From assembly GCF_026241205.1 (NCBI RefSeq), contig NZ_JAPFQM010000006.1, positions 372,001 to 436,000 of the forward strand: DNA of 64,000 nt, written 5' to 3'. The DNA is from Thermomicrobium sp. 4228-Ro. GTDB lineage: Bacteria; Chloroflexota; Chloroflexia; Thermomicrobiales; Thermomicrobiaceae. The notes below the pieces were generated by a model. That model saw nothing but the letters and a program-made list of their open reading frames with translations. It was not told the origin of the DNA and made no database searches. The translations under genes and the position numbers were made by a program. Position 1 is the stretch's first letter. Every line of letters begins with the position of its first letter. Positions 1-64,000 of the stretch are shown here, piece by piece.

Positions 1-654
1 CTTGATGGCGGTGAACCCCTGCTCGATCGCTTGCCGGGCGAGCGCCGCGACCTGCTCGTCGCTGTAGCCGAGCCAACCCGCCGAGGTGGTGTAGCAGGGA
101 TAACCGTCGCGCAGGAGCTGCTGCTCGCGCTCGGCGCGCGTGGGGGCCTGCCGGCGGAGGAGTGCCAGCGCTTCGTCCGGGGTGAGCGCATCGGTGATGT
201 GGCGGAAGGGGACGAGGCGGACGATCTCCTCGGGCGAGAGGTCGGCCAGGAGCTTCCAGACCGGCTTCCCGAGCGCACGCGCCCACAGGTCCCAGATGGC
301 ATTGACGATCGCAGCAGTGGACAGATGCAGGACACCCTTTTCCGGCCCGACCCAGCGGAGCTGGCCGTCGTTGGCCAGCCGCTCCCAGTAGCGGCCGAAG
401 TCGGCGACGATCTCCTCGAGCCGCTGGCCGACGACGAAGGGCGCGAGCGAGTGGACAGCAGCGACGCAGAGCTCGTTGCCACGGCCGATGGTGAAGGTGA
501 GGCCGTGTCCCTCGAGCCCCGGCGTGTCGGTGTACAGGATCACATAGGCCGCCGAGTAGTCGGGGTCGGGATGCATGGCGTCGGAACCAGCCAGGGTGAG
601 CGAGGTGGGGAAGCGGACGTCGAAGACTTCGAGTCGAGTGATCGTCGTCGGCAT
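1..654 (-). CDS. L-fuconate dehydratase (enolase superfamily), C-terminus cut off by window edge
   Basis: The leftward reading frame starts at the ATG at 654 (GGAAGGGG ribosome site just upstream) and runs off the window, giving the first 218 residues. Visible blocks are typical of L-fuconate dehydratase (FucD/ENOSF1-like): FPTS and GSDAMHPDPDYSAAYV near residues 14-38, LEGHGLTFTIGRGNE near 47-61, and GWLGYSDEQ near 194-202, ahead of the lysine loop. The family dehydrates L-fuconate and related sugar acids with Mg2+ in the cytoplasm. It lies downstream of the amino-sugar operon on the same strand, after about 155 bases, so it may be co-transcribed or separate. The metal ligands and catalytic histidine would lie beyond the edge and cannot be checked. 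A related acid-sugar dehydratase is the main alternative. Confidence 0.88.
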   Translation of the reverse strand, partial: MPTTITRLEVFDVRFPTSLTLAGSDAMHPDPDYSAAYVILYTDTPGLEGHGLTFTIGRGNELCVAAVHSLAPFVVGQRLEEIVADFGRYWERLANDGQLRWVGPEKGVLHLSTAAIVNAIWDLWARALGKPVWKLLADLSPEEIVRLVPFRHITDALTPDEALALLRRQAPTRAEREQQLLRDGYPCYTTSAGWLGYSDEQVAALARQAIEQGFTAIK

Positions 655-751
655 GGTCGGATCCCCTTCCGTTCGATCGCAGCGCGCGACGCGCTCCGCA
701 AGCAGCTTTCTCCCTCGACCGGATGATGGCAAAAAGGCGCTGCCGCGTGAA

Positions 752-770
752 GTGGGGCACCGGGTGCCAC
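752..770 (-). terminator. possible weak terminator hairpin after the GH20 gene
   Basis: A short palindrome (GGCACC/GGTGCC arms) lies about 40 bases past the GH20 stop, read leftward. The only T-run (five T, at 731-735) follows about 17 bases later, so this is not a classic intrinsic terminator. It may separate the amino-sugar operon from the fuconate dehydratase gene. Confidence 0.2.
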
Positions 771-809
771 CGCTCCCGCACGGAACGCGGGGCACCAGGC
801 ACCGCCGGT

Positions 810-2912
810 TCAACGCGCGTCGTCGCGTGTCCGTCCAGCTTGGGCCAGGACAGCGCGGATGTCCGGCGGCAGTTCGTCGGTCCCGACCAGCTCAGCGAGA
901 CGCTGGAGCTCGGCCAGACCCTCCTCCCAGAGGGCACGGTAGCCAGCAGCATCGTAGCTCCGCAGCTCGGCATCGAGGGGCTGGCCGGACTCGACACGCC
1001 GGCGCTGCTCGGCCAGCCAGGCGAGCGCGGCCGCGTACCGGGCGTCGAGCGCCGCGAAGCGATCGAGCATCTGCCGGATCTCGCTGCGGCGGGCATGGCG
1101 GAGCCAGACAGCCTCGAACTCGGCGGCGAGTGCCGCCAGGCGCCGCCGCTGGTCGCTGAACTCAGCGATCGCCCGGTCGAGCGTCGCGAGCACCTCCGAG
1201 CGGTCCGCACCGCGCGGACCAGCGCATTCGCGGAGGTCTTGCCGGATCCGCTGGCTCGCACGCAGCTTTTCGGCAGCGAAGAGGACGAGCCGGGCCACGA
1301 AGGTGTAGTCGTGTCGGACGTCGGGTCGCGGCACGCGACTCCAGGCCGCGAGTGCCTCCAGCGCTGCCCTGCGAAGTCCCTCGAGCGCCACCAGGTCGAC
1401 CGTGTCGATGAGCCGCCCAGCCAGCGGTTCGTCGAAGAGGGCGAGGGCACTGTTCGAGCGGTTGAACGCACCGAGCGTCGGTGCGGTGACAGCGCGTCCG
1501 AGCCGGTGGATCGCCTCGACGGCAGGATCGTCCGGTGCGGAGCGCAGGACCTGGACAGCGAAAGCTCGGTCGAGCGACTCCGGCGGGACATCGGGCCCCG
1601 ACCAGGCGACCGCAGCGCCTACCGCGTACGGAAAGAGCGAGAGGGAGAGCGGCTGGTAGTGACCGTAGTCGCCCCAATCGGTCAGCAGCATGCCGGAGGC
1701 ACCGTGGGCGAGCCCGTCGCGGACGAGGCCACGGATGTTGGCGAGCGCGTTTTCGATGCGGGGAAAGAGGGTGTTCCAGCTCGATGTCCCCGGACAGACC
1801 CAGAAGGTACGGCCGAGCGAGCCGAGGAGCTCGGTCGAGGGGTACCGTTCCTGCGCCTCGTAGTGCCAGTCGAGCACGAGCACGTCGTCGGGCAGCTCGC
1901 GGACGAGGTCGGGATAGTGGAGCAGGATGTCGGCCCAGACCATGATCCGCCGACCGTAGCGGGCCGCGAGGTCACGCAAGCGCAAGAGGTGCCGGAGATA
2001 GAGCCGCCCCTTGCCGAGCTGGCGAGCGAGTTCCTTCGACTGGCCAGTCCCGAGGTCCCAGGTTTCGTCGCAGTCGACGTTGAACCAGGTGGAGGTGAAG
2101 TTCGGCAGGTAGTCGGCATAGAGTTCGTCCAACAGCCGGTACGTCTCCTCGCGGGCTGGCGTGAGCGTCCAGCGCCAACCGACTTCGTCGAGATGGGCAT
2201 ATCGGGGCAGGGAGAGCAAGCGGCGCTGGTGGCCGAACGATTGGAGGTTGGGGACGAGCTCGACGTGCCGCTCGCGGCAGTAGCGATCGAACGCGCGGAT
2301 GTCGTCCGGCGTCAACGGGTCGCACCCCGCTCCGATCTCCGGATGACGGGGGAACGCGAACGTGTGCTCGACATAAAGCTGGACGTGGTTGTACTTGAGG
2401 TGGGAGAGCAGGTCGACGAGCTGGAAGAGCGTCTCGCGCGTCGGGACTTTGCCGCGCGAGACATCGAGCATGACGCCACGGTTGGGTAGCACGGGCCAGT
2501 CCCGCATGGTGAGAGCGGGAAGGTGCCGACCGCAGGCACGGACGAGCTGGCGGAGGGTCTGGATGCCGTAGAAGAGGCCAGCCGGCGTCGTCGCCGCGAG
2601 GACGAGCCGGCGAGCGCTGCACTGGATCGCGTACCCCTCGTCACCGGGAACCTCGAGACCCGGTGCCAGTGCACCCCGCAGCAGGACGATGCGGTTGGAG
2701 CCATCGAGCGGGTCGAGCGCCGCCCGGAGCGGGAGTGGTAGGCCGGTCACCGCACGAACGGTGGCTTGCAGCTGGCGAGCGGCGAAATCGAGCGAGGCGA
2801 CTTCCGAAGCCGGGACGACGAGTTCGCTGTCCCAGTCGAGAAGCCAGGCATCCTCGGCAGAGCCAGGTGTGACCTCGCGTGGTGGGGGCAGGAGCGGGAG
2901 TTCCTCCGACAT
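810..2912 (-). CDS. glycoside hydrolase family 20 protein, probable beta-N-acetylhexosaminidase
   Basis: A 700-residue cytoplasmic-looking protein without a signal peptide. Residues 1-135 form a GH20b-like N-terminal domain. The barrel starts at RDWPVLPNRGVMLDVSRGK (about 137-155). The NVDCDETWDLG segment places the catalytic Asp-Glu pair of GH20 at about D282-E283 (substrate-assisted hydrolysis through the N-acetyl group). The C-terminal 250 residues are helical and family-specific. The gene is last in the operon, after murQ and nagA, so the likely substrates are GlcNAc-containing disaccharides or muropeptides taken up by the upstream ABC transporter. Substrate choice is inferred from context. 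GH20 members of this long subgroup are poorly characterised, so the exact sugar is open. Confidence 0.85.
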   Translation of the reverse strand: MSEELPLLPPPREVTPGSAEDAWLLDWDSELVVPASEVASLDFAARQLQATVRAVTGLPLPLRAALDPLDGSNRIVLLRGALAPGLEVPGDEGYAIQCSARRLVLAATTPAGLFYGIQTLRQLVRACGRHLPALTMRDWPVLPNRGVMLDVSRGKVPTRETLFQLVDLLSHLKYNHVQLYVEHTFAFPRHPEIGAGCDPLTPDDIRAFDRYCRERHVELVPNLQSFGHQRRLLSLPRYAHLDEVGWRWTLTPAREETYRLLDELYADYLPNFTSTWFNVDCDETWDLGTGQSKELARQLGKGRLYLRHLLRLRDLAARYGRRIMVWADILLHYPDLVRELPDDVLVLDWHYEAQERYPSTELLGSLGRTFWVCPGTSSWNTLFPRIENALANIRGLVRDGLAHGASGMLLTDWGDYGHYQPLSLSLFPYAVGAAVAWSGPDVPPESLDRAFAVQVLRSAPDDPAVEAIHRLGRAVTAPTLGAFNRSNSALALFDEPLAGRLIDTVDLVALEGLRRAALEALAAWSRVPRPDVRHDYTFVARLVLFAAEKLRASQRIRQDLRECAGPRGADRSEVLATLDRAIAEFSDQRRRLAALAAEFEAVWLRHARRSEIRQMLDRFAALDARYAAALAWLAEQRRRVESGQPLDAELRSYDAAGYRALWEEGLAELQRLAELVGTDELPPDIRAVLAQAGRTRDDAR

Positions 2913-2933
2913 TCGATACCTCCTCTGGGTCAG

Positions 2934-3893
2934 TCACTCGCCGGACCGGCTCGGCTCGGACGAGGGGTCAGCGGGGAGATCCGGCGCGAGTGCCGGGCGC
3001 AAGCGACCGCCTGCCGCAGCGAGCCGGGCACGCGCCTGCACCGCATCGACACCGGTGAGCGCCATCAGGATGGCCGTCTTGGCCTCACCCCCAGCTCGCT
3101 CCAGGTAGCGGGCCGCGTCTTCCGGTTCGAGCCCAGTCACCTCTGCGACGATGCGCACGGCCCGCCACCACAGCTTGCGGTTGACCGGTCGCACGTCGAC
3201 CATGAGGTTGCCGTACGTCCGGCCCAGCCGGACCATGACCGCGGTGCTCACGGTCGTGAGCGCGATCTTCTGCGCGGTTCCAGCCTTCATACGCGTCGAG
3301 CCAGCGAGCACTTCGGGACCGACGAGCGGCGCGACGACCAGGTCGGCCAGCTGCTCGAGCGGCGACGGACACTGGCACACGAGCGCCGCGACGAAGGCGC
3401 CGTGCTGGCGCGCCTGGGCGAGCGCACCGAGCACGTAGGGGGTACGCCCACTGGCGCTGATGCCGAGCACCGCGTCGTCGGGGCCGACACCGAGGGCCGC
3501 GATGTCGCGGGCACCCGCGGCCTCGTCGTCCTCGGCTTCCTCGACCGGTTCGTGCAGGGCGCGCATCCCACCAGCCAGGAGCGCCACGACGCGCCCCGGC
3601 TCCAGGCCGAAGGTCGGCCGACACTCGAGCGCATCGAGCACGGCGAGCCGGCCGGACGTCCCCGCGCCGACGTAGACGAGTCGGCCTCCGCGCTCCAGCC
3701 GCTCGGCCGCCGCATCGACGAGCGCAGCGAGCCGTACACGCTCACGCTGGAGCGCCGGGACGACGCGAGCCTCCTCCTCGAGCATGAGGTCGACGAGTTC
3801 CTGGCTCGAGAGCCGGTCGAGATCGCGCACGCGCGGGTCCGGACCCTCCGCTTCGCTCGCTCGGTCGCTCGGTTTCTCGACTGGATACCGCAT
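2934..3893 (-). CDS. murQ: N-acetylmuramic acid 6-phosphate etherase
   Basis: MurQ cleaves the lactyl ether of MurNAc-6-phosphate to give GlcNAc-6-phosphate and D-lactate during cell-wall recycling. The 319-residue product has the SIS-fold signatures VGAGTSGRL (about 75-83), LECRPTF (89-95), GISASGRTPYV and AGSTRMKAGTAQK. Its length fits the family's usual 300. The ATG at 3893 is chosen because the protein then begins at the conserved region; the open frame extends upstream into nagA without any MurQ-like sequence. It sits 13 bases after nagA, whose product acts next on GlcNAc-6-P. This pair is the best evidence that the operon handles MurNAc- and GlcNAc-containing sugars. The C-terminal tail, rich in Pro and Ser, is not conserved. 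Confidence 0.95.
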   Translation of the reverse strand: MRYPVEKPSDRASEAEGPDPRVRDLDRLSSQELVDLMLEEEARVVPALQRERVRLAALVDAAAERLERGGRLVYVGAGTSGRLAVLDALECRPTFGLEPGRVVALLAGGMRALHEPVEEAEDDEAAGARDIAALGVGPDDAVLGISASGRTPYVLGALAQARQHGAFVAALVCQCPSPLEQLADLVVAPLVGPEVLAGSTRMKAGTAQKIALTTVSTAVMVRLGRTYGNLMVDVRPVNRKLWWRAVRIVAEVTGLEPEDAARYLERAGGEAKTAILMALTGVDAVQARARLAAAGGRLRPALAPDLPADPSSEPSRSGE

Positions 3894-3906
3894 CGTCTCG
3901 CTCCCA

Positions 3907-5145
3907 TCACGGAGTCGAACCAGGGGCGTTGGCTGGTTCCCCGACGTCTCGCTCGAGCGGGACTCCGGCAGCAACGAGCCGTTCGGCGAACGCCGGACTG
4001 GCGTACGCGACCCGGCCGCGGCAGACCGTCCCGTGCACACGCAGGGAGGGATCGAGCACGACGAGATCGGCGTCGTAACCGGGTGCGAGCCTGCCCTTGC
4101 GGTGGGTCAGCCCGAGTGCCCGGGCGGGCGCCTCGCTGAGCATGCGCACCGCCTGTTCGACGGGTACCTCGACGAGCTCGACGAGGTTCCGGAGCGCGCG
4201 ATCCATCGTGAGCAGGCTGCCGGCGATCGTGCCGTCGGCGAGGCGCGCCAGGTCGCCGTCGACCCGGGCTGCCAGGCCCGCGAAGGCGAAGGTCGTGCCG
4301 GTCGGCAAGCCGGCTCCCGGCTGTGCATCGGTGACCACGACCGTCCGCTCGGGGCCGAGCGCACGGGTGAGGACACGCATCACCGGCGGCAGGACATGGT
4401 GACCGTCGGCGACGAGTTCACCACAGGCCTCCGGGCACTCGACGAGCGCACCGAGCGGGCCAGGCGCGCGGTGGAGCAGCGGCGGCATGGCGTTGAAGCA
4501 GTGGGTGAGGAGCCGCGCGCCGCGCGCGAAGGCCTGGCGTGCGACCTCGTAGGTCGCGTCGGTGTGACCGAGCGCGACGGTCACGCCGGCAGCGACCAAG
4601 CGGTCGAGGACGTCCAGTGCGCCGGGGAGTTCGGGAGCGAGCGTGACGACACGCAGGTGTCCACCTGCGAGGGAGAGGAGCCGCTCGGCGAGCGCGCGAT
4701 CGGGCAGGCGGAGCCAGGACGGATGGTGCGCACCCCGCCGCGACGGGTTCAGGAACGGCCCCTCCAGGTAGATGCCGAGGGGCAGGGCACCCTGGTCGTG
4801 TGCTGTGACCGCCTGAACGGCAGCGACGAGCTGCCGCTCGGGGAGGCCTTCCGGAACGCCGACGACGTTCACGAGGAACGCCGTCGTGCCAGTGCGCGTG
4901 ACCCAGCGCGCGTAGGCCCAGATCTCGTCCGGTTCGGTCGTGTGGAGCGCGACGCCACCACCACCGTGCGTATGGAGGTCGATGAAGCCGGGTACCACGA
5001 GGAAACCGCTGAGGTCGACAGCCGCACCGGCACGAGAGCGCTCGTGGTCGACCGCGAGGATCCGCGAGCCAGCGATGGCGAGCCGCCACCCCGTCCGACG
5101 GGTGCCGGCATCGACGAGTTCGGCACCGACGAATGCCAGCTCCAT
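3907..5145 (-). CDS. nagA: N-acetylglucosamine-6-phosphate deacetylase
   Basis: NagA removes acetate from GlcNAc-6-phosphate to give glucosamine-6-phosphate in the cytoplasm. The 412-residue protein shows the amidohydrolase metal motif FIDLHTHGGGG near residue 60, EGPFLNPSRRGAHHP, ALGHTDATYEV, the LLTHCFNAM block, VADGHHV, and the catalytic Asp in VVTDAQPGAG. Length is normal (about 380-410). The start at 5145 follows the SIS gene by only 10 bases; the longer open frame upstream overlaps that gene and adds low-complexity residues. Its product feeds the SIS-type deaminase encoded just upstream. Confidence 0.95.
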   Translation of the reverse strand: MELAFVGAELVDAGTRRTGWRLAIAGSRILAVDHERSRAGAAVDLSGFLVVPGFIDLHTHGGGGVALHTTEPDEIWAYARWVTRTGTTAFLVNVVGVPEGLPERQLVAAVQAVTAHDQGALPLGIYLEGPFLNPSRRGAHHPSWLRLPDRALAERLLSLAGGHLRVVTLAPELPGALDVLDRLVAAGVTVALGHTDATYEVARQAFARGARLLTHCFNAMPPLLHRAPGPLGALVECPEACGELVADGHHVLPPVMRVLTRALGPERTVVVTDAQPGAGLPTGTTFAFAGLAARVDGDLARLADGTIAGSLLTMDRALRNLVELVEVPVEQAVRMLSEAPARALGLTHRKGRLAPGYDADLVVLDPSLRVHGTVCRGRVAYASPAFAERLVAAGVPLERDVGEPANAPGSTP

Positions 5146-5155
5146 CGCCACCCCC

Positions 5156-6193
5156 TCAGACCGTCCGGGTGACCTTGGCGAGGCCACGTGGCCGATCCGG
5201 GTCGAGTCCACGGGCGCGAGCCAGCGCGAGTGCGAGGAGTTGCCCCGGTACGACAGCGACGAGCGGTGAGAGCCACTCGGGGACATCGGGCGGCAAAGGC
5301 AAGGGGAGATCAGCCCGGGCGAGGAGCGTGGGAGCATCGCTCACGATCGCCAGCGCTGCCGCACGGGTAGCCAAGTCCTCGGTGAGCGCTGCGAGGTCGG
5401 GAAAGACCGCACCGGAAGGAGCGACCAGGACGATCGGGAAGCCGGGCTCGACGAGTGCGATCGGGCCGTGGCGGAAGTCGGCCGAGGAATACGGCTGCGC
5501 CAGCACGAGACACGTCTCCTGGAGTTTCAGCGCGACCTCGAACGCCGTCGCGTAGTTGAAGCCGCGGCCGATGACGGCGAGGAGGCGCGCGTCCCGGAAG
5601 GGACCGAGCTGCTGGGCGAGATCCCGGTTGCGCTCGAGCGTCCTCTGGAGCGCCGCAGGCACCTCGGCGAGCTGGCTCAGGCGCGTGCGGTCGCCAGCGA
5701 GCGCGGTGCTGAGGAGGGCGAGCACGAAGAGCTGTGCCGTGTAGGTCTTGGTCGCGGCGATGGCCCGTTCCTCCCCGGCCAAGAGCGGAAGGACGAGCTC
5801 GGCAGCCTGGGCGAGCGGCGAGGCGGGATCATTGGTGACGGCAAGGGTGAGTGCACCCTGGCGACGCCCTTCCTCGATGACCGCGACGATATCGGGCGAC
5901 CGGCCGCTCTGGCTGATCGCGAGAACGAGGCTTCCGGCGAGCGACGGGGGCCGCCGGTACAGCGTGAACAGGGAAGGGGTCGCCAGGGCGACCGGCAGCC
6001 GGTTGTCCGCCCCGAAGAGGTACTGGGCATACCGCGCGGCATTGTCGGAACTGCCGCGCGCAGCGATCACCACGTAGCGCGGTGCAGCAGCCTGGATGCG
6101 CTTCGCCACCTCCTCGACGCGTGGGAATCCCTCGGCGAGGAGGCGCTCGAGGACAGCCGGCTGTTCGGCGATCTCACCTGCGAGTATCGACAT
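5156..6193 (-). CDS. SIS-domain sugar isomerase/deaminase, probable glucosamine-6-phosphate deaminase of the NagB-II type
   Basis: The 345-residue protein has two SIS domains like the isomerase half of GlmS and lacks the glutaminase half. Motifs seen are IAARGSSDNAARYAQYL (about 50-66), LAISQSGRSPDIV (phosphosugar-binding Ser/Thr loop), EERAIAATKTYTAQL, GRGFNYATAFEVALKLQET and the DFRHGPIALVEPG loop. Stand-alone proteins of this class convert glucosamine-6-phosphate to fructose-6-phosphate and ammonia. Placed right before nagA, it would complete entry into glycolysis. The start at 6193 is preferred because GGGAG lies about 7 bases upstream; a start at 6214 is possible. It overlaps the preceding oxidoreductase gene by 20 bases. 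An AgaS-like galactosamine role cannot be excluded. Confidence 0.85.
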   Translation of the reverse strand: MSILAGEIAEQPAVLERLLAEGFPRVEEVAKRIQAAAPRYVVIAARGSSDNAARYAQYLFGADNRLPVALATPSLFTLYRRPPSLAGSLVLAISQSGRSPDIVAVIEEGRRQGALTLAVTNDPASPLAQAAELVLPLLAGEERAIAATKTYTAQLFVLALLSTALAGDRTRLSQLAEVPAALQRTLERNRDLAQQLGPFRDARLLAVIGRGFNYATAFEVALKLQETCLVLAQPYSSADFRHGPIALVEPGFPIVLVAPSGAVFPDLAALTEDLATRAAALAIVSDAPTLLARADLPLPLPPDVPEWLSPLVAVVPGQLLALALARARGLDPDRPRGLAKVTRTV

Positions 6194-7457
6194 GCTGGCG
6201 CTCCCACTGTGCACGATACGCAGCCATGTCGAGGATACGACCGGAGACCCGGGCGTCCTCGGCCGCGAAGGCCAGAAGATGGCTTTCGACCGCCTGACGG
6301 GCGCTCGTCAGCACACCGGTCCGTTCGCCGCGGACAGCCTGGACGAACGCACGGATGAGGCCGACATCGCCACCGCCATGCCCGCCGATCGGGGGCGCCA
6401 GACGCAGCGTCTCGATCGTACCCGTGAGGTGGTCGGCTATGACGAGTTCGCGGCGCGATTCGTTCGCGAGGAGCGTCGCACGCGTGCCGTCGATGCGGAC
6501 GGTCCGTCCTTCGACGTGGGAGGCACCTTGCATCGTGAGCGAGACAGCGAGCTGGCCAGCGAACTCCATCAACACCACCTGGTGATCGACCGCTGTATTG
6601 TCGCAGTGGTAGACACAGCGGCCATAGGGTCCAGTCGCGAGTGCCCGCAGGATCGCTTCCGGATCGGGATCTGGAGAGACGGCGTGCTGGAAGGCACTGC
6701 CCGCAGCCGTGAACAGATAGATCCGCGGAGCGAAGTACGGGCACTCGTCGGCGATCGGGCAACCGTCGGTACAGCGCTCCGGGGCGCCTGGCGGCGCCTT
6801 CGCTGGGGTGAAGTGGGTGAGGGATCCGAAGGAGGCGACACGCTGGCACGAGCGGTCGAGGATCCAGACGAGAAGATCGAGGTCGTGGCAGCACTTGGTG
6901 AGGATCATCGGGCTCGAGCGCTCCGTATTGGCCCAATTCCCGCGGATGAAGCTGTGTGCGAAGTGGAAATAGGACAGGTTCTCGCGCCAGTCGACAGACA
7001 CGATCTCACCCAGACGCCCGCTGTGGACCAGGTCGTAGATCGTGCGGAAGAAGGGTGCATAGCGTAGCACGTGCGCCACCTGGAGCAGGCGTCCGGTCCG
7101 CTCAGCGGTCGCGGCGAGGGTGAGGCACTCTTCCGGTGTCGTCGCCATCGGCTTTTCGAGGAGGACATGGTAGCCCTTCTCGAGGAACGCGATGGTACTC
7201 GGGAAGTGATCGCGGTCCATCGTCGCGTTGATGAGGGCCGGCGCAAGTTGCGGTTGTTCGGCGAGTTCCTGCCAGGAGCGGAACCGGCGCTCGGGTGGGA
7301 TGCCGTGCTGCTGCGCGAAGCGCGTGCGGCGTTCGTCGTTCGGCTCGGCAACCGCGACGAAGCGCAGATCCCAGGGAGCGCGGAGCGCGAAGGTACCGTA
7401 GGCTAAGGTTCCCCGGTTGCCAGCGCCGACCAGGACAGCTTCGACGGGTCGCTGCAT
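6174..7457 (-). CDS. Gfo/Idh/MocA family NAD(P)-dependent oxidoreductase
   Basis: The 427-residue protein begins with a Rossmann fold (VLVGAGNRGTLAYGTF, about 7-22) and has the family's EKPMATTPEE motif near residue 98. The C-terminal half is the usual alpha/beta dimerisation domain, with an HDLDLLVWI stretch matching the family's substrate-binding histidine region. A cysteine cluster (CTDGCPIADECPYF) is unusual and may bind a metal. Family members act on sugars, inositols and sugar acids, and some hydrolyse glycosides with NAD (GH109). The operon suggests an amino-sugar or anhydro-sugar substrate, but the reaction cannot be named. The ATG at 7457 has GGAAAGGAAG upstream. Confidence 0.8.
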   Translation of the reverse strand: MQRPVEAVLVGAGNRGTLAYGTFALRAPWDLRFVAVAEPNDERRTRFAQQHGIPPERRFRSWQELAEQPQLAPALINATMDRDHFPSTIAFLEKGYHVLLEKPMATTPEECLTLAATAERTGRLLQVAHVLRYAPFFRTIYDLVHSGRLGEIVSVDWRENLSYFHFAHSFIRGNWANTERSSPMILTKCCHDLDLLVWILDRSCQRVASFGSLTHFTPAKAPPGAPERCTDGCPIADECPYFAPRIYLFTAAGSAFQHAVSPDPDPEAILRALATGPYGRCVYHCDNTAVDHQVVLMEFAGQLAVSLTMQGASHVEGRTVRIDGTRATLLANESRRELVIADHLTGTIETLRLAPPIGGHGGGDVGLIRAFVQAVRGERTGVLTSARQAVESHLLAFAAEDARVSGRILDMAAYRAQWERQHVDTRR

Positions 7458-7574
7458 CCTGTGTCTTCCTTTCCCGATGCATCGCTCGCTCCCGCATGCG
7501 CTGGACGGGAAGCGGACCCGGCCCACCCCACCGACCCACCGGTGGGGGCCCAGTGGGGTGGGCCGGGAACAGGC

Positions 7575-9452
7575 TCACACCGGCTTGAGCTGACCGGTCC
7601 AGATCATCATGACCGCGAAGTTATCCCCGTAGGGAGCATTGCGGTAGATCGGGTCGCTGTCGGGCGGCCACGGTTGGACACGCACCCCCTCGCGCACGGG
7701 GTTGTTGCCATAGCGCTCGAACAGCGGGATCATGGGTAACAGTTCGTTGAACGCCAGGGCGAGCTTGGTCACGTTCTGCCGTTGTGCCTCGACATCGAGC
7801 CCGAGCCCGGCATCGACGACCATGCGCTCGAGATCGACTTCGCCGAGCACGTCGGTCTGCTGCTTCAGCTCGAAGCCCATGCCGCGGCCACCTTGGTTCG
7901 CGGCGATCGGGATGTTGTGGGTGAAGAGGTCCTGGACGAAGGCGAAGTGCGGGTGCGGGTTGGTCGTCGAACCCCAGGCCTGAATCGCGAGTTGGAAATT
8001 CCCCTTGTCGACCTCGATCGGTTGCTGGGAGTACGTCACGCTTCTGGGTGCCACCTTGATGCCGAAACGGGTCAACTGGTCAGCGACGTTCTGGGCACTC
8101 GCTGACCAGTCGGCATACTCGGCCGGGAACAGCAGCTCGTATTCCGCGTTCTTGCCGTCCGGTGTCTGCCAGGTATCGCCGCTCTTGCGCCAGCCAGCCT
8201 GCGTGAGGAGCTGGGCTGCACGATCCGGGTCATGGTCATACGTGTTGAGCTTCGCGATTTCCGATTGCGCAATCCAGTCGGGCACGAGGATATCGGAGAA
8301 GCCGGCCATGTACTTGACCGCTTTACCGGAGTCACCGAGCGCGACCGTGCCGTTCTGGGCACGATCGATCGCGTAGGCAAGCGCCTGGCGAGCACGCTTG
8401 TCGCGGAACTCCGGCAGCTTGTCCAGATTGAAGAGCAGGGCTGGTCCGGAGTAGACCGGCGGACGGATGATCCGTATCCCTTGTTGCTGGAACGCCTTCT
8501 CGGTCGCCGGCGGGAAGCCATGCGTCGCGTAATCCACGTCGCCGGCGAGGACGAGCGGGGTCACGTCCGGCGTCTCGCCGTTGTAGATCACCAGGCGATC
8601 GAAGAGAACCCGATCTGCCCCGACACCGTTCGGATTCTTGACGAGGGTCAGCTGGGCATTGGTGATGCTGTTGTAGTCGAACTGGAAGGGGCCACTGGCC
8701 AAAATCTGCTGGGGCCGGAAGTTCTTGATCTCGTCGAGGAGCGCGGTGCCCTCGGGAGAATCCATGTCCTTGCCTGCAGCGAACAGGTCCTGCACCTTCT
8801 TGGCGAACTCGCCATATTGCTTCGTCGAAACGATGCGGAGCTTGAGCACGTAGCGCTCGACGACGGTGGAGGGGGTGCTCATATGGAAGCGGACCGTGCG
8901 GTCATCCACCGCCTGGACGCGGTCGATATAGCGCCAGATCACGTTCCGCAGGGCCCGCACTGCCCACACCGTCGTCAGGACGTCCTGCGCGGTCAAGGGA
9001 GAGCCGTCACTCCACTTGAGTCCGGGTTTGAGCGTGAGGACGAACTCGTTGGCCGTGCGATCGAACTCCCAGCTTTCGGCGAGCAGCGGTAACCACTTCT
9101 TGTCGGCCCAGTAGTACATCGCGCTCGGCGCCAAGATGAAGTCGTGGTAGATCCCGGCACCGAGGATCGCTTGCGTCACACCCTCGAGCAGGTTGAAGTG
9201 TCCGGTCGGTGGCATCTGGTACGGCCAGGCACCGTGGAACGCCTTGCCGCCTCCGGGTGCCGGAGCGGTTTGCGGTGCGGTCGGCGAGGCAGCAGCAACC
9301 GGGGTTTGTCCGGAAACAGGGGCTTGAGTGGGGGCAGCTGTCGGCGTCGCTTGCTCGCCGCGGCAGGCAGCGAGCAGACCACCGGCGAGCGCACCACTCG
9401 CCAGAGCCAGCAGACGGCGACGGGAGAACCGCAACGCATCGGACGATCGCAT
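7575..9452 (-). CDS. ABC transporter substrate-binding lipoprotein, family 5 (peptide/oligosaccharide)
   Basis: A 625-residue secreted protein. The N-terminus has a twin-arginine-like SRRRLLAL followed by a hydrophobic stretch and the lipobox LLAAC, so it is probably a Tat-exported lipoprotein. A Thr/Pro/Ala-rich linker (about 35-68) leads into a SBP_bac_5 fold with PGLKWSDGSPLTAQDV and the usual bilobal pattern. Family 5 proteins bind oligopeptides, but in several thermophiles oligosaccharides, so chito-oligosaccharide or muropeptide is the likely ligand here. GAAGGAGGA lies just upstream of the ATG. It follows the two ATPase genes and a tiny membrane protein in the same operon. Confidence 0.9.
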   Translation of the reverse strand: MRSSDALRFSRRRLLALASGALAGGLLAACRGEQATPTAAPTQAPVSGQTPVAAASPTAPQTAPAPGGGKAFHGAWPYQMPPTGHFNLLEGVTQAILGAGIYHDFILAPSAMYYWADKKWLPLLAESWEFDRTANEFVLTLKPGLKWSDGSPLTAQDVLTTVWAVRALRNVIWRYIDRVQAVDDRTVRFHMSTPSTVVERYVLKLRIVSTKQYGEFAKKVQDLFAAGKDMDSPEGTALLDEIKNFRPQQILASGPFQFDYNSITNAQLTLVKNPNGVGADRVLFDRLVIYNGETPDVTPLVLAGDVDYATHGFPPATEKAFQQQGIRIIRPPVYSGPALLFNLDKLPEFRDKRARQALAYAIDRAQNGTVALGDSGKAVKYMAGFSDILVPDWIAQSEIAKLNTYDHDPDRAAQLLTQAGWRKSGDTWQTPDGKNAEYELLFPAEYADWSASAQNVADQLTRFGIKVAPRSVTYSQQPIEVDKGNFQLAIQAWGSTTNPHPHFAFVQDLFTHNIPIAANQGGRGMGFELKQQTDVLGEVDLERMVVDAGLGLDVEAQRQNVTKLALAFNELLPMIPLFERYGNNPVREGVRVQPWPPDSDPIYRNAPYGDNFAVMMIWTGQLKPV

Positions 9453-9484
9453 CGGACTCCTCCTTCACGTTCATGGTGACCCGG

Positions 9485-9667
9485 TCACCGGGTGAACCGA
9501 CGAATCACGACGACAACGACAACGAGGAACGCGAGACCGACCCCAAGGCTCAGGAGCGCGACGACGAATTCCGGCGAGTCCCTCGGCAGCAGCAACACGA
9601 GGCCAGCTGCGAGGAGGGTGACGAACAACGCGCTGGCGAGCGCTGCCCGTCCGGCCTCCGGGCTCAT
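9485..9667 (-). CDS. small two-helix membrane protein, unknown function
   Basis: A 60-residue protein with two predicted membrane segments (about ALASALFVTLLAAGLVLLL and ALLSLGVGLAFLVVVVVVI) and a basic tail ending IRRFTR. The ATG at 9667 has GGGAG at a good distance; a GTG six bases upstream is the alternative. It sits between the second ATPase gene and the substrate-binding protein in the same orientation, so it may be an accessory of this transporter. I recognise no family. Confidence 0.55.
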   Translation of the reverse strand: MSPEAGRAALASALFVTLLAAGLVLLLPRDSPEFVVALLSLGVGLAFLVVVVVVIRRFTR

Positions 9668-9688
9668 CGGCACACTCCCGATCCATTC

Positions 9689-10750
9689 TCACCCCCTCTC
9701 CAACGAAAGACGCTCGTCGTTGCCCGGTGTCGGCACTTCCATGCTCGACCGCAGCCCGTCGGACCCGGTCCGCTCCTGTCGGACGATGTGGCAGGCGACC
9801 GCACGCTGTCCGTCCACTGCGTCGAGTAGGGGCCGCTCCACGTCGCAGAGCCCAGCGACGAAGTGGAGGCAACGCGGGTGAAACGGGCATCCGGCAGGAA
9901 GGTTGGCCAAGCTGGGAATATCCAGGCTCCGCAGGAGCAGCTTCGCCTTCTGGCGGGTGAGCTCGGGATCCGGTTCGGGAAGGGCCGCGAGGAGCGCCTG
10001 GGTATAGGGGTGGAGCGGATGACCGATCACGCTCGGCGTCGGGCCGAGCTCGACGACTCGGCCAAGGTAGAGGACGGCGATCCGGCCCTGCCAGGCGAAG
10101 TACTTGGCCATCGCCAGGTCGTGCGTAATGAAGAGGAACGCAACTCCCAGCTCCTCCCGGAGACGGCGCAGCGTATGGAGAAGACTCACCCGGATCGAGA
10201 CATCGACCATCGAGGTGGCTTCGTCGGCGACGATCAGCTCGGGCCCGACGGTCAGTGCACGGGCGATCGAGACGCGCTGACGCTGTCCGCCGCTCAGCTG
10301 ATGCGGGTACTTGGGGAGGAACTGTTCGGGGGGAACGAGATCGACGAGCTCGAGCAAGCGCGCAGCCCGCTCGACGGCATCGGCCCGGTTCCGAGCGATG
10401 CCATGATGGAGCAGCGGCGCAACCAATGTATCCGCGACCGTGCGGATCGGGTTCAGGGAAGCGTACGGGTCCTGGTGGACGATCTGCACGGCGCGGCGGA
10501 AACTGCGGAATGCGTTCGCCGGGAGGCGCCAGACATCCTGTCCGCGATACCGGACGCTCCCGGATGTCGGCCGGAGGAGACCAGCAGCGACCTTGCCGAG
10601 CGTCGTCTTTCCAGAACCGCTCTCACCGACCAGACACAGCACATCACCTGGTTCCAGATGGAACGAGACCTCCTCGACCGCACGGAGGAGCGTCCGGCCG
10701 CGCCGGAAGTGGACGGAAACGCCGTGCAGCTCCAGGAGCGGCTCAGGCAT
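9689..10750 (-). CDS. oligopeptide-type ABC transporter ATP-binding protein (OppF/DppF-like)
   Basis: The 353-residue ATPase carries Walker A GESGSGKTTLG (about 42-52), Q-loop region VHQDPYASLNP, signature LSGGQRQRVSIARAL, Walker B LIVADEATSMVD and the switch FITHDLAMAKY. The Opp/Dpp C-terminal domain has the Cys motif CPFHPRC plus further cysteines of the family. The start at 10750 overlaps the upstream ATPase stop by 8 bases, indicating coupling. It should pair with the neighbouring OppD-like ATPase to energise the transporter whose permeases are damaged upstream. Confidence 0.92.
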   Translation of the reverse strand: MPEPLLELHGVSVHFRRGRTLLRAVEEVSFHLEPGDVLCLVGESGSGKTTLGKVAAGLLRPTSGSVRYRGQDVWRLPANAFRSFRRAVQIVHQDPYASLNPIRTVADTLVAPLLHHGIARNRADAVERAARLLELVDLVPPEQFLPKYPHQLSGGQRQRVSIARALTVGPELIVADEATSMVDVSIRVSLLHTLRRLREELGVAFLFITHDLAMAKYFAWQGRIAVLYLGRVVELGPTPSVIGHPLHPYTQALLAALPEPDPELTRQKAKLLLRSLDIPSLANLPAGCPFHPRCLHFVAGLCDVERPLLDAVDGQRAVACHIVRQERTGSDGLRSSMEVPTPGNDERLSLERG

Positions 10751-11792
10751 GACTGGCTCCTCCCAGTCGCTCCGTCCGTCGATCGAGAGACACCGCTGAC
10801 CAGTAGTGACATGCGCTCCAGTGGTCCGCACCCACCGTGCAGAGAGGCGGATCTTCGCTTCGGCAGCGGTCCGTCGCCAGCTCGCAGCGCGGTGCGAAGC
10901 TACAGCCAGGGGGGAGCTCCGCGAGGCTCGGTGGTGAACCGGGGAGAGAAGCAACCGTCGTGAGTGGGCCGCTCACCGGCGGCACCGCGAGGAGGAGTCC
11001 CCGCGTATACGGATGCCGTGGTCGATAGAACAGGTCGCGGACCGGAGCCAGCTCGACGATGCGGCCCGCGTACATCGTCGCGACGCGATCAGCCAGTTCG
11101 GCAGCGAGCGGGAGATCGTGCGAGATGAACACCATCGCGAAGCCGAGTTCCTGCCGGAGCGAGCGAAGGACCTCGATGATCGCGCGCTGGGTGAGGATGT
11201 CGAGAGCAGTCGTCGGCTCGTCGTAAATGACGAGGCGTGGCTCCAGCAGCAGACTCAAGGCGATCATGACGCGCTGGCGCATGCCCCCGCTCAGTTCGTG
11301 CGGATAGGACTGCAAGACCCGATCGGGATCGAGCTGGACGAGCCGGAGCAGCCGCTCGCACTGCTCGCGGACGCGTGTGCGGTCGCGGAGGCCGTGTGCT
11401 CTCGCGGTGTCCAACACCTGGTCCCAAATCTTGAGGACGGGATTGAAGGCGTTCAGGGCTCCTTGGAACACCATCGCGCATTCTTTCCAGCGAAAATCGC
11501 GGAGCTCCCTGCCAGAGAGGCGGACGACGTCAGAGACCCGACCGTCGCGCGTGCGATAGAGGATCTGCCCAGCGGCGATCCGGGCACTCTTCGGGAGCAA
11601 CCCCATGAGCGCGAGGCCGAGCGTCGTCTTCCCACAGCCACTCTCGCCGATCACCGCGAGACTCTCGTCGGGCGCGAGGTCGAAGCGCACACCGCGCACC
11701 GCTTGGACGACCCCACCCGCTCCCTCGTACTGGATCACGAGGTCACGCACCGAGAGTACCGGTTCGTTCAGCGATTGCCGCCTCTCGATCAC
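10743..11792 (-). CDS. oligopeptide-type ABC transporter ATP-binding protein (OppD/DppD-like)
   Basis: About 349 residues with Walker A GESGCGKTTLGLALMGLLP, Q-loop FQGALNAFNP, signature LSGGMRQRVMIALSL, Walker B LVIYDEPTTALD, switch FISHDLPLAAE and the C-terminal CSFAPRC cysteine motif. I place the start at the GTG at 11792 because GGGAG lies upstream and because it sits one base after the restored stop of the preceding permease gene. The upstream open frame to 11930 is permease DNA read in another frame. Confidence 0.9.
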   Translation of the reverse strand: MIERRQSLNEPVLSVRDLVIQYEGAGGVVQAVRGVRFDLAPDESLAVIGESGCGKTTLGLALMGLLPKSARIAAGQILYRTRDGRVSDVVRLSGRELRDFRWKECAMVFQGALNAFNPVLKIWDQVLDTARAHGLRDRTRVREQCERLLRLVQLDPDRVLQSYPHELSGGMRQRVMIALSLLLEPRLVIYDEPTTALDILTQRAIIEVLRSLRQELGFAMVFISHDLPLAAELADRVATMYAGRIVELAPVRDLFYRPRHPYTRGLLLAVPPVSGPLTTVASLPGSPPSLAELPPGCSFAPRCELATDRCRSEDPPLCTVGADHWSACHYWSAVSLDRRTERLGGASHA

Positions 11793-11793
11793 C

Positions 11794-12689
11794 TCAGGAC
11801 TCCCGCAGGCGTGGGTTGAACAACCCTTCGAGCGAACGCGCAGCAGTGACGAGCGAGAGTTGCAAGAGCGCGATAGCCAGGATCGGTGCGAGGATGTACA
11901 GAACGGAATTCTTGAAGAAGATCGCTCCACGGATCAGGCGAGGTTGAGCATGATTCCCCAGTTTTCACCAGCGAGCGGTGCCAGCCCCAGGAAGTAGAGA
12001 CCGACCTGGGCATACATCGCCGCGGTGACCCCGATGGTGAAGCTCATGACGATATAGGGGGCCATATTGGGCAGAATCTCGCGGAACAAAATATGGAAGG
12101 TACTCAAGCCGAGCGCTCGTGCCGCTTCGACGTACTCCCGTTCCTTGAGGGAGAGCACCTGCGCACGCACTGCTCGGAGGAGTGTCGGCCAGGAGAGGAG
12201 ACCGATCAGGAGCGCGAGCAACCAGGGGCGATCGAGCTTGACGAAGGCGGAGAGGACGACGAGCAAGGGAAACTGCGGGACTGTCAAGACCACATCGGTC
12301 ACGAGCCCGGTAACCGAGTCGACGACCCCACCGAGGTAGGCTGCCAGAGAACCGAACGTGATGGCGATCGCGGTCGACAACAGGGCTGCCAAGACGGCGA
12401 CCAGGATGATCGAGCGACCACCGCGGAGGACCTGGGTCAGGACATCACGCCCCTCGTAGTCCGTTCCGAGCGGGTGTTCGAGACTCGGCGGTTGGTAGAT
12501 CTTCGTGACGTCCGGTTTCCCCGGCTCGGGGACGACCAGGGGTCCGAGCACCGCGAGGCCGACGAAGAACACCACACTCACGAGACCGAGGAAACCAGCC
12601 TCGTCGTGCCGGAAGAGATCAGCGAGCCAGGCAACAAGGAGTTCCAGCACCGATCGCTGACGACGCGGCAGCGTGTTGTGGACGCTCAT
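11794..12689 (-). pseudogene. OppC-type permease gene with one-base frameshift near the 3' end
   Basis: Residues 1-251 read as an OppC/DppC permease: cytosolic N-terminus, LGTDYEGRDVLTQ motif, membrane helices, and the EAA loop EYVEAARALGLS. The frame then stops at 11934-11936, right after GIMLNLA. The downstream DNA, read in another frame, encodes the missing last helix and tail (IRGAIFFKNSV, then ILAPILAIALLQLSLV, ending FNPRLRES) and stops at 11794, one base before the next gene's GTG. The gene is one nucleotide short; an extra C in a CC run (GCCCTGATC) would restore about 298 residues. It is either a pseudogene or a homopolymer sequencing error. The start overlaps the OppB stop as ATGA. 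Confidence 0.85.
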
Positions 12690-13807
12690 CGGTCGCCCTC
12701 CGCAGTCTGCCGCCGGATCCGTGGATCGAGCCGACTGTACAGCAGATCAGCCAGGAGATTGGCACCGATGACGGAGACCGTGATCACGAGAAAGATCGCC
12801 TGCATCAAGGGGTAATCACGGCGATTGATGGCGTCGAGGAGCACGAAACCGATCCCTTCGTAGACGAAAATCCGCTCGATGACGACTGAGCCACCGACCA
12901 CGAATCCTGCAGCGATCGCTACTTGCGCGAACAGTGGGAGGACAGCATTGCGGCCGACGTAGGCGCGCATGATGCGCCCATCGGAGAGTCCGCGTGCCCG
13001 AGCGACCGTGACGTAGTCTTCCTCGAGGGTGGAGAGCGTCGACGACTTCATCAGCAACATCCACGAGCCGATCGTCGTGAGGACGTAGGTAAGGACCGGC
13101 AGCGCCGCGTGGTAGAGCACGTCAGTGACGAACGCCACCGTCAGTCCCGGTTGCAGACCGGGGGACACCGCTCCGCGCATCTTGGTCACCGGCAGCCACC
13201 CGAGCTGCACCCCGAGGAAGACGATCAACACGATGGCGACCAGGTAGTTCGGCACGGCTTGAAAGAACGAGCCGAGAGCAGTCAGCAGGTGATCGATCAC
13301 GCCACCACGCCGGTAGGCCATGAGCATACCGAGCGAGAGTCCCAGGACAAAGCTGCAGAACAGCCCGAGACCAGCGCTGAAAAGTGTCCAGGGAAGGTAC
13401 CGGAGGAGAATCGAGGACACTGGTGTCCCCGGAGAGACGAGCGACTACCCGAGGTCTCCGCGAACGAGTGAGCGCATGTAGTCCAGGTACTGGAGCACCA
13501 GCGGCTGATCGGGATCGAACGCGAAGAGAGCTGCCGCCTGGTTGGCTGCCTCGTCGTAGGTGAAGCCGTACTGCGAGATGAGCGTATGGATATAGACTTC
13601 GACCGGGCTACCGGGCATGAGACGCACGAGAAAGAAGGTGGCCGTCACGACGATCCAGACGGTCAGGACGGCCTTGAGCGAGCGGCGCAGGACATTGGCG
13701 CGCGCGATCCGGCGGATCACTCGAAGCGCGTGCGACACGACAGAACGGCGCACCAAGCTCCGCACGAGCTGCTCCCACGATGCAGGAGACTCGAGACGCT
13801 CGATCAC
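12686..13807 (-). pseudogene. OppB-type permease gene interrupted by an in-frame TAG
   Basis: The gene begins at a GTG overlapping the gntR stop (GTGA). The first 120 residues contain a membrane anchor (VLTVWIVVTATFFLVRLMPGSP) and end LVRGDLG, followed by TAG at 13445-13447. The same frame continues with SLVSPGTPVSSILLRYLPW and the rest of a normal OppB/DppB permease, including an EAA loop VTVARARGLS, to 12686. Removing the stop gives one 373-residue permease of normal size. The GDLG-S junction is a conserved OppB region, so the stop lies inside a single ancestral gene. This is a substitution-type lesion, unlike the one-base loss in oppC. Suppression, error or true decay are all possible. Confidence 0.87.
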
Positions 13808-14568
13808 CGCTGGTCCACCCTCTCGACACCGAACCGGGGTCGTTCGAGGCGGGCGTACAACTTGTACCGATCGCCGCGATAGAGGCTCCGGACGAACTCG
13901 ACGGGTCGATCACGGCGATCGTAGGTCACGCGCTCGAGCCGAAAGGCTGGCGTCCCTACCGGAACCTCCAGCAAGCGGGCTTCCTCCGGACCCAGCACCG
14001 TCGCCTCGATCGTCTGCCGTGCGTGCGCAAGCTCGACTCCGTATCGCTCGCCGAGCCAGGCATAGAGCGACCGATCGGTCAGATCGGCTTCGAGCAACGC
14101 TGGAAAGCGTTCAGCAGACAGGTACACCGTCTCCAAGGCCATGGGCTCGTCATCCGCGAGCCGCAGACGGCGCAGCTCGATGAGCGGTTGCCCGACCGCA
14201 CAGTCGAGGAGGCCGGCCAGGTCCGCCGGAGCCGCGACAGTGCGCACGCCGAGCATGCGACTCCCCGGACGCATCCCGCGCTGGATCATCTCCTCGGAAA
14301 AGGACGTCAACGCGAGGACCTGCTCGAGTTTCGGCCGGGCGACGAAGGTACCCTTTCCTTGCACACGCTCGAGGCGGCCGGCCAGGACGAGCTGATGCAA
14401 TGCTTGGCGCACGGTGACGCGACTTACGCCGAACCGCTGCTCCAGTTCCCGCTCCGGCGGGATCGGTTCGCCGGGTCGCAGCCCCACGATCATCTCCTCG
14501 AGCACATGCTGGAGCTGGCGATACTTGGGAACCCCATTGGACGGGTCGAACCAGCCGGCCACGCGCAC
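13804..14568 (-). CDS. GntR/HutC-family transcriptional regulator, probable NagR-like repressor
   Basis: A 254-residue regulator with an N-terminal winged helix (PIPPERELEQRFGVSRVTVRQALHQLV, then GRLERVQGKGTFVA) and a C-terminal UTRA effector domain (about 95-245). HutC-subfamily members such as NagR and DasR bind amino-sugar phosphates. It is the first gene of the amino-sugar operon and starts at a GTG at 14568. The promoter just upstream carries an inverted repeat over its -10 box, suggesting autoregulation. GlcNAc-6-P or GlcN-6-P as effector is inference from the operon content. Confidence 0.9.
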   Translation of the reverse strand: MRVAGWFDPSNGVPKYRQLQHVLEEMIVGLRPGEPIPPERELEQRFGVSRVTVRQALHQLVLAGRLERVQGKGTFVARPKLEQVLALTSFSEEMIQRGMRPGSRMLGVRTVAAPADLAGLLDCAVGQPLIELRRLRLADDEPMALETVYLSAERFPALLEADLTDRSLYAWLGERYGVELAHARQTIEATVLGPEEARLLEVPVGTPAFRLERVTYDRRDRPVEFVRSLYRGDRYKLYARLERPRFGVERVDQR

Positions 14569-14604
14569 CCTCGCTCGTCGATGTCCGATCCCTACGACCC
14601 TGTA

Positions 14605-14641
14605 TGGTTAGGATGTTAGAACCACTTCCTGCCGGTGTCAA
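14605..14641 (-). promoter_or_regulatory. promoter of the amino-sugar operon with candidate GntR operator
   Basis: Read leftward, TTGACA (14641-14636), a 17-base spacer and TAACAT (14618-14613) form a near-consensus housekeeping promoter about 45 bases before gntR. A 20-base inverted repeat with TGGTT/AACCA arms (14605-14624) covers the -10 box. That is the size and place expected for a GntR-family operator. The boxes are seen directly; regulator binding is inferred. Confidence 0.75.
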
Positions 14642-14778
14642 GCCCCCAGCACCACCGTCGTCCCGGGTGAGAAGCCATCGCGGCTCGTCTCCGAACCGCC
14701 GCCTGTCCTCCCGCTCGTGAACCTGGCGTATGCTGAGCGCGAGGACGGGCTCGGTACGTACCGAGGAGTGGGCGCGTC

Positions 14779-15869
14779 ATGGGAGCAGTCGAGACAGCAG
14801 ACCGAGCGCGTTCCGTACCGGCACGGAGCTTCCTGAGGCTGCCCCGGCTCCGGCTGACGAAGCGGCGGCAGGCACCTGGGACGTGGCGGCTGACGGGTGA
14901 GGACGAAGCGCGCATCCTCGAGCCGCACCGGCTCACTGTCCGGGCCTGGACGGCGGGTGGGCAAGCGGTCAGCGAGCTTCCCCGGGATCTCGCGCAGACG
15001 ACCATTCGGTGGATCGATATCGCTTCGCCGGACACGACGGCGGTATCGCTCCTCCACGATGAGTTCTCGCTCGGCTCGTTGAACATCGAGCATCTCCTTC
15101 AGCCAGCGCGAATGCCGAAACTCGACCTGCTGCCGGACGGTGGTGCCATCGTCATCCTCTTCGCGCTCCGGCTCGAGGAAGGAGACGAGCCACGCCTCCA
15201 CGCGAGTCCGGTCGGCTTCCTGATCCGCGAGCGTTACCTCCTCACGACCCATCGCGCACCGATCGACTCCATCGAAAACCGCCTCCGCGACGCACTGCAC
15301 GACCCAGAAGCGAGCGGGCCGCGGCTGGCCGCGCTGGCGATCGACGCACTGGTGGACGAGCACCTGGCCGTGACGCTGCGGAGCGCCGAGCTGGCCGAGG
15401 AGCTGGAGGAGCAGCTCGACCCCGACGACGAGCTCCAGAGCCTGGTCACGCTGGAGCGCCTCATCATCCTGCGCCGCGATCTCCTGGCGGTACGGCGCCT
15501 GGGAGTAGCCCAACAGGAAGTGCTCCGCCGCCTGGCACGTCACTTTCCCGCCGAAGCACCGATGCTCGAGGACGTGATCACCAACCAGCGAGAGGCGGTC
15601 GAGACGGCCACGGCCGTGTGCGACTCCATCGACGGGGCGATCGAGGCCTACCGGCTCCGGCGCGAGGCCCGTACCGAGATCGGTATCCGTCGCCTCACCG
15701 TGCTCGCCAGCCTCTTCGGCGTCGTCTCGATCGTGATCGGGCTGTGGGGGGTCAACTTCGTCGGGACCCCGGTTCCGAGAGCCGCTGGGGCTGGTTCGTC
15801 TTCGTCGGCGCGCTCTTGGCCCTGCTCGCGCTGGGCATCTGGTACGTGCGGCGGCGCGGCCTGTGGTGA
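14779..15869 (+). pseudogene. corA: CorA-type divalent cation transporter gene with a one-base frameshift before the last helix
   Basis: The frame from ATG 14779 gives a CorA-like soluble domain and first helix (RLTVLASLFGVVSIVIGL) with the pore motif region WGVNF, a variant of the usual GMN. At about 15763-15770 the frame is lost. The next frame over encodes SRWGWFVFVGALLALLALG and IWYVRRRGLW, the expected second helix and basic tail, stopping at 15869. One extra base in the GGG or CCCC run restores a 363-residue protein. Uncorrected, the frame continues as nonsense into the next gene. CorA proteins are pentameric Mg2+/Co2+ channels of the inner membrane. Sequencing error is the simplest explanation. 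Confidence 0.88.
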
Positions 15870-15932
15870 GACACCGGTACTCCCAGCGGAGACGAGAGGC
15901 GAAGGGGCAACCAGGCCGTCAGCCCGAACCGC

Positions 15933-16811
15933 TCACCCCTGCCGCCGGCGAGCGAGGTCGCGCAGGTACTCGAGGACAGCCCGGTCGATCCAGTCGGCAT
16001 CGAGCGGGATCCGCTCCTCGAAGTTCTCGTTGCCGATGAGTGTGGTATACGCGCGGCGCGTCGCCTCGTCCCACTGGCCGTGCGCTGGCCCCTGGTAGTA
16101 GCCGAGAGTGCGCATGAGCTCCTGGAGCTCGACGAGCACGGCACCTTCGAGCGGGAGGCGGTCTTCTGGCTTCGGCTTCTCGAAATAGAGGCGCCAGATT
16201 CCGTACAGACGCTGGAGTTCAGCGACCGGCTCGGGGTGATCGTCGACCCGGAGGTCGATGAAGCGATCGGTGTAGCCGCCGTAGCCACCGCGCTCCTTGA
16301 CGACGAGGAGCGCAGCGGATTGTTTCCCACGCCGGTCTCCGCCCGCTGCGTCGCCAGCCGCCAGCGCTGCCAGAAGACGCGCTGCCAGTGGGCCCTCGGT
16401 CATCTCGAAGGCACGAACCATCGCGTCGACGACCTCCGGGCCAGTGAGGATGTTCCCCTGGACAGCGTATCCCGGCCCCGTGCGGCCACCAGCCCACGCG
16501 TGACAGGCACTCCCGGTGAAGGTCGCCGTGCCACCGCGCGCATCGACGATGCCGACCTGGCGCAACTCGCGTTCCGGGTCGTCGGCGAGAAGACGAGCGA
16601 GCGTCTCGCCAGCCGAATAGCCAGCTGCCATGAGCTCGAGGCCGGTCGGCCCGTAGGAGACGTTCGCATAGGACTGGGTGGCGACGGCGCCGACGCCGGC
16701 ACGCGCCCAGGGGACGACGGCACCGACGGCGAGGAACTTGGAGGCGACCGCGACTCCCAGTTCACCGGTCGCCAGATCGACCGCGACGATCGAAAAGGTC
16801 GAGGGCTGCAT
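15933..16811 (-). CDS. DUF1028 (Ntn-hydrolase-like) protein with C-terminal peptidoglycan-binding-like domain
   Basis: The 292-residue protein opens with FSIVAVDLATGELGVAVASKF, the DUF1028 signature, and continues with VPWARAGVGAVATQSYAN. The last 70 residues (LQELMRTLGYYQGPAHGQWDEATRRAY) resemble a peptidoglycan-binding domain. DUF1028 proteins have an Ntn-hydrolase-like fold and are often found beside peptide transporters, but no reaction is firmly established. Here it directly follows a DppC-type permease (16 bases), so a role in processing imported peptides is plausible. No signal peptide is evident. Confidence 0.85.
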   Translation of the reverse strand: MQPSTFSIVAVDLATGELGVAVASKFLAVGAVVPWARAGVGAVATQSYANVSYGPTGLELMAAGYSAGETLARLLADDPERELRQVGIVDARGGTATFTGSACHAWAGGRTGPGYAVQGNILTGPEVVDAMVRAFEMTEGPLAARLLAALAAGDAAGGDRRGKQSAALLVVKERGGYGGYTDRFIDLRVDDHPEPVAELQRLYGIWRLYFEKPKPEDRLPLEGAVLVELQELMRTLGYYQGPAHGQWDEATRRAYTTLIGNENFEERIPLDADWIDRAVLEYLRDLARRRQG

Positions 16812-16827
16812 CGTCTCCGCTCCTTTC

Positions 16828-17721
16828 TCATTCCCGCGCCGTCACACCGCGTAGCCGCGGGTCGAGCGCATCCCGCAAGCCATCGCCGACCAGGTTCAGG
16901 GCGAGGACGACGCTGAAGATAGCGAAACCGGGCACCAACGCGAGATGGGGAGCGACACCGACATATTGTCGCCCGTCGCTCAGCATGACGCCCCACTCCG
17001 GCTGCGGAGGCTGCGCACCGAGCCCCAGGAAGCTCAGACCGGCAGCCGCCGTGATCATCCAGCCCACGTCGAGTGTCGCTGCCACGATCAACGGTGACAA
17101 GGCATTCGGCAAGACGTGGCGGAACAGAATGCGTCCGTGGCCAGCACCGAGCGCACGACTCGCCTGGATGAATTCCTGGTCACGGAGCGCGAGCGCACTC
17201 GCTCGGACGATGCGGACATAGTAGGGCACGCCGGCGATCCCGACCGCCAACATCGCATTGAAGAGGCCTGGGCCGAGCGCAGCGACGACCGCAATGGCGA
17301 GGAGCACGTAGGGGAAAGCGAGCAGCACGTCGACGATACGGGAGACGATCGTATCGAACAGCCCACCGAAGTAGCCAGCGAGCAACCCGATCGGCACACC
17401 AATGAGCATAGCGACACCGACAGCTGCGAAACCGACACCGATGGAGGGGCGCGCGCCGTACAGGAGCCGGCTCAGCACGTCACGACCGAGCTCGTCAGTG
17501 CCGAGGGGATGGCCTGGGGTACCAGGTGGCTTGAGTCGCATACCGAGGCTCGTCTGGAGTGGATCGTAGGGTGCAAGCGTCGGGCCGACAACGGTCATGA
17601 TCGCGAGAACCGCGAGGAACAGAAGCGCTGCGACTGCCCAGCGATCCTGGAGGAACCGTCGCCACGCACTCTGGGAAGACCGTCGACTCCTCGTGAGTGG
17701 GAACTGCCGTACTGCCTCCAT
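16828..17721 (-). CDS. DppC-type ABC transporter permease
   Basis: A 297-residue permease with the N-terminal OppC domain, LGTDELGRDVLSRLLYGAR motif, about six membrane helices and the EAA loop (FIQASRALGAGHGRILFRHV). It is intact and ends with DGLRDALDPRLRG, the usual family tail. It follows the DppB gene by 12 bases. Compared with the damaged oppC at 11.8-12.7 kb, this copy shows what the normal C-terminus looks like. Confidence 0.92.
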   Translation of the reverse strand: MEAVRQFPLTRSRRSSQSAWRRFLQDRWAVAALLFLAVLAIMTVVGPTLAPYDPLQTSLGMRLKPPGTPGHPLGTDELGRDVLSRLLYGARPSIGVGFAAVGVAMLIGVPIGLLAGYFGGLFDTIVSRIVDVLLAFPYVLLAIAVVAALGPGLFNAMLAVGIAGVPYYVRIVRASALALRDQEFIQASRALGAGHGRILFRHVLPNALSPLIVAATLDVGWMITAAAGLSFLGLGAQPPQPEWGVMLSDGRQYVGVAPHLALVPGFAIFSVVLALNLVGDGLRDALDPRLRGVTARE

Positions 17722-17733
17722 CGTTCCACGCTT

Positions 17734-18678
17734 TCAGGTCCGGACACGCGGATCCACAACCGTGTACAGCACGTCGACCAGAAGATTGACGAGCACGTAC
17801 GTCGTCGCGACGACCAGCACCGCACCCTGGACAACCGGAAAGTCGCGCGCCAGGATGCCGTTGACCATGAGAAGCCCGAGGCCGGGCCACGAGAAGACCA
17901 TCTCGACGAGCACCGCGCCACCGAAGAGGTAGCCGACCTGGAGGCCGACGATGGTCAGGACCGGGATGAGCGCATTGCGGAGGACATGCCGAAGGATCAC
18001 GACACGCTCGGCCAGTCCCTTGGCGCGGGCCGTCCGAACGAAGTCCTGTCGGATGACCTCGAGCACGCTCGAGCGGGTCATCCGGGCGATCACGGCAGCG
18101 GGGCCGATACCCAGCGTGACTGCCGGAAGGACGAGATGATGGAGCGTATCGAGGAACCCGGACTGGCCCGGCGCATTCATCCCAGAGACCGGGAAGAGCG
18201 GCAGCCGATAGGCCAGTCCAATCTGCAGGATCAAACCGAGCCAGAAGACGGGAAGGCAGAAACCGAGCAAGGCCAAGAGCATCGCCGCGCGATCCCAGAC
18301 ACTGTATTGCCGGGTCGCCGAGACGACACCAGCGGTCAAGCCGATCGCGACAGCGATCACGGTCGCTGCTGTCGCGAGCAGAGCGGTGGCCCGAAAACGC
18401 GTCCAGAGCAACTCGGAGACGTCCCGCTTGAGCTGGAGGGATCGTCCGAAGTCGCCTTGCAGGACGTTTCCGAGCCAGCGCAGGTACTGGACCGGCAGCG
18501 GTCGGTCGAGTCCCAGTTCATGACGGAGGCGAGCCAGCGATTCCGCCGTCGCCTTCGGCCCGAGAATGATCAGGGCGGGGTCACCCGGAGCGAGATGCAT
18601 GATGGAGAAAACCAAGATCGTCACACCCAGCCAGACCAGGACGAGCCCGAGGATGCGACGGATCAGAAACGCGACCAT
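17734..18678 (-). CDS. DppB-type ABC transporter permease
   Basis: A 314-residue permease beginning with the typical FLIRRILGLVLVWLGVTILV helix, then MHLAPGDPA, LGLDRPLPVQYLRWL, GDFGRSL, and the EAA loop (FVRTARAKGLAERVVILRHV). It ends VVDPRVRT, the usual tail. It forms the membrane channel with the DppC product. Upstream is the substrate-binding lipoprotein gene; no ATPase genes are in this operon. Confidence 0.92.
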   Translation of the reverse strand: MVAFLIRRILGLVLVWLGVTILVFSIMHLAPGDPALIILGPKATAESLARLRHELGLDRPLPVQYLRWLGNVLQGDFGRSLQLKRDVSELLWTRFRATALLATAATVIAVAIGLTAGVVSATRQYSVWDRAAMLLALLGFCLPVFWLGLILQIGLAYRLPLFPVSGMNAPGQSGFLDTLHHLVLPAVTLGIGPAAVIARMTRSSVLEVIRQDFVRTARAKGLAERVVILRHVLRNALIPVLTIVGLQVGYLFGGAVLVEMVFSWPGLGLLMVNGILARDFPVVQGAVLVVATTYVLVNLLVDVLYTVVDPRVRT

Positions 18679-18799
18679 GCCGCCTTCGCCCTTTCACGCG
18701 GATCGGCTCGGGGTGAGCGCGGCTGAGCGCCGGCCCGCCCCACTCCGAGTTGTTCGATGAAGCCTGCACAGAACCGGCACAGCGTCGGTCATCCCCACG

Positions 18800-20476
18800 T
18801 CAGCTGCTGGCCAGAGTCACGTTCTGGAACCGGAACACGCCGGTCGGATGCAGTTTGAAGCCCTGGATGAACTTCTTCATCGCCACGATCTGCGTCTCGT
18901 GGTCGATCCACGCCCACGGAGCATCCTCAACCAGAAGTTTGAGCGCTTGCTGATACAACTGCTCGCGCTCGGCGCGATCGTTGAGACGCTGTGCCTGCCG
19001 CAGGAGCTCGTCGACCTGCTCGTTCTTGTAATAGCCCATGTTGAAGCCGTTCGGCGGCCAGGCATCACCGCTCAAGAGAATAAAGAGGAAGTTGTCAGGA
19101 TCGCCGTTGTCGCCGATCCAGGACATCTCGAACATCTCGGGAAGCTCGTCCGGATTGCCCAGCACCTTGTCGAGATACGTCCCCCACTCGAACGTCTGGA
19201 TCTCCGCCTCGATACCAACTGCGCGGAGATCAGCTTGGATCGCAGCGCCCATCGCTTTGGGTTGCTGCATCCCGGATCCGGACTCTGGAACCCAGAAGGT
19301 CACCTTGAATCCGTTCGGGTATCCCGCTTGGGCCAGGAGTTCCTTCGCTTTGGCCGGATCGTAGCGGTACTCGAGCACGTCATCGGTGTAACCCCAGACA
19401 ACCGGCGGAAGTGGCCCCTTGGCCAGGACACCGGTGCCCTTGAGGAGTTCGTTGACGATTGCCTCTTTATTGATCGCATAGTTGACAGCCTGCCGCACTT
19501 CCTTTTTGTTGAACGGTTCGCGACGGCAGTTGAAGACGACGTACCAGACGTGCATGCCCGGCTGCTCGAGTACCGTCACGTCCGGCGACTGCTTGAGGCG
19601 CGGCAAGTCATCAGGTGGGATGTTCACGATGAAGTCGATCGAACCTGCCTCGAACTCGGTGAGACGAGCCCGATCCTCGATGATCGGGCGGAAGATCAAG
19701 CGCTCGACCTGCGGTTGCCCACCCCACCAGTTGGGGTTACGCTCCAGGATGACCTCGACTCCGGGCTTCCACTCGACGAAACGGAAGGGGCCAGTACCGA
19801 CCGGGTTCTTCGAGAAGTCACGACCGTACTTCTGCACGGCAGCCGGGCTGACGATCGACGCTGCGTGGATCGCGACATTGGACAAGAACGGCGCATAGGG
19901 CTCTTTCAACACGATCTCGACCGTCTGCGGGTCGACAGCTTTGACCGACTGCACCTTCCCAAAAGTGAACTCTGCATAGGCGAACTCGCCAGTATCGTGA
20001 TAGGGGTGGTTCGGATCGATCTGCCGGAGGATGCTGAAGGCGACCGCGTCGGCATCGAACGGTGTTCCGTCGTGGAACGTCACACCCTGGCGGAGCGAGA
20101 ACCGGTAGGTCAAGCCATCGTCACTGATATCCCACCTCTCCGCGAGTCCGGGTTCCAGTTCGGTACTCTCGTCCTTGAAGCGCACGAGACGCTCGAACAT
20201 GGGATCGACGGCACGACCCGTGTTGTAGTCGGTCACCTGGTGCGGATCGAGGGTCACTGGCTCAGCCTGGAGTCCGACGACGATGGTCGTCTTCCCGGCA
20301 CCCGCTGGTGAGCCCTGCGCCACCGGGGAACTCGCCGGGGTCGCACCGCTCGGCACAGGAGTCTCCCGGCTGCCACCGCCACAAGCCAGAAGGAGCCCGC
20401 TCGTCGCTACCGCGACGGCACCACCAGCGGCGAAACGGAGCATCTCTCGCCGTGTCACGCGTTGTTTCTTCTGCAT
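18800..20476 (-). CDS. ABC transporter substrate-binding lipoprotein, family 5 (dipeptide/oligopeptide)
   Basis: The 558-residue protein starts at ATG 20476 behind GGAAAGGAAG. Its N-terminus has a Tat-like RRE motif, a hydrophobic stretch and the lipobox LLLAC, then a Gly/Ser/Pro linker. The body matches SBP_bac_5: LAERWDISDDGLTYRFSLRQ, VTFHDGTPFDADAVAFS and YDPAKAKELLAQAGYPNG. It delivers peptides or related solutes to the DppBC channel encoded downstream. Ligand is not predictable from the sequence. Confidence 0.92.
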   Translation of the reverse strand: MQKKQRVTRREMLRFAAGGAVAVATSGLLLACGGGSRETPVPSGATPASSPVAQGSPAGAGKTTIVVGLQAEPVTLDPHQVTDYNTGRAVDPMFERLVRFKDESTELEPGLAERWDISDDGLTYRFSLRQGVTFHDGTPFDADAVAFSILRQIDPNHPYHDTGEFAYAEFTFGKVQSVKAVDPQTVEIVLKEPYAPFLSNVAIHAASIVSPAAVQKYGRDFSKNPVGTGPFRFVEWKPGVEVILERNPNWWGGQPQVERLIFRPIIEDRARLTEFEAGSIDFIVNIPPDDLPRLKQSPDVTVLEQPGMHVWYVVFNCRREPFNKKEVRQAVNYAINKEAIVNELLKGTGVLAKGPLPPVVWGYTDDVLEYRYDPAKAKELLAQAGYPNGFKVTFWVPESGSGMQQPKAMGAAIQADLRAVGIEAEIQTFEWGTYLDKVLGNPDELPEMFEMSWIGDNGDPDNFLFILLSGDAWPPNGFNMGYYKNEQVDELLRQAQRLNDRAEREQLYQQALKLLVEDAPWAWIDHETQIVAMKKFIQGFKLHPTGVFRFQNVTLASS

Positions 20477-20676
20477 CACCGCGCTTCCTTTCCCCATCCT
20501 CCCCAACAACGCGCACCAAGCAACCGAGGATAACCGAACGATCGAGAATCGACAACCGAAGGTGTCAGCCATCCCGAAAAGTCATGCCGATCTGGTCAGC
20601 AGGACACCGATCGGTGGGGCAAGTAGGTGGGCTCGCCTAGATCGACCGGACGCGATTCCATAGCGACGAGGCCCGT

Positions 20677-21297
20677 TCACCACCACGGCCGGGCGAGGCG
20701 GAGCAGGAGCCCCTCGCGCTGCCAGGCGAGGTGACCGAGGCCGACGAGGAGCGCGATGCAGCCAGCCAGCTCACGCCGCGACCCGTCGAAGTCCGGCGTC
20801 GCCTCCGCAGCACCGCCCGCCGAACGCCGCGGCCGCGCGGCCGCCTCCTGGGCGGCAGCCAGCCAAGCCTCGGCCAACGCGAACGGCGTCCATGCCGCGC
20901 GTTCGGCGAACCGCTCGGCCAGCCAGCGGGCGACCGGATGCTGCACTAGCAGGGTAGCGAGGAGCGACGGGTCTTCCACAAAGGCGAACGTCGCCTCGGT
21001 GACCCGGAATTTCCGACCACTTTTCGGTCGCTCGCTCCGCGATCGCTCCTCACGCGCGAAGTCCGCGACGTACTGGCACCGCGCGACGAGCGCGCAGTCG
21101 TGCTCGACACAGGACGGGATACGCTGGGCGAGGGGCGCGAGGAGTCCGATCGCACCGAGGACGAGCAGGACACCACCGGGGATCGCAGCGGGCTCCCCGA
21201 GCTCCGCCTGGTGCACGCAGAGTACTGCACCCTGGCCGAGCGCGGCGAGTCGCCGGGCCAGTTCCTCCGGATCGAGGACGAGCGCGTCAGCGCCCAT
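20677..21297 (-). CDS. conserved-looking hypothetical protein, third gene of the helicase-nuclease operon
   Basis: A 206-residue protein starting at ATG 21297, overlapping the helicase stop by 11 bases. It has a short hydrophobic stretch (IPGGVLLVLGAIGLLAPLA), four cysteines spaced as C-x4-C-x5-C around residues 60-75 (SCVEHDCALVARC) plus one further upstream, and a basic patch (RSRSERPKSGRKFR). The C-terminal half is Ala-rich helix. The cysteine cluster could bind zinc. I recognise no family. Tight coupling to the helicase suggests a shared function. Confidence 0.6.
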   Translation of the reverse strand: MGADALVLDPEELARRLAALGQGAVLCVHQAELGEPAAIPGGVLLVLGAIGLLAPLAQRIPSCVEHDCALVARCQYVADFAREERSRSERPKSGRKFRVTEATFAFVEDPSLLATLLVQHPVARWLAERFAERAAWTPFALAEAWLAAAQEAAARPRRSAGGAAEATPDFDGSRRELAGCIALLVGLGHLAWQREGLLLRLARPWW

Positions 21298-24200
21298 CGC
21301 TCGCCTCCACGCGGTACAGGTCACGCGTCGGCACGATACGGGCCTGCCCCTGGGTCGCGAGCTCCTCGATCTCCGCGAAGAGACGCTGGAACCGCTCGCG
21401 GGCCTCCTTTTCGCTGTCGTTCTTGGCTGGTGCCGTGAACGTGTGCCGATCCCCGACGAGGACGAGGAGCGAACGGGCTCGGCTGAGCGCGACGTTGAGG
21501 CGCCGCCAGTCGGCATGCAGCGAGCCGATCGTGCCATCCTCGTTGCTGTTGACGAGGCTCACGAGAACGATCTCGCGCTCGCCGCCCTGGAAGCGGTCGA
21601 CGGTATCGACCCGCACCGCGCCCAAGGCTGGGTGCGCGCGAGCCAGTCGCTGGCGGAGCAGGGTGTTCTGCCGCCGGTAAGGCGAGATGACGCCGACCTG
21701 CTCGACCACCTTCCCGCGCAGGTGCTCCGGAAGGCCCCGCAGAAACTCGGCGAGGAGCTGAGCGAGGAGTTCCGCCTCGCGCTCGTTAGCGCGGCCCTCG
21801 TCCTCGGCCGCGAAGAGCCGGCCGCTGTCGCGCGCGAGCGGATCGTCGCTGGTGTCGAGGTAGAGCACCGGTGGGCTCTGGCCGAGAAGGCCGGACGGTG
21901 GTGGAGCACCGAGTTCGGCCAGCCACTGGGCGAGCCGCCGCTCGCCGACCCGCTCGTCGGCCGGACGGAGGGCGCCTTCGTAGAAGACGCGGCTCACCAG
22001 CGCACAGATCGGCTCGTTCATCCGGTACTGCTCGGTCAGCCGGACACAGGCCGACGGGTAGAGCCGGTGCAGGCGCTCGAACGCCGAGGTGCGCAGGGTA
22101 TCCCCGGGCCGGATCCCGAGTCGCTGGAGATCGTCCCAGTAGGGGGGCGGATCGAGCGTGGACACGACGGGCGGCAGCTGGTTCTCGTCGCCGACCAGAA
22201 CCAGACGGCCGCGATACCCGAAGGGTAGGCGGCGCAGCGCCTGGAGACAGGCCGGCTCGGTCGCCTGGCCAGCCTCGTCGACGATGACGGTCTCGAAGGT
22301 GAGGCCGCGGAGTTCGGGAGCATCGGCCGAGCCGAGCGTCGCGACGAACACGGCCGCGTGGTCGCGGACGACCTGCGCCCGGCGGCTGCAGGCCAGCAAC
22401 TCCTCGATCGCCGCTTCGTCGTCCGGTGGCAGGTCGCGGCGCTGGCGCGCCGAGAGGCCAGCGAGCGCCGGGAGCGTCTGGCGCGCGACCGTCTCTTCCA
22501 TATCCTCGCGCTCGCTGCCGACGCGGACGAGGAAGGGGAGTACCTCGCGCGCCGACTGGGCGATCTTGAGCACTACCTCGTTCGCAGCCCGGTGCGTGTT
22601 GGTGAGCACGAGCACCGGTCGCCGTTCGGGTGGCCGCACCGGATCGAGGAGGGATTGAGCCAGCAGCCCACGCACCATGGCGGCAATGAGCGCCGTCTTG
22701 CCAGTGCCCGGCGGGCCCTGCACGAGTAGGAGCTCGCCGGGCTGGAGCGCGAGCGCGGCAGCGAGCGCCCAGCGCTGCGAAGCGTTCAGCCCCTCGGCCA
22801 ACCACGCGGGCAGCGGGCCATCGGTACGAGGCGCGGGGGGCGGGCGGAGGCCGAGGATCGTCTGCGTCAGGGTGGGGAGTTCTCGCCAGCGCAGCGCACG
22901 GCCGCGCGCTGGTGCTGCCGCCAGCGAGGAGACGTAGAAATCGGCCAGCCCCTCGAGCTGCCAGGCCCGCATGTCGAAGCCAGTGAGCTGGTCGACGCGA
23001 TAGAGCGGGTCGTGTCCGGCCGGAGCCAGCGGGACGCGGTCGCGTAGTTCGATCACGATGTGGTACTCGCCGAGCTCGACCACGCGTCCTTCGACCGAAA
23101 AGAGCTCGCCGGGGCGCGGGATCCGAGCGAGGACACCGTCCGGCCACTGTGGAGTCACCAGCACCGTGTCTTCCTCCCGGATCCGCGTATCCAGCCGGCG
23201 CCCGGGACGTTCGAGCGTGACGAAGCGGTCGTCCTGGTGGGCCAGGCGGAGGTCACCGAGCGTGATCCCCTCGTTCTCGAGCGCGAGCGGTGACGTGTGG
23301 ACGAGGTGGAAGAGCCGCTCGCGCTCGGCGTGCTCTTCGGCCTTGAGCTGGCGGTGGAACCAGACCCAGTAGGAGAAGAGCGCTGACGGTGCGTAGCGGA
23401 AAAGTCCGTCGAGTGTGCGACCCTGGCGGTCCCGACTCTGCCGGCACACCTGGCGGGTTCGGGCTGGACAAGGCGTGCAGGGCGGAGACTCGCTCAGGAG
23501 ATCGAACTGACCGACCACAGCTGGGAGTCGCCAGTTCTCCGTTGTCTGATCGAGCCGGTAGCGGTCGTACCCAGTGAAGAGGCCGCTGGCGACGCAGTAG
23601 AAGACGTTCCGGGCCTGAGCGACGAGGTCGACGACGCGCTCGTCGCGGCGCGCGAGGTCGAGGCGAAGCCGCTGGACGATGGGGTGCTGGTCGAGCGGCA
23701 GGGGTTTGATGCGCTCGTTCTCCACCAACTCGACCACCGCATCCACCGCAGCGAAGCCGATGCTCTGCAGGAGTTCACGGTAAGCGAGCGCCTGCAGACC
23801 TCCCGGGAAGCTCGAGCCGGTGAACGGGTCACGCTCGCCGAACCCGGCACGCGTCTTGACCTCGGCCACACGCACTGGGGCGGTCGGCTGGCGCGGCACC
23901 TCGACCCGATCAGCCCGACCGGAGAGGCCCCGAGTAGCGGAGTAGAAGAGCCGCTCGAAGTAGAGATCGACCTCCGGCTCACCGGTCGTGGCGAGGCTCG
24001 TGATCTGTTCCAAGATCGTGCCAGCGGCAGCGAACGAGGTGCGCACGTCCTTCGGCACGCCACCATCCCGCGTTTCCTTGAGGGAGAGCAGCACCTGCAT
24101 CGACCGCGTCCACTCGTTCCAGACGCCATCGCGATACGCTTCGGCTGCACCCTGCGCGTCACCCGTCACGAGATAGGTCGAGAGAGCGCGACGGTAGCCG

Positions 24201-24736
24201 GCATGGATCGCCCGGCCGCGGATATCGCTCGGCTGCGAGGTGCGCTCACGGTAGTCGCGCGGCAGCCCGAAGAAACGCTGGAAAAAGACCTGGAGAGGGC
24301 AGTTGTAGAGCTGCTCGACGAGACTGCCGGTGACGGTGTACTCGGGTGCGACGATGAACTTGAGCAACACCACGCGCCGCAACCCACTCGGGAACACCGC
24401 CCAGACCGCCTTGAGCACCTGGAGACGGAGCGGTTCGGTGATGCCGCGGAGCCGGCGCGCCTCGAGGACATGCCAGAGCACCGGGAAGTAGTGCGAGAAG
24501 GGGTTGGTCGCCGGGCAGCCGGGATACCACTCGTTGGTGTAGACAGCGCAGAGACCGAGCGGGCGCTGCTCTTCGGTCATCGCCCGCAGCACGATCGCGC
24601 GGCGATCGCTGGCGTCGTCGAGCCGCTCGACGAGAAGCGGGACATCGAGCCACTGGGGTTGGCCGGGCGCGGTCTGGAGTCGACGCCAGGCTGCGAGCGT
24701 CCGGTCGTCCACCGGGCGGATCGTATCGTCAGCCAT
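21287..24736 (-). CDS. Dna2-like protein: Fe-S PD-(D/E)XK nuclease fused to superfamily 1 helicase
   Basis: An 1149-residue two-part enzyme. The N-terminal half has a RecB-like nuclease core (GRADRVEV with D276; AEVKTRAG with E292 and K294) and cysteines C146, C420, C423 and C431, spaced as in the 4Fe-4S nuclease modules of Dna2/AddB. The C-terminal half is a DNA helicase: Walker A GPPGTGKT (674-681), Walker B VIVDEAGQ (about 817-824), LVGDENQLPPV, RLTEQYRMNE, VDTVDRFQGGERE and LNVALSRAR. It is expected to unwind and degrade DNA ends. The start at 24736 overlaps the upstream gene by 8 bases. Repair or phage defence are both possible; two uncharacterised neighbours share the operon. Confidence 0.88.
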   Translation of the reverse strand: MADDTIRPVDDRTLAAWRRLQTAPGQPQWLDVPLLVERLDDASDRRAIVLRAMTEEQRPLGLCAVYTNEWYPGCPATNPFSHYFPVLWHVLEARRLRGITEPLRLQVLKAVWAVFPSGLRRVVLLKFIVAPEYTVTGSLVEQLYNCPLQVFFQRFFGLPRDYRERTSQPSDIRGRAIHAGYRRALSTYLVTGDAQGAAEAYRDGVWNEWTRSMQVLLSLKETRDGGVPKDVRTSFAAAGTILEQITSLATTGEPEVDLYFERLFYSATRGLSGRADRVEVPRQPTAPVRVAEVKTRAGFGERDPFTGSSFPGGLQALAYRELLQSIGFAAVDAVVELVENERIKPLPLDQHPIVQRLRLDLARRDERVVDLVAQARNVFYCVASGLFTGYDRYRLDQTTENWRLPAVVGQFDLLSESPPCTPCPARTRQVCRQSRDRQGRTLDGLFRYAPSALFSYWVWFHRQLKAEEHAERERLFHLVHTSPLALENEGITLGDLRLAHQDDRFVTLERPGRRLDTRIREEDTVLVTPQWPDGVLARIPRPGELFSVEGRVVELGEYHIVIELRDRVPLAPAGHDPLYRVDQLTGFDMRAWQLEGLADFYVSSLAAAPARGRALRWRELPTLTQTILGLRPPPAPRTDGPLPAWLAEGLNASQRWALAAALALQPGELLLVQGPPGTGKTALIAAMVRGLLAQSLLDPVRPPERRPVLVLTNTHRAANEVVLKIAQSAREVLPFLVRVGSEREDMEETVARQTLPALAGLSARQRRDLPPDDEAAIEELLACSRRAQVVRDHAAVFVATLGSADAPELRGLTFETVIVDEAGQATEPACLQALRRLPFGYRGRLVLVGDENQLPPVVSTLDPPPYWDDLQRLGIRPGDTLRTSAFERLHRLYPSACVRLTEQYRMNEPICALVSRVFYEGALRPADERVGERRLAQWLAELGAPPPSGLLGQSPPVLYLDTSDDPLARDSGRLFAAEDEGRANEREAELLAQLLAEFLRGLPEHLRGKVVEQVGVISPYRRQNTLLRQRLARAHPALGAVRVDTVDRFQGGEREIVLVSLVNSNEDGTIGSLHADWRRLNVALSRARSLLVLVGDRHTFTAPAKNDSEKEARERFQRLFAEIEELATQGQARIVPTRDLYRVEASDGR

Positions 24737-25712
24737 CGGCGGCCTCCCTGGCCGGCGCCATTTCCGGCACGTAGAGCGCGAGCGCGAAGCGGTGGGTGGC
24801 GGCCAGCGCGTCCTCGCCCCACGCAGCCGTGAGCGCAGCGACGAGCGCGCGGAAGAGATCGCGCGGAGAGGCTGCACTCGACAGCTGCCGGAACTCCTCG
24901 TCCTCGACAGTACCAGCGAGCAGCGCGAAGACAGCCCGCGCCCGGCGCACGAGCGTACCCAGCCCGTCCGGATCGTCGTCCGCTGCGTCGAGCCCGGCCC
25001 GGCTGGCCAGCCGGAGGAGCCAGGAGAGCACCGTCTCCGTCCCTTCACCCCGGATCAAGGCGACACGCGCCCGCAGGAGCGCCCAGACGCACCAGGTACG
25101 ATCGTCCTCGGCAGCCTCGCGCCAGGCATTCCCGAGCCGTTCCGCTTCGGCAGCGTAGAACTCGCGTTCGGCTGGCGGGATCTGGTCGAGCGTCACGAGA
25201 AGGTCGCGCACGATCCGGACAGCCGGAAGCGACCGCTGCTTCTTCTTGTCACTGTCCTCGCCGGGAACGAGCGAAAGGAGGTCGCTGACGAGCCGGTGGA
25301 GCGCCCAGCCGAGCGCTACCCGCTGCTGGTTTTCGGGGAACCGTGCCAGGCGAGCGGCCCGCTCGAGCGCATCCGCGGCCGCCCGAAGATCCCAGACGGC
25401 GAGGAAGCGGTAGGCGCTCGCCAGTTCGTCACGCGCGAGATCCTCGGCCGGTGCCAGCAGCTTCTGGTCAAGCCGGAGGAGCGCGCCGAGCCGTTCGGCG
25501 ACCAGGGCGGCGATCGCTCCCTCACGCAGCGCATCGGTCACCCGCCGCACGCGCTTGGGGACAACGACGGGATCCTCACCGGCGAACCGCTGCTGGCGGA
25601 GTTCGTCGACCCGTTCGGCTACGGCCGCGAGCAACTGTTCGGTCTCCTCGCGATCAGCCACCTGTTCGGGCTTGTCGGTCGACGGCACCTGTGCAACCGG
25701 CCGGGCAGCCAT
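24729..25712 (-). CDS. hypothetical helical protein, first gene of the helicase-nuclease operon
   Basis: A 327-residue, mostly alpha-helical, acidic protein with no membrane segment or known motif that I can name. It begins AARPVAQVPSTDKPEQ, has a charged helix rich in Glu/Arg, and a lysine patch (SDKKKQ) near the middle. The start at 25712 is the first ATG before the conserved-looking part; the open frame extends 60 residues upstream but that stretch is Arg/Ser-rich shadow. The stop overlaps the helicase start, so the two are co-translated. It may be a partner or substrate adaptor of the nuclease. Confidence 0.6.
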   Translation of the reverse strand: MAARPVAQVPSTDKPEQVADREETEQLLAAVAERVDELRQQRFAGEDPVVVPKRVRRVTDALREGAIAALVAERLGALLRLDQKLLAPAEDLARDELASAYRFLAVWDLRAAADALERAARLARFPENQQRVALGWALHRLVSDLLSLVPGEDSDKKKQRSLPAVRIVRDLLVTLDQIPPAEREFYAAEAERLGNAWREAAEDDRTWCVWALLRARVALIRGEGTETVLSWLLRLASRAGLDAADDDPDGLGTLVRRARAVFALLAGTVEDEEFRQLSSAASPRDLFRALVAALTAAWGEDALAATHRFALALYVPEMAPAREAADG

Positions 25713-26064
25713 CGCCTCGATCCTCGCTCGTATCACGAACCTCGGCAGCGATCGTAGCGGAGAGGAGGGTGCGCTGTCCAGCCGCCCGGCCAGGCGGAAC
25801 GAGTGCGTGGTCGCCCGAGCGATACCGTAGTGCGTCCGGCGCGACCGAGCAGACGATGCGACTGGGATAGTGACAAGCGACGGCTGACCCATGCTGTGGC
25901 AGCGCGTCGAGGCGCTGGCGTCCCAGGGAACAGTGACCGGCTGCCACCCGGGCGGTGGCTGGCGTTATACTCGAGCCCCAAGAGGCGACTTGCCGGGGCC
26001 AAGGCGCACGAAGCCGGTGCAGGCTGGCGATGGATGGGGAGCAGCGGGCACGAGGGGGTATCGC
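25713..26064. other. divergent intergenic region between the helicase operon and upp
   Basis: About 350 bases with no supported gene. It must hold divergent promoters. On the + strand a TATACT box is visible (25966-25971), leaving an untranslated leader of roughly 90 bases before upp. I see no clear riboswitch fold or terminator in that leader. Confidence 0.5.
25966..25971 (+). promoter_or_regulatory. candidate -10 box for upp
   Basis: TATACT matches the -10 consensus at five of six bases in an otherwise GC-rich stretch. No good -35 hexamer is found 16-18 bases upstream, so this would be a weak or activator-dependent promoter. Confidence 0.35.
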
Positions 26065-26769
26065 ATGGCTGAGCAGCTCGTTCACCCGACACCGATGCGT
26101 GGCGTGCCGCAGCCGAGGCGCGAGGACGTGCTCGGACAACCACGCCTCACCGTTCTCGGCCATCCTGTGGTGACGGCACTCTTGACGGTCGCCCGGGACG
26201 AGCGGACGCCGCCGGCCGAGTTCGAGCGCGTCCTCCACGAGCTGACGCGCTTTTTGCTCTATGAAGCACTGCGTGCCGAACCGCTGGAAACGTTCCGCGT
26301 CCCCTCGCCGACCGGTGAGGAAGCGGATGGCGGCGCGATCCGCGCCGGGCTGGCGGTACTAGCGATCCTGCGGGCAGGGCTCGGGATGCTCGCACCGGTG
26401 CGGCAACTCATCCCGGCAGCACCGATCTATCTCGTGGGTGCGCGGCGTGACGAGGAGACACTGCGCTCGACCATCTACTACAAGAAGCTCCCCGGCCGCT
26501 TCGACGTGCTGCGCCACGTGGTGATCGTCGACCCGATGCTGGCGACCGGCGGCTCGGCAGTGGCGACAGTGCAACTCCTGCGGCAGACCTACGACGGGCC
26601 GATCTCGTTCCTCGGCATCATCGGTGCACCGTACGGGGTCCAGCACTTGCTCGATGCCGACCCGGACGTCCGCATCTACCTGGCAGCGCTCGACGAGCGG
26701 CTGGACGACCGTGGCTTCATCGTGCCGGGGCTGGGTGATGCTGGCGACCGGCTCTTCGGTACGCACTGA
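26065..26769 (+). CDS. upp: uracil phosphoribosyltransferase
   Basis: The enzyme makes UMP from uracil and PRPP (pyrimidine salvage, cytoplasm). The 234-residue protein has the PRPP-binding loop VVIVDPMLATGGSAVATV, the family blocks AILRAGLGML and STIYYKKLP, and a uracil-binding tail FIVPGLGDAGDRLFGTH. It is about 20 residues longer than usual at the N-terminus. ATG 26065 follows GGGGG at 6 bases; the longer open frame upstream is not conserved in character. It stands alone, with the subtilase gene starting 40 bases downstream. Confidence 0.96.
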   Translation: MAEQLVHPTPMRGVPQPRREDVLGQPRLTVLGHPVVTALLTVARDERTPPAEFERVLHELTRFLLYEALRAEPLETFRVPSPTGEEADGGAIRAGLAVLAILRAGLGMLAPVRQLIPAAPIYLVGARRDEETLRSTIYYKKLPGRFDVLRHVVIVDPMLATGGSAVATVQLLRQTYDGPISFLGIIGAPYGVQHLLDADPDVRIYLAALDERLDDRGFIVPGLGDAGDRLFGTH

Positions 26770-26809
26770 GAGCGGCGACGCGTTGCCTTCGCTCGGGAGC
26801 ACGAAGCGC

Positions 26810-28888
26810 GTGATACGAAACGGCCAGCGGGAACGAGCCAGGCGAACGCCGGTGGCCAGGCTCCTGGTGTGGGTCGTGCTTCTCCTCGTTGCAGCGAGCC
26901 CGCTCGGCAACCCGGGGCCGACCAGGGCAGAACCCGCTGCACGCGCCGCACCGTCCGCACTCGACTGGGCAGTCGCGATCGACCCGCTCCGATGTCCGGT
27001 CGAGCGCGCCAGTGGACTGTATGCCGCGTGCCTGGCGCGCGTACCGGCCGACCAGGAGCCGATCGCACCGGACGGCACGTGGTGGCGCCTGCGCTTTGCC
27101 GACCGAGCTCGCGCGGCCGAGTGGGTGGCACGGCTGCTCCAGTCACCCGGCGTGCGGTACCTCGAGCCGGCTGTCCAGTTGACCTACCAGTGGATGCCGA
27201 GCGAACCGCTCGTCGCGCAGCAGAGCTGGCTCACGGTCAGCGGTTTCCCACGTGCCTGGGACGACACGATCGGCCGCGCGGACGTCGTGGTGGCGGTGAT
27301 CGATTCCGGCGTCGCAGCGTCCCATCCCGACCTGGCTGGGAAGCTGCTTCCGGGATACGACTACCTGCACCGTGACGATGATCCGGACGACGAGGCCGGG
27401 CACGGGACGGCGGTGGCGGGGATCATCGCTGCGGCCGTGAACGGTCAGGGTATCGCCGGTGGCGCACCGGGCGTGCGCCTCCTGCCGCTCAAGGTCGGCG
27501 ACCAGATCGGCGCCAGCTCCTTCCTGATCGCCGAGGCCGTGTACGGTGCGATGGAACGCGGAGCGCAGGTCATCAACCTGAGCCTCGGTGCCGATACACC
27601 GAGCGCTGCGCTCGAGCACGCGATCGAGCAAGCATACGAGCAGGGGATCGTCGTGGTCGCAGCAGCCGGCAACTCGCCGGACGCGGTCACCTTCCCGGCC
27701 AGCTACCCGGAGGTGATCGCGGTCGGAGGCGCGACGGCGGACGGCAAGCGGCTGGCGAGCTTCACGTCGCGCTTGACGCGCGTGGACCTCGTCGCACCGG
27801 CCGAGAACGTGCTGACGACCAGCTGGGACGGCCAGGAACCCGGCTGGCAGCCACGCACCGGCACCTCGTTCGCCGCACCGATCGTCAGTGCGGCCGCAGC
27901 CCTGGTCCGCTCGGTCGCGCCGGACAGCAGCGTCGAGTGGGTGCGCCAGGCGCTGCGCGAAACCGCCCAGCCGCTCGACCCGCCCGGTCAACCGGGCGCT
28001 GGGAGCGGGCTGCTCTCGGCGAGCGGAGCGGTCGAGCGCGCGGTGGTGCGCCGCTTCGCCCAGGCCTGGCAACGGGCCGACCTCCCAGTGGCAGCCGGGC
28101 AGGCGACCCGCTCGTGGGTGTGGGGCCCCAGCGCCTTCGCGCTCGGCCGCGAGCCGTACCAGGAGACGCGCGCCGGAACGCGCGCGGTCGCCTACTTCGA
28201 CAAGGCGCGGCTCGAGCTCACCGACCCTGACCGACCGCCGAGCGATCCCTGGGCGGTGACGTCGGGACTCCTGGCGAAAGAACTCAGCACCGGCCTCATG
28301 CAGGTCGGCGACGCGACCTTCGTGCGCCTCCAGCCGGCGACCGTGCCGGTCGCCGGTGATCCCGACGACCCGACGGGACCGACCTACGCCACCCTGGCGA
28401 CGGTACTGGCCGCACCGCCGCTCGACGAGGGCGAGCCAGTCGTGCAGACGATCGACCGGGCAGGACGGATCGGGAGCGAGGAGCGCCTGGCCCAGTACGG
28501 CGTGCGCGCCGGTCCGCTCGTACCGGAAACCGGGCACCGGATCGCCTCGGTGTTCTGGGACTTCCTCCAACGCCGGGACACCGTCTATGCGGACGGAGCG
28601 TTCCAGACCGACCAGTTGTTCTCGCCACTCTTCGCCGTCACCGGCTTCCCGATCACCGAGGCGTACTGGACGCGCGCCAAGGTCGGCGGAGTCGAGCGAG
28701 ACGTCCTCGTGCAGTGCTTCGAGCGTCGTTGCCTCACCTACACGCCGGACAACCCACCCGGCTGGCGCGTCGAGTTCGGCAACGTCGGACAGCACTACTA
28801 TCGCTGGCGGTACGGCAGGCTTCCCGACCGGCCACCAGCCAGCGACCCCGCGGCGATGGCGCCGGTGGACGGTAGCGGACACCACTGA
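26810..28888 (+). CDS. secreted subtilisin-like serine protease (S8) with C-terminal FERAR-type module
   Basis: A 692-residue exported protease. GTG 26810 has GGGAG 10 bases upstream and gives a signal peptide (VARLLVWVVLLLVAASPL). A short propeptide-like region precedes the catalytic domain: Asp165 in VAVIDSGVAASHPDL, His198 in GHGTAVAGI, the oxyanion Asn288 in AAAGNSP and Ser353 in GTSFAAPIVS. The last 130 residues form a separate domain (PETGHRIASVFWDF, GFPITEAYW, VQCFERRC, VEFGNVGQHYY) that resembles two copies in the deacetylase at 57.8-59.2 kb. It probably degrades external protein. The downstream hairpin may end its transcript. Confidence 0.93.
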   Translation: MIRNGQRERARRTPVARLLVWVVLLLVAASPLGNPGPTRAEPAARAAPSALDWAVAIDPLRCPVERASGLYAACLARVPADQEPIAPDGTWWRLRFADRARAAEWVARLLQSPGVRYLEPAVQLTYQWMPSEPLVAQQSWLTVSGFPRAWDDTIGRADVVVAVIDSGVAASHPDLAGKLLPGYDYLHRDDDPDDEAGHGTAVAGIIAAAVNGQGIAGGAPGVRLLPLKVGDQIGASSFLIAEAVYGAMERGAQVINLSLGADTPSAALEHAIEQAYEQGIVVVAAAGNSPDAVTFPASYPEVIAVGGATADGKRLASFTSRLTRVDLVAPAENVLTTSWDGQEPGWQPRTGTSFAAPIVSAAAALVRSVAPDSSVEWVRQALRETAQPLDPPGQPGAGSGLLSASGAVERAVVRRFAQAWQRADLPVAAGQATRSWVWGPSAFALGREPYQETRAGTRAVAYFDKARLELTDPDRPPSDPWAVTSGLLAKELSTGLMQVGDATFVRLQPATVPVAGDPDDPTGPTYATLATVLAAPPLDEGEPVVQTIDRAGRIGSEERLAQYGVRAGPLVPETGHRIASVFWDFLQRRDTVYADGAFQTDQLFSPLFAVTGFPITEAYWTRAKVGGVERDVLVQCFERRCLTYTPDNPPGWRVEFGNVGQHYYRWRYGRLPDRPPASDPAAMAPVDGSGHH

Positions 28889-28914
28889 AGCGGCGTAGAC
28901 TGACCCCTGGCCAG

Positions 28915-28935
28915 CCCGGCAGCGAGCCTGCCGGG
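28915..28935 (+). terminator. GC-rich hairpin after the subtilase gene
   Basis: Perfect 8-base arms (CCCGGCAG/CTGCCGGG) around a 5-base loop lie 27 bases after the stop. There is no T-run, so termination is plausible but not certain. Confidence 0.4.
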
Positions 28936-28960
28936 TGTGCTGAGGGGAGTACGGGAGACA

Positions 28961-30235
28961 GTGCGACCAGGCACGAGCGCGCCAGCAGGGAGCGCGGCAT
29001 CAGGCGGTGCCCCGAACTGGCAGCGGACACTCGCGGCACTCTGGCTCGCGCAAACGCTGACGATCATCGGGTTCAGCCTGCGGACACCCTTCCTACCGTT
29101 CTTCATCGCCGAACTCGGTGCGCGCGATCTCCGATCGCAGGTCCTCTGGGCCGGGGCGATCAATGCCGGGGGCGCCGCGGTGATGGCGATCACCGCGCCG
29201 CTGTGGGGCGCGCTGGCCGACCGCTACGGCCGCAAGCTGATGGTCCTGCGGGCGATGGCAGCTGGGTCGCTCACGATCGGCCTGATGGCACTGGCCACGA
29301 GCCCGTGGCAGCTCTTCGTCCTGCGGCTCATCGAGGGAGGCTTCACCGGCACGGTCACCGCGTCGACGACGCTGGCCGCCTCGACCGTCCCGAAGGAGCG
29401 GCTCGGCTTCGGACTGGGCCTGATGCAGATGGCCGTCTTCTCGGGATCAGCGATCGGCCCACTGATCGGTGGGGTGCTGGCCGACCAGATCGGCTACCGG
29501 GCGACCTTCGCCCTGGCCGGGAGCCTCCTCCTCGTCTCGGCACTGCTCGTCTTCTTCCTCGTCGAAGAGCGGTTCGAGCCGCCACCCCGGCGCACCGGCC
29601 AGCGCGCGGCGGGCAGCGAGACCTGGCGGCTGTTGCTGGCACCAGCACTGCTCGGGATCGTCGTCAGCCTGTTCGCCTTGCGGGCAGCCAGCATGGCGCT
29701 GCAACCGATCGTCCCGCTCCTCGTCGAGCAGCTGGCGCGCGGTTCGCAAGCCGTCAACTCCCTGGCTGGGCTGGCGATGGGGGTGAGCGGCGTCACCAGC
29801 GCGGTCGCGTCGGTCGGGCTCGGTCGGCTGAGCGACCGGATCGGCCAGCGACCGTTGCTGGTCGCGAGCGGCGCGCTGGCGGCGGCGACGTTCCTGCCGC
29901 TCGGCCTGACGACCCAGGTCTGGCAGGTCATCGTGCTGCAGGCACTCTTCGGTATCGCTTCCGGCGGCATGCTACCGACCGCGAACGCCCTGGTCGCGCG
30001 CCTGACACCCGAAGAGCGGCGGGGGACCGTCTACGGGTTCACGACGACCGCCTCGTCGCTGGGAGCTTTCGTGGGCCCCTTGGTCGGCACGGCGCTCGCG
30101 GCCGCGCTGGGGCTCCACGCGCCGTTCCTCGCGATCGGGCTGGCGCTGGCGGCGACGGTCGCCTGGGTCAGCCGAGCACTGCCGCCGGTCGAACCAGGCG
30201 AGCGTGCGACTGCGCTGGAGACCGGCCGCGACTGA
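28961..30235 (+). CDS. major facilitator superfamily transporter (multidrug-efflux type)
   Basis: A 424-residue protein with about 12 membrane helices. The loop 2-3 motif GALADRYGRKLMVLRAMA (MFS motif A) is clear, and a second copy appears at GRLSDRIGQRPLLVASG. The GSAIGPLIGGVLADQIGYR block in helix 5 matches the drug:H+ antiporter group. I prefer GTG 28961 (GGGAG close upstream); GTG 28937 is possible. Substrate unknown. It stands between the subtilase and a regulator gene. Confidence 0.9.
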   Translation: MRPGTSAPAGSAASGGAPNWQRTLAALWLAQTLTIIGFSLRTPFLPFFIAELGARDLRSQVLWAGAINAGGAAVMAITAPLWGALADRYGRKLMVLRAMAAGSLTIGLMALATSPWQLFVLRLIEGGFTGTVTASTTLAASTVPKERLGFGLGLMQMAVFSGSAIGPLIGGVLADQIGYRATFALAGSLLLVSALLVFFLVEERFEPPPRRTGQRAAGSETWRLLLAPALLGIVVSLFALRAASMALQPIVPLLVEQLARGSQAVNSLAGLAMGVSGVTSAVASVGLGRLSDRIGQRPLLVASGALAAATFLPLGLTTQVWQVIVLQALFGIASGGMLPTANALVARLTPEERRGTVYGFTTTASSLGAFVGPLVGTALAAALGLHAPFLAIGLALAATVAWVSRALPPVEPGERATALETGRD

Positions 30236-30375
30236 GGGGCGAGCGCCGGCGTCCCCGAGCTGGCGAGCCGCGTTGCGCGTCTTCCTCGATACGCTCGCTC
30301 CGCGCGGCAGGCCATCCGTGGTCACTCCGCTCCTGCCCCTGGAACGATCGGCGGCCAGAACACGGTCGATTCCGT

Positions 30376-30405
30376 TTGCCGGATCGGCAGTGCAGGTGCT
30401 ATCCT
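30376..30405 (+). promoter_or_regulatory. candidate promoter of the LuxR-type gene
   Basis: TTGCCG (30376-30381), an 18-base spacer and TATCCT (30400-30405) lie about 36 bases before the gene. The boxes match consensus at about four positions each. Confidence 0.4.
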
Positions 30406-30441
30406 TCGGTCGACCGACCGACTGTCCTGAAGGGACGCCGC

Positions 30442-31077
30442 ATGGCGCGTATCCTGCTCGTCCCGGACGACGCGCTCGGCTGGCAGGACCTGGCTGCCCA
30501 GCTGGCCCGCTGCCCGGGAATCACGGCCGTCCAGCTGGCCGGCAACCCTGCCACCGCCGCGCAGCTCGGCGTCACCTGGCAGCCCGACCTGGTCCTCCTC
30601 GGGGCCGGTCTCCTGCGCGAGCAGCTCGACCCAGGGCTGAGAGGGCTGGTCCAGCGGGCTCCGAGCGTGCTCCTGGCCCACGCACTTCCCGCCCAGCTCC
30701 TCGCGGCGCTGCTCGACGCGGGGTTGCCCCTGCGTGGCGTCCTCACCTGGGTCGATCTCGACCGGGCAGCGGTGCCCGCGGTGGCCGCGCTCCTGACGCA
30801 GAGCCCGCTCCCGGTCGCCGGGCCGACAGCGGCTGCCCAGCTGGCCGCGCTGTGGCGGGAGCAGGTGGGGCGTCCGCGGCTCAGTCCGGTGGAGCAGCGG
30901 CTCCTGCCGCTCCTGGCCGAGTGGGACCTCACCTACGCAGCGATCGCTGCCCGGATGGGAGTGACACCGGCGACGGTCAAGGCGCGGGTGCGGCGGCTCG
31001 CCCTCGAGCTCGGTGTCCCCGCGGGACGGGGTCCAGTGGTCGAGGCAGCCCGCCAGCGCGGCTTGCTCCCACCCTGA
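30442..31077 (+). CDS. LuxR-type regulator with degenerate receiver-like N-terminus
   Basis: A 211-residue protein. Residues 1-120 have the alternating beta/alpha pattern of a response-regulator receiver (ILLVPDDALGW, PDLVLLGAG, LLAHALPAQ) but lack a convincing phosphoacceptor pocket. Residues 148-211 form a LuxR helix-turn-helix (LSPVEQRLLPLLAEWDLTYAAIAARMGVTPATVKARVRRL, here described in blocks). It lies immediately before the cysteine-rich protein locus in the same orientation, 122 bases ahead, and is the obvious candidate regulator for it. Control of that locus is inference. Confidence 0.75.
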   Translation: MARILLVPDDALGWQDLAAQLARCPGITAVQLAGNPATAAQLGVTWQPDLVLLGAGLLREQLDPGLRGLVQRAPSVLLAHALPAQLLAALLDAGLPLRGVLTWVDLDRAAVPAVAALLTQSPLPVAGPTAAAQLAALWREQVGRPRLSPVEQRLLPLLAEWDLTYAAIAARMGVTPATVKARVRRLALELGVPAGRGPVVEAARQRGLLPP

Positions 31078-31199
31078 GCGGGCCGGGCCGACGCGGCACG
31101 CGCCGCCGGACGACAGCAGTGTCGTCCAAAGGAGACTGGTCGCTGCACCCGACCGCTGGCGACACTCCCGGTGCGGGAACCGGACACCGCGAAGGAGGT

Positions 31200-32216
31200 G
31201 TGCATCTGCAGTGGATACTGGCCTCCGACGGAGCCTGCGGGCGCTGCCGCGCCATCGCCGAGCGGGTCGTGGCGTTGGGCGGTGGACGGCTCGCAGCGCG
31301 GAGCCTGCGCGACCCAGCGGTCGCTGCCTGGCGCGAGCGGGCACTGGGGCCGGAGGCGCCCTGGGAGCCGGTGCTGCTCGCGGTCGCTGGTGACCGCCTA
31401 CAGGCGTACACCGGGCGGCGGCTCGTGCTCCAGCTGGTGCGGCTGCTCGGGGTGCGGCGGGGGCTGGCGCTGGCGAGCGAACTGCGGGCGCTCGCGCCGC
31501 CGGCCGGAGCGGGTCCGGCGCTCACCCGGCGGCGGGTACTCGGGCGCTTGGCTGGACTCGGCACCGCGCTCGGGCTCCTGGCGAGCGGCAAGCTGGCGGT
31601 GCCGGGCGGGGCGCACGCCCGGGGGCAGGACGGTGGGCGGCCCTGGTGGGCGGTGGAGCCGATAAAGACGAGCGTGCTCGATCCGGCAGCCAGGGAGAAA
31701 CTCCTGGCGGAGTTCGTGGCCGGGCCTGACCTTCCGGCGGTGCTCGGTGCGGCAGAGCTTGCCGCGGTGCAGGCGGCCGAGCACCGGCTGGCCGACGGGC
31801 GGACGCTGTGGGCGGCAGCTCTGGCACTGCCCGATGACCAGGTACTGGCCTACTACGTGGATGACGCTGGCCAGAAGATCGTGCTGCACTATCGTATAGT
31901 GACGCACGGTGTTCGGCCCCAGCTCGCGCCCGTGACTCCGACCGGCGGCGTACAGCGTGCGTCAACACTCCCCGAAAGAGAGCTCCTGGCTCAACGAACG
32001 TGTTCTCCTCCTCTCATTCCTTGTTCATGCTGCTGCGGCAATCTCGATCTCTTCGAGTTGCTTACGTGTTGCGGCTTGGGGTGCTATGGGATCTGCAGGT
32101 CACGCTGGTGGATCGCCTGTGCTGCGTGTATTCTCGTTCTATGCCCCGCATGCCTCTGGCGCGCGTGCCGAGCTGGCTGGCCCTGCACCTGTTGCTGTGC
32201 GGAGCCGGGAACATGA
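31200..32216 (+). CDS. cysteine-rich C-terminal protein 1: DCC-like redox domain, Tat-like segment, 18-Cys core
   Basis: About 338 residues. Residues 4-95 resemble a DCC/thioredoxin-like domain with DGACGRC (the DGxCxxC motif). Around 100-138 there is a twin-arginine-like TRRRVLGRLAGLG plus hydrophobic stretch. A middle domain (WWAVEPIKTSV to DDAGQKIVLHYR) follows, and the last 72 residues hold 18 cysteines, including CSCCC, LTCCGLGC, CAAC, CPAC and PCTCCC. The spacing matches the core of the protein at 32.8-33.2 kb. The start is uncertain: a perfect GAAGGAGG ends one base before the GTG at 31200, so the CTG at 31206 may be used. Function unknown; a disulfide-rich secreted peptide precursor or metal-binding protein is possible. 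Confidence 0.7.
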   Translation: MHLQWILASDGACGRCRAIAERVVALGGGRLAARSLRDPAVAAWRERALGPEAPWEPVLLAVAGDRLQAYTGRRLVLQLVRLLGVRRGLALASELRALAPPAGAGPALTRRRVLGRLAGLGTALGLLASGKLAVPGGAHARGQDGGRPWWAVEPIKTSVLDPAAREKLLAEFVAGPDLPAVLGAAELAAVQAAEHRLADGRTLWAAALALPDDQVLAYYVDDAGQKIVLHYRIVTHGVRPQLAPVTPTGGVQRASTLPERELLAQRTCSPPLIPCSCCCGNLDLFELLTCCGLGCYGICRSRWWIACAACILVLCPACLWRACRAGWPCTCCCAEPGT

Positions 32217-32286
32217 GGACGATATCGGACCAGGTATGGTCGTTTCAGAATGTCCCACACACGTACTGAGAAGGAGGTCGCCCACC

Positions 32287-32622
32287 ATGGCATGGGGGAC
32301 GATAACGTGGGTGCTCTGGTTGCTTTTGCTCTGTAACTTCATCGTGCTGTTCGGGATTGAGACACTCACTGGTCACCGACCAGGTCGCCCGGAACCCAGC
32401 AGCTGGCGTAGTCGGCTCGTCAGCGCGCTCAGTTGCATGCTGCTGATCGCAGGGGTCGCCTACGGTGTCCGCCGTGGCCCGCAGTCATGGATGCACGACC
32501 CCGTCATGACGCTGCTCTTCGCGGGCTTGGTGCTGGTCTCCTTCTGGCCCTGGCTCACGCTCCTGCGGGGTCGTCACCGCAACCGACGTATGGACGGCGC
32601 GATGACTTCGAGGGGTACTTGA
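32287..32622 (+). CDS. small three-helix membrane protein A of the cysteine-rich locus
   Basis: An 111-residue protein with an excellent ribosome site (AAGGAGG, 8 bases before ATG). Three hydrophobic segments are visible: ITWVLWLLLLCNFIVLFGIE, LVSALSCMLLIAGVAYG and VMTLLFAGLVLVSFWPWLTLL. The VRRGP motif follows helix 2 and a basic tail (RGRHRNRR) ends the protein. The same plan recurs in proteins at 33.3, 33.7 and 34.5 kb. An immunity or export partner for the cysteine-rich proteins is a guess from alternation of the genes. Confidence 0.65.
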   Translation: MAWGTITWVLWLLLLCNFIVLFGIETLTGHRPGRPEPSSWRSRLVSALSCMLLIAGVAYGVRRGPQSWMHDPVMTLLFAGLVLVSFWPWLTLLRGRHRNRRMDGAMTSRGT

Positions 32623-32795
32623 ACAGGTTACCGACGGGCTCCGAGAGCAGCGGCCGGAGCGGTGCCTATTCGTCGGAGCCCAGAGCAATGAGCAGCGTGC
32701 CGAACGACACTCCGTGACATGGCCGTACAGTTCGCCAACGCGAGCGAGAGCGATGAGACACGGGCAGACACGAGTCACGCACAGAAGTAACCACT

Positions 32796-33197
32796 GTGGA
32801 GGCCCTGGCTGGGGTGGCGGGAGCGGACGAGGTGGTGGCCGCGTACCGGGACGATGCCGGGCGGGTGGCAGCGTTCCGGTACCGGCTCGACGGGGAAACC
32901 GCAGTGCTGCTGGCAGCCAGCGAGGGTGGGCAGGTGACCTGGCCGGTGGTCGCCGGTGGCGCGTTCAGCCCGGCGGGTTGTCCACCGGGGTCTTGGCCCT
33001 GCAGCGAGCGCCGCTGCTGTCAGGTCAATCTGCGTAGGGCATATGACTGTTGCTCGCAATGGTGTCAGGCTGCGTGCACCTTCCTCGGTAGACTCGCGTG
33101 CGCGACCTGCCTGGCCATCGCCTGCCCGGCGTGTCTGATCCGCGCCTGCGTCTGGTGGTGCGACTGTTGCTGGCAAGATCCGCCGTGGGGACCGTGA
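32796..33197 (+). CDS. cysteine-rich C-terminal protein 2 (short paralogue, 16-Cys core)
   Basis: A 133-residue protein from GTG 32796; an in-frame stop lies 40 bases upstream, so it cannot be much longer. The first 60 residues (AYRDDAGRVAAFRYRL) match the middle domain of the first protein (YVDDAGQKIVLHYRI). The last 72 residues carry 16 cysteines with the same spacing: PCSERRCC, YDCCSQWC, ACATC, ACPACLIRAC and WWCDCCW. It lacks the redox and Tat-like parts. The ribosome site is poor, so it could be coupled, weakly expressed or a truncated copy. Function unknown. Confidence 0.62.
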   Translation: MEALAGVAGADEVVAAYRDDAGRVAAFRYRLDGETAVLLAASEGGQVTWPVVAGGAFSPAGCPPGSWPCSERRCCQVNLRRAYDCCSQWCQAACTFLGRLACATCLAIACPACLIRACVWWCDCCWQDPPWGP

Positions 33198-33259
33198 GGG
33201 AGGCGCGGCGCTCGGCTGGGCTCCTGCAGATGCGACGCGTTCGTTCGGAGAGGTGTCCG

Positions 33260-33573
33260 GTGCTCGCCGCGTTCGTGCTCGGCATGACGCTCACCCTGAT
33301 CGGAATCGTGATCCGCCTGCTCACGGCGGTCCGGCACCGCCGCGTCTGGGACATCGTGTACTGGAGCATCATGGTCGTCTGGACGGGTTGGATTCTCTGG
33401 GTCAGTCTCCGCAGAGAGGAGACACTCTTTACCATCCTCTTACCGGGATTACTGCCCTGGGCAGAGGCGACGCTCGTGACGCTCTTTTCATGGTCGCGCT
33501 CGCCTACCTCGTCAGCGGTCTCAAGCAAGCCCGGGACAGGCGCGCGAAGGAAGCAGCGGACAACGCACGCTGA
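33260..33573 (+). pseudogene. small membrane protein B of the cysteine-rich locus, one-base frameshift
   Basis: Starts at GTG 33260 with GGAGAGG upstream. The first part (VLGMTLTLIGIVIRLLTA, then VWDIVYWSIMVVWTGWILWV and SLRREE) matches the plan of the other small membrane proteins. At the T-run 33485-33488 the frame is lost. The other frame continues FMVALAYLVSGLKQARDRRAKEA and stops at 33573. A fifth T restores about 104 residues (TLFFMVALAYL). It is likely a homopolymer error, otherwise a pseudogene. Confidence 0.6.
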
Positions 33574-33745
33574 CGGGCGTGCTCGCGAAGAGGGATAGTC
33601 GTGTTCACGGCGTTGGGTGTTTGTCTGTCTCTTGCCCGGGCGGCCGGTCCTGGACGACGTGTTGTGCTGAGCCGGGAAGGTGAAGGAGGGCCGGCATGCT
33701 GGTTCGGCTCCGCCCGCTGCGCTGCTGAGCACGGGAGGTCCACTC

Positions 33746-34174
33746 ATGGACTGGGCACGCATTTTCTGGATCCTCTGGCTGGCTCTGCTGCTCTACGCGG
33801 TGCCGATCGCCGTCATCGAGCTGATACGTGGACGACGACCCTGAGAGTCAGGGCCGAGCCGCTGGTACCGCCGCGTGATCGGCGGTGTCGTCAGTGTGCT
33901 CGGTCTCGGCCTGCTCGTCTCCAGCCTGCGCACCAGTTCCCAACCGTCCATGGCGGACATCGTGTACTGGACGTTCCTGCTGACCTGCTTCGGTTTCTGG
34001 GTTGCAGTCCGAAGGGAACCGACACTCCTCCCAGAAGAACCCGACTGGCTGGAGGCACTGGTCTCGGCATACTGGTTCGTCGGTGGACTCGCCAGCGTCA
34101 TCTGGGCGATCAAGAAGGCGAGAGAAAGGCGTACCGATGAAGCGTGCGTGAACGAGCACGCGAACACGCCATGA
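33746..34174 (+). pseudogene. small membrane protein C of the cysteine-rich locus, with in-frame TGA
   Basis: ATG 33746 follows GGGAGG. It reads MDWARIFWILWLALLLYAV and IELIRGRRP, then TGA at 33842-33844. The same frame goes on ESGPSRWYRRVIGGVVSVLG, then MADIVYWTFLLTCFGFWVAV, RREPTLLPEEPDW, a further helix and a basic tail (AIKKARERRTDE). Protein A has G at the stop position (HRPGRPEPSSW), so GGA to TGA is the simplest change. The whole would be 142 residues. Whether it is a nonsense mutation, two separate peptides or an error cannot be told from the sequence. Confidence 0.55.
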
Positions 34175-34327
34175 AGTCTCGGCACTGCGCGGGGAGCAGG
34201 ATGACGCGACTGACAGACCCAGCGGGAAAAGGGGACAGAGGTGAAGGCGGCACGGAACAGGCGAACGGCGGGCCGGTGGCCGAGCGAAGCGGGATAGGGC
34301 ATGGCGGGCTGGCAGCGGTCGATCGGG

Positions 34328-34471
34328 GTAGGGCATCGGACTGTTGCACGGCCTGCTGCGGACTTCCGGACACAGAGGTCGGCTCGGGTGTGCACCGTGC
34401 CGGGAAAGCCCCTCTCCTCGTTCGGTCGACGGCCGTGCTGCCGCACCTGCTGCTGGTACGAGCCACCGTGA
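34328..34471 (+). pseudogene. decayed third copy of the cysteine-rich core
   Basis: A 144-base stretch begins with GTAGGGCAT..GACTGTTGC, as does the core of protein 2 (33034 on), and ends with TGCTGCTGG....CCACCGTGAG, like that gene's end. One frame gives ASDCCTACC at the start; a different frame gives RPCCRTCCWYEPP and a stop. The copy is about 20 bases shorter, frameshifted and without a clear start. It sits just before membrane protein D, repeating the cysteine-gene/membrane-gene alternation. Confidence 0.45.
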
Positions 34472-34508
34472 GTGTCGCACGCAGACTGGACGAGAGGTGG
34501 GTCGACGC

Positions 34509-34856
34509 ATGGCTTGGGACAGCTGGTACCCGCTCTTCTCGGTGATCGCCTACTTCGGCAGCTTGTCGATCTTGATCGCAGTTCATGTTTTCTGGATCGT
34601 CCGGCGCTTTCGGTCATTCCGCGCGCTCGACTGGGCCTCTGAGCTGCTCGTCACCTGGTCGATCGCGGTAGCCATCTGGCGCGGGATCCGCCGGGGACCG
34701 GTCTGGGATACCGACTTGCCGGGGAGTCCAGTCTGGCTGCGCGGCCTCATCGCTCTGGTCGCCGTGATCGTGTCCATTCTCGGGACCTGGTGGCTCATCC
34801 GGAAGGCGAACCGGCTGGAGCAGCCGGAGAACCAGGCGCGATCCGCGCTGTCATGA
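34509..34856 (+). CDS. small three-helix membrane protein D of the cysteine-rich locus
   Basis: A 115-residue intact protein. Helices: LFSVIAYFGSLSILIAVHVFW, LLVTWSIAVAIW and GLIALVAVIVSILGTWWL. It has the recurring RRGP motif (GIRRGPVWD) after helix 2 and ends with a basic, polar tail (IRKANRLEQPEN). GAGAGGTGG lies about 9 bases before the ATG. Together with A, B and C it suggests a local family made by duplication. Confidence 0.65.
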   Translation: MAWDSWYPLFSVIAYFGSLSILIAVHVFWIVRRFRSFRALDWASELLVTWSIAVAIWRGIRRGPVWDTDLPGSPVWLRGLIALVAVIVSILGTWWLIRKANRLEQPENQARSALS

Positions 34857-34875
34857 CGGGCTGTCTCTCGTTTCG

Positions 34876-34889
34876 GGCCGTATACGGCC
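34876..34889. repeat. perfect 14-base palindrome
   Basis: GGCCGTATACGGCC reads the same on both strands, 20 bases past the end of membrane protein D. It could be an operator or part of a hairpin; nothing else supports a role. Confidence 0.3.
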
Positions 34890-35112
34890 GTGCCAGCGAT
34901 GACGGAACGGACACGACGTGGCGACGCACCCGCTGTCGCTGTGCACTGCCATTCGCCTGTCGCAACGCCTCGGTCACGCGCCTGGGAGACTGCCATGCGG
35001 TACGATACGGGTGCAGGGGCGAATCCACCAGCACGTTCGACAGGCCGGTATCGGTGACTCCCCGTCTGCACTGACACAGGGGCGATCCTGCGTGGGGAGG
35101 GAGGTGACGGCG

Positions 35113-35376
35113 ATGGACTGCTCGGTGTTCCTGCCGCTGCTCCTGCTGGTGCTCGTCGCGATCCGGCTGGCGACGCTGCGCCGCAGCTGGTCGCTCGGCC
35201 AGAGTCTGGTCGGTGTAGCCGCCGGGGCATTCCTGTCCGGCGCTCTCGCTGTCCTCGCTGCGGGCGGCAGTCCCGCAGCCTGGAGGGGCGGGCTGCTGCT
35301 GGCGCTGCTGGGATTCCTCGTCGGTGCGCTCGCCGTGCTGGCCGCGACCGCCTGGCAACGGCGCGCGTCGCGGTAA
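35113..35376 (+). CDS. small hydrophobic membrane protein, unknown
   Basis: An 87-residue protein with hydrophobic segments VFLPLLLLVLVAIRLA, LVGVAAGAFLSGALAVLAAG and GLLLALLGFLVGALAVLAAT and an Arg-rich tail. A GGGAGGGAGG site precedes the ATG. It lacks the RRxP motif of the small membrane proteins upstream, so it may not belong to that family. It ends 9 bases from the convergent thiO gene. Confidence 0.55.
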   Translation: MDCSVFLPLLLLVLVAIRLATLRRSWSLGQSLVGVAAGAFLSGALAVLAAGGSPAAWRGGLLLALLGFLVGALAVLAATAWQRRASR

Positions 35377-35385
35377 CCGGAGCGG

Positions 35386-36504
35386 TCAGCGGACGAAGCG
35401 GGCCGGGTCGAAGGGGGCGAGGTCGAGCACCGGCGCCTTCCCCTCGAGGAGGTCAGCGACGACCTCGGCGGTGACCGGGCTCAGCAGGATGCCGTGCCGC
35501 GCGTGACCGCTCGCGATCCAGACGTTCTCGTACCCGGGCAGGCGTCCGAGGACAGGGAGGCCGTCCGCCGACCAGGGACGGAGCCCAGCGAGCGCCTCGC
35601 GGAAGACGGCCCGGCCGAGCGCCGGTACCGTCTCGTGGGCGAAGGTCACCAGCTGGCGCACTCCCTCGAGCGTCGGCCGGCGGTCGTAGACCGCCAGCTC
35701 CTCGGTCGAGCCGACCGCGACCGTCCCGTCGGCCTTGACGGCGAGGTAGAGGTCGCCGCGGTAGAGGGTATGCCGGACGCGAGCGTCCCAGGCGTGCAGG
35801 AGCACCAGCTGGCCGCGTAGCGGCCCCAGCGGCAACGGAACACCCAAGCCAGCCGCGAGCGCACCGCTCCAGGCACCGGCCGCGACGACGACTCGCTCCG
35901 CTTCGATGCGCCCGGTGCGGGTACGCACCGCGACGACACGGTCGCCGTCCCGCTCGAAACCGGTCACCTCGACGCCTTCCTCGATGCGGGCACCACCGAG
36001 CGCTGCTGCTCGAGCGAACGCCTCGACGAGTCGCGGGCTGAGCACCTGGTGCTCGAAGGGGAGGAGCAGGGCACCGCGGAACAGCGGCGAGACGGCTGGC
36101 TCGAGCTGGCGCAGCTCGTGCTGGTCGAGCCAGCAGCAGGCGGCGTCGCGGGCACGCAGGATCGGCAGGGCAGCGCGGAGCGCTGCTTCCTCGTCGGCCG
36201 TGAAGGCGAGCAGGAGCGCGCCGGTGTGGCGCAGCTCGACGTCGATCCCCGTCCGCTCGCGGAGATCCGCTGCGACGGCCGGAAAGCGCGCCAGGCTGGC
36301 GGCACCGAGCTCGCTCAGGGGATCGCTCGCGCTCCCGCTGCCGGGAATGCTGAGGAGGCCGGCGTAGGCGATACTGGCCTGGCCGCCGACGGTCGACCGC
36401 TCGAGGACGCGGACACCGCGCCAGCCACGGCGGACCAGCTCGGCAGCGACGGCGCAGCCGATGATCCCCCCGCCGACGATGACGACCGACGCGCGTTCCG
36501 GCAT
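35386..36504 (-). CDS. thiO: FAD-dependent amino-acid oxidase, probable glycine oxidase ThiO
   Basis: The 372-residue flavoprotein has the dinucleotide-binding motif VVIVGGGIIGCAVAAEL at residues 7-23 and other DAO-family blocks: GQASIAYAGLLSI, VVAAGAWSGALA, PLRGQLVLL, LAVKADGTVAVGSTEE, LAGLRPWSADGLPVLG and WIASGHARHGILLSPVTAE. ThiO oxidises glycine to iminoglycine for the thiazole part of thiamine. ATG 36504 follows GGAAAGGGGG. No other thiamine gene is next to it, so sarcosine or another D-/N-methyl amino acid is possible. Confidence 0.85.
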   Translation of the reverse strand: MPERASVVIVGGGIIGCAVAAELVRRGWRGVRVLERSTVGGQASIAYAGLLSIPGSGSASDPLSELGAASLARFPAVAADLRERTGIDVELRHTGALLLAFTADEEAALRAALPILRARDAACCWLDQHELRQLEPAVSPLFRGALLLPFEHQVLSPRLVEAFARAAALGGARIEEGVEVTGFERDGDRVVAVRTRTGRIEAERVVVAAGAWSGALAAGLGVPLPLGPLRGQLVLLHAWDARVRHTLYRGDLYLAVKADGTVAVGSTEELAVYDRRPTLEGVRQLVTFAHETVPALGRAVFREALAGLRPWSADGLPVLGRLPGYENVWIASGHARHGILLSPVTAEVVADLLEGKAPVLDLAPFDPARFVR

Positions 36505-36639
36505 CGCGACCCCCTTTCCTGGTGGATTGTCGGGCAGCGTGGAGGCCGGCGCAAGAGTCGCGACGCGTGAGAGCAGGCAGAACGGCACGCCCCACCGGCC
36601 GAGGTGAGACCTGTGGCGTCGTGCGGTATCGGGCGGGTC

Positions 36640-37400
36640 CGGCGCGCCTGGCCCCTACAGGGGGACGGTGGTCGGTAGGGTGCCAGTGGACGATCGGCCA
36701 GCGACGGTCGCCAACCGACCACACCGCGTTGTCGTCGGGGCGACGCGTGCGTCGCCCGCATTTCCGGTGTCGGGGCGCGGTGTGCCGCGCCCGTCCGGGG
36801 CCGTGGCGCGGGAACGTGGTCGGTTTCCCGGCCCTATCAGGCCGGACGGGTCGGGCACGCCTGACGCGATGGGTCGGGCACGCCCGACCCCTACACGAAC
36901 GACCGCGGTCGGCGGGGCACGGGTCGGTGGTATGCAGGCGGCCGTCGACCATGCGTGTCGCCTGGCCGGGCACCCCTTCACTCCTGCCGAGCTGACGCTC
37001 GGCACCCGGTCCGCGTTTCCCCTCGTCGGGGCGAGGCGTGCGTCGTCCGTGGGACACCCCTCACCCCCGCCGCTGTCGCGGCGCCCCCTCTCCCGCGCCG
37101 TGCGGGAGAGGGGTCGAGGGAGTCGGGGGGCACAGGCGTGCCGCGTCCGTCTACACAGGATCGTGTGGGAACGGGTTCGATCTTCCGGGCCTACCGGCCC
37201 GGCTGGGTCACGCACGCGTGACCCGAACGGGTCAGGCACGCCTGACCCCTACAGGAGGTCGACGGTGGTCGGTGGGGATCGGTGGGCGACCGGCAAGCGA
37301 CCGTCACCGACCGACCGCGCGTCGTTGTCGTCGAGGCGAGGCGTACCTCGCCCAGCCGAGCCACGAGGCGTGCGAACGGAGTCGATCGTCAAACCGTGCA
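36640..37400. repeat. mosaic of palindromic intergenic repeats (copy 1)
   Basis: No convincing gene lies between thiO and the sirtuin. The stretch is built from modules found again at 40.7, 42 and 59 kb: GGGTCAGGC/GCCTGACCC palindromes (36848-36896, 37202-37251), GGCGACG/CGTCGCC palindromes (36740-36760), a GTGCGGGAGAGGGG hairpin module (37040-37130), and a GTCGACGGTGGTCGGTGGGG module followed by a GATCGGTGGGCGACCGG stretch (37257-37317). The last module is almost identical, inverted, at 40.8-40.9 kb. They look like REP-type elements. Confidence 0.7.
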
Positions 37401-37446
37401 CCGGCCGTGCCGGCTGGTAGCATTGCTGCCGGAGAGGGGGAGCGGC

Positions 37447-38256
37447 ATGCCGGAGGACATCCTGACGGTGGAGCAACGCCGCCTGGTCGAAGCGATCGCC
37501 GACGCGCTCTACCAGCGCGGGCCTGGTGTCGCGTTCACCGGAGCCGGGATCTCGACCGAGTCCGGCATCCCCGACTATCGCGGCCCCAACGGGTTCTGGT
37601 CGCGGGAGAACCCGACGCGCTTCCGCGACTTCCTGAGCGATCCCGATGTCCGGCGACGCTACTGGGACCGACGACGCCAGCGCTACCCGATCCTGGCCAG
37701 TGCCCAGCCCAACGCCGGACACATCGCCCTGGCGCGCCTGCAGGCAGCTGGGTACCTGGACACGATCGTGACGCAGAATATCGACGGGCTGCACCAGAAG
37801 GCCGGTAGCCCGCCCGAACGGGTGATCGAGCTGCACGGGACGGCCCACGCGATCCGCTGTCTCTCGTGCGAGGCCCTCTGGCCAGCCGAGCGGTTCGACC
37901 CCGGCCCGCCGGGGACGGTCCCGCACTGCCCGGTCTGCCACGGCATCGTCAAGGAGGCCACCGTCTCGTTCGGCGAGCCGGTTCCCCGGCCGATCCTCGA
38001 GCGCGCGCTGGCGCTGGCCGAGACGACACCCGTGATGCTGGTCGTCGGCACCTCCCTCGCCGTGGTACCGGCCGCGCACGTCCCGCGCCGGGCGGCCCGG
38101 GCTGGCGCCTTCGTGGCGATCGTCAACGACGAGCCGACGCCGCTCGACCGCGAAGCGGCGGTCGTCCTCCGCGCCCGGGCCGGGGCCGCGCTCGCCTACC
38201 TCGCCGAACTCCTGGTCGGTGCGCCGGCCGACTCCGCTCGCGAACGCGCGAGCTGA
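37447..38256 (+). CDS. NAD-dependent protein deacylase, sirtuin (Sir2/CobB type)
   Basis: The 269-residue protein has the NAD-binding motif VAFTGAGISTESGIPDYRG, the QNIDGLHQKAG motif, the catalytic His in ELHGTAH, zinc cysteines CLSC and CPVC, and VVGTSLAVVPA. Sirtuins remove acyl groups from lysines, forming nicotinamide and O-acyl-ADP-ribose. Length is slightly above the usual 240. ATG 37447 follows GGAGAGGGGG. It is flanked by repeats upstream and stands alone, so a metabolic regulatory role is likelier than a defence one. Confidence 0.93.
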   Translation: MPEDILTVEQRRLVEAIADALYQRGPGVAFTGAGISTESGIPDYRGPNGFWSRENPTRFRDFLSDPDVRRRYWDRRRQRYPILASAQPNAGHIALARLQAAGYLDTIVTQNIDGLHQKAGSPPERVIELHGTAHAIRCLSCEALWPAERFDPGPPGTVPHCPVCHGIVKEATVSFGEPVPRPILERALALAETTPVMLVVGTSLAVVPAAHVPRRAARAGAFVAIVNDEPTPLDREAAVVLRARAGAALAYLAELLVGAPADSARERAS

Positions 38257-38358
38257 GCCAGCAGCGGGGCCCGGCGAACGGAACAGCAGATCCTGCACGC
38301 GACCGGTCGCGCCGGGATGCTGGGGGCAACAACGCTGCGCAGCGAGCGAACGTTCGGC

Positions 38359-38387
38359 TCGACACCGGAACTCGCTCGAGCTATGCT
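38359..38387 (+). promoter_or_regulatory. promoter upstream of the 220-residue membrane protein
   Basis: TCGACA (38359-38364), a 17-base spacer and TATGCT (38382-38387), about 40 bases before the ATG. Confidence 0.5.
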
Positions 38388-38428
38388 TCGGGTACGGTCT
38401 CCGCTCCGAACCGAGACGGGGGTGCAGC

Positions 38429-39091
38429 ATGACGGCAGCGGTCCGGCGCGTCCTCGCGCTGGTGCTCGGATTCTGGGGAATCTGGCTGTGGGGTTGGGCT
38501 GGCTGGTCGCTCGCGGCCTGGTACGGCGGGTATGGGGGCGACACGGACCTCCGCATCATCGCTGCCTGGTTCCTCGCGCTCGGCGTACCGCCGTTCCTCG
38601 CCAGCGTCGCGCTCTGGCGCAGCTGGAAGGCTCGAGCGGCCTGGGTGGTGCTGGGGTGCCTGGCACTGGTCGCCTTCTGGAGCCAGCAGCTGGCCTGGTT
38701 CAGCGTCGAACTCGTCACCGGACTCCGTACCGGCACCTGGAGCGACCCGCTGGATACCCTCGTCGCTTGGCAGTGGTCCGAACAGGCTCTCGTCGTCCCG
38801 CATGGGTGGAGCGACCTCGGGAGCTGGTTCCTCTGGTTCGCCTGGGGACTGTGGAGCCAGCTCGCCGTCGCGCTCGTCGCGCTCGTGCAGGCACTGCGCA
38901 CAGGCACGGCGGGGGGAGCTGCCCGCCGGCGCGCGACCGCCGCTGCCGAGCGGCGAGCCGGGCCGACCGGTCGCGAGCAGCGCCCGGCTTTCCTGCAGCC
39001 GGTCGAGGCTCAGGTCGTCCCGAACACGTCCTGGATCTCGTTCTCGCGCGTGTCACCGGCCAGGAGCACCGGCGTCCGCTCGGCCTCGTAG
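38429..39091 (+). CDS. multi-spanning membrane protein, unknown
   Basis: A 220-residue Trp-rich protein with four or five hydrophobic segments (RVLALVLGFWGIWLWGWAGW, IIAAWFLALGVPPFLASVAL, AAWVVLGCLALVAFW, WFLWFAWGLWSQLAVALVAL). The last 60 residues are polar and overlap the convergent beta-helix gene by 82 bases, so the natural stop may have been lost. I recognise no family. Confidence 0.6.
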   Translation: MTAAVRRVLALVLGFWGIWLWGWAGWSLAAWYGGYGGDTDLRIIAAWFLALGVPPFLASVALWRSWKARAAWVVLGCLALVAFWSQQLAWFSVELVTGLRTGTWSDPLDTLVAWQWSEQALVVPHGWSDLGSWFLWFAWGLWSQLAVALVALVQALRTGTAGGAARRRATAAAERRAGPTGREQRPAFLQPVEAQVVPNTSWISFSRVSPARSTGVRSAS

Positions 39092-40209
39092 CGGTTGCCG
39101 GAGAGGCGCGTCGCCGTGGTATGGAGCAGGAAGACGGCCGCCCGGCCGTTGGCGACGAAGCGGTTGTCGCGGAGCTGGTGCCCCGTCGAGACGGAGCGGT
39201 CCGGGAAGTCGCGGTTGGCCGGATCGAGGGTGAAGGCGACACCGTCGCGGCCGTTGCGGGCGATCAGGTTGGCACGCAGCGTGCCGCGCGCTCCGTGCTC
39301 CCAGTGGACACCGTCGGTGCGGTTGTCGGTGATCAGGTTTTCCTCGAGTACCGTGTCGGTAGAGAAGCCCAACCAGAAGCCGTAGTTGCTCCAGCAGGCC
39401 CGGTTGCGGCGAAAGACGTTGCCGCGCGAGAAGGTCGCCTCGAACGCGTTGTTGGGCGAGTAGGAGCCGTCGTTGCCGACGACGAGGTTGTCGTTGGAGG
39501 GCGGGCTGAACTGGTTGCCGAGGAAGAAGCCGTCGCCCGACCAGCGCAGGTCGTTGCCAGCGATGCAGTTCCGGTGGGAGCCCCAAGTGAGCAGGATCCC
39601 GGCAGCGTCGCAACCGGTGCCGCCGCAGCGGTTGACGTGGCGGGCCCGGTTGCGCTCGAGGCGGCACTCGGTCGAGCCGTGCAGGCGGATCCCCCAGGCG
39701 GCGTTGTGGGAGAGATCACAGTCGGCGACGACGATGCCGCGGCAGGAGACGAGATCGACACCGATATCCTGGCCGGTGGCGCGGAGTCGTGCGATCCGGC
39801 TGGCGCTGGTGCGGAGCAGGCGGGCACCGCCGCCAGCGCCCTCGTCGCTGCGCGTGATATCGAGGAAGGTGCCGTCACTCCGGCCGTTCGCCGAAAAGTC
39901 GCAGTCCTCGACGAGGAGTTCTTCGCAGTCGATAGCGACGAGCGCCCAGGCGTAGCCGCGCACGGTGAGGTTCCGCACGACGACGCGCCGGCGGCCGGCG
40001 AGGACGACGCCGACACCGCCGCGCCCACCGCCATCGAGCAGCGCGCCTTGCCCGTCGAGGACGAGGTCATCGGCCGCGATCCGGAGCGCGCCGCCGGCCG
40101 GATCGGGCAGCAGGTAGCGTCCCGGCGCGAGTTCGGTCGATGCGGTGACGACGAGCCCCGCGCGAGGCTCGCGGAAACGGGAGCGGAAGCGTGCCAACCA
40201 GCCGCTCAC
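39010..40209 (-). CDS. right-handed parallel beta-helix (NosD/pectate-lyase-like) repeat protein
   Basis: A 399-residue protein with about ten PbH1-like coils, each with asparagines and glycines at turn positions: VVVRNLTVRGY, LLVEDCDFSANG, IVVADCDLSHNAAWGIRLHG, NCIAGNDLRWSGDGFFLGN, NLVVGNDGSYSPNN, NLITDNRTDGVHWEH, LIARNGRDGV and HQLRDNRFVANG. Such folds bind or cleave polysaccharides. The start is the GTG at 40209, overlapping the zinc-ribbon stop (GTGA). No signal peptide is evident, which is odd for this fold. Substrate unknown. Confidence 0.8.
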   Translation of the reverse strand: MSGWLARFRSRFREPRAGLVVTASTELAPGRYLLPDPAGGALRIAADDLVLDGQGALLDGGGRGGVGVVLAGRRRVVVRNLTVRGYAWALVAIDCEELLVEDCDFSANGRSDGTFLDITRSDEGAGGGARLLRTSASRIARLRATGQDIGVDLVSCRGIVVADCDLSHNAAWGIRLHGSTECRLERNRARHVNRCGGTGCDAAGILLTWGSHRNCIAGNDLRWSGDGFFLGNQFSPPSNDNLVVGNDGSYSPNNAFEATFSRGNVFRRNRACWSNYGFWLGFSTDTVLEENLITDNRTDGVHWEHGARGTLRANLIARNGRDGVAFTLDPANRDFPDRSVSTGHQLRDNRFVANGRAAVFLLHTTATRLSGNRYEAERTPVLLAGDTRENEIQDVFGTT

Positions 40210-40490
40210 GACGTCCACACGCCACCGGCGAACAGGGCAGCGACCGCACCGCAGGCACCGCACCGCGCCTCGACCGTCCGACCGGAGCGGCGCAGGCGGA
40301 CGGACCGAGGATCGGCGTGGCGGGTACCGCAGGACGGGCAGACGACCGGTTCCCAGAGGCGCCGTGCCTCCTCGAGCGAGACCGTCTCGCGACGCACGAG
40401 CCGGCGGTGCCGGGCTGGACGGCCGAACTCGTCCCAGTCGTCGAGCGCGTATTCGGAGTACGGATCGTCCCACGCTCCGGGTCGGCGCAT
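40206..40490 (-). CDS. small zinc-ribbon protein coupled to the beta-helix gene
   Basis: A 94-residue protein. An acidic N-terminal part (DDPYSEYALDDWDEFG) precedes two CxxC knuckles (CPSCGTRHADP and CGACGAVAAL) typical of a zinc ribbon. ATG 40490 is chosen since AGGAG lies 6 bases upstream; an ATG at 40505 is possible. The GTGA overlap with the next gene indicates coupled translation. Function unknown. Confidence 0.65.
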   Translation of the reverse strand: MRRPGAWDDPYSEYALDDWDEFGRPARHRRLVRRETVSLEEARRLWEPVVCPSCGTRHADPRSVRLRRSGRTVEARCGACGAVAALFAGGVWTS

Positions 40491-40744
40491 CGGATGCTCC
40501 TGCATCGGACACGAACGACTCGACCTGGCTGGTGCGTCCTCGTGGATAGCATACGCTGGAGGATGGCGGCAAGGGGTACCCGCTGCAGGAGCGGCTGAAC
40601 CCCCGCGTTGCCAGTCTTCCGGAACGGGCGAGGAGCGCCGGGCCGACGCGCGGTCATCGTCGACCGGCAGGCAGCACCAGCGATCGCTGCCCCATCGCTT
40701 CGGGCAGTCGCGAAACCACCACTCGTGCGCTGGAAGAGTCAGGC

Positions 40745-41250
40745 GTGCCCGGCCCGCTGACCCGGCCCGAGGGTCATTCCTGCTGCCGCGCCTCCTGGCG
40801 CGGGTGGGCGAGGCACGCCTCGCCTCGACGACAACGACGCGCAGTCGGTCGGTGACGGTCGCCTGCCGGTCGCCCACCGGTCCCCACCGACCACCGTCGA
40901 CCTCCTGTCGGGGTCAGGCGTGCCTGACCCGTTCGGGTCAGGCGTGCCGGCCCCGATCAGGTCACGCGTGCGTGACCCGAACGGGCTGTCAGGCCCGGGA
41001 ACGAACCACGTCCCCGCGCCTTTCGGCGCGGCTGGGCGAGGCCCGCCTCGCCCTTACGGAAATGGGTGGTTTGGGCACCATCGCCTGCCGGTCGTCTACC
41101 GGCTGGCATCGATCACCGTCGTCTCCTTGGAAGGGTCGGGCGGATCACGTATCCGCGCCTGTCGGCGCGGACGGGCGACGCACGCGTCGCCCCTCCAGGA
41201 AAAACGCGGGCACGGCACACCGCGCCCCGCCAGGGAACCGTGGGCGCCGC
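40745..41250. repeat. mosaic of palindromic intergenic repeats (copy 2, largely inverted to copy 1)
   Basis: The 1.2 kb between the zinc-ribbon gene and the 65-residue ORF has no supported gene before 41.68 kb. It contains GGCGAGGC/GCCTCGCC palindromes, GGGTCAGGC palindromes (40911-40978), and a module at 40845-40912 that is the inverse of 37257-37317. The conceptual peptide GDRQATVTD appears on opposite strands at both sites, showing near-identity. A CGCGCC/GGCGCG pair and GGGCGACGC/GCGTCGCCC follow at 41015-41190. Confidence 0.7.
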
Positions 41251-41416
41251 ACGGTGGCCGAGCCTGAGCTGGCGAGCGGCAGCACGGAGCGACCGTGCAG
41301 GGAAACGATGGCCACAGCGTCCCCGGCAACGGTGGCGGTCGATCCGGACGAGGGGTCGTCCGATCGTGCAGCGAGCGGCGAGCGCCTGGCTGGGCGGAAC
41401 GCGAAAGCGCGCTGGC

Positions 41417-41445
41417 TTGACCGGGGGCCTGTCGGGGCGTATACT
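41417..41445 (+). promoter_or_regulatory. near-consensus promoter for the 65-residue ORF transcript
   Basis: TTGACC (41417-41422), a 17-base spacer and TATACT (41440-41445). Transcription would start near 41452 and leave a leader of about 230 bases. Confidence 0.65.
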
Positions 41446-41614
41446 GTGCAAGGTTGGGCGCTGCGGCCCGGGCGGGTCGCGCGTCCTGAGTCGGTCCGAT
41501 GTGGAGGGTACCAGGCGTGGAACGCAGTCAGCCTCCAGAACGCAGTACCGGCTCCCGCGGGCCGTCCGGGTCGGAGCAGTAAGCCGCAGTACGCCTCGAG
41601 CGCACGGCACCTCC

Positions 41615-41639
41615 CCGCCCCCGGCCGGTCCGGGGGCGG
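41615..41639 (+). other. strong hairpin in the leader of the 65-residue ORF
   Basis: Ten perfect base pairs (CCGCCCCCGG/CCGGGGGCGG) enclose a 5-base loop, 44 bases before the ATG. No T-run follows. It could be an attenuator-like or regulatory structure. Confidence 0.5.
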
Positions 41640-41682
41640 CCGGTCAGGTCGACGAACAACCTGACGGAAAGGGGGTGAACCG

Positions 41683-41880
41683 ATGCGCACCTTGATCCGC
41701 TACACCATCGTCAACCAGGACGGGCAGCCGGTGATCCGGGCCGTGCGTGTGGTGTACCCGTCGACGGCACGGGTCGCACCGCCGGCCCAGACGGCCAGCC
41801 CACGACCGGAGACAGCAGTGCGCAGCGAGCGCACGCTCGAGGCGACCAGCGAGGAACGCCGCGCGGCGAGCGGTTCGTGA
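41683..41880 (+). CDS. 65-residue hypothetical protein
   Basis: AAAGGGGGT lies 7 bases before the ATG and a strong promoter lies upstream. The protein begins RTLIRYTIVNQDGQPVIRAV, probably a beta hairpin, and continues with a Pro/Ala/Arg/Glu-rich disordered tail. No family is recognised. A terminator-like hairpin follows 29 bases after the stop, so the unit appears to be a monocistronic transcript. Confidence 0.55.
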   Translation: MRTLIRYTIVNQDGQPVIRAVRVVYPSTARVAPPAQTASPRPETAVRSERTLEATSEERRAASGS

Positions 41881-41908
41881 CTGCCACCGGCAGTCGGCGC
41901 GACAACAT

Positions 41909-41942
41909 CGACCCCCGCGGGCACGCGACCCGGCGGGGGTCG
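41909..41942 (+). terminator. terminator-like hairpin after the 65-residue ORF
   Basis: Ten-base arms (CGACCCCCGC/GCGGGGGTCG) with a 14-base loop. The following sequence (TCCGTTCGT) is only mildly T-rich. Confidence 0.5.
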
Positions 41943-42620
41943 TCCGTTCGTGCTGGAGCGTTCGTCGTAAGCCCGCTCACCGAGGTGCCGGAGCGGCCGG
42001 GCGACACGTGCGTCGCACCTACGAAACAACAGCGTCACCGTCTGCCGACGGTCGCCTGCCCCATCGCCCACCGGCACCCCGTTTGCCCACCACCATCCCC
42101 TGCAGGGGTCACGCGTGCGTGACCCAGCCGGGCCATGAGGCCCGGGGAAATCGACGCGTTGCCACACATTCCGGCGTGGATGGGCGCGGCACGCGACGAA
42201 ACCCCTCAACCCCGGCTCGCTGGCGCTCGCCACCCCCTCTCCCGCAGCGTGCGGGAGAGGGGGCGGGGGTGAGGGGTGTCGTACCGGTCCGCGACACCGA
42301 CGGTCGCTTCCCCAGCGCCGACCGGCCCCCGTCGACCACCGTCCACCTCCTGTCGGGGTCAGGCGTGCCTGACCCAGCCGGGCCGTCAGGCCCGGGAACG
42401 AACCACGCATCTGCGCCTGTCGGCGCGGACGGGCGAGGCACGTCTCGCCCCCACAGCGGAAATGCCGGCGACGCCTGCGTCGCCCCTCCGGAAACAGAGC
42501 GCGAGCGGTTCCCGATGGTCACCGATGTGTCGCCCCTCTGCGGAGAGCAGACGACCGTCGTCTCGGTCGGGATCAGGCCTGCCTGGCCCAGCCAGTCCAC
42601 GAGGGGCGGCGACCGACTCC
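41940..42620. repeat. mosaic of palindromic intergenic repeats (copy 3)
   Basis: Same modules as at 37 and 41 kb: GGGTCACGC/GCGTGACCC (42106-42126), GGGTCAGGC/GCCTGACCC (42356-42376), the GTGCGGGAGAGGGG hairpin module (42205-42282), and GGCGAGGC/GCCTCGCC-type elements (42425-42500). No gene is supported here. Confidence 0.7.
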
Positions 42621-42977
42621 GTGTCGATCGCCGGTGGAGAGACTCGGCGCGTGACCCCGTCCACGCCCTCGTATCCGGCCCGTTGCCCGCAGTCGTGCGC
42701 CAGAAGGATGCCGTCCGTACCGGTGTGCGGCCCGCGCACACCGGAAGCGGTGCAGAGACCAGCACGCACCGGCGTCCGGCAGTTCCGGTCGGACATCGAG
42801 GCAGCGCCGCGCCGACGGCGCGCACGGAGAGACGATCGGCGGAACGCACTGCGGCCCTGCGCGGGGATCCTGGGCCTGTCAGCACCTCCCGCCCGATACG
42901 TGGGACAGCGCGATCCGCCGGGCGGCGTTGCGACCCGGGACGGGGTGGAGCGGAAGGAGGGGGAAGAGCGATGTGCT
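42621..42977. other. stretch before the CRISPR trailer end, nothing recognised
   Basis: About 350 bases with open frames on several strands but none with a recognisable motif or good start. A remnant of an older gene is possible. No cas gene signature is seen. Confidence 0.4.
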
Positions 42978-43808
42978 CTTGCAGTTTCCTGAAGGGGATC
43001 GAGCCCATTGCGACGCATGCCTCGCAGAGTTGTATCTGCGGGGGCGGCACAAAGAGGTTGCAATCCCCTGAAGGGGATTGAGGCCTTTGCGACGCGGTGT
43101 CCAGCCGGGCAGGTCAGGCTCCGCTGGTCGAGCACCGGTTGCAATCCCCTGAAGGGGATTGAGGCCTTTGCGACCCGAAGGCGAGCGGAGCGAGCGAAGC
43201 GAGCGGAGGAGACGGGTTGCAATCCCCTGAAGGGGATTGAGGCCTTTGCGACGGGACGAGGCTGGGGAAGCGGTGGGGCAGGAGCTCGAGCGGCGGGTTG
43301 CAATCCCCTGAAGGGGATTGAGGCCTTTGCGACGAACTTATCCCGCTGCTCCGCGCGGCAGCGGGAGAGGCGCGTTGCAATCCCCTGAAGGGGATTGAGG
43401 CCTTTGCGACGAGGACCGGTAGCCGGTCCTCTACCCAGGCCTCGAGAACGGCCGTTGCAATCCCTGAAGGGGATTGAGGCCTTTGCGACACGGGGAGAAG
43501 TTCAGGAGGGGTTCGAGCGCTATGTGTGGCGTTGCAATCCCCTGAAGGGGATTGAGGCCTTTGCGACGGTGATGCATACGAGACCCTTCGGGCCTTGCTC
43601 GAGGGCAGGGGTTGCAATCCCCTGAAGGGGATTGAGGCCTTTGCGACCATACCATGTGGTAGATTACGCGGCAGAGTGGGAGAAGAGTGTAGTTGCAATC
43701 CCCTGAAGGGGATTGAGGCCTTTGCGACTCGCGGCCGATCTCGAGGATATCCTGAACGAGGCTCTCGAGCGGTTGCAATCCCCTGAAGGGGATTGAGGCC
43801 TTTGCGAC
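42978..43808 (-). CRISPR. CRISPR array, 10 good 37-base repeats plus one degenerate repeat, 10 spacers
   Basis: Repeats start at 43057, 43138, 43216, 43297, 43374, 43454, 43531, 43611, 43692 and 43772. As written they begin GTTGCAATCCCCTGAAGGGG and end GCCTTTGCGAC. Spacers are 40-44 bases. A repeat with seven mismatches lies at 42978-43014. The repeat at 43454 lacks one C of the CCCC run (36 bases). I orient the array leftward: the degenerate repeat marks the trailer, a promoter lies to the right, and the minus-strand repeat ends CCCCTTCAGGGG-ATTGCAAC. That gives a hairpin followed by an 8-base handle, as in Thermus type III repeats. It probably serves the Cmr complex at 60-64 kb. Confidence 0.98.
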
Positions 43809-43964
43809 CGACCCCGGACTTTTTGGCTACTCGCGTAGTACTTTTGGGTGAGGAGCGCATGTTCGCATCGTGCATTCGCCTCCGCGCTCTCGCTCGCCTC
43901 ACCCGTCCTCCGTTGTCAAGGTACGTCGCTGCTCTCATTGTAGGCCCATCCGCTCCCGTGTCAA
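43809..43964 (-). promoter_or_regulatory. CRISPR leader with promoter
   Basis: Read leftward, TTGACA (43964-43959), a 16-base spacer and TACAAT (43942-43937) give a strong promoter. Transcription would start near 43930, about 120 bases before the first repeat. The leader end next to the array is AT-richer (TTTTTGG, TACTTTTGG) than its surroundings. The region between 43965 and 44051 shows nothing else. Confidence 0.7.
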
Positions 43965-44051
43965 GCCCGCCCCACCAGCCGACGGAGCGGATGCCCCAGC
44001 CGCTCGGCTGCCCTCCGCTCCGACGAAACCGGCCGGCCCCATCCGGGCAGC

Positions 44052-45083
44052 TCAGCGAGCGACCGGTCGAGCCGCCTGCGCGACCGGGGCGTCCGCCGGC
44101 CAGCGCAGGTGCGGGATGACGTGGCGCCCGTAGGCCCGGATGAACGCTTCCTGGTTGCGTCCCACGTTGTGCACGTAGATCTCGGTGAAGCCGAGGTCGA
44201 TGAGGTGCTGCAGGTACTCGCCGTGCCGGTCGAGGTCGGCCGAGATGAGCACGCGCCCCTGGAAGTGCTCGGGCCGCACCAGCCGCGCCATCGCCTGGAA
44301 GTCCTCGGGATTGCGGATATCTCCCTTCGGGAACGCCATGCCGCCGTTCGGCCACTCGCGCAGCGCGTTCTCGAGCGCCTCCTCGTCGGTCTCGGCCCAG
44401 GAGACGTGCACCTGGAGCAGGCGCGGCATCCGGCCAGGATCCTTGCCCGCTGCCCGCGCACCCTCCTCGAAGCGGGCCAGCAGCAGGCGCAGCTTCTCGT
44501 CGCTGGCGCCCGGCGTCAGGATGCCGTCGCAGAGCTCGCCGGTCTTCTTGGCCATGTACGGCCCGGCCGTGCCGACGATGACCGGCGGGGGCACTGCCGG
44601 CAGGGTGTACAGCTTGGCACTCTCGACTTTGAAGTACGTCCCCTCGTGCCGGATCACCTTGCCGGTGAAGAGCTTCTGGATCACCTGGATCGCCTCGAGG
44701 AGCATGCGGATCCGCTCGGCCGGCTCCGGCCAGTAGCGACCGACGATGTGCTCGTTGAGCGCTTCTCCCGCACCGAGCCCCAGCCAGAAGCGCCCGGGGA
44801 ACATCGCCTCCAGCGTCGCCGCCGCCTGAGCGACGACCGCCGGGTGATAGCGGTACCCGATCGGTGGCGTGACACCGGTGCCGAAGCGGAGCCGCGTCGT
44901 CGCGCCGAGCGCGCCCAGCCAGGCCCAGACGAAGGCGCTCTGCCCTTGCTCCGGTGTCCAGGGATGGAAGTGGTCGGCGGCCAGCACGCTGTCGAACCCC
45001 TCCTGCTCGGCCAGCTGGCACCAGCGCAAGAGGTCGCTCGGATGGAACTGCTCGAAACTCGCCGAATAACCGAGCCGGCTCAT
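44052..45083 (-). CDS. LLM-class F420-dependent oxidoreductase, glucose-6-phosphate dehydrogenase (FGD)-like
   Basis: A 343-residue TIM-barrel of the luciferase-like family. Motifs are GYSASFEQFHP, SVLAADHFHPWTPEQG, LRFGTGVTPPIGYRYHPAVVAQA, FWLGLGAGEALNEH and VGTAGPYMAKKTGELCDG, all typical of the F420-dependent G6PDH-like subgroup. These enzymes reduce cofactor F420 with glucose-6-phosphate or act on related substrates. The start at 45083 has GGAAGGTGG upstream. It is divergent from the PLP enzyme with about 100 bases between them. Actual substrate is uncertain. Confidence 0.85.
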   Translation of the reverse strand: MSRLGYSASFEQFHPSDLLRWCQLAEQEGFDSVLAADHFHPWTPEQGQSAFVWAWLGALGATTRLRFGTGVTPPIGYRYHPAVVAQAAATLEAMFPGRFWLGLGAGEALNEHIVGRYWPEPAERIRMLLEAIQVIQKLFTGKVIRHEGTYFKVESAKLYTLPAVPPPVIVGTAGPYMAKKTGELCDGILTPGASDEKLRLLLARFEEGARAAGKDPGRMPRLLQVHVSWAETDEEALENALREWPNGGMAFPKGDIRNPEDFQAMARLVRPEHFQGRVLISADLDRHGEYLQHLIDLGFTEIYVHNVGRNQEAFIRAYGRHVIPHLRWPADAPVAQAARPVAR

Positions 45084-45184
45084 CGCACCACCTTCCCTGC
45101 CGCGCGTCTCTCGTCGGCTCGCTGCCTCCGGCCTGAGTATGCTCGCAGCGAGCGAGCCGAGCGAGTGCCGAGAGGAGCGAGGCG

Positions 45185-46381
45185 ATGTCCGACGCGCAGA
45201 CCGAGCCGACTGCGACGACGCTCTGCGTGCAGGCGGGGCTGGAGCCGACGCCGAGCGTGACCGAGCCGCTCGCGCCACCGATCTGGCCAGCGGCAGCCTT
45301 CGCCTACCCCGACCTGGAGACGATGGAAGCGATCCTAGCCGGTGAGCAGCCCGGCTTCGTCTACGCCCGGTACGGAGTGCCGAACCACCTGCAACTGGAG
45401 CGAGCCCTGGCCAGGCTCGAGGACGGGGAAGCGGCGGTCGTGACGGCGAGCGGGATGAGCGCGATCACCGCGACGCTCTTCGCGCTGACCGCGCCCGGCC
45501 AGCGGGTGGTCGCCGACGTCGCCGTCTACCGCGGTACGCAGCTGCTCCTCGAACACGACCTGGCGCGTTTCGGCGTGACGGTCGAGCTCGTCGATTGCGG
45601 CGACCGCGCAGCCGTCGAGCGCGCCCTGGCCACACCGGCCCGGCTCCTCTGGGTGGACACGCTGACCAACCCGACGCTGCGGGTGCGCGACCTCCCCCAG
45701 CTCGCCAGCCTGGCCCGCGCTGCTGGCGCGCTGCTCGTCGTGGACAATACCTTCGCGACGCCGTTCCACTGCCGGCCGCTCGCCTGGGGCGCGGCGCTGG
45801 TCGTGCACTCGACGACCAAGTCGATCGGCGGACACCACGACGCGAGCGGCGGCGCGGTGATCGGCCCGGCCGAGCTGGTCGAGCCGATCCGGCGCCAGGT
45901 GATCCGGTTCGGCGGCCGCGGTGGCGCCTTCGATGCCTGGCTGATCCAGCGCGGGCTGGCGACGCTCCCGCTCCGGGCCGCGCGGAGCAGCGCGAGCGCG
46001 CTCGACCTGGCGACCCGGCTGGCGAGCCACCCGGCCGTCCGGCGGGTCTCCTACCCGGGGCTACCGGGCCACCCGGAGCACCAGCTGGCCCGGCGACTCC
46101 TGAGCGGCGGCTTCGGGGCCGTCCTGGCTTTCGAGCTGGCTGGGGGCGAGCCAGCGGTCCGGCGCTTCCTGCGCCCGCTCCGTCTCGTACGGTTCGCCGA
46201 GACGCTGGGCGGGACGGTGACGACGGTCGTGCACCCAGCGACGACGTCGCACCGGGCGCTCGCCCCCGAGGAACGGCGCGCGCTGGGTATCGCGGACGGG
46301 CTCGTGCGGCTCTCGGTCGGGCTGGAGGATCCAGCCGACCTCTGGCGCGACCTCGCCCAGGCGCTGGCGGCAGCCAGCTGA
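45185..46381 (+). CDS. trans-sulfuration PLP enzyme (cystathionine gamma-synthase/lyase family)
   Basis: A 398-residue Cys/Met-metabolism enzyme. Visible motifs: YARYGVPNHLQLERALARLE, VTASGMSAITATLFAL, VDTLTNPTLRVRDL, VVDNTFATPF (PLP-binding Asp) and HSTTKSIGGHHDASGG with the Schiff-base lysine. The tail ETLGGTVTTVVHPATTSHRAL and VRLSVGLEDPADL is family-standard. It acts in the cytoplasm on homoserine or cysteine derivatives. Gamma-synthase, gamma-lyase and methionine gamma-lyase cannot be separated here. ATG 45185 follows GAGAGGAGCGAGG. Confidence 0.9.
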   Translation: MSDAQTEPTATTLCVQAGLEPTPSVTEPLAPPIWPAAAFAYPDLETMEAILAGEQPGFVYARYGVPNHLQLERALARLEDGEAAVVTASGMSAITATLFALTAPGQRVVADVAVYRGTQLLLEHDLARFGVTVELVDCGDRAAVERALATPARLLWVDTLTNPTLRVRDLPQLASLARAAGALLVVDNTFATPFHCRPLAWGAALVVHSTTKSIGGHHDASGGAVIGPAELVEPIRRQVIRFGGRGGAFDAWLIQRGLATLPLRAARSSASALDLATRLASHPAVRRVSYPGLPGHPEHQLARRLLSGGFGAVLAFELAGGEPAVRRFLRPLRLVRFAETLGGTVTTVVHPATTSHRALAPEERRALGIADGLVRLSVGLEDPADLWRDLAQALAAAS

Positions 46382-46387
46382 GGCAGG

Positions 46388-47794
46388 TCAGTCGCGCACG
46401 CTGGCGCGCTGGCGCAGCTCCTGCCAGTCGGCGAGCGCGGCAGCCCGGTCGTCGGGTGTCTCGCGCTCCGCGTAGCGGGCGAGGAGGTAGCGTGCCGTGA
46501 GGTCGGTGAAGGCGGGCGACAGGTGCGGGAACGACTGGGCGACTCGCCGGGCGAGGGCGAGCGGCGTCTCGCTCGGGCGGCGGGTCAGCCCGCGCGCCGC
46601 GAGGAGAGCCAGCGCCGCCCGGTAGGCGCTGCGCACGTCGCGCGGGCGAGCGAGACCGCGGCGCAGCGCCGGGCCGAGCCGTCGTGAGCGCCGCCAGCGA
46701 GGGAGAAACCCCGACCGGTCGAGCGGGATCCGCTCGCGCGCCTCGCTGGCGGCTGGCGCTCCGGGCGCACGCCGGAGGCGGCGGACGGAGCGAGCGACCA
46801 GGCGGGCGAGCAGCACGAGCAGGGCGCCACCGGCCAGGACAGCGAGCCCCTGGACGAGCCAGCCCGGTATGGGGAGCGTTGCCAGGACGTCCTGCGGGCG
46901 GAGGAGTTCCGGCAGCGCCGGTAGGCTCGGCGGCGGGCCCGGTGCGCCCGGTCGCGCCAGGAGGCGCAGTACCCAGGCGAGGAGGCGGACCGTCCACCAG
47001 ACCACCAGTGCGAGAGCGACAGCGAAGGTGACCAGCACGGCGACGACGAGCGTGAAGAGCCAGGTGACCGCCTGGGCGATGCGCGGCCAGAGGGCCGGAC
47101 CAGCTGCCAGGCTGGCGAGCGCGCCGGCGGCGAGGATCGCCCCGGCGAGGACGAGCGACCGGACGATCCAACCTACCGGCGTCCCGGCTTCCGGATAAGC
47201 GAGCCGCACTGCCTGCGCCTGGACGAGCGCTGCGGTGAGGAGCCGGAACAGGAGGAGCGAGGGAACAGCGAGCGCCAGACGGTCCCAGGCGGCTTGGGCG
47301 GCCGCCCCGCCGCTCAGCGCGGCGACCAGCGTCGCGCCACCGACCGCCGCCGCGTCACGGAGGACAGCCCAGCGGAGGTAGTCGCCCTGGAACGGGAACG
47401 GCTCATTGGCCAGGACGAGCGCGCGCCACCAGGCGAGCGCGCTCAGGAGGGCGAGCCCGACGGCACCGGAGTCGAGCCGGAAGAGCGCAGGGACATACCC
47501 CCAGAACGGCTCCCCGGTATGGCGTACCGCCCACCAGCTCCACGTCCAGAGGAGCCAGCCGCCAGCGGCCAGCAGGCGGGCCCAGGCGAGGTCGGCCGTC
47601 CGCGCGAGCACCGTACGGGCGAGGACGAAGGCGACCAGCCCGGTAGCGGCCAGCGTGAGCCAGCTGGGCACGGCGGCTGGCTCGGCCTGGGAGAGGACTG
47701 CGAGCCAGGCGACCCAGGGTGCGACGGCCAGCGCCTCAGCGGCAGCGGCACTCACGGTGAGCGCGAGAGACAGCGGGTCAACGCGCCAGCGCAC
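46388..47794 (-). CDS. DUF4129-domain multi-spanning membrane protein
   Basis: A 468-residue protein with eight or so membrane helices in the first 350 residues and a cytosolic C-terminus (about 380-468: DVRSAYRAALALLAARG, RPSETPLALARRV, LTARYLLARYAERE) that fits DUF4129. Starts at GTG 47794, overlapping the DUF58 gene by 17 bases. Such proteins usually sit beside MoxR, DUF58 and a transglutaminase-like protein; the transglutaminase is missing here. The operon is linked to extracytoplasmic protein processing or complex assembly in the literature, without a defined reaction. Confidence 0.78.
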   Translation of the reverse strand: MRWRVDPLSLALTVSAAAAEALAVAPWVAWLAVLSQAEPAAVPSWLTLAATGLVAFVLARTVLARTADLAWARLLAAGGWLLWTWSWWAVRHTGEPFWGYVPALFRLDSGAVGLALLSALAWWRALVLANEPFPFQGDYLRWAVLRDAAAVGGATLVAALSGGAAAQAAWDRLALAVPSLLLFRLLTAALVQAQAVRLAYPEAGTPVGWIVRSLVLAGAILAAGALASLAAGPALWPRIAQAVTWLFTLVVAVLVTFAVALALVVWWTVRLLAWVLRLLARPGAPGPPPSLPALPELLRPQDVLATLPIPGWLVQGLAVLAGGALLVLLARLVARSVRRLRRAPGAPAASEARERIPLDRSGFLPRWRRSRRLGPALRRGLARPRDVRSAYRAALALLAARGLTRRPSETPLALARRVAQSFPHLSPAFTDLTARYLLARYAERETPDDRAAALADWQELRQRASVRD

Positions 47795-49016
47795 CGTCGG
47801 CCTCCAGCTCGTAGACCACGAGCCCGCGCCGGGTGGGGAGCCCGGCCTCGCAGGCCACCGCGAGGAGCGCGATCCCGTATCCCTGGCGCCAGAGCGCCAG
47901 CAGCGTCCGCCGGAGCGGGTCGGTGACCAGCGCCGTCACGACGACGATGGTCGAGCCACCCGGCAAGAGACGCGCTTCGGTGGCGAGCAGCGCCTCGAGG
48001 CGGTAGCCCGTGTGCGGGACCAGCATGGCGAGCGCCTCCAGCACCCGCTGGAGCTGGCGCGGGTGGCGGCTGGGCGGCACGCGCACGATCCGCTCGCCAC
48101 CGACCAGTGGTGCGTTGGCCCAGAGGCCGACCGGGAACCCCTGGTCTGTCCCCCAGGCAGCCAGCGAGGCAGTGAGGGAGATCGCCCATTCGAGTTCGCC
48201 GGGGCGTACCCCCTCCCAAAAGTGCTCGAAGGTGTTGACGTCGAGGAAGAGCGCGAGCGCTGGCGCAGCCGTCCGCTCGAGCAGGCGCGTCTGGAGTTCA
48301 CCCAGTCGTGCGGTGGCTCGCCAGTGGACCTGCCGCGGCGAGTCACCCGGCTGGTAGGGACGGACACCCTGGATGCGGAGCGGATCCTCGAGCAGCGGGC
48401 GCAGCGGCACGGCATCGCCGAGCGGGCGTTCGGCCGGGAGGCCGAACGATTCGACCGGCCGGATCTCCGGGTAGACGAGCAGCGTCGCACCGGCTTCCAC
48501 CTCGAGCCGGGCTCTCGCCAGGCCGAAAGGGTCGCCGGTCGTCAGCACTGCGGGACCGAGCCGGTAGAAGCCACGGCGTACCGCTCGGCCAGCGTAGCGC
48601 CGCACGACCCGTTCCGCTGCACCGACCGCGAGCAGCGTGCGGAGGACCCGGCGCTCCGGCTTGGGCGAGGGGCCGAGGGGCACATCGGGTACAGTGAGCG
48701 CAGCAGGCAGTTCCTCGACGACCTCGACCCAGGGAAGCGGCAAGAGCTTGGCGTTCTCGATGACGAGGCTCAGCGTCACCGTCTCGCCGGGGAAGACGCG
48801 CGGCGGATCCACGCTCCGCCGGTAGCGGACACGGGAGAAACCGAACCTGCGCCAGAGCAACGCGAGCGTTAGGACCGCTGCGACGGAGAAGGCGACCAGG
48901 GCGAGGACCGGCCGAGAGAGCGCCACGCCAGCCAGGCCGAGCACCAGTGCAGCGACGAGCGTACCGGGCAGGACTTCCTCGCGCTCGAGCGGGACGACCG
49001 ACGGTGCACGCTCCAC
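47778..49016 (-). CDS. DUF58 protein, VWA-like partner of MoxR
   Basis: A 412-residue protein with two N-terminal membrane helices, a beta-rich domain, and the DUF58 motif VRPYQPGDSPRQVHWRATARLGEL near residues 223-246, followed by a VWA-like fold (LFLDVNT). GTG 49016 is 2 bases from the moxR stop, showing coupling. DUF58 proteins pair with MoxR AAA ATPases as putative chaperones or metal-insertion machinery. Confidence 0.88.
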   Translation of the reverse strand: MERAPSVVPLEREEVLPGTLVAALVLGLAGVALSRPVLALVAFSVAAVLTLALLWRRFGFSRVRYRRSVDPPRVFPGETVTLSLVIENAKLLPLPWVEVVEELPAALTVPDVPLGPSPKPERRVLRTLLAVGAAERVVRRYAGRAVRRGFYRLGPAVLTTGDPFGLARARLEVEAGATLLVYPEIRPVESFGLPAERPLGDAVPLRPLLEDPLRIQGVRPYQPGDSPRQVHWRATARLGELQTRLLERTAAPALALFLDVNTFEHFWEGVRPGELEWAISLTASLAAWGTDQGFPVGLWANAPLVGGERIVRVPPSRHPRQLQRVLEALAMLVPHTGYRLEALLATEARLLPGGSTIVVVTALVTDPLRRTLLALWRQGYGIALLAVACEAGLPTRRGLVVYELEADGALAR

Positions 49017-49018
49017 GG

Positions 49019-50023
49019 TCAGGCGCCTCCGACGGGTTCCTCGACCGGGACGGGTACCTCCTCGAGCACCGCGCGGACGACACCTTCGCCGGTCGTGCCG
49101 TGCAGGGCGGCTCGCGGGGCGAGCGTCAACCGGTGCGCGAGCACGGGGACAGCGACCGCCTGCACGTCGTCGGGGAGGACGTAGCCGCGCCCGTCCAGGA
49201 GCGCCCGCGCCTGGGCCGCGCGAGCCAGTGCGAGCGTGGCGCGCGGGCTGGCACCGAGCTCGACCTCCTCCCGCTCGCGGGTGCGCCGCGCCAGTGCGAC
49301 GAGGTAGTCGAGCGTCGCTTGTCCGAGAAAGACGCGCCGGCTCTCCTCGATCGCCGCAGCGAGCTCCTCGGGGCGGGTCACCGGATCCAGTTCGACCAGC
49401 GGGTCACCGGCGAGGAAGCGGCGCACGATCGCGGCCTCGTCCTCCGGTGACGGATAGCCGAGACGCACGCGCATCGCGAACCGGTCGAGCTGCGCTTCGG
49501 GTAAGGGGAACGTCCCCTCGAGTTCGATCGGATTCTGGGTGGCCACGACGAGGAACGGTTGCGGCAAGCGGTAGGTCTCGCGCTCGACCGTCACCTGTCG
49601 CTCCTCCATCGCCTCCAGCAGGGCCGCCTGGGTACGGGGCGTGCCGCGGTTGATCTCGTCGGCGAGCACGACGTTGGCGAAGACCGGCCCGGGATGGAAG
49701 ACGAAGGCCCCGCGGCCCGGCTCGTAGACGAGCGAGCCGGTGACGTCGGCCGGCAAGAGGTCGGGCGTGAACTGGATGCGCCGGAAGACACCGCCGATCG
49801 CCTGGCAGAAGGAGCGGGCGAGCTTCGTCTTGCCGATACCGGGAACGTCCTCGACCAGGACGTGGCCACCGGAAAGGACAGCGACGAGGAGGAGCTCGAC
49901 GACCTCACGCTTGCCGACGATCACCCGCTCGACGGTATCGCGGATGCGGTGCAGGAGCGCCTGCAGAGCGTGGACGCGCTCGAGCGGGAGCGGTTCAGCT
50001 GGGGGACGGAACGGCGCAGTCAC
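49019..50023 (-). CDS. MoxR-family AAA ATPase
   Basis: A 334-residue ATPase with Walker A VEDVPGIGKTKLARS, Walker B ANVVLADEINRGTPRTQAALLEAMEE, sensor VVATQNPIELEGTFPLPEAQLDRF and the MoxR lid domain. Starts at a GTG overlapping the HEAT gene stop (GTGA). It likely remodels or activates a target together with the DUF58 product encoded next. Confidence 0.93.
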   Translation of the reverse strand: MTAPFRPPAEPLPLERVHALQALLHRIRDTVERVIVGKREVVELLLVAVLSGGHVLVEDVPGIGKTKLARSFCQAIGGVFRRIQFTPDLLPADVTGSLVYEPGRGAFVFHPGPVFANVVLADEINRGTPRTQAALLEAMEERQVTVERETYRLPQPFLVVATQNPIELEGTFPLPEAQLDRFAMRVRLGYPSPEDEAAIVRRFLAGDPLVELDPVTRPEELAAAIEESRRVFLGQATLDYLVALARRTREREEVELGASPRATLALARAAQARALLDGRGYVLPDDVQAVAVPVLAHRLTLAPRAALHGTTGEGVVRAVLEEVPVPVEEPVGGA

Positions 50024-50427
50024 CGAGAGACCCCCTTTCCCAAGAGCCGAGCAGCCTCGGCACGGATACCAGCGGCGGGGTCAGTCGCCAGGACAGTTTC
50101 GAGAACGGGTCGAGCACGCTCGGGGTCGATCGCCCAGAGCGCTGCCAGGGCAACGCGGCGCACCGGCACGGCACCGGAGTGCACCACTGCGACCAGCGCC
50201 GGGAAGGCGGCGGGATCACCGATTCGGCCGAGGGCAGTGACGATCGCGGCCTGCACGTCGATATCGCGCGGTCGCGCTTCGAGCGCGGCGAGCAGCGCAG
50301 GAACCGCCGCACGCACGCGCCGCTGGCCGAGGATCCACGCACAGGTCTCGGCGATATCCGGCCGTGGGTGCCGAAGTCCCTCGATCGCGGTCATATCGTA
50401 GCGCTCGACTCGCTGTTCGCCCGGCAT
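50020..50427 (-). CDS. small HEAT-repeat protein
   Basis: A 135-residue protein made of about four HEAT-like helix pairs: LRHPRPDIAETCAWILGQRR, VRAAVPALLAALEARPRDID, VQAAIVTALGRIGDPAAFPA and VRRVALAALWAIDPERARPV. ATG 50427 has GGGAG 8 bases upstream; 50442 is an alternative. It precedes moxR with overlap, so it probably scaffolds something in that pathway. HEAT/PBS-lyase-type repeats mediate protein contacts. Confidence 0.75.
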   Translation of the reverse strand: MPGEQRVERYDMTAIEGLRHPRPDIAETCAWILGQRRVRAAVPALLAALEARPRDIDVQAAIVTALGRIGDPAAFPALVAVVHSGAVPVRRVALAALWAIDPERARPVLETVLATDPAAGIRAEAARLLGKGVSR

Positions 50428-50443
50428 CGCGGACGCTCCCATC

Positions 50444-51430
50444 CTACACCGTTCCAGTCGACCAGCGCTCGTGCGCACCGGCCGCCGGCACGACACCGAC
50501 GAGCCGGACGACCGCACGGAGCCAGCTCGCTCGCTGCGCGGCCGTCAAGGTACCGTGGAAGCGGTAATCGTGCGCGGCCACGAACACCGCGAGATCGTCG
50601 AGCAGCGCTGCGAGCTGGTGGCGCCAGTCGGGGTGGTCGGCAGTAGCAGCATGGCCGAGACACGGCTCGAGCGGGATATCGGGGGACGGCGACTGCCAGA
50701 ACACGTGCAGCCAGGCCCAGAGACGGCCACGGCCAGGTCGCTCGGCGAGACAGGAAGGGCACAGGGCGGGGAGCAGCGCCGGCCGCGGGAGGTACCACGG
50801 GCGGCGACCGACCTCGTTGGCGAGGGCCTCGAGACGCGACCGAGCGTGGCGCTCGCGTCCGACCCGAGCCTGCCAGGTCGACCAGGGAAAGTCCGGAAGC
50901 AGCCCACCGAGTGCTGTCGCGTGCTGCTGGCAGAGGAGCGCGGGCGCATCGCGCAGCAGTGCCGGATGCTGACGGGTCAGCTCGGCCGCGGTCGCGAGGA
51001 GACCGTCCTCAGCGCTGGCCAGCCACGCGCAGACGAGACAAGCGGCACGAGGGCGAAGCCACCGGTCGAGCGCCGCCCGGTCAGGGCACGAACGGAATAC
51101 GTCGCGCAGGATCCGCTCGAGCAGGATAGCGACTCCGAGGTGACTGTGGACGGCCGCACCGGCCGGTACGAGCGCCCAAGTGTGTTCCCAGCAGAAGCCG
51201 CGGGACACTGCGAGCTGCTCGGCCGTGATCGGATCGTTGACATGTTCCCAGAGTAGGGCGGGGAGCAGGCGACGCTCTTTTTCCTCGAGCAGGCGGCAAA
51301 GGGGACAACCCGGCACAGCGAACGCCTCGCGCAGCGTCGCCGCGAGGTAGCGATCGAGTGCCGGACGCGATGCCTGCCCGGTGAGGCGACGGAAGCGTTC
51401 CAGTGCTCGCGACGGGAATCCCTCGACCAT
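50444..51430 (-). CDS. cysteine/histidine-rich protein resembling DUF6062
   Basis: A 328-residue protein with repeated CxxC and C-x3-H-like units: CPLCRLLEEKE, GFCWEHTWAL, CLVCAWLASAE, LCQQHATALG, CPSCLAE and a further EPCLGHA. This pattern fits the DUF6062 group, likely zinc-binding. It is the first gene of the HEAT-moxR-DUF58-DUF4129 run, 16 bases ahead. ATG 51430 follows GGGGAG. No function is known to me. Confidence 0.65.
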   Translation of the reverse strand: MVEGFPSRALERFRRLTGQASRPALDRYLAATLREAFAVPGCPLCRLLEEKERRLLPALLWEHVNDPITAEQLAVSRGFCWEHTWALVPAGAAVHSHLGVAILLERILRDVFRSCPDRAALDRWLRPRAACLVCAWLASAEDGLLATAAELTRQHPALLRDAPALLCQQHATALGGLLPDFPWSTWQARVGRERHARSRLEALANEVGRRPWYLPRPALLPALCPSCLAERPGRGRLWAWLHVFWQSPSPDIPLEPCLGHAATADHPDWRHQLAALLDDLAVFVAAHDYRFHGTLTAAQRASWLRAVVRLVGVVPAAGAHERWSTGTV

Positions 51431-51451
51431 CGTGCTCCCCAGAAGAGCGAA

Positions 51452-51558
51452 AGCCTCTGCCGACCCGATCTGGATCGACAGAGGCTATCAGCCGAAGACC
51501 GGCAGTTCGGTGGCGCGTGCCACCGGGTGAGCCTCATCACCCTCGTGCGTTCAGTATA
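51452..51558 (-). promoter_or_regulatory. structured leader and extended -10 promoter upstream of the DUF6062-moxR operon
   Basis: Read leftward, TTTTGC-TATACT (TATACT at 51558-51553) gives an extended -10 box. The leader then folds into a GGTGGC/GCCACC hairpin (51524-51509) and an AGCCTCTG/CAGAGGCT hairpin (51486-51452), followed by TTCGCTCTTCT and then the gene's ribosome site. The second hairpin could be an attenuator. No known riboswitch class is recognised. Confidence 0.45.
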
Positions 51559-51628
51559 GCAAAAGCACCGTCCCACAGGCTGTGACGCAACGCGTTCTGC
51601 GTCCCGGGCGAGTTACCCGTACCGAGGA

Positions 51629-52516
51629 TCAACGCGCCTCGCTGGCGGCTGGACCTTCCTCGACGAGGTGCGTCAGCCCGAGGAAACGGGCCGCATTGTC
51701 GCGCAGGATCTTCGGCCGCACCGTGTCCTTGATCGGCAGCTCGGCGAACTCGCGGAGCCAGCGGTGCGGGGAGAGCATCGGAAAGTCGGAACCGAAGAAC
51801 ACCTTGTCCTGGACGAGCGAATTGGCGTAGCGGATGACGCTCTCCGGGATGTACTTGGGGGCCCAGCCGGAGAGGTCCATGTAGACGTTCGGCTTGTGGC
51901 GCAGGATGGCCAGTTGCTCCTCGTGCCAGGGCCAGGCTGGGTGAGCCATGATGATGCGCAGCTCCGGGAAACGCGCGGCGATATCGTCGATGTAGGGGAT
52001 GGGGCGGCCGTACTCGAGCCGGATACCGGCGCCGCCAGGCTGTCCGGCACCGGCCATCGTGGTGCCGCTGTGGAACAGGACGGCCAGGCCAAGGCGAGCG
52101 CAGGTTTCCCAGAGGGGGAAGAAGCGGGGCTCGTTGGGAGCGAAGTCCTGGACGGCGGGATGGAACTTGATGCCCTTGAGCCCCAGGTCGGCGCAGCGCT
52201 CCACTTCGATGATAGCCGCCTTCCCTTTCCAGGGGTCGACCGTACCGAAGCCGATGAAGACGTCCGGGTGCTTGGCGACCCACTGGGCGATCTCCTCGTT
52301 GGACGCCTTGAGGCCAGTCCGTGTCTCGTCGTCGATATCGAAGATGACGGCCATGCCGTTGAGTTCGCGGTACATATCGGCCATCGCAGCGGGGTGGTCG
52401 CTGAAACCCTCGGCAGTCACCGGGACATAGCGATCGCGCTCCCAGACCTTGGCGTGGTCACCAGTGCGAACGTGGACGTGGATATCGATGATCTCGATCC
52501 GTCGTGAACTCGTCAC
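51629..52516 (-). CDS. amidohydrolase family (amidohydrolase_2/ACMSD-like) metal-dependent hydrolase
   Basis: A 295-residue TIM-barrel. Metal-site motifs are IIDIHVHVRTG near the N-terminus, LGLKGIKFHPAVQDFAPNEP, VLFHSGTTMAG, IIMAHPAWPWHEEQL and KVFFGSDFPMLSPHRWL. Length and order fit the Amidohydro_2 family, which includes decarboxylases and lactonases of aromatic or keto acids. GTG 52516 has GAGGAGG 8 bases upstream; the longer frame is not conserved. Divergent from the beta-oxidation operon, so a role in acid breakdown is possible. Confidence 0.82.
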   Translation of the reverse strand: MTSSRRIEIIDIHVHVRTGDHAKVWERDRYVPVTAEGFSDHPAAMADMYRELNGMAVIFDIDDETRTGLKASNEEIAQWVAKHPDVFIGFGTVDPWKGKAAIIEVERCADLGLKGIKFHPAVQDFAPNEPRFFPLWETCARLGLAVLFHSGTTMAGAGQPGGAGIRLEYGRPIPYIDDIAARFPELRIIMAHPAWPWHEEQLAILRHKPNVYMDLSGWAPKYIPESVIRYANSLVQDKVFFGSDFPMLSPHRWLREFAELPIKDTVRPKILRDNAARFLGLTHLVEEGPAASEAR

Positions 52517-53101
52517 CGTGTCGACCTCCTCGAATCGTCCCCTGCTCTGTATCCAATCGCTCGCCTTACCCTCGCGGGCAACCGGCTGCTCGCGTTCCTG
52601 CAATCCCAAACGGTTCGGCGCTCGCCGGTGCGCCAACGGCAGCATCGAGACTCACAAACTCCGCGGGGCGGCGAGACACACCTCCAGCGGATGCTGCGGC
52701 TATACCAGCCGAGACGGCGAGAACCGTGCTACCAGGTAGTCACGGGTCGCCGCAAAGCGCCCGATCGAGCGTCCGTGGCAGGCGACCGGCACCACCGGGT
52801 GCTCCTGCCGTGGTCTCACTTTAGCACGAACCTAATCAGCCGCTCAAGGAAGCGGGACGATACTGGACACGAGACGAGCGGGAGGGGGACACCCGCAGAC
52901 ATCACTGCACCAAACGCGTTCGGCTATGAAGAACGGAGCAGCTTGACGCGACGAGAAGCCACAGCTATTTTATGCGTGAACAAAGTGTGCCCGATCCGGC
53001 CATGCTCGACCTTTTCCCGTGGGGAGGCGAGGAGTTTCGAGCGTTCACAGCGATCGACTCGTGGACGAAGCGGTGCCGAACGAGGCGGGAGGACGCGCGG
53101 T
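52517..53101. other. divergent intergenic region
   Basis: About 585 bases without a supported gene. It holds the promoter of the acyl-CoA ligase operon at 52943-52971 and must hold the amidohydrolase promoter. No repeat module of the 37/41/42/59 kb type is seen here. Confidence 0.5.
52943..52971 (+). promoter_or_regulatory. promoter of the beta-oxidation operon
   Basis: TTGACG (52943-52948), a 17-base spacer and TATTTT (52966-52971). The leader would be about 125 bases. Confidence 0.55.
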
Positions 53102-54697
53102 ATGAACCTCGATACGCTGACCATCCGGCATGTACTGCTCCGGACCCAATGCTACTTCCCGCGGTCCGAGATCGTCGAACGGATCGGCGAGGGGCAAGTC
53201 CGGCGCTTCCGGTATGCCCAGCTGGCCGAGGAGGCCCTGCGCCTGGCGACCGCGCTCAAGCAGCTCGGCGTCGGCCAGGGTGACCGGGTGGCGACGCTGC
53301 TCTGGAACACCTGGCCGCATCTCGTCGCGTATCTGGCGATCCCCAATATCGGTGCGGTGATCCACACGCTCAACCTGCGCCTGCATCCCAACGACCTCGC
53401 GTATATCGCCAACCACGCCGAGGACAAAGTCCTGATCGTCGAGGAGTCGTTGCTCCCGCTCTACGAGGGGTTCCGCGACAAGGCACCGTTCCAGCACGTG
53501 ATCGTGGTCGGGGACGCCTCGAAGGTCGCAGGTGCACTGTCCTACGACGACCTGATCCGGACCCACGAGCCGGACCGGAACGCGTTGGCCGACGTACACT
53601 GGGACACGCCAGCGTTCCTCTTGTATACGTCGGGGACGACCGGCCGGCCGAAGGGCGTGCTCTACGTCCACGCGCAGCTGGCGCTGGCAGCGCTGGCGCT
53701 TACCTCGACGATCACCTATTACGTGAGCAAGGACGACTCGATCGTCCTCTCCGTCCCGATGTTCCACGTGGCGAGCTGGGCGTTGCCGTACGCTGGCCTG
53801 GTCGTGGGCGCCAAGATGGTCCTCCCGGGCCCGCACCCGCAGCCGGTCGACCTCCTGAACCTGCTCTCCGACGAGCAGGGTACCTTCGTGGCCGGTGTCC
53901 CGACCGTCTGGCACGACGCCGCCAACCTAGTCGAGAAGTACCCCGGACGGTGGACCTTCTCGCCGAGGCTGCGACTCATCCTCGGTGGCAGTGCCGCGCC
54001 AGAGGCGCTCATCCGCCGCTGGCAGTCGTTCGGCGTGACGGTGATCCACGGCTGGGGCATGAGCGAGGTACTGCTCGGACTGCAGTCGCACGTCAAGCTG
54101 GAGGACTTCCCGCCCGAGGAGCGGATGCAGTGGCTGCTCAAGCAGGGGATGCCCTGCCCGTTCGTCGAGGCCAAGGTCCTCACCTTCGACGGCAAGGAAG
54201 CACCCTGGGACGGACAGACGATGGGCGAACTCCTGGTGCGGGGCGCCTGGATCGCCGACTCATACTACCGCGGCGAGAGCCCGGACTCGTTCGTCGACGG
54301 CTGGCTGCGCACCGGTGACGTGGCAGTGATCGACTCCGAGGGGTACGTCAAGCTGGTCGACCGGATCAAGGACGTCATCAAGTCGGGCGGCGAGTGGATC
54401 AGCACGATCGAACTGGAGAACACGCTGATGAGCCACCCGGCGATCGAGGAAGCGGCTGTCATCGGCGTGCCGCACGAGCGCTGGCAGGAACGACCGATCG
54501 CGGTCGTCGTCCTGCGTGAGGGCCAGTCGGTCACCGAGGAAGAACTGAAAGAATACTTGCGGGAGCGGTTCGTCCGCTGGTGGGTGCCGGACGCGTTCGT
54601 CTTCGTCGACGAGCTTCCGAAGACGTCGACCGGCAAGCTCGCCAAGGCGACGCTCCGCGAGCGGTTCCGTGACTGGAAGTGGGAGGAGAGCAAGTGA
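53102..54697 (+). CDS. acyl-CoA synthetase (AMP-forming, fatty-acid--CoA ligase type)
   Basis: A 531-residue ANL-family enzyme that adenylates a carboxylic acid and joins it to CoA. Motifs are LLYTSGTTGRPKGV (A3), VIHGWGMSEV (A5), GWLRTGDVAVID (A7), KDVIKSGGEWIS (A8) and the A10 lysine in PKTSTGKLAKATLRE. It is close to medium/long-chain fatty-acid ligases. ATG 53102 follows GGAGG. Its stop overlaps the next gene's start (GTGA). With the two genes downstream it forms a beta-oxidation unit. Confidence 0.93.
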   Translation: MNLDTLTIRHVLLRTQCYFPRSEIVERIGEGQVRRFRYAQLAEEALRLATALKQLGVGQGDRVATLLWNTWPHLVAYLAIPNIGAVIHTLNLRLHPNDLAYIANHAEDKVLIVEESLLPLYEGFRDKAPFQHVIVVGDASKVAGALSYDDLIRTHEPDRNALADVHWDTPAFLLYTSGTTGRPKGVLYVHAQLALAALALTSTITYYVSKDDSIVLSVPMFHVASWALPYAGLVVGAKMVLPGPHPQPVDLLNLLSDEQGTFVAGVPTVWHDAANLVEKYPGRWTFSPRLRLILGGSAAPEALIRRWQSFGVTVIHGWGMSEVLLGLQSHVKLEDFPPEERMQWLLKQGMPCPFVEAKVLTFDGKEAPWDGQTMGELLVRGAWIADSYYRGESPDSFVDGWLRTGDVAVIDSEGYVKLVDRIKDVIKSGGEWISTIELENTLMSHPAIEEAAVIGVPHERWQERPIAVVVLREGQSVTEEELKEYLRERFVRWWVPDAFVFVDELPKTSTGKLAKATLRERFRDWKWEESK

Positions 54698-56907
54698 TCG
54701 AGAAGATCGGTGTCCTCGGCGCCGGTTCGATGGGTGCGGCCGTCGCCGCGCTCGCTGCCTCGGCCGGGCTGGAAGTCATCCTGCTCGACGTGAAGGGACA
54801 GGACGATCCAGCCGGCCCCGCGCGCCGTGGGCTGGAGCGAGCGGCCAAGCAACGAGCCTTCCTCGACCCGGCGGCGATCGCGCGGGTGCGGTTCGGCAAC
54901 GTCGAGGACGACCTGGGGCTCCTCGCCGACTGCGACTGGGTGCTCGAGGCGATCATCGAGAACCGCGGAGTCAAGCGCGACCTCTTCCGCCGCCTGCACA
55001 GCGTCCTCCCGCCGCAGACGATCGTGACGACGAACACCTCGACCTTCACGCTCCAGCAGCTCCTGCCGGAGGAGCTGGCGAACTGGCGGGAGCGCTTCTT
55101 CGTGACGCACTTCTTCAACCCGCCGCGTGCTCTCCTCCTCTGCGAGGTGACGGCCTTCCCGGAAGGCGAGACGGAGCGCTTCCACGGCTTCGTTCGCTTC
55201 CTCGAGCAGCGGCTGGGACGCCGCGTCCTGCTGGTGCGCGACACGCCAGGATTCGTGGCCAACCGCTTCGGCATCTACGCGCTCGTCCATGCCGTCCGGC
55301 TGACCGGCGAGCTGGGGCTGGCACCGGAGGACGTGGACGCGTTGACCGGCCCACTGCTCGGGCGGCCACGGTCAGCGACGTTCCGCACGATCGACCTCAC
55401 CGGACTCGATATCCTGGTCCTGGGGACGCGGAGCCTGCAGGAATCGACCGGCGACGATTACGCGGTACCGGACTGGATCCTCGACCTCTATGAGGCGAAC
55501 CGGCTCGGCGACAAGACAGGGGGCGGGATCTTCCGGCGCGAGGGCGACCAGCAACTGACCTACGATCCGGTACTGCGCGCCGATCGACCAGCCCGCCCGG
55601 CGGCGGTTCCCGGTCTCGAGGACCTGCTCCGACAACCGTTTCCCCAGCGCTTGCTCGGTGCGCTGGAACTGCCGTCCCCCTACGGCGACTACGTGCGGCA
55701 CCTCCTGGGCCGGACGTTCGGGTACGTGCTGCTGCGGACGAAAGACGCCGCGCGCGACATCGCGAGCGTCGACCGGGCACTGGAGTGGGGGTTCGGCTGG
55801 GCAGCCGGGCCGTACGCGCAGATGCAGTTCCTGGGTCTCCCGCGCGTTCGGGCGCTCATCGCGGAAACCGGCCTGCCTGCACCGGAACTCCTGGATCTGG
55901 CCGAACGGCACGGTGGCTTTTTCGTCGATGGACAGGTGCTCGATCCAGTCACCGGCGACCTCGTCCCCGAGGAACAGCTCCCGTCGACGCGCCGCACGCT
56001 CCAGATCCGTGTCCGCGAGGCGCTCGACCGGGAGGGGCTGCGCGACCTCGGCGACGGTGTGCTGGCGCTGCGTGTGCGGTCGCTCGCTGGGTTTCCCGAA
56101 ACGCTGGAGCGAGCGCTCGCCCACTGGCCAGCGGCACTGGTCCTGGTACCGACCTTCGAGGGACTCGGTTACCCGTACGGTGAACTCCTCGAGCTGGCCG
56201 AAGCGGGGAACTGGGGAGAACTCGAAGCGCGCCTCGCCCAGCTGCAGCAGGTCCTGCGGACTGTCGCCAGCGCGCCAGTGCCGGTCGTCACCGCACTCGA
56301 CGGCGAGGCACGCGGTGCTGCGACGACACTGGCCCTCTGGAGCGATGCGACCGTGGCCTACCTGACGGCCGCGACCGGTTTTCCGGGCATGAGTGCTGGT
56401 CTCTTGCCGGTCGGCGCGGCGGTCGCTCTCCGCGTGCGCAGCGAAGCGCGCGCGAGCACGCTCGCGACTCCGCTCCGCGCCGAGCTGGGTACGGCGAACG
56501 CGCTGGCGGGGCTCCTCGCGGCCGAGCGGGTCGACTCGGCAGCGCGGGCTGGTGCCCTGGGGCTCCTCGGTGACCGCTGGCTGGTGACGGTCGATCGCGA
56601 CGGGCTGCTCGAGGCAGCAGCGGGACTGGCGCGAGCACTGGCGCGCAGCGTGCCAGCGCGCCCGTTCGCGCTCGGCGAACCGCTGGCCGAAGCAGGCGAG
56701 AGGCTCGCGGTCGGGCCGAAGCTGGCCGAGCTGGAACCGGCCGCCCGGCTGGTCATCGAGACCGTCGCGCGCGCCCTGCGACGTGCCGGGAACCTGGACG
56801 ACCTCCTGGCAGCCGAGCGTACGGCCGTCCTCGACGTGTTGCAGCGAGCGGAGGCGCGGAGCCAGGCCGGCACGACGCTCCAGGCGCTGACCGCACCGCG
56901 CCGCTGA
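54694..56907 (+). CDS. 3-hydroxyacyl-CoA dehydrogenase with C-terminal crotonase-like domain (FadN/FadB-like)
   Basis: A 737-residue protein. Residues 1-180 are the NAD-binding domain (IGVLGAGSMGAAVAALAASAG, TIVTTNTSTFTL, RFFVTHFFNPPR). The 3HCDH C-terminal domain follows with DTPGFVANRFG. The last 240 residues contain a degenerate enoyl-CoA hydratase-like fold (PVPVVTALDGEARGAATTLALWSD). It oxidises L-3-hydroxyacyl-CoA. The order dehydrogenase first, crotonase last is that of FadN rather than E. coli FadB. GTG 54694 overlaps the ligase stop. Confidence 0.92.
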   Translation: MIEKIGVLGAGSMGAAVAALAASAGLEVILLDVKGQDDPAGPARRGLERAAKQRAFLDPAAIARVRFGNVEDDLGLLADCDWVLEAIIENRGVKRDLFRRLHSVLPPQTIVTTNTSTFTLQQLLPEELANWRERFFVTHFFNPPRALLLCEVTAFPEGETERFHGFVRFLEQRLGRRVLLVRDTPGFVANRFGIYALVHAVRLTGELGLAPEDVDALTGPLLGRPRSATFRTIDLTGLDILVLGTRSLQESTGDDYAVPDWILDLYEANRLGDKTGGGIFRREGDQQLTYDPVLRADRPARPAAVPGLEDLLRQPFPQRLLGALELPSPYGDYVRHLLGRTFGYVLLRTKDAARDIASVDRALEWGFGWAAGPYAQMQFLGLPRVRALIAETGLPAPELLDLAERHGGFFVDGQVLDPVTGDLVPEEQLPSTRRTLQIRVREALDREGLRDLGDGVLALRVRSLAGFPETLERALAHWPAALVLVPTFEGLGYPYGELLELAEAGNWGELEARLAQLQQVLRTVASAPVPVVTALDGEARGAATTLALWSDATVAYLTAATGFPGMSAGLLPVGAAVALRVRSEARASTLATPLRAELGTANALAGLLAAERVDSAARAGALGLLGDRWLVTVDRDGLLEAAAGLARALARSVPARPFALGEPLAEAGERLAVGPKLAELEPAARLVIETVARALRRAGNLDDLLAAERTAVLDVLQRAEARSQAGTTLQALTAPRR

Positions 56908-56930
56908 GGTGGAGGGAAAGGGGAGCGAGG

Positions 56931-57701
56931 ATGGAACGGATCGTCGAGGAACGCCGGGACGGGGTCTTGCTGCTGCGGCTGAACCGCCCGGAGAAACTGA
57001 ACGCGATCGACGAGCAGATGCTGCGCGAACTGTGCGCCGCACTCGAGGAAGCACGCCTCGACGATGCGGTGCGAGTCGTCGTCCTTACTGGGAACGAGCG
57101 CGCTTTTTCCGCTGGGGCGGACATCGACGGCTTCGCGAACGTGACCGTGGAGGAGCTGGCGACCAGCCGCTCCGACCTTCCCCAGTGGGACATCATCCGG
57201 CGATTCCCCAAGCCGCTCATCGCGGCTGTCGCGGGGATCGTCTTCGGTGGCGGGCTGGAACTGACGCTGGCTTGCGACATCGTCGTCGCTGCGCAGACCG
57301 CCCGGTTCGCGGCGCCGGAGATCCGGATCGGACTCATTCCCGGAGCCGGTGGAACGCAGCTCCTGACCCGGCGGTTCGGCAAGTACAGAGCGATGGAACT
57401 GGTGCTGACTGGCCGGGAGTTTTCGGCCGACGAGGCCGAGCGGTTGGGACTGGTCAACGTGGTGACGCCGCCGGAGGAATACCTCGACCGGGCGCTCGAG
57501 CTAGCGCGACAGATCGCGCAGCACTCGCCCGCAGCCGTACGAGCGGCGAAGGCGGCGATCGTGCACGGGCTCGAGATGCCGCTCGACGCGGCGCTGCGGT
57601 TCGAGCGCGAACTCTTCCTGCGCGTCTTCACGACGCCGGAGGCGCAAGGCGCGATCCAGGCCTTCCTCGAGCGCCGGCGCGCCAAGCAGCAAGGCGGCTG
57701 A
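56931..57701 (+). CDS. enoyl-CoA hydratase/isomerase family protein
   Basis: A 256-residue crotonase. Motifs: LLRLNRPEKLNAIDEQM, AFSAGADIDGF (oxyanion hole), AAVAGIVFGGGLELTLACD and RFAAPEIRIGLIPGAGGTQLLTRRFG, with Glu residues at the expected catalytic positions. It hydrates trans-2-enoyl-CoA. ATG 56931 has GGGAGCGAGG upstream, 23 bases after the dehydrogenase stop. Confidence 0.93.
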   Translation: MERIVEERRDGVLLLRLNRPEKLNAIDEQMLRELCAALEEARLDDAVRVVVLTGNERAFSAGADIDGFANVTVEELATSRSDLPQWDIIRRFPKPLIAAVAGIVFGGGLELTLACDIVVAAQTARFAAPEIRIGLIPGAGGTQLLTRRFGKYRAMELVLTGREFSADEAERLGLVNVVTPPEEYLDRALELARQIAQHSPAAVRAAKAAIVHGLEMPLDAALRFERELFLRVFTTPEAQGAIQAFLERRRAKQQGG

Positions 57702-57811
57702 ACACTCCGACTCCGCGCGACGCGGGAGAGGGAAGGGATGGGCGTCGACCGGGCAACCGCATGGTGGCCCGGTCGGCGTTCGCGCGGCATCGCGGCCGAG
57801 GAGAGTCCGGC

Positions 57812-59155
57812 TCAGAAGCGTTCGACGTACCAGGCGAACCGGTCGAGTGCGAGGTGACCATCGATCTCGATACGCGGCTCGGACCAGCGACGCTCGCGCG
57901 TCCAGCGCGTCCCGCCCCAGGCGGCCATCGCCCCGCGATAGCCCGTCGTGGCGACGACTGCAGCGACCCGGCTGTCCCAGTCCCCGCCTGGATAGGCGAA
58001 GAAGCGCACCGGCTCACCGAGCCACTGCTCGAGCTGCTGGCGGCTGGCGAGCGCTTCCCAGCGAAGCGCGCCGTCGCCGAGCCGTGTCAAGGCACGGTGC
58101 GTCATCGAGTGCGAGCCGACCTCGTGCCCCATGCTGCGGAGCTCGCGCAGCTCCGCTGGGCCGAGCGCACTCCGGCCGGGAACGACGAAAAAGGTCGCCG
58201 TCATGTTGCGTACGGCGAGCGCGCGGGCAGCGGCGAGCTGGCTCCGCGTGCCGTCGTCGAACGTGATGACGACCGCCCGTTCGGGAAGCGGGCCATCGGC
58301 GAGCAACGCTTCGAAAGCCTGCACGAGCGAGACCGTCACGTAGCCGTTGGCGAGCAACCAGTCCAGCTGCTGCTCCAGTCGCCAGAGCGGGATGCGGTAG
58401 CGGGCAGCCGGCTCGCCGACGTCGTGGTACACGAGCACCGGCAAGCGGAAAGAACGCGGGAAGAGCGCCGGATCGTAGTCCGGTACGCCGTCCTGCCGGG
58501 GAACCGGCCTCGTGTCGATACCATCGCGCAAGGCGAGTTCGGCGCCCAGGCGGCCGAACTGGACTTCCCAGAGCGTGCCGAGCGCCTCGGGGTGCCACTC
58601 GAAGCGGGCGCGCTCGAAGTACTGGACGGTGAAGGTCTGCCCGGTCACCGGGTCGACCTCGCTGAACTCTTCGGAAATCGGGTAGCCGAAGACCGGTAGC
58701 CCACCGTTCCGCAGCCAGAAGCGGAGGAAGCCGTAGGAGAGGAAGTGCCCTGTCTCGGGGAAGAAGCGGCGGAGCGGCGTATCGGGAGGTCGCGTCTCGA
58801 GAGAGAGCGGTGCGAACGCGGGATCGGTTCGGCCGGCGGTGAGGCGCGCAGCGACACGGGTGAGTTGCACCGGGCAGTCCGTCTTTCCCAGGCACCCCAG
58901 CGGCGCCTCCACGCGAGCGCGCTCGAAGCACTGGACGAGTAGCCCCTCGCGCTCCTGCGCCTCGCTGAGCGGGTAGCCGAAGATGCGGAGTCCACCATGG
59001 TTGCGCCAGAAAGAGAGGAACGGCTCGGCGAGATGGTGGCCGGTCGCTGGGAAATAGACGATCGAAGGTGCCGCCTGGGCGCTCGCTGCTTCGAGCCGTC
59101 GAGCGGCGAGCGAGACGAAGAGGCCGAGCACCGTCAGGCCGACCAGCCACCGCAC
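57812..59155 (-). CDS. secreted polysaccharide deacetylase (NodB) with two FERAR-type modules
   Basis: A 447-residue protein from GTG 59155 (AAGGAGG upstream) with a signal peptide (WLVGLTVLGLFVSLAA). Two tandem modules follow: PATGHHLAEPFLSFWRNHGG, FGYPLSE, VQCFERARVE, and PETGHFLSYGFLRFWLRNGG, FGYPISE, VQYFERARFEWHPE, VQFGRLG. The catalytic NodB domain has VITFDDGTRSQ, the metal-binding SHSMTH and FAYPGGDWDS. It probably de-N-acetylates an external polysaccharide. The modules match the C-terminus of the subtilase at 26.8-28.9 kb. Confidence 0.9.
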   Translation of the reverse strand: MRWLVGLTVLGLFVSLAARRLEAASAQAAPSIVYFPATGHHLAEPFLSFWRNHGGLRIFGYPLSEAQEREGLLVQCFERARVEAPLGCLGKTDCPVQLTRVAARLTAGRTDPAFAPLSLETRPPDTPLRRFFPETGHFLSYGFLRFWLRNGGLPVFGYPISEEFSEVDPVTGQTFTVQYFERARFEWHPEALGTLWEVQFGRLGAELALRDGIDTRPVPRQDGVPDYDPALFPRSFRLPVLVYHDVGEPAARYRIPLWRLEQQLDWLLANGYVTVSLVQAFEALLADGPLPERAVVITFDDGTRSQLAAARALAVRNMTATFFVVPGRSALGPAELRELRSMGHEVGSHSMTHRALTRLGDGALRWEALASRQQLEQWLGEPVRFFAYPGGDWDSRVAAVVATTGYRGAMAAWGGTRWTRERRWSEPRIEIDGHLALDRFAWYVERF

Positions 59156-59269
59156 CGCGACGTCTCCCTCCTTCGAGCCCTCATGCCGAGGGCGGCGACC
59201 CCGAGGGAAGCGACCCACTGTTTCTAACGGACGAGGCGCGTCGGCAGTTTCGGCTCGACCGCATGTTCT

Positions 59270-59715
59270 TTCGCCGGCCCTGGCGGGGCGGCTGGGTCAG
59301 GCACGCCTGCCCCGCCGGGTCACGCACGCGTGCCCCCTACCGGGACGACCGTGGTCGATCGGGTGCCGGTGGGCGATCGGCAGGTGACCGTCGGCGACCG
59401 GCCACGCCTGTTTCCCATGGAGGGGCGCGGTGTGCCGCGCCCGCGGGGATACCCCTCACCCCGGCTCGCTGGCGCGGCACCCCGTCCACGTTTTCTCCGT
59501 AGGGGCGACGCGTGCGTCGCCCGAATCGCCGTGTAGCGGCGCGACGTGCCGCGCCCGCGTTTTCCCCGTAGGGGCGAGGCGTGCCTCGCCCGGCTGCGCC
59601 GAAAGGCGCAGGTACGTGGTTCGTTCCCGGGCCTGACGGCCGGGCTGGGTCAGGCACGCCTGACGCGAACGGGTCAGGCACGCCTGACCCCTACAGGGCG
59701 CGGCGGGGCATGTCT
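59270..59715. repeat. mosaic of palindromic intergenic repeats (copy 4)
   Basis: No gene lies between the deacetylase and the CARF protein. The stretch contains GGGTCAGGC/GCCTGACCC elements (59294-59340, 59647-59694), GTAGGGGCGACGC/GCGTCGCCC (about 59502-59524), GTAGGGGCGAGGC/GCCTCGCCC (about 59568-59590) and the GTGGTCGATCGGGTGCCGGT-type module (59341-59410). All are shared with copies 1-3. Confidence 0.7.
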
Positions 59716-59722
59716 CGCACCG

Positions 59723-61057
59723 CTAGCCGAGACCGCTCAGGAGTTCAGCCCGGGGGAACTGGCCGTGCTGCAGTGGCCGGCGTACCTGACGTGCAGCGAG
59801 CTCGGCCAGCCCGGCTCGGCACAGCGCGAGGCCAGCCTGCCCGTGTTGCTGCCAAACCGCTGCGGTCACCGGGGAGAACCCGTGCGCGAGCAGCGACGCG
59901 TTGCGGTGCTTCGTCCAGTCGAGGAGCCGGCCGCGCTCGGCACGGAGCCAATCGGCGAGCGGCTCGGCGGGCAGGTCGGCCAGGAGATCCCAGGCCTGGA
60001 CGAGAGCGAGGCGGACCGGCCCGTTCCCGCGGTCGCGCGCGGCGAGCCTCGCGCGCCACTCCTCGGGGACCCGGGCGAGATCGACGTCAGCGGTATCGAT
60101 CCGGTGCCCCAGCCAGAGGCGCAACTGGACGAACAGCTCGAGCGCGCGGTAGACCCGCGCCATGGCGTCGTCGTAGCGTGCCTGAGCGGCGCGACGCTCG
60201 GCGTTGAAGAGCACGTCCTCGACCGCGAGGTAGGGATCGCGCAGCCGGTCGAGCGCCGCCAGGCGCGGCTCAGCGGTCGAGGGTGCCGGCTCGCTGGAGA
60301 ACGCCTGGACGACACCAGCCAGTTGCTCGAGGATGCCGAGCTGACGGTGCCAGTCGCGGCGGTACAGCTCGAACAGCCGGATCGCCGCTGGCAGCTCGTA
60401 GCGGTCCCAGGCGTCGAAGGCCCGGCAGAGGTTGCGGGCCCGCTCGAGCTGGCTCCGCAGAGCGGGCGAGAGCTCGCGCCGCATGGCTTCGTCGAGCATC
60501 GCGGCTGCCTCGGCATAGTCGAACCGCTCGAGCGCACTGCGCGCGAGGCCAGCGAAGCGGCGAGCGCGCACGTCGTGGACACCGGAGACCGGCGCGAAGC
60601 TCTCGGTACCCGGGATCACGGTCGCCTGGCGACCGCGCGCGCCGCGGACGAGCCGGAGCTGCACCTCGGGCGAGCCCTCGTTGTCGAGCGCCGCGAGGAC
60701 GAGGGCAGCGCTCATCGACTTCGTACCGGCTGTGTAGTCGGCCAGAATCTCGGCACCCGGGAAACGCTGGCGGAGTTCGGCGAACCGGGCGACCAGCGCC
60801 TCGTAACAGCGGACGAGGTCATCGGGGTCGGTCAGGGTGAGGACGTCGTAACGCTCCGGTGCGAGGCCAGCCAGCGCCGCGTACTCGGCGACGAAGTCGA
60901 GACTCCCGGTCTGGGTATCGCCCGGTACCGAACAGACGAAGACGACGTAGTCCGGCCGCGCCTCGCGCAAGGCGAACGCTTCCGGACGATCGGCGACATT
61001 CCCGTCCATCGGCTTCCCGACGTTGAGGACGAGCACCCGACGCACTGGCTGGCTCAT
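59723..61057 (-). CDS. CRISPR type III ancillary RNase, CARF-HEPN (Csm6/Csx1-like, TIGR02710-type)
   Basis: A 444-residue protein. The N-terminal CARF domain has VLVLNVGKPMDGN and the motif ADYTAGTKSMSAALV (D107-M115), typical of the TIGR02710 group that senses cyclic oligoadenylate. The C-terminal half is helical and holds RNASLLAH, an R-x6-H HEPN ribonuclease motif (R385, H392). It would degrade RNA non-specifically when the Cmr complex signals. It follows cmr6 by 4 bases as the last gene of the operon. The subfamily name is from recognition of motifs, not a search. Confidence 0.88.
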   Translation of the reverse strand: MSQPVRRVLVLNVGKPMDGNVADRPEAFALREARPDYVVFVCSVPGDTQTGSLDFVAEYAALAGLAPERYDVLTLTDPDDLVRCYEALVARFAELRQRFPGAEILADYTAGTKSMSAALVLAALDNEGSPEVQLRLVRGARGRQATVIPGTESFAPVSGVHDVRARRFAGLARSALERFDYAEAAAMLDEAMRRELSPALRSQLERARNLCRAFDAWDRYELPAAIRLFELYRRDWHRQLGILEQLAGVVQAFSSEPAPSTAEPRLAALDRLRDPYLAVEDVLFNAERRAAQARYDDAMARVYRALELFVQLRLWLGHRIDTADVDLARVPEEWRARLAARDRGNGPVRLALVQAWDLLADLPAEPLADWLRAERGRLLDWTKHRNASLLAHGFSPVTAAVWQQHGQAGLALCRAGLAELAARQVRRPLQHGQFPRAELLSGLG

Positions 61058-61061
61058 CGTT

Positions 61062-62009
61062 TCACTCCCTGCTCCGGAACACGCCGTAGCCGCTCGTCGT
61101 CTTGGCCCCGAAGCCCAGCTGAGCCAGTCCCTTCCGCAACCATTCCGCCGCCAGCGCTCGCAGGCGGCCGTCGGGATCGCTCGCCCCCTGGCGGAGCCCG
61201 ATGGCGATCCGGTAGCGCGTACCGGGCGCGACGGCGAGAAAGGTGACCGGGTTCGGGTTCTGCCAGGGGGTCGGTGGCTCCTTCCCGCTGTAATAGTCCG
61301 GGTAGTGGGGCGTCATCACGTCGAGCTCGAGGCGCCAGCCCGGCTCGGGGTAGCCATCGAAGAAGACGAGTGCACCGGCCTGGCCGACCTCGTGCGCTTC
61401 TCCCGACCTGGGCACGCGGCCGAAGACGGCGAGAAAATCGGGCTCCGACTCGTCGCGCCGCTCGACGAGGTGCGCGTAGGCACGGGCGACACCCTTGAGG
61501 CCGCTCCCTGGGAGTACGGGAAAGCCGAGCCGGTCGAAGCGGAAGCCGATCTCGAGCGGCCCGTGCGCACCGAGACCGGTGACCAGGCGCGACTCCAGCT
61601 CGACGGAAAACGGTTCCGCTCCCGCTGCGCGCACCGTCGCCTCCCAGCGAGCCAGGAGATGCCCGGCGAGGTCGCTCCTGGCGAGCCGCTCGGCTGCTGC
61701 GATCACCTCGCGCAGGAAGTCGCGACGCGGTGTCGCGTCGGTACGGTCGCCGAAGACGGCGGCTTCCGGCGCGAAGCGGTCGAAGAGGAGCGCCGGGTTC
61801 GTCACGTGAGCTCGTGCGCTGCTCCAGAACGTCCGCGTGGTGGACGGCAGGAGCGGGTGCGGCCGCCCTCGCTCGCCGTCGGGGCGCTCCGCTGACCGGT
61901 CACGGTCGCGTGGTGGGCCGGAGCGGCCATCCCCAGGTGGTCGTCCAGCACCGCGGTGGGGTGGTCGACCGTTCCCGCGCGGCTGGTCGGGTCGTGGTCG
62001 CTCGCGCAT
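61062..62009 (-). CDS. cmr6: type III-B CRISPR RAMP protein Cmr6
   Basis: A 315-residue RAMP. Motifs: LVTGLGAHGPLEIGF, FPVLPGSGLKGVARAYA (the RAMP glycine-rich loop), MTPHYPDYYSG, PWQNPNPVTFLAV and the C-terminal GFGAKTTSGYG. The first 55 residues are an Arg/Pro/Gly-rich, disordered extension that other Cmr6 proteins usually lack. Cmr6 forms the base-of-filament end of the Cmr complex. ATG 62009 has AAGGAG upstream, 4 bases after cmr5. Confidence 0.92.
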   Translation of the reverse strand: MRERPRPDQPRGNGRPPHRGAGRPPGDGRSGPPRDRDRSAERPDGERGRPHPLLPSTTRTFWSSARAHVTNPALLFDRFAPEAAVFGDRTDATPRRDFLREVIAAAERLARSDLAGHLLARWEATVRAAGAEPFSVELESRLVTGLGAHGPLEIGFRFDRLGFPVLPGSGLKGVARAYAHLVERRDESEPDFLAVFGRVPRSGEAHEVGQAGALVFFDGYPEPGWRLELDVMTPHYPDYYSGKEPPTPWQNPNPVTFLAVAPGTRYRIAIGLRQGASDPDGRLRALAAEWLRKGLAQLGFGAKTTSGYGVFRSRE

Positions 62010-62013
62010 CGGC

Positions 62014-62424
62014 TCACTCCTTCACCAGCTCGGCTTCGGCGAACCGCTTGAGCCAGGCGAGGAAGGCGAGCGCCTCCAGCGTGGCGCGGCGGTACTCGGC
62101 GACGCTGGCCTGGCGGACGATCCACTCGCGGAGGTCGTCGAGTGATTCGCCGAGTATCCGTTGACTCACCCACCTGGAAAGGTCGCGGGCAAGCTGGAGG
62201 TGCTCGTTGACCTCGTTCTGTTTCTTCGGCTTCTTCGACATGAGGAACGCCAGCGTCTGGCCCAGGCCGTGCAGCTGCACGAGCGAGGCAGCCTCGCGAG
62301 CGAGCTGACCGTATTCTGCAGCATAGCTCGTCCCCTTGACCGCGGCCACATATTCCCAGGCGCGCGCTGCACGCTCTTGCTCCAGTGTGCGCTGCTGCGT
62401 CGTACGCTGTGCGGGCTGGCTCAT
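62014..62424 (-). CDS. cmr5: type III-B CRISPR small subunit Cmr5
   Basis: A 136-residue all-helical protein with the Cmr5 pattern: EQERAARAWEYVAAVKG, YAAEYGQLAREAASLVQLHGLGQTLAFL, LARDLSRWVSQRI and YRRATLEALAFLAWLKRFAEAEL. Cmr5 lines the target-RNA groove. Length is normal (about 120-150). It lies 14 bases after cmr4. Confidence 0.92.
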   Translation of the reverse strand: MSQPAQRTTQQRTLEQERAARAWEYVAAVKGTSYAAEYGQLAREAASLVQLHGLGQTLAFLMSKKPKKQNEVNEHLQLARDLSRWVSQRILGESLDDLREWIVRQASVAEYRRATLEALAFLAWLKRFAEAELVKE

Positions 62425-62438
62425 CGCTCACTCTCCCT

Positions 62439-63362
62439 TCATACCCGTGCGACGCGCAGGACGACGGCACCGCGGCCCGTCGTCTCGTCACCGCCGAGGC
62501 GGACACGCCGGCCGTCGAGCTTGCTCGTCAACCAGCCGAGCAGCGCGCGGCCGTCCTCGTTCACCTTGTCGTAGCGCGAGCGGGTCGTTGCCAGGAGACC
62601 GACCAGCAGCGTTTCGGCCGGCAGGGCTTCGGTCGTCCAGAGGGCTCCCGGTTCGACCGTCTTGGTCTCGTCTTTCAGCCGTACGTGGGCCTCGATCTCG
62701 GTGGCATAGAGGACGAAATCACGAAAGTCATCGTCGGGCAGGACGCAGAGATGCTTGGCCAGGTTCTCCCGCCACCAGGCATATTCCGGCGCCTGAGGCA
62801 GGGCATGCGCTGCCAACCACTCGGCGAGCGCCGAGACGAGACCGGCCAGTTCGCCGGCCAGCGTGAAGCTGTACTCCTCGAGGACGACACCGACTTGTTG
62901 ACCGGCTTGGACGAGGAGCGTACTCTCGTTGGCCACAGCGCACTGACCCGGCTGGAGACCGGCGAAGCGGGTGGGGTCGACCGGCCCCTCGATCCCGGCC
63001 AGCTTGGCCAGGCGGCCGAGCCGGGCCAGGACAGCGGGGCTGGTCGTCCAGGCGAAGACACCAGCCAGCGAGCGCACGGGGAAGAGGACGACCTGGAGGT
63101 CGGTCACCTGGAGCGCGCCAGCGTGCGCCGACGCCTCTTCGGGGCGGTCCGGCCCGAAGAGGGCGCGGTGGCGCTCGGCATCGGCACCGTTGGTCTGGGT
63201 CGCCGCCCGGAGTACGCCCTTGACGCTGGACGCCTGGACGATCGGAAAGCCGGTGATCCGCTCGCGCTGGATGGGCAGGTCGACGGTTCCGACCGAGCGG
63301 CCGGTACCGGCATGGACCGGTGTCTCGCAGTAGGCGAAGAGCAAGGCACTCGCTTCGGCCAT
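62439..63362 (-). CDS. cmr4: type III-B CRISPR backbone nuclease Cmr4
   Basis: A 307-residue RAMP (Cas7-like). It has VHAGTGRSVGTVDLPIQRE with the Asp expected to cut target RNA at 6-base intervals, GFPIVQASSVKGVLR (glycine-rich loop region), LFPVRSLAGVFAWTTSP and the C-terminal GGDETTGRGAVVLRV. It starts one base after cmr3. It forms the repeated backbone of the Cmr filament. Confidence 0.94.
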   Translation of the reverse strand: MAEASALLFAYCETPVHAGTGRSVGTVDLPIQRERITGFPIVQASSVKGVLRAATQTNGADAERHRALFGPDRPEEASAHAGALQVTDLQVVLFPVRSLAGVFAWTTSPAVLARLGRLAKLAGIEGPVDPTRFAGLQPGQCAVANESTLLVQAGQQVGVVLEEYSFTLAGELAGLVSALAEWLAAHALPQAPEYAWWRENLAKHLCVLPDDDFRDFVLYATEIEAHVRLKDETKTVEPGALWTTEALPAETLLVGLLATTRSRYDKVNEDGRALLGWLTSKLDGRRVRLGGDETTGRGAVVLRVARV

Positions 63363-63363
63363 C

Positions 63364-64000
63364 TCACCATCCTCCGATCAGCACTGTCCCGAAACCGATC
63401 TCGGCACCCCAGTCGCTCACGGTCGACCAGGGAAGGTCGCTGGTGCGGCGGAGCCGGGCCTCGCCACGGGCGACGAAGTAGTAGACGCTCCCAGCCGGCA
63501 CTGCCCGGCGCGCCGGACGCTCGCGACCGCGCGCGAGATCGAAGCCACCGACCGTCTCGTAGCGGTCGAGCGCCGCCGCGACCAGCACGACGGAACCATC
63601 GAAGAAAGCGCCCCAATCGCGCGGCAGCCAGCCGCGCTCGAAGACGGCGGGGGTGAGGAAGGAGAGGACGAACCGCTCGGGCAACGGCTCGGGAACCGGT
63701 GGTGGCGCGAACGCGGAGACGGCCTCGAACCGTGCCGAGCGTCGCTCCCCGCCGAGCGCCAGGACGCCGGTTTCCTCCGGCCAGTCGAGCCCGGTGAACG
63801 AGACCAGCAGCCCGACGCCAGGCGCTGGCCGGACGTAGCGTGCCTCGTAGTAGAGCCCCTCGCGCGTCGTGCGGCGGGACGAGTCCTGGGCGATCCCGAT
63901 GCGCACCTCCTCCGCCCAGAGTTCCTCCTGCGGGACACCGGGAACCGGCTCGCCGCGGCAGTAGGCAGCGAAATCGGTCAGGCGCAGCCACAGCGGCTGG
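63364..64000 (-). CDS. cmr3: type III-B CRISPR protein Cmr3, N-terminus beyond window edge
   Basis: The C-terminal 211 residues are present. The frame is open to the window edge, so the internal GTG at 63906 is not the real start. EEVRIGIAQDSSRRTTREGLYYEARYVRP is the family's conserved middle block (shown here as EVRIGIAQDSSRRTTREG), and the tail VYYFVARGEARLRR, GAEIGFGTVLIGGW is typical. Cmr3 binds the crRNA handle next to Cmr2 (Cas10). cmr1 and cmr2 are expected to the right. Confidence 0.9.
   Translation of the reverse strand, partial: QPLWLRLTDFAAYCRGEPVPGVPQEELWAEEVRIGIAQDSSRRTTREGLYYEARYVRPAPGVGLLVSFTGLDWPEETGVLALGGERRSARFEAVSAFAPPPVPEPLPERFVLSFLTPAVFERGWLPRDWGAFFDGSVVLVAAALDRYETVGGFDLARGRERPARRAVPAGSVYYFVARGEARLRRTSDLPWSTVSDWGAEIGFGTVLIGGW

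Follow-up and report, generated by a model that had tools for sequence, protein, structure and literature searches.

A Thermomicrobium locus with exchangeable cysteine-rich cores, arranged like a polymorphic toxin system

Gene array and cysteine-rich cores

The window (the whole 64-kb stretch of DNA that was analysed) belongs to a genome of 3.07 Mb whose large contigs measure 2.05 and 0.91 Mb; DNA near the locus shares 82% identity with the megaplasmid (0.92 Mb) of Thermomicrobium roseum DSM 5159. The locus forms an array of ~30.4-35.4 kb (about 30442-35376), larger than the region 31200-33197 covered by an earlier note on this DNA, with the order regulator, protein 1, m1, protein 2, m2, a decayed third-core stretch running into m3, m4 and m5. 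The window and T. roseum share an S8 peptidase, an MFS transporter and the regulator on one side of the array and thiO and sir2 on the other; m5 adjoins thiO in both. Except for the regulator, the T. roseum DSM 5159 genes of the locus carry only the annotation 'hypothetical protein'. The features of the array are as follows.

30442..31077, + strand: regulator with a C-terminal HTH of the sigma4/response-regulator type (Sigma70_r4_2 E=1e-5, just under the cut-off)
31200..32216, + strand (stop included; 31200-32213 coding, 338 aa): protein 1, composed of N-module, Tat-like segment, middle domain and core A
31200..31520, + strand: N-module, a predicted thioredoxin-like DGxCxxC domain, residues 1-107
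31521..31619, + strand: internal Tat-like segment TRRRVLGRLAGLGTALGLL, residues 108-140 (TIGR01409)
31998..32213, + strand: core A, 72 residues (267-338) with 18 cysteines
32287..32622, + strand: m1, small membrane protein with three predicted TM segments and a strong SD, candidate immunity protein for core A
32796..33197, + strand (32796-33194 coding, 133 aa): protein 2, a 61-residue middle-domain end followed by core B
33260..33598, + strand: m2, small membrane protein behind core B; in G015 and T. roseum, a homologue follows a core B or what is left of one
33616..33952, + strand: decayed cassette C, of which the core tail and the start of the membrane gene are left, with DNA identity of 88% to the cassette expressed in G018 and 90% to G015
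33875..34174, + strand: m3, membrane protein whose start matches the membrane gene of cassette C and whose end is 74% identical to the G018 protein behind core B
34509..34856, + strand: m4, small membrane protein present in six arrays of the genus
35113..35376, + strand: m5, small membrane protein at the array end, a conserved boundary, ~93% identical to TRD_RS12290

The two proteins with matching cysteine-packed C-terminal cores described in the earlier note (18 and 16 cysteines) are present where it placed them. Core B occupies residues 62-133 of protein 2, and its 16 cysteines in 72 residues all pair with a core A cysteine upon alignment (16/16); judged by sequence, the two cores are homologous. 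Across six frames of the 64-kb window, cores A and B are the only stop-free 72-codon stretches with at least 12 cysteines. The recurring order of cysteines also extends to relatives, where the spacing is kept: the alignment of eight cores, taken from four genomes, has 16 invariant columns, of which 13 are cysteine. The suggestion that the core belongs to no described family likewise stood, as Pfam matched no family in proteins 1 and 2 and an NCBIfam search of both proteins returned a borderline Tat signal in protein 1 and nothing else; the core gave no Pfam or NCBIfam match to metallothionein or any other named cysteine-rich family. A comparison of protein 1 with solved structures, by sequence, gave no meaningful match, and the structure prediction of the core reached a pLDDT of 52, a model too poor for use.

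Signs of constraint were sought in the ratio of nonsynonymous to synonymous change. The dN/dS is 0.12-0.16 for core B among three strains, 0.11 for core C and 0.25 for the N-module with the Tat segment, and cores B and C are under purifying selection as real, constrained proteins. Several membrane genes gave values of 0.3-1.1, which are compatible with diversifying immunity genes and with decay alike; m4 compared to G018 is near 1.

Protein 1, the orthologue of TRD_RS12315 in T. roseum, is preceded by a strong SD, GAAGGAGGT, that is common to T. roseum. It may start at CTG 31206 and not at GTG 31200, because the spacing from GAAGGAGGT and the T. roseum ATG align there. A strong GAAGGAGGT ribosome site also precedes m1. 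The earlier note had correctly read the fusion of the protein 1 core to a DGxCxxC domain and a twin-arginine-like segment, and the retention in protein 2 of part of the middle domain, namely its last 61 residues, ahead of the core. The N-module, Tat segment and SD are all absent from protein 2, which is therefore probably silent as it stands. We regard this orphan as probably a silent replacement cassette, and core B was encountered solely in orphan form. The upstream regulator had been taken for a LuxR-type protein, which does not fit its sigma4/HTH-type end; it is not clearly LuxR, with GerE reached only at E=0.12. Its orthologue TRD_RS13975 is 80% identical and is annotated as 'response regulator transcription factor' in T. 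roseum.

A membrane gene lies behind every core and mostly travels with that core. A homologue of m1 with 79% identity stands behind core A in G018 as well, and core-B-like tails lie directly ahead of m4 in T. roseum, G014, G016 and the chromosomal copy. The pairing of core and membrane gene is imperfect, as the protein behind core B in G018 shows only 33% identity to m2. On the basis of its two differently matching ends, m3 looks like a fusion of the membrane genes of two cassettes. A second, degenerate array is located on the largest contig of the same genome (L004, contig C1, 5300-7850, minus strand), with a regulator, a frameshifted precursor without the N-module, a third core (H), a membrane gene, a core-B tail remnant and an m4 homologue.

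Cassette switching between related genomes

The regulator, the N-module and the flanks are common to related genomes and the cores differ. Comparison of the array with T. roseum, G015 and G018 located two positions at which the sequence switches.

31590..31640, + strand: junction 1, straight after the Tat segment (G015); the G015 DNA match stops at 31598 and resumes at 31637, ~2.5 kb away
31811..31843, + strand: junction 2, within the middle domain (T. roseum, G018); the DNA matches stop at 31813 (G018) and 31843 (T. roseum)

Up to residue 214, protein 1 agrees with its T. roseum orthologue at 172/212 positions (81% identity), compared to 42/114 (37%) beyond it (Fisher p about 2e-15). Beyond junction 2, the middle-domain ends of T. 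roseum and G018 correspond instead to the beginning of protein 2 (from 32794). The G015 protein has an N-module 84% identical over 131 codons and, after the Tat segment, different sequence ending in another cysteine-rich tail; an ABC ATPase and an ABC-2 permease come next. The exchange with G018 is reciprocal in placement: the window's core A tail and m1 (32121-32589) recur there as an 88% identical remnant in second position, and cassette C, the one expressed in G018, is the 88% identical decayed stretch found here (33616-33952). These alignments show that the locus is modular, with switches at two junctions, and that core and membrane gene move as a single block; we infer recombination as the cause. 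The core A remnant of G018 carries a piece resembling the start of the G015-type ABC ATPase, which we read as a deletion scar.

At silent sites, m1 and m4 diverge between the window and G018 by 0.20 and 0.17, respectively, compared to 0.63 for flanking thiO and 0.59 for sir2. The low values of m1 and m4 relative to these flanks suggest recent exchange; core B, at 0.885, lacks this signal.

Some precursors are broken. A nonsense codon interrupts the one in G015 (L020, near 3366), and core and middle domain lie in different frames in G014 (L019, near 9600) and G009 (L063, near 5842-5908). Programmed frameshifting was considered for G014 and G009 and set aside, since core and middle domain share one frame in the window, T. 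roseum and G018, and decay or assembly error is simpler; we read all three broken precursors as decay or assembly errors.

The N-module and its tails in other bacteria

The N-module is predicted to adopt a thioredoxin-like fold, with an AlphaFold pLDDT of about 90 over residues 1-100 and best Foldseek matches to thioredoxin-like proteins at middling scores (E about 0.003, Z about 6). The first cysteine of its CxxC is invariant and the second nearly so. It resembles the DCC1-like thiol-disulfide oxidoreductases (PF04134) in its DxxC start and predicted thioredoxin-like fold but differs from them in being the first domain of a precursor. PF04134 did not match the window's N-module and matched 5/13 N-module relatives weakly, all below the Pfam gathering cut-off (best E=0.0005). 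The Tat-like segment scores 16.5 bits with TIGR01409 against a cut-off of 16.7; its twin arginine is invariant in eight relatives, and one relative (L074) exceeds the cut-off with 17.3 bits. Protein 1 is probably exported.

Searches within and beyond the genus gave convincing matches to the core family in the genus only. Weak core matches in G001, G005, G012, G130, G242 and G347 outside the genus and in G019 and G016:C12 inside it were judged to be chance: those inspected were other frames of ordinary genes, and the rest were too weak. L060/L061 are chance matches to long unrelated proteins. A scan of genome contigs with the core and a search of phage records gave no match.

The N-module is more widespread, occurring in 13/400 genomes of the phylum (alignment A2), in 14/158 genomes of the class (alignment A3), and in Plesiocystis pacifica, a Rubrobacter plasmid and Streptomyces plasmids. 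What it is joined to at the C-terminus varies and is in most cases cysteine-rich. In two phyla, the N-module precedes a fulvocin C-related bacteriocin domain (NF033852), with E=8e-31 in G367 and E=3e-29 on a Streptomyces goshikiensis plasmid. Fulvocin C itself comes from a myxobacterium. Other N-module precursors are followed by membrane proteins of ~100 aa or by an ABC pair. Homologous-looking pairs of ABC-2 permease and ATPase stand behind precursors in three genera (L020 924-2505; L107; L072 6126-7875, reverse), and such a pair is a candidate export or immunity pump. The myxobacterial protein from P. pacifica SIR-1 (L104) has yet another cysteine-rich tail. Tails that are not cysteine-rich were seen in L066 (about 9725-9874, minus strand), L067 and L102, one of them carrying the zinc-metalloprotease motif HELGHGAGF. 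G225 contains six N-module loci, and six paralogues with different tails (L107-L112) occur in Chloroflexi bacterium AL-N1 (G436), which also encodes a separate halocin C8 domain above its cut-off, without an N-module (L124).

The window's protein and the fulvocin C-related sister proteins of G367 and the Streptomyces plasmids are alike in an N-module and Tat-like segment ahead of a cysteine-rich C-terminus; the window core differs from NF033852 in having far more cysteines at different spacing. At the 35-bit cut-off, NF033852 matched neither proteins 1 and 2, including middle domain and core, nor anything in their own genome, and hit sister proteins only. In halocin C8 and the Gram-positive C8-like proteins (TIGR04449, TIGR04450, NF040679), one gene encodes a Tat signal, an N-terminal part and a cysteine-rich C-terminal peptide, an arrangement that protein 1 resembles. 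The candidate immunity protein at our locus is encoded by a separate membrane gene, unlike that of halocin C8. The halocin C8-type models gave no match to the window proteins and none above cut-off in G000, and weak, sub-threshold matches to sister tails. By these family models, the locus is a member of neither the fulvocin C nor the halocin C8 family. Our literature search found no report of such bacteriocins in Thermomicrobium or Chloroflexota.

Interpretation as a polymorphic, bacteriocin-like toxin locus

In polymorphic toxins, the C-terminal tail and its partner gene are replaced in one crossover (PMC3482391), and a hallmark is the presence, behind the full-length toxin, of orphan toxin cassettes accompanied by immunity genes (PMC3482391, PMC4287609), as in MafB, whose orphan C-terminal cassettes lie downstream, each with an immunity gene (PMC4287609). 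Our locus resembles those of CDI CdiA, Rhs and Neisseria MafB in the conserved delivery part and variable C-terminus of one full-length protein, as found among related strains (T. roseum, G015). It also has leaderless downstream orphan C-termini, each followed by a small gene, switches at a shared region, and C-termini that form part of a full-length protein in one strain and stand as orphans in a second; protein 2, the remnants and the A/C swap with G018 represent such standalone cassettes interchangeable with the expressed one. In contrast to the enzymes of CDI/Rhs/Maf-type loci, the tails here are cysteine-rich peptides of ~70 residues; the delivery part, thioredoxin-like with a Tat-like segment and about 27 kDa, and the membrane-protein nature of the candidate immunity proteins also differ. 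No CDI, Rhs or Maf domain was found at the locus.

We consider it likely that the locus is a polymorphic, bacteriocin-like toxin locus with swappable cysteine-rich cores and membrane-gene partners. Among the options offered in the earlier note, a bacteriocin-like secreted peptide is the best supported, because the thioredoxin-like N-module leads a fulvocin C-related domain in other bacteria; a metal-binding or purely redox role gained no positive support. The orphan nature of protein 2, the core-linked membrane proteins and the array of swapped modules were all missed in that note. Several points speak against our reading: no known bacteriocin model matches the core, the Tat score lies under the cut-off, and some N-module partners are cysteine-poor or protease-like. 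The broken precursors of G014, G015 and G009, the 33% identity of the G018 membrane protein to m2 and the solely orphan occurrence of core B are further points against it.

Under the toxin reading, we infer expression, export, disulfides, processing, killing and immunity as follows. One expressed precursor would combine a conserved delivery part with a replaceable cysteine-rich C-terminal core. Recombination in the common middle domain or just past the Tat segment would swap core and membrane gene together, and related strains would therefore make different cores from one site. Because the Tat-like segment comes after the N-module, the N-module would stay cytoplasmic, where it may form or hold the disulfides of the tail in cis before export. 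Tat transports folded proteins, and would here move the already folded C-terminal part outward. A protease would then release a hydrophobic, cysteine-rich peptide that may target the envelope of close relatives lacking the matching membrane protein, and the adjoining small membrane protein would most likely shield the producer. In the window (26624-28888), in T. roseum (L118 2630-4681) and on the Rubrobacter plasmid (L119 1525-2922), the precursor is preceded at a distance of a few genes by an S8 serine peptidase, which was not seen beside L062; that it might be the maturation protease is a guess.

A broader proposal, which we regard as an even call, is that these proteins represent a new class in which a thioredoxin-like and Tat leader folds and exports interchangeable disulfide-rich warheads, switched in by recombination from a silent archive of cores and membrane-immunity genes. 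The leader family also carries tails of fulvocin C type, ABC-paired tails and protease-like ones across Chloroflexota, Actinomycetota and a myxobacterium.

That close strains diversify and exchange cassettes would also be explained by a variable self-recognition or surface-display protein whose tail is varied for kin discrimination or phage escape, without killing. We consider this unlikely, as the fulvocin C-related linkage, the paired membrane genes and the ABC pairs suit toxin and immunity better. Slightly less likely is a cysteine-rich metal-binding or redox surface protein, metallothionein-like or an electron carrier, with copies varying by duplication: it would suit the very high cysteine content and the thioredoxin-like module in one protein, but Pfam and NCBIfam gave no family match for the cores, and swapping with a membrane gene and the N-module on fulvocin C-related domains would be left unexplained. 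A decaying genomic island without present function would account for the frameshifts, stops and remnants of several arrays and the m4 dN/dS near 1 compared to G018; however, protein 1 is intact, as is its T. roseum orthologue, the SD is conserved, and the dN/dS values of 0.25 for the N-module and 0.11-0.16 for the cores make this improbable. Least probable is a ribosomal peptide whose cysteines a maturase converts to thioethers or other links: the layout of leader and cysteine-rich core would suit it, but the leader here is a folded domain with an export segment and not a short RiPP leader, and the T. roseum locus has no annotated maturase gene in the ~18 kb to each side.

In our assessment, the locus is real and unusual; its layout resembles that of a polymorphic toxin system whose warheads are of the bacteriocin type, and it probably works as one. 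Large toxins (CDI, Rhs, Maf) are well known to switch cassettes, and small, cysteine-rich, bacteriocin-like peptides in extreme thermophiles appear to follow the same genetic logic here. The arrangement raises the idea that a built-in thioredoxin-like domain may fold a disulfide-rich warhead ahead of Tat export. The delivery module recurs in three phyla, and the N-module offers a sequence handle for bacteriocin candidates that match no family.
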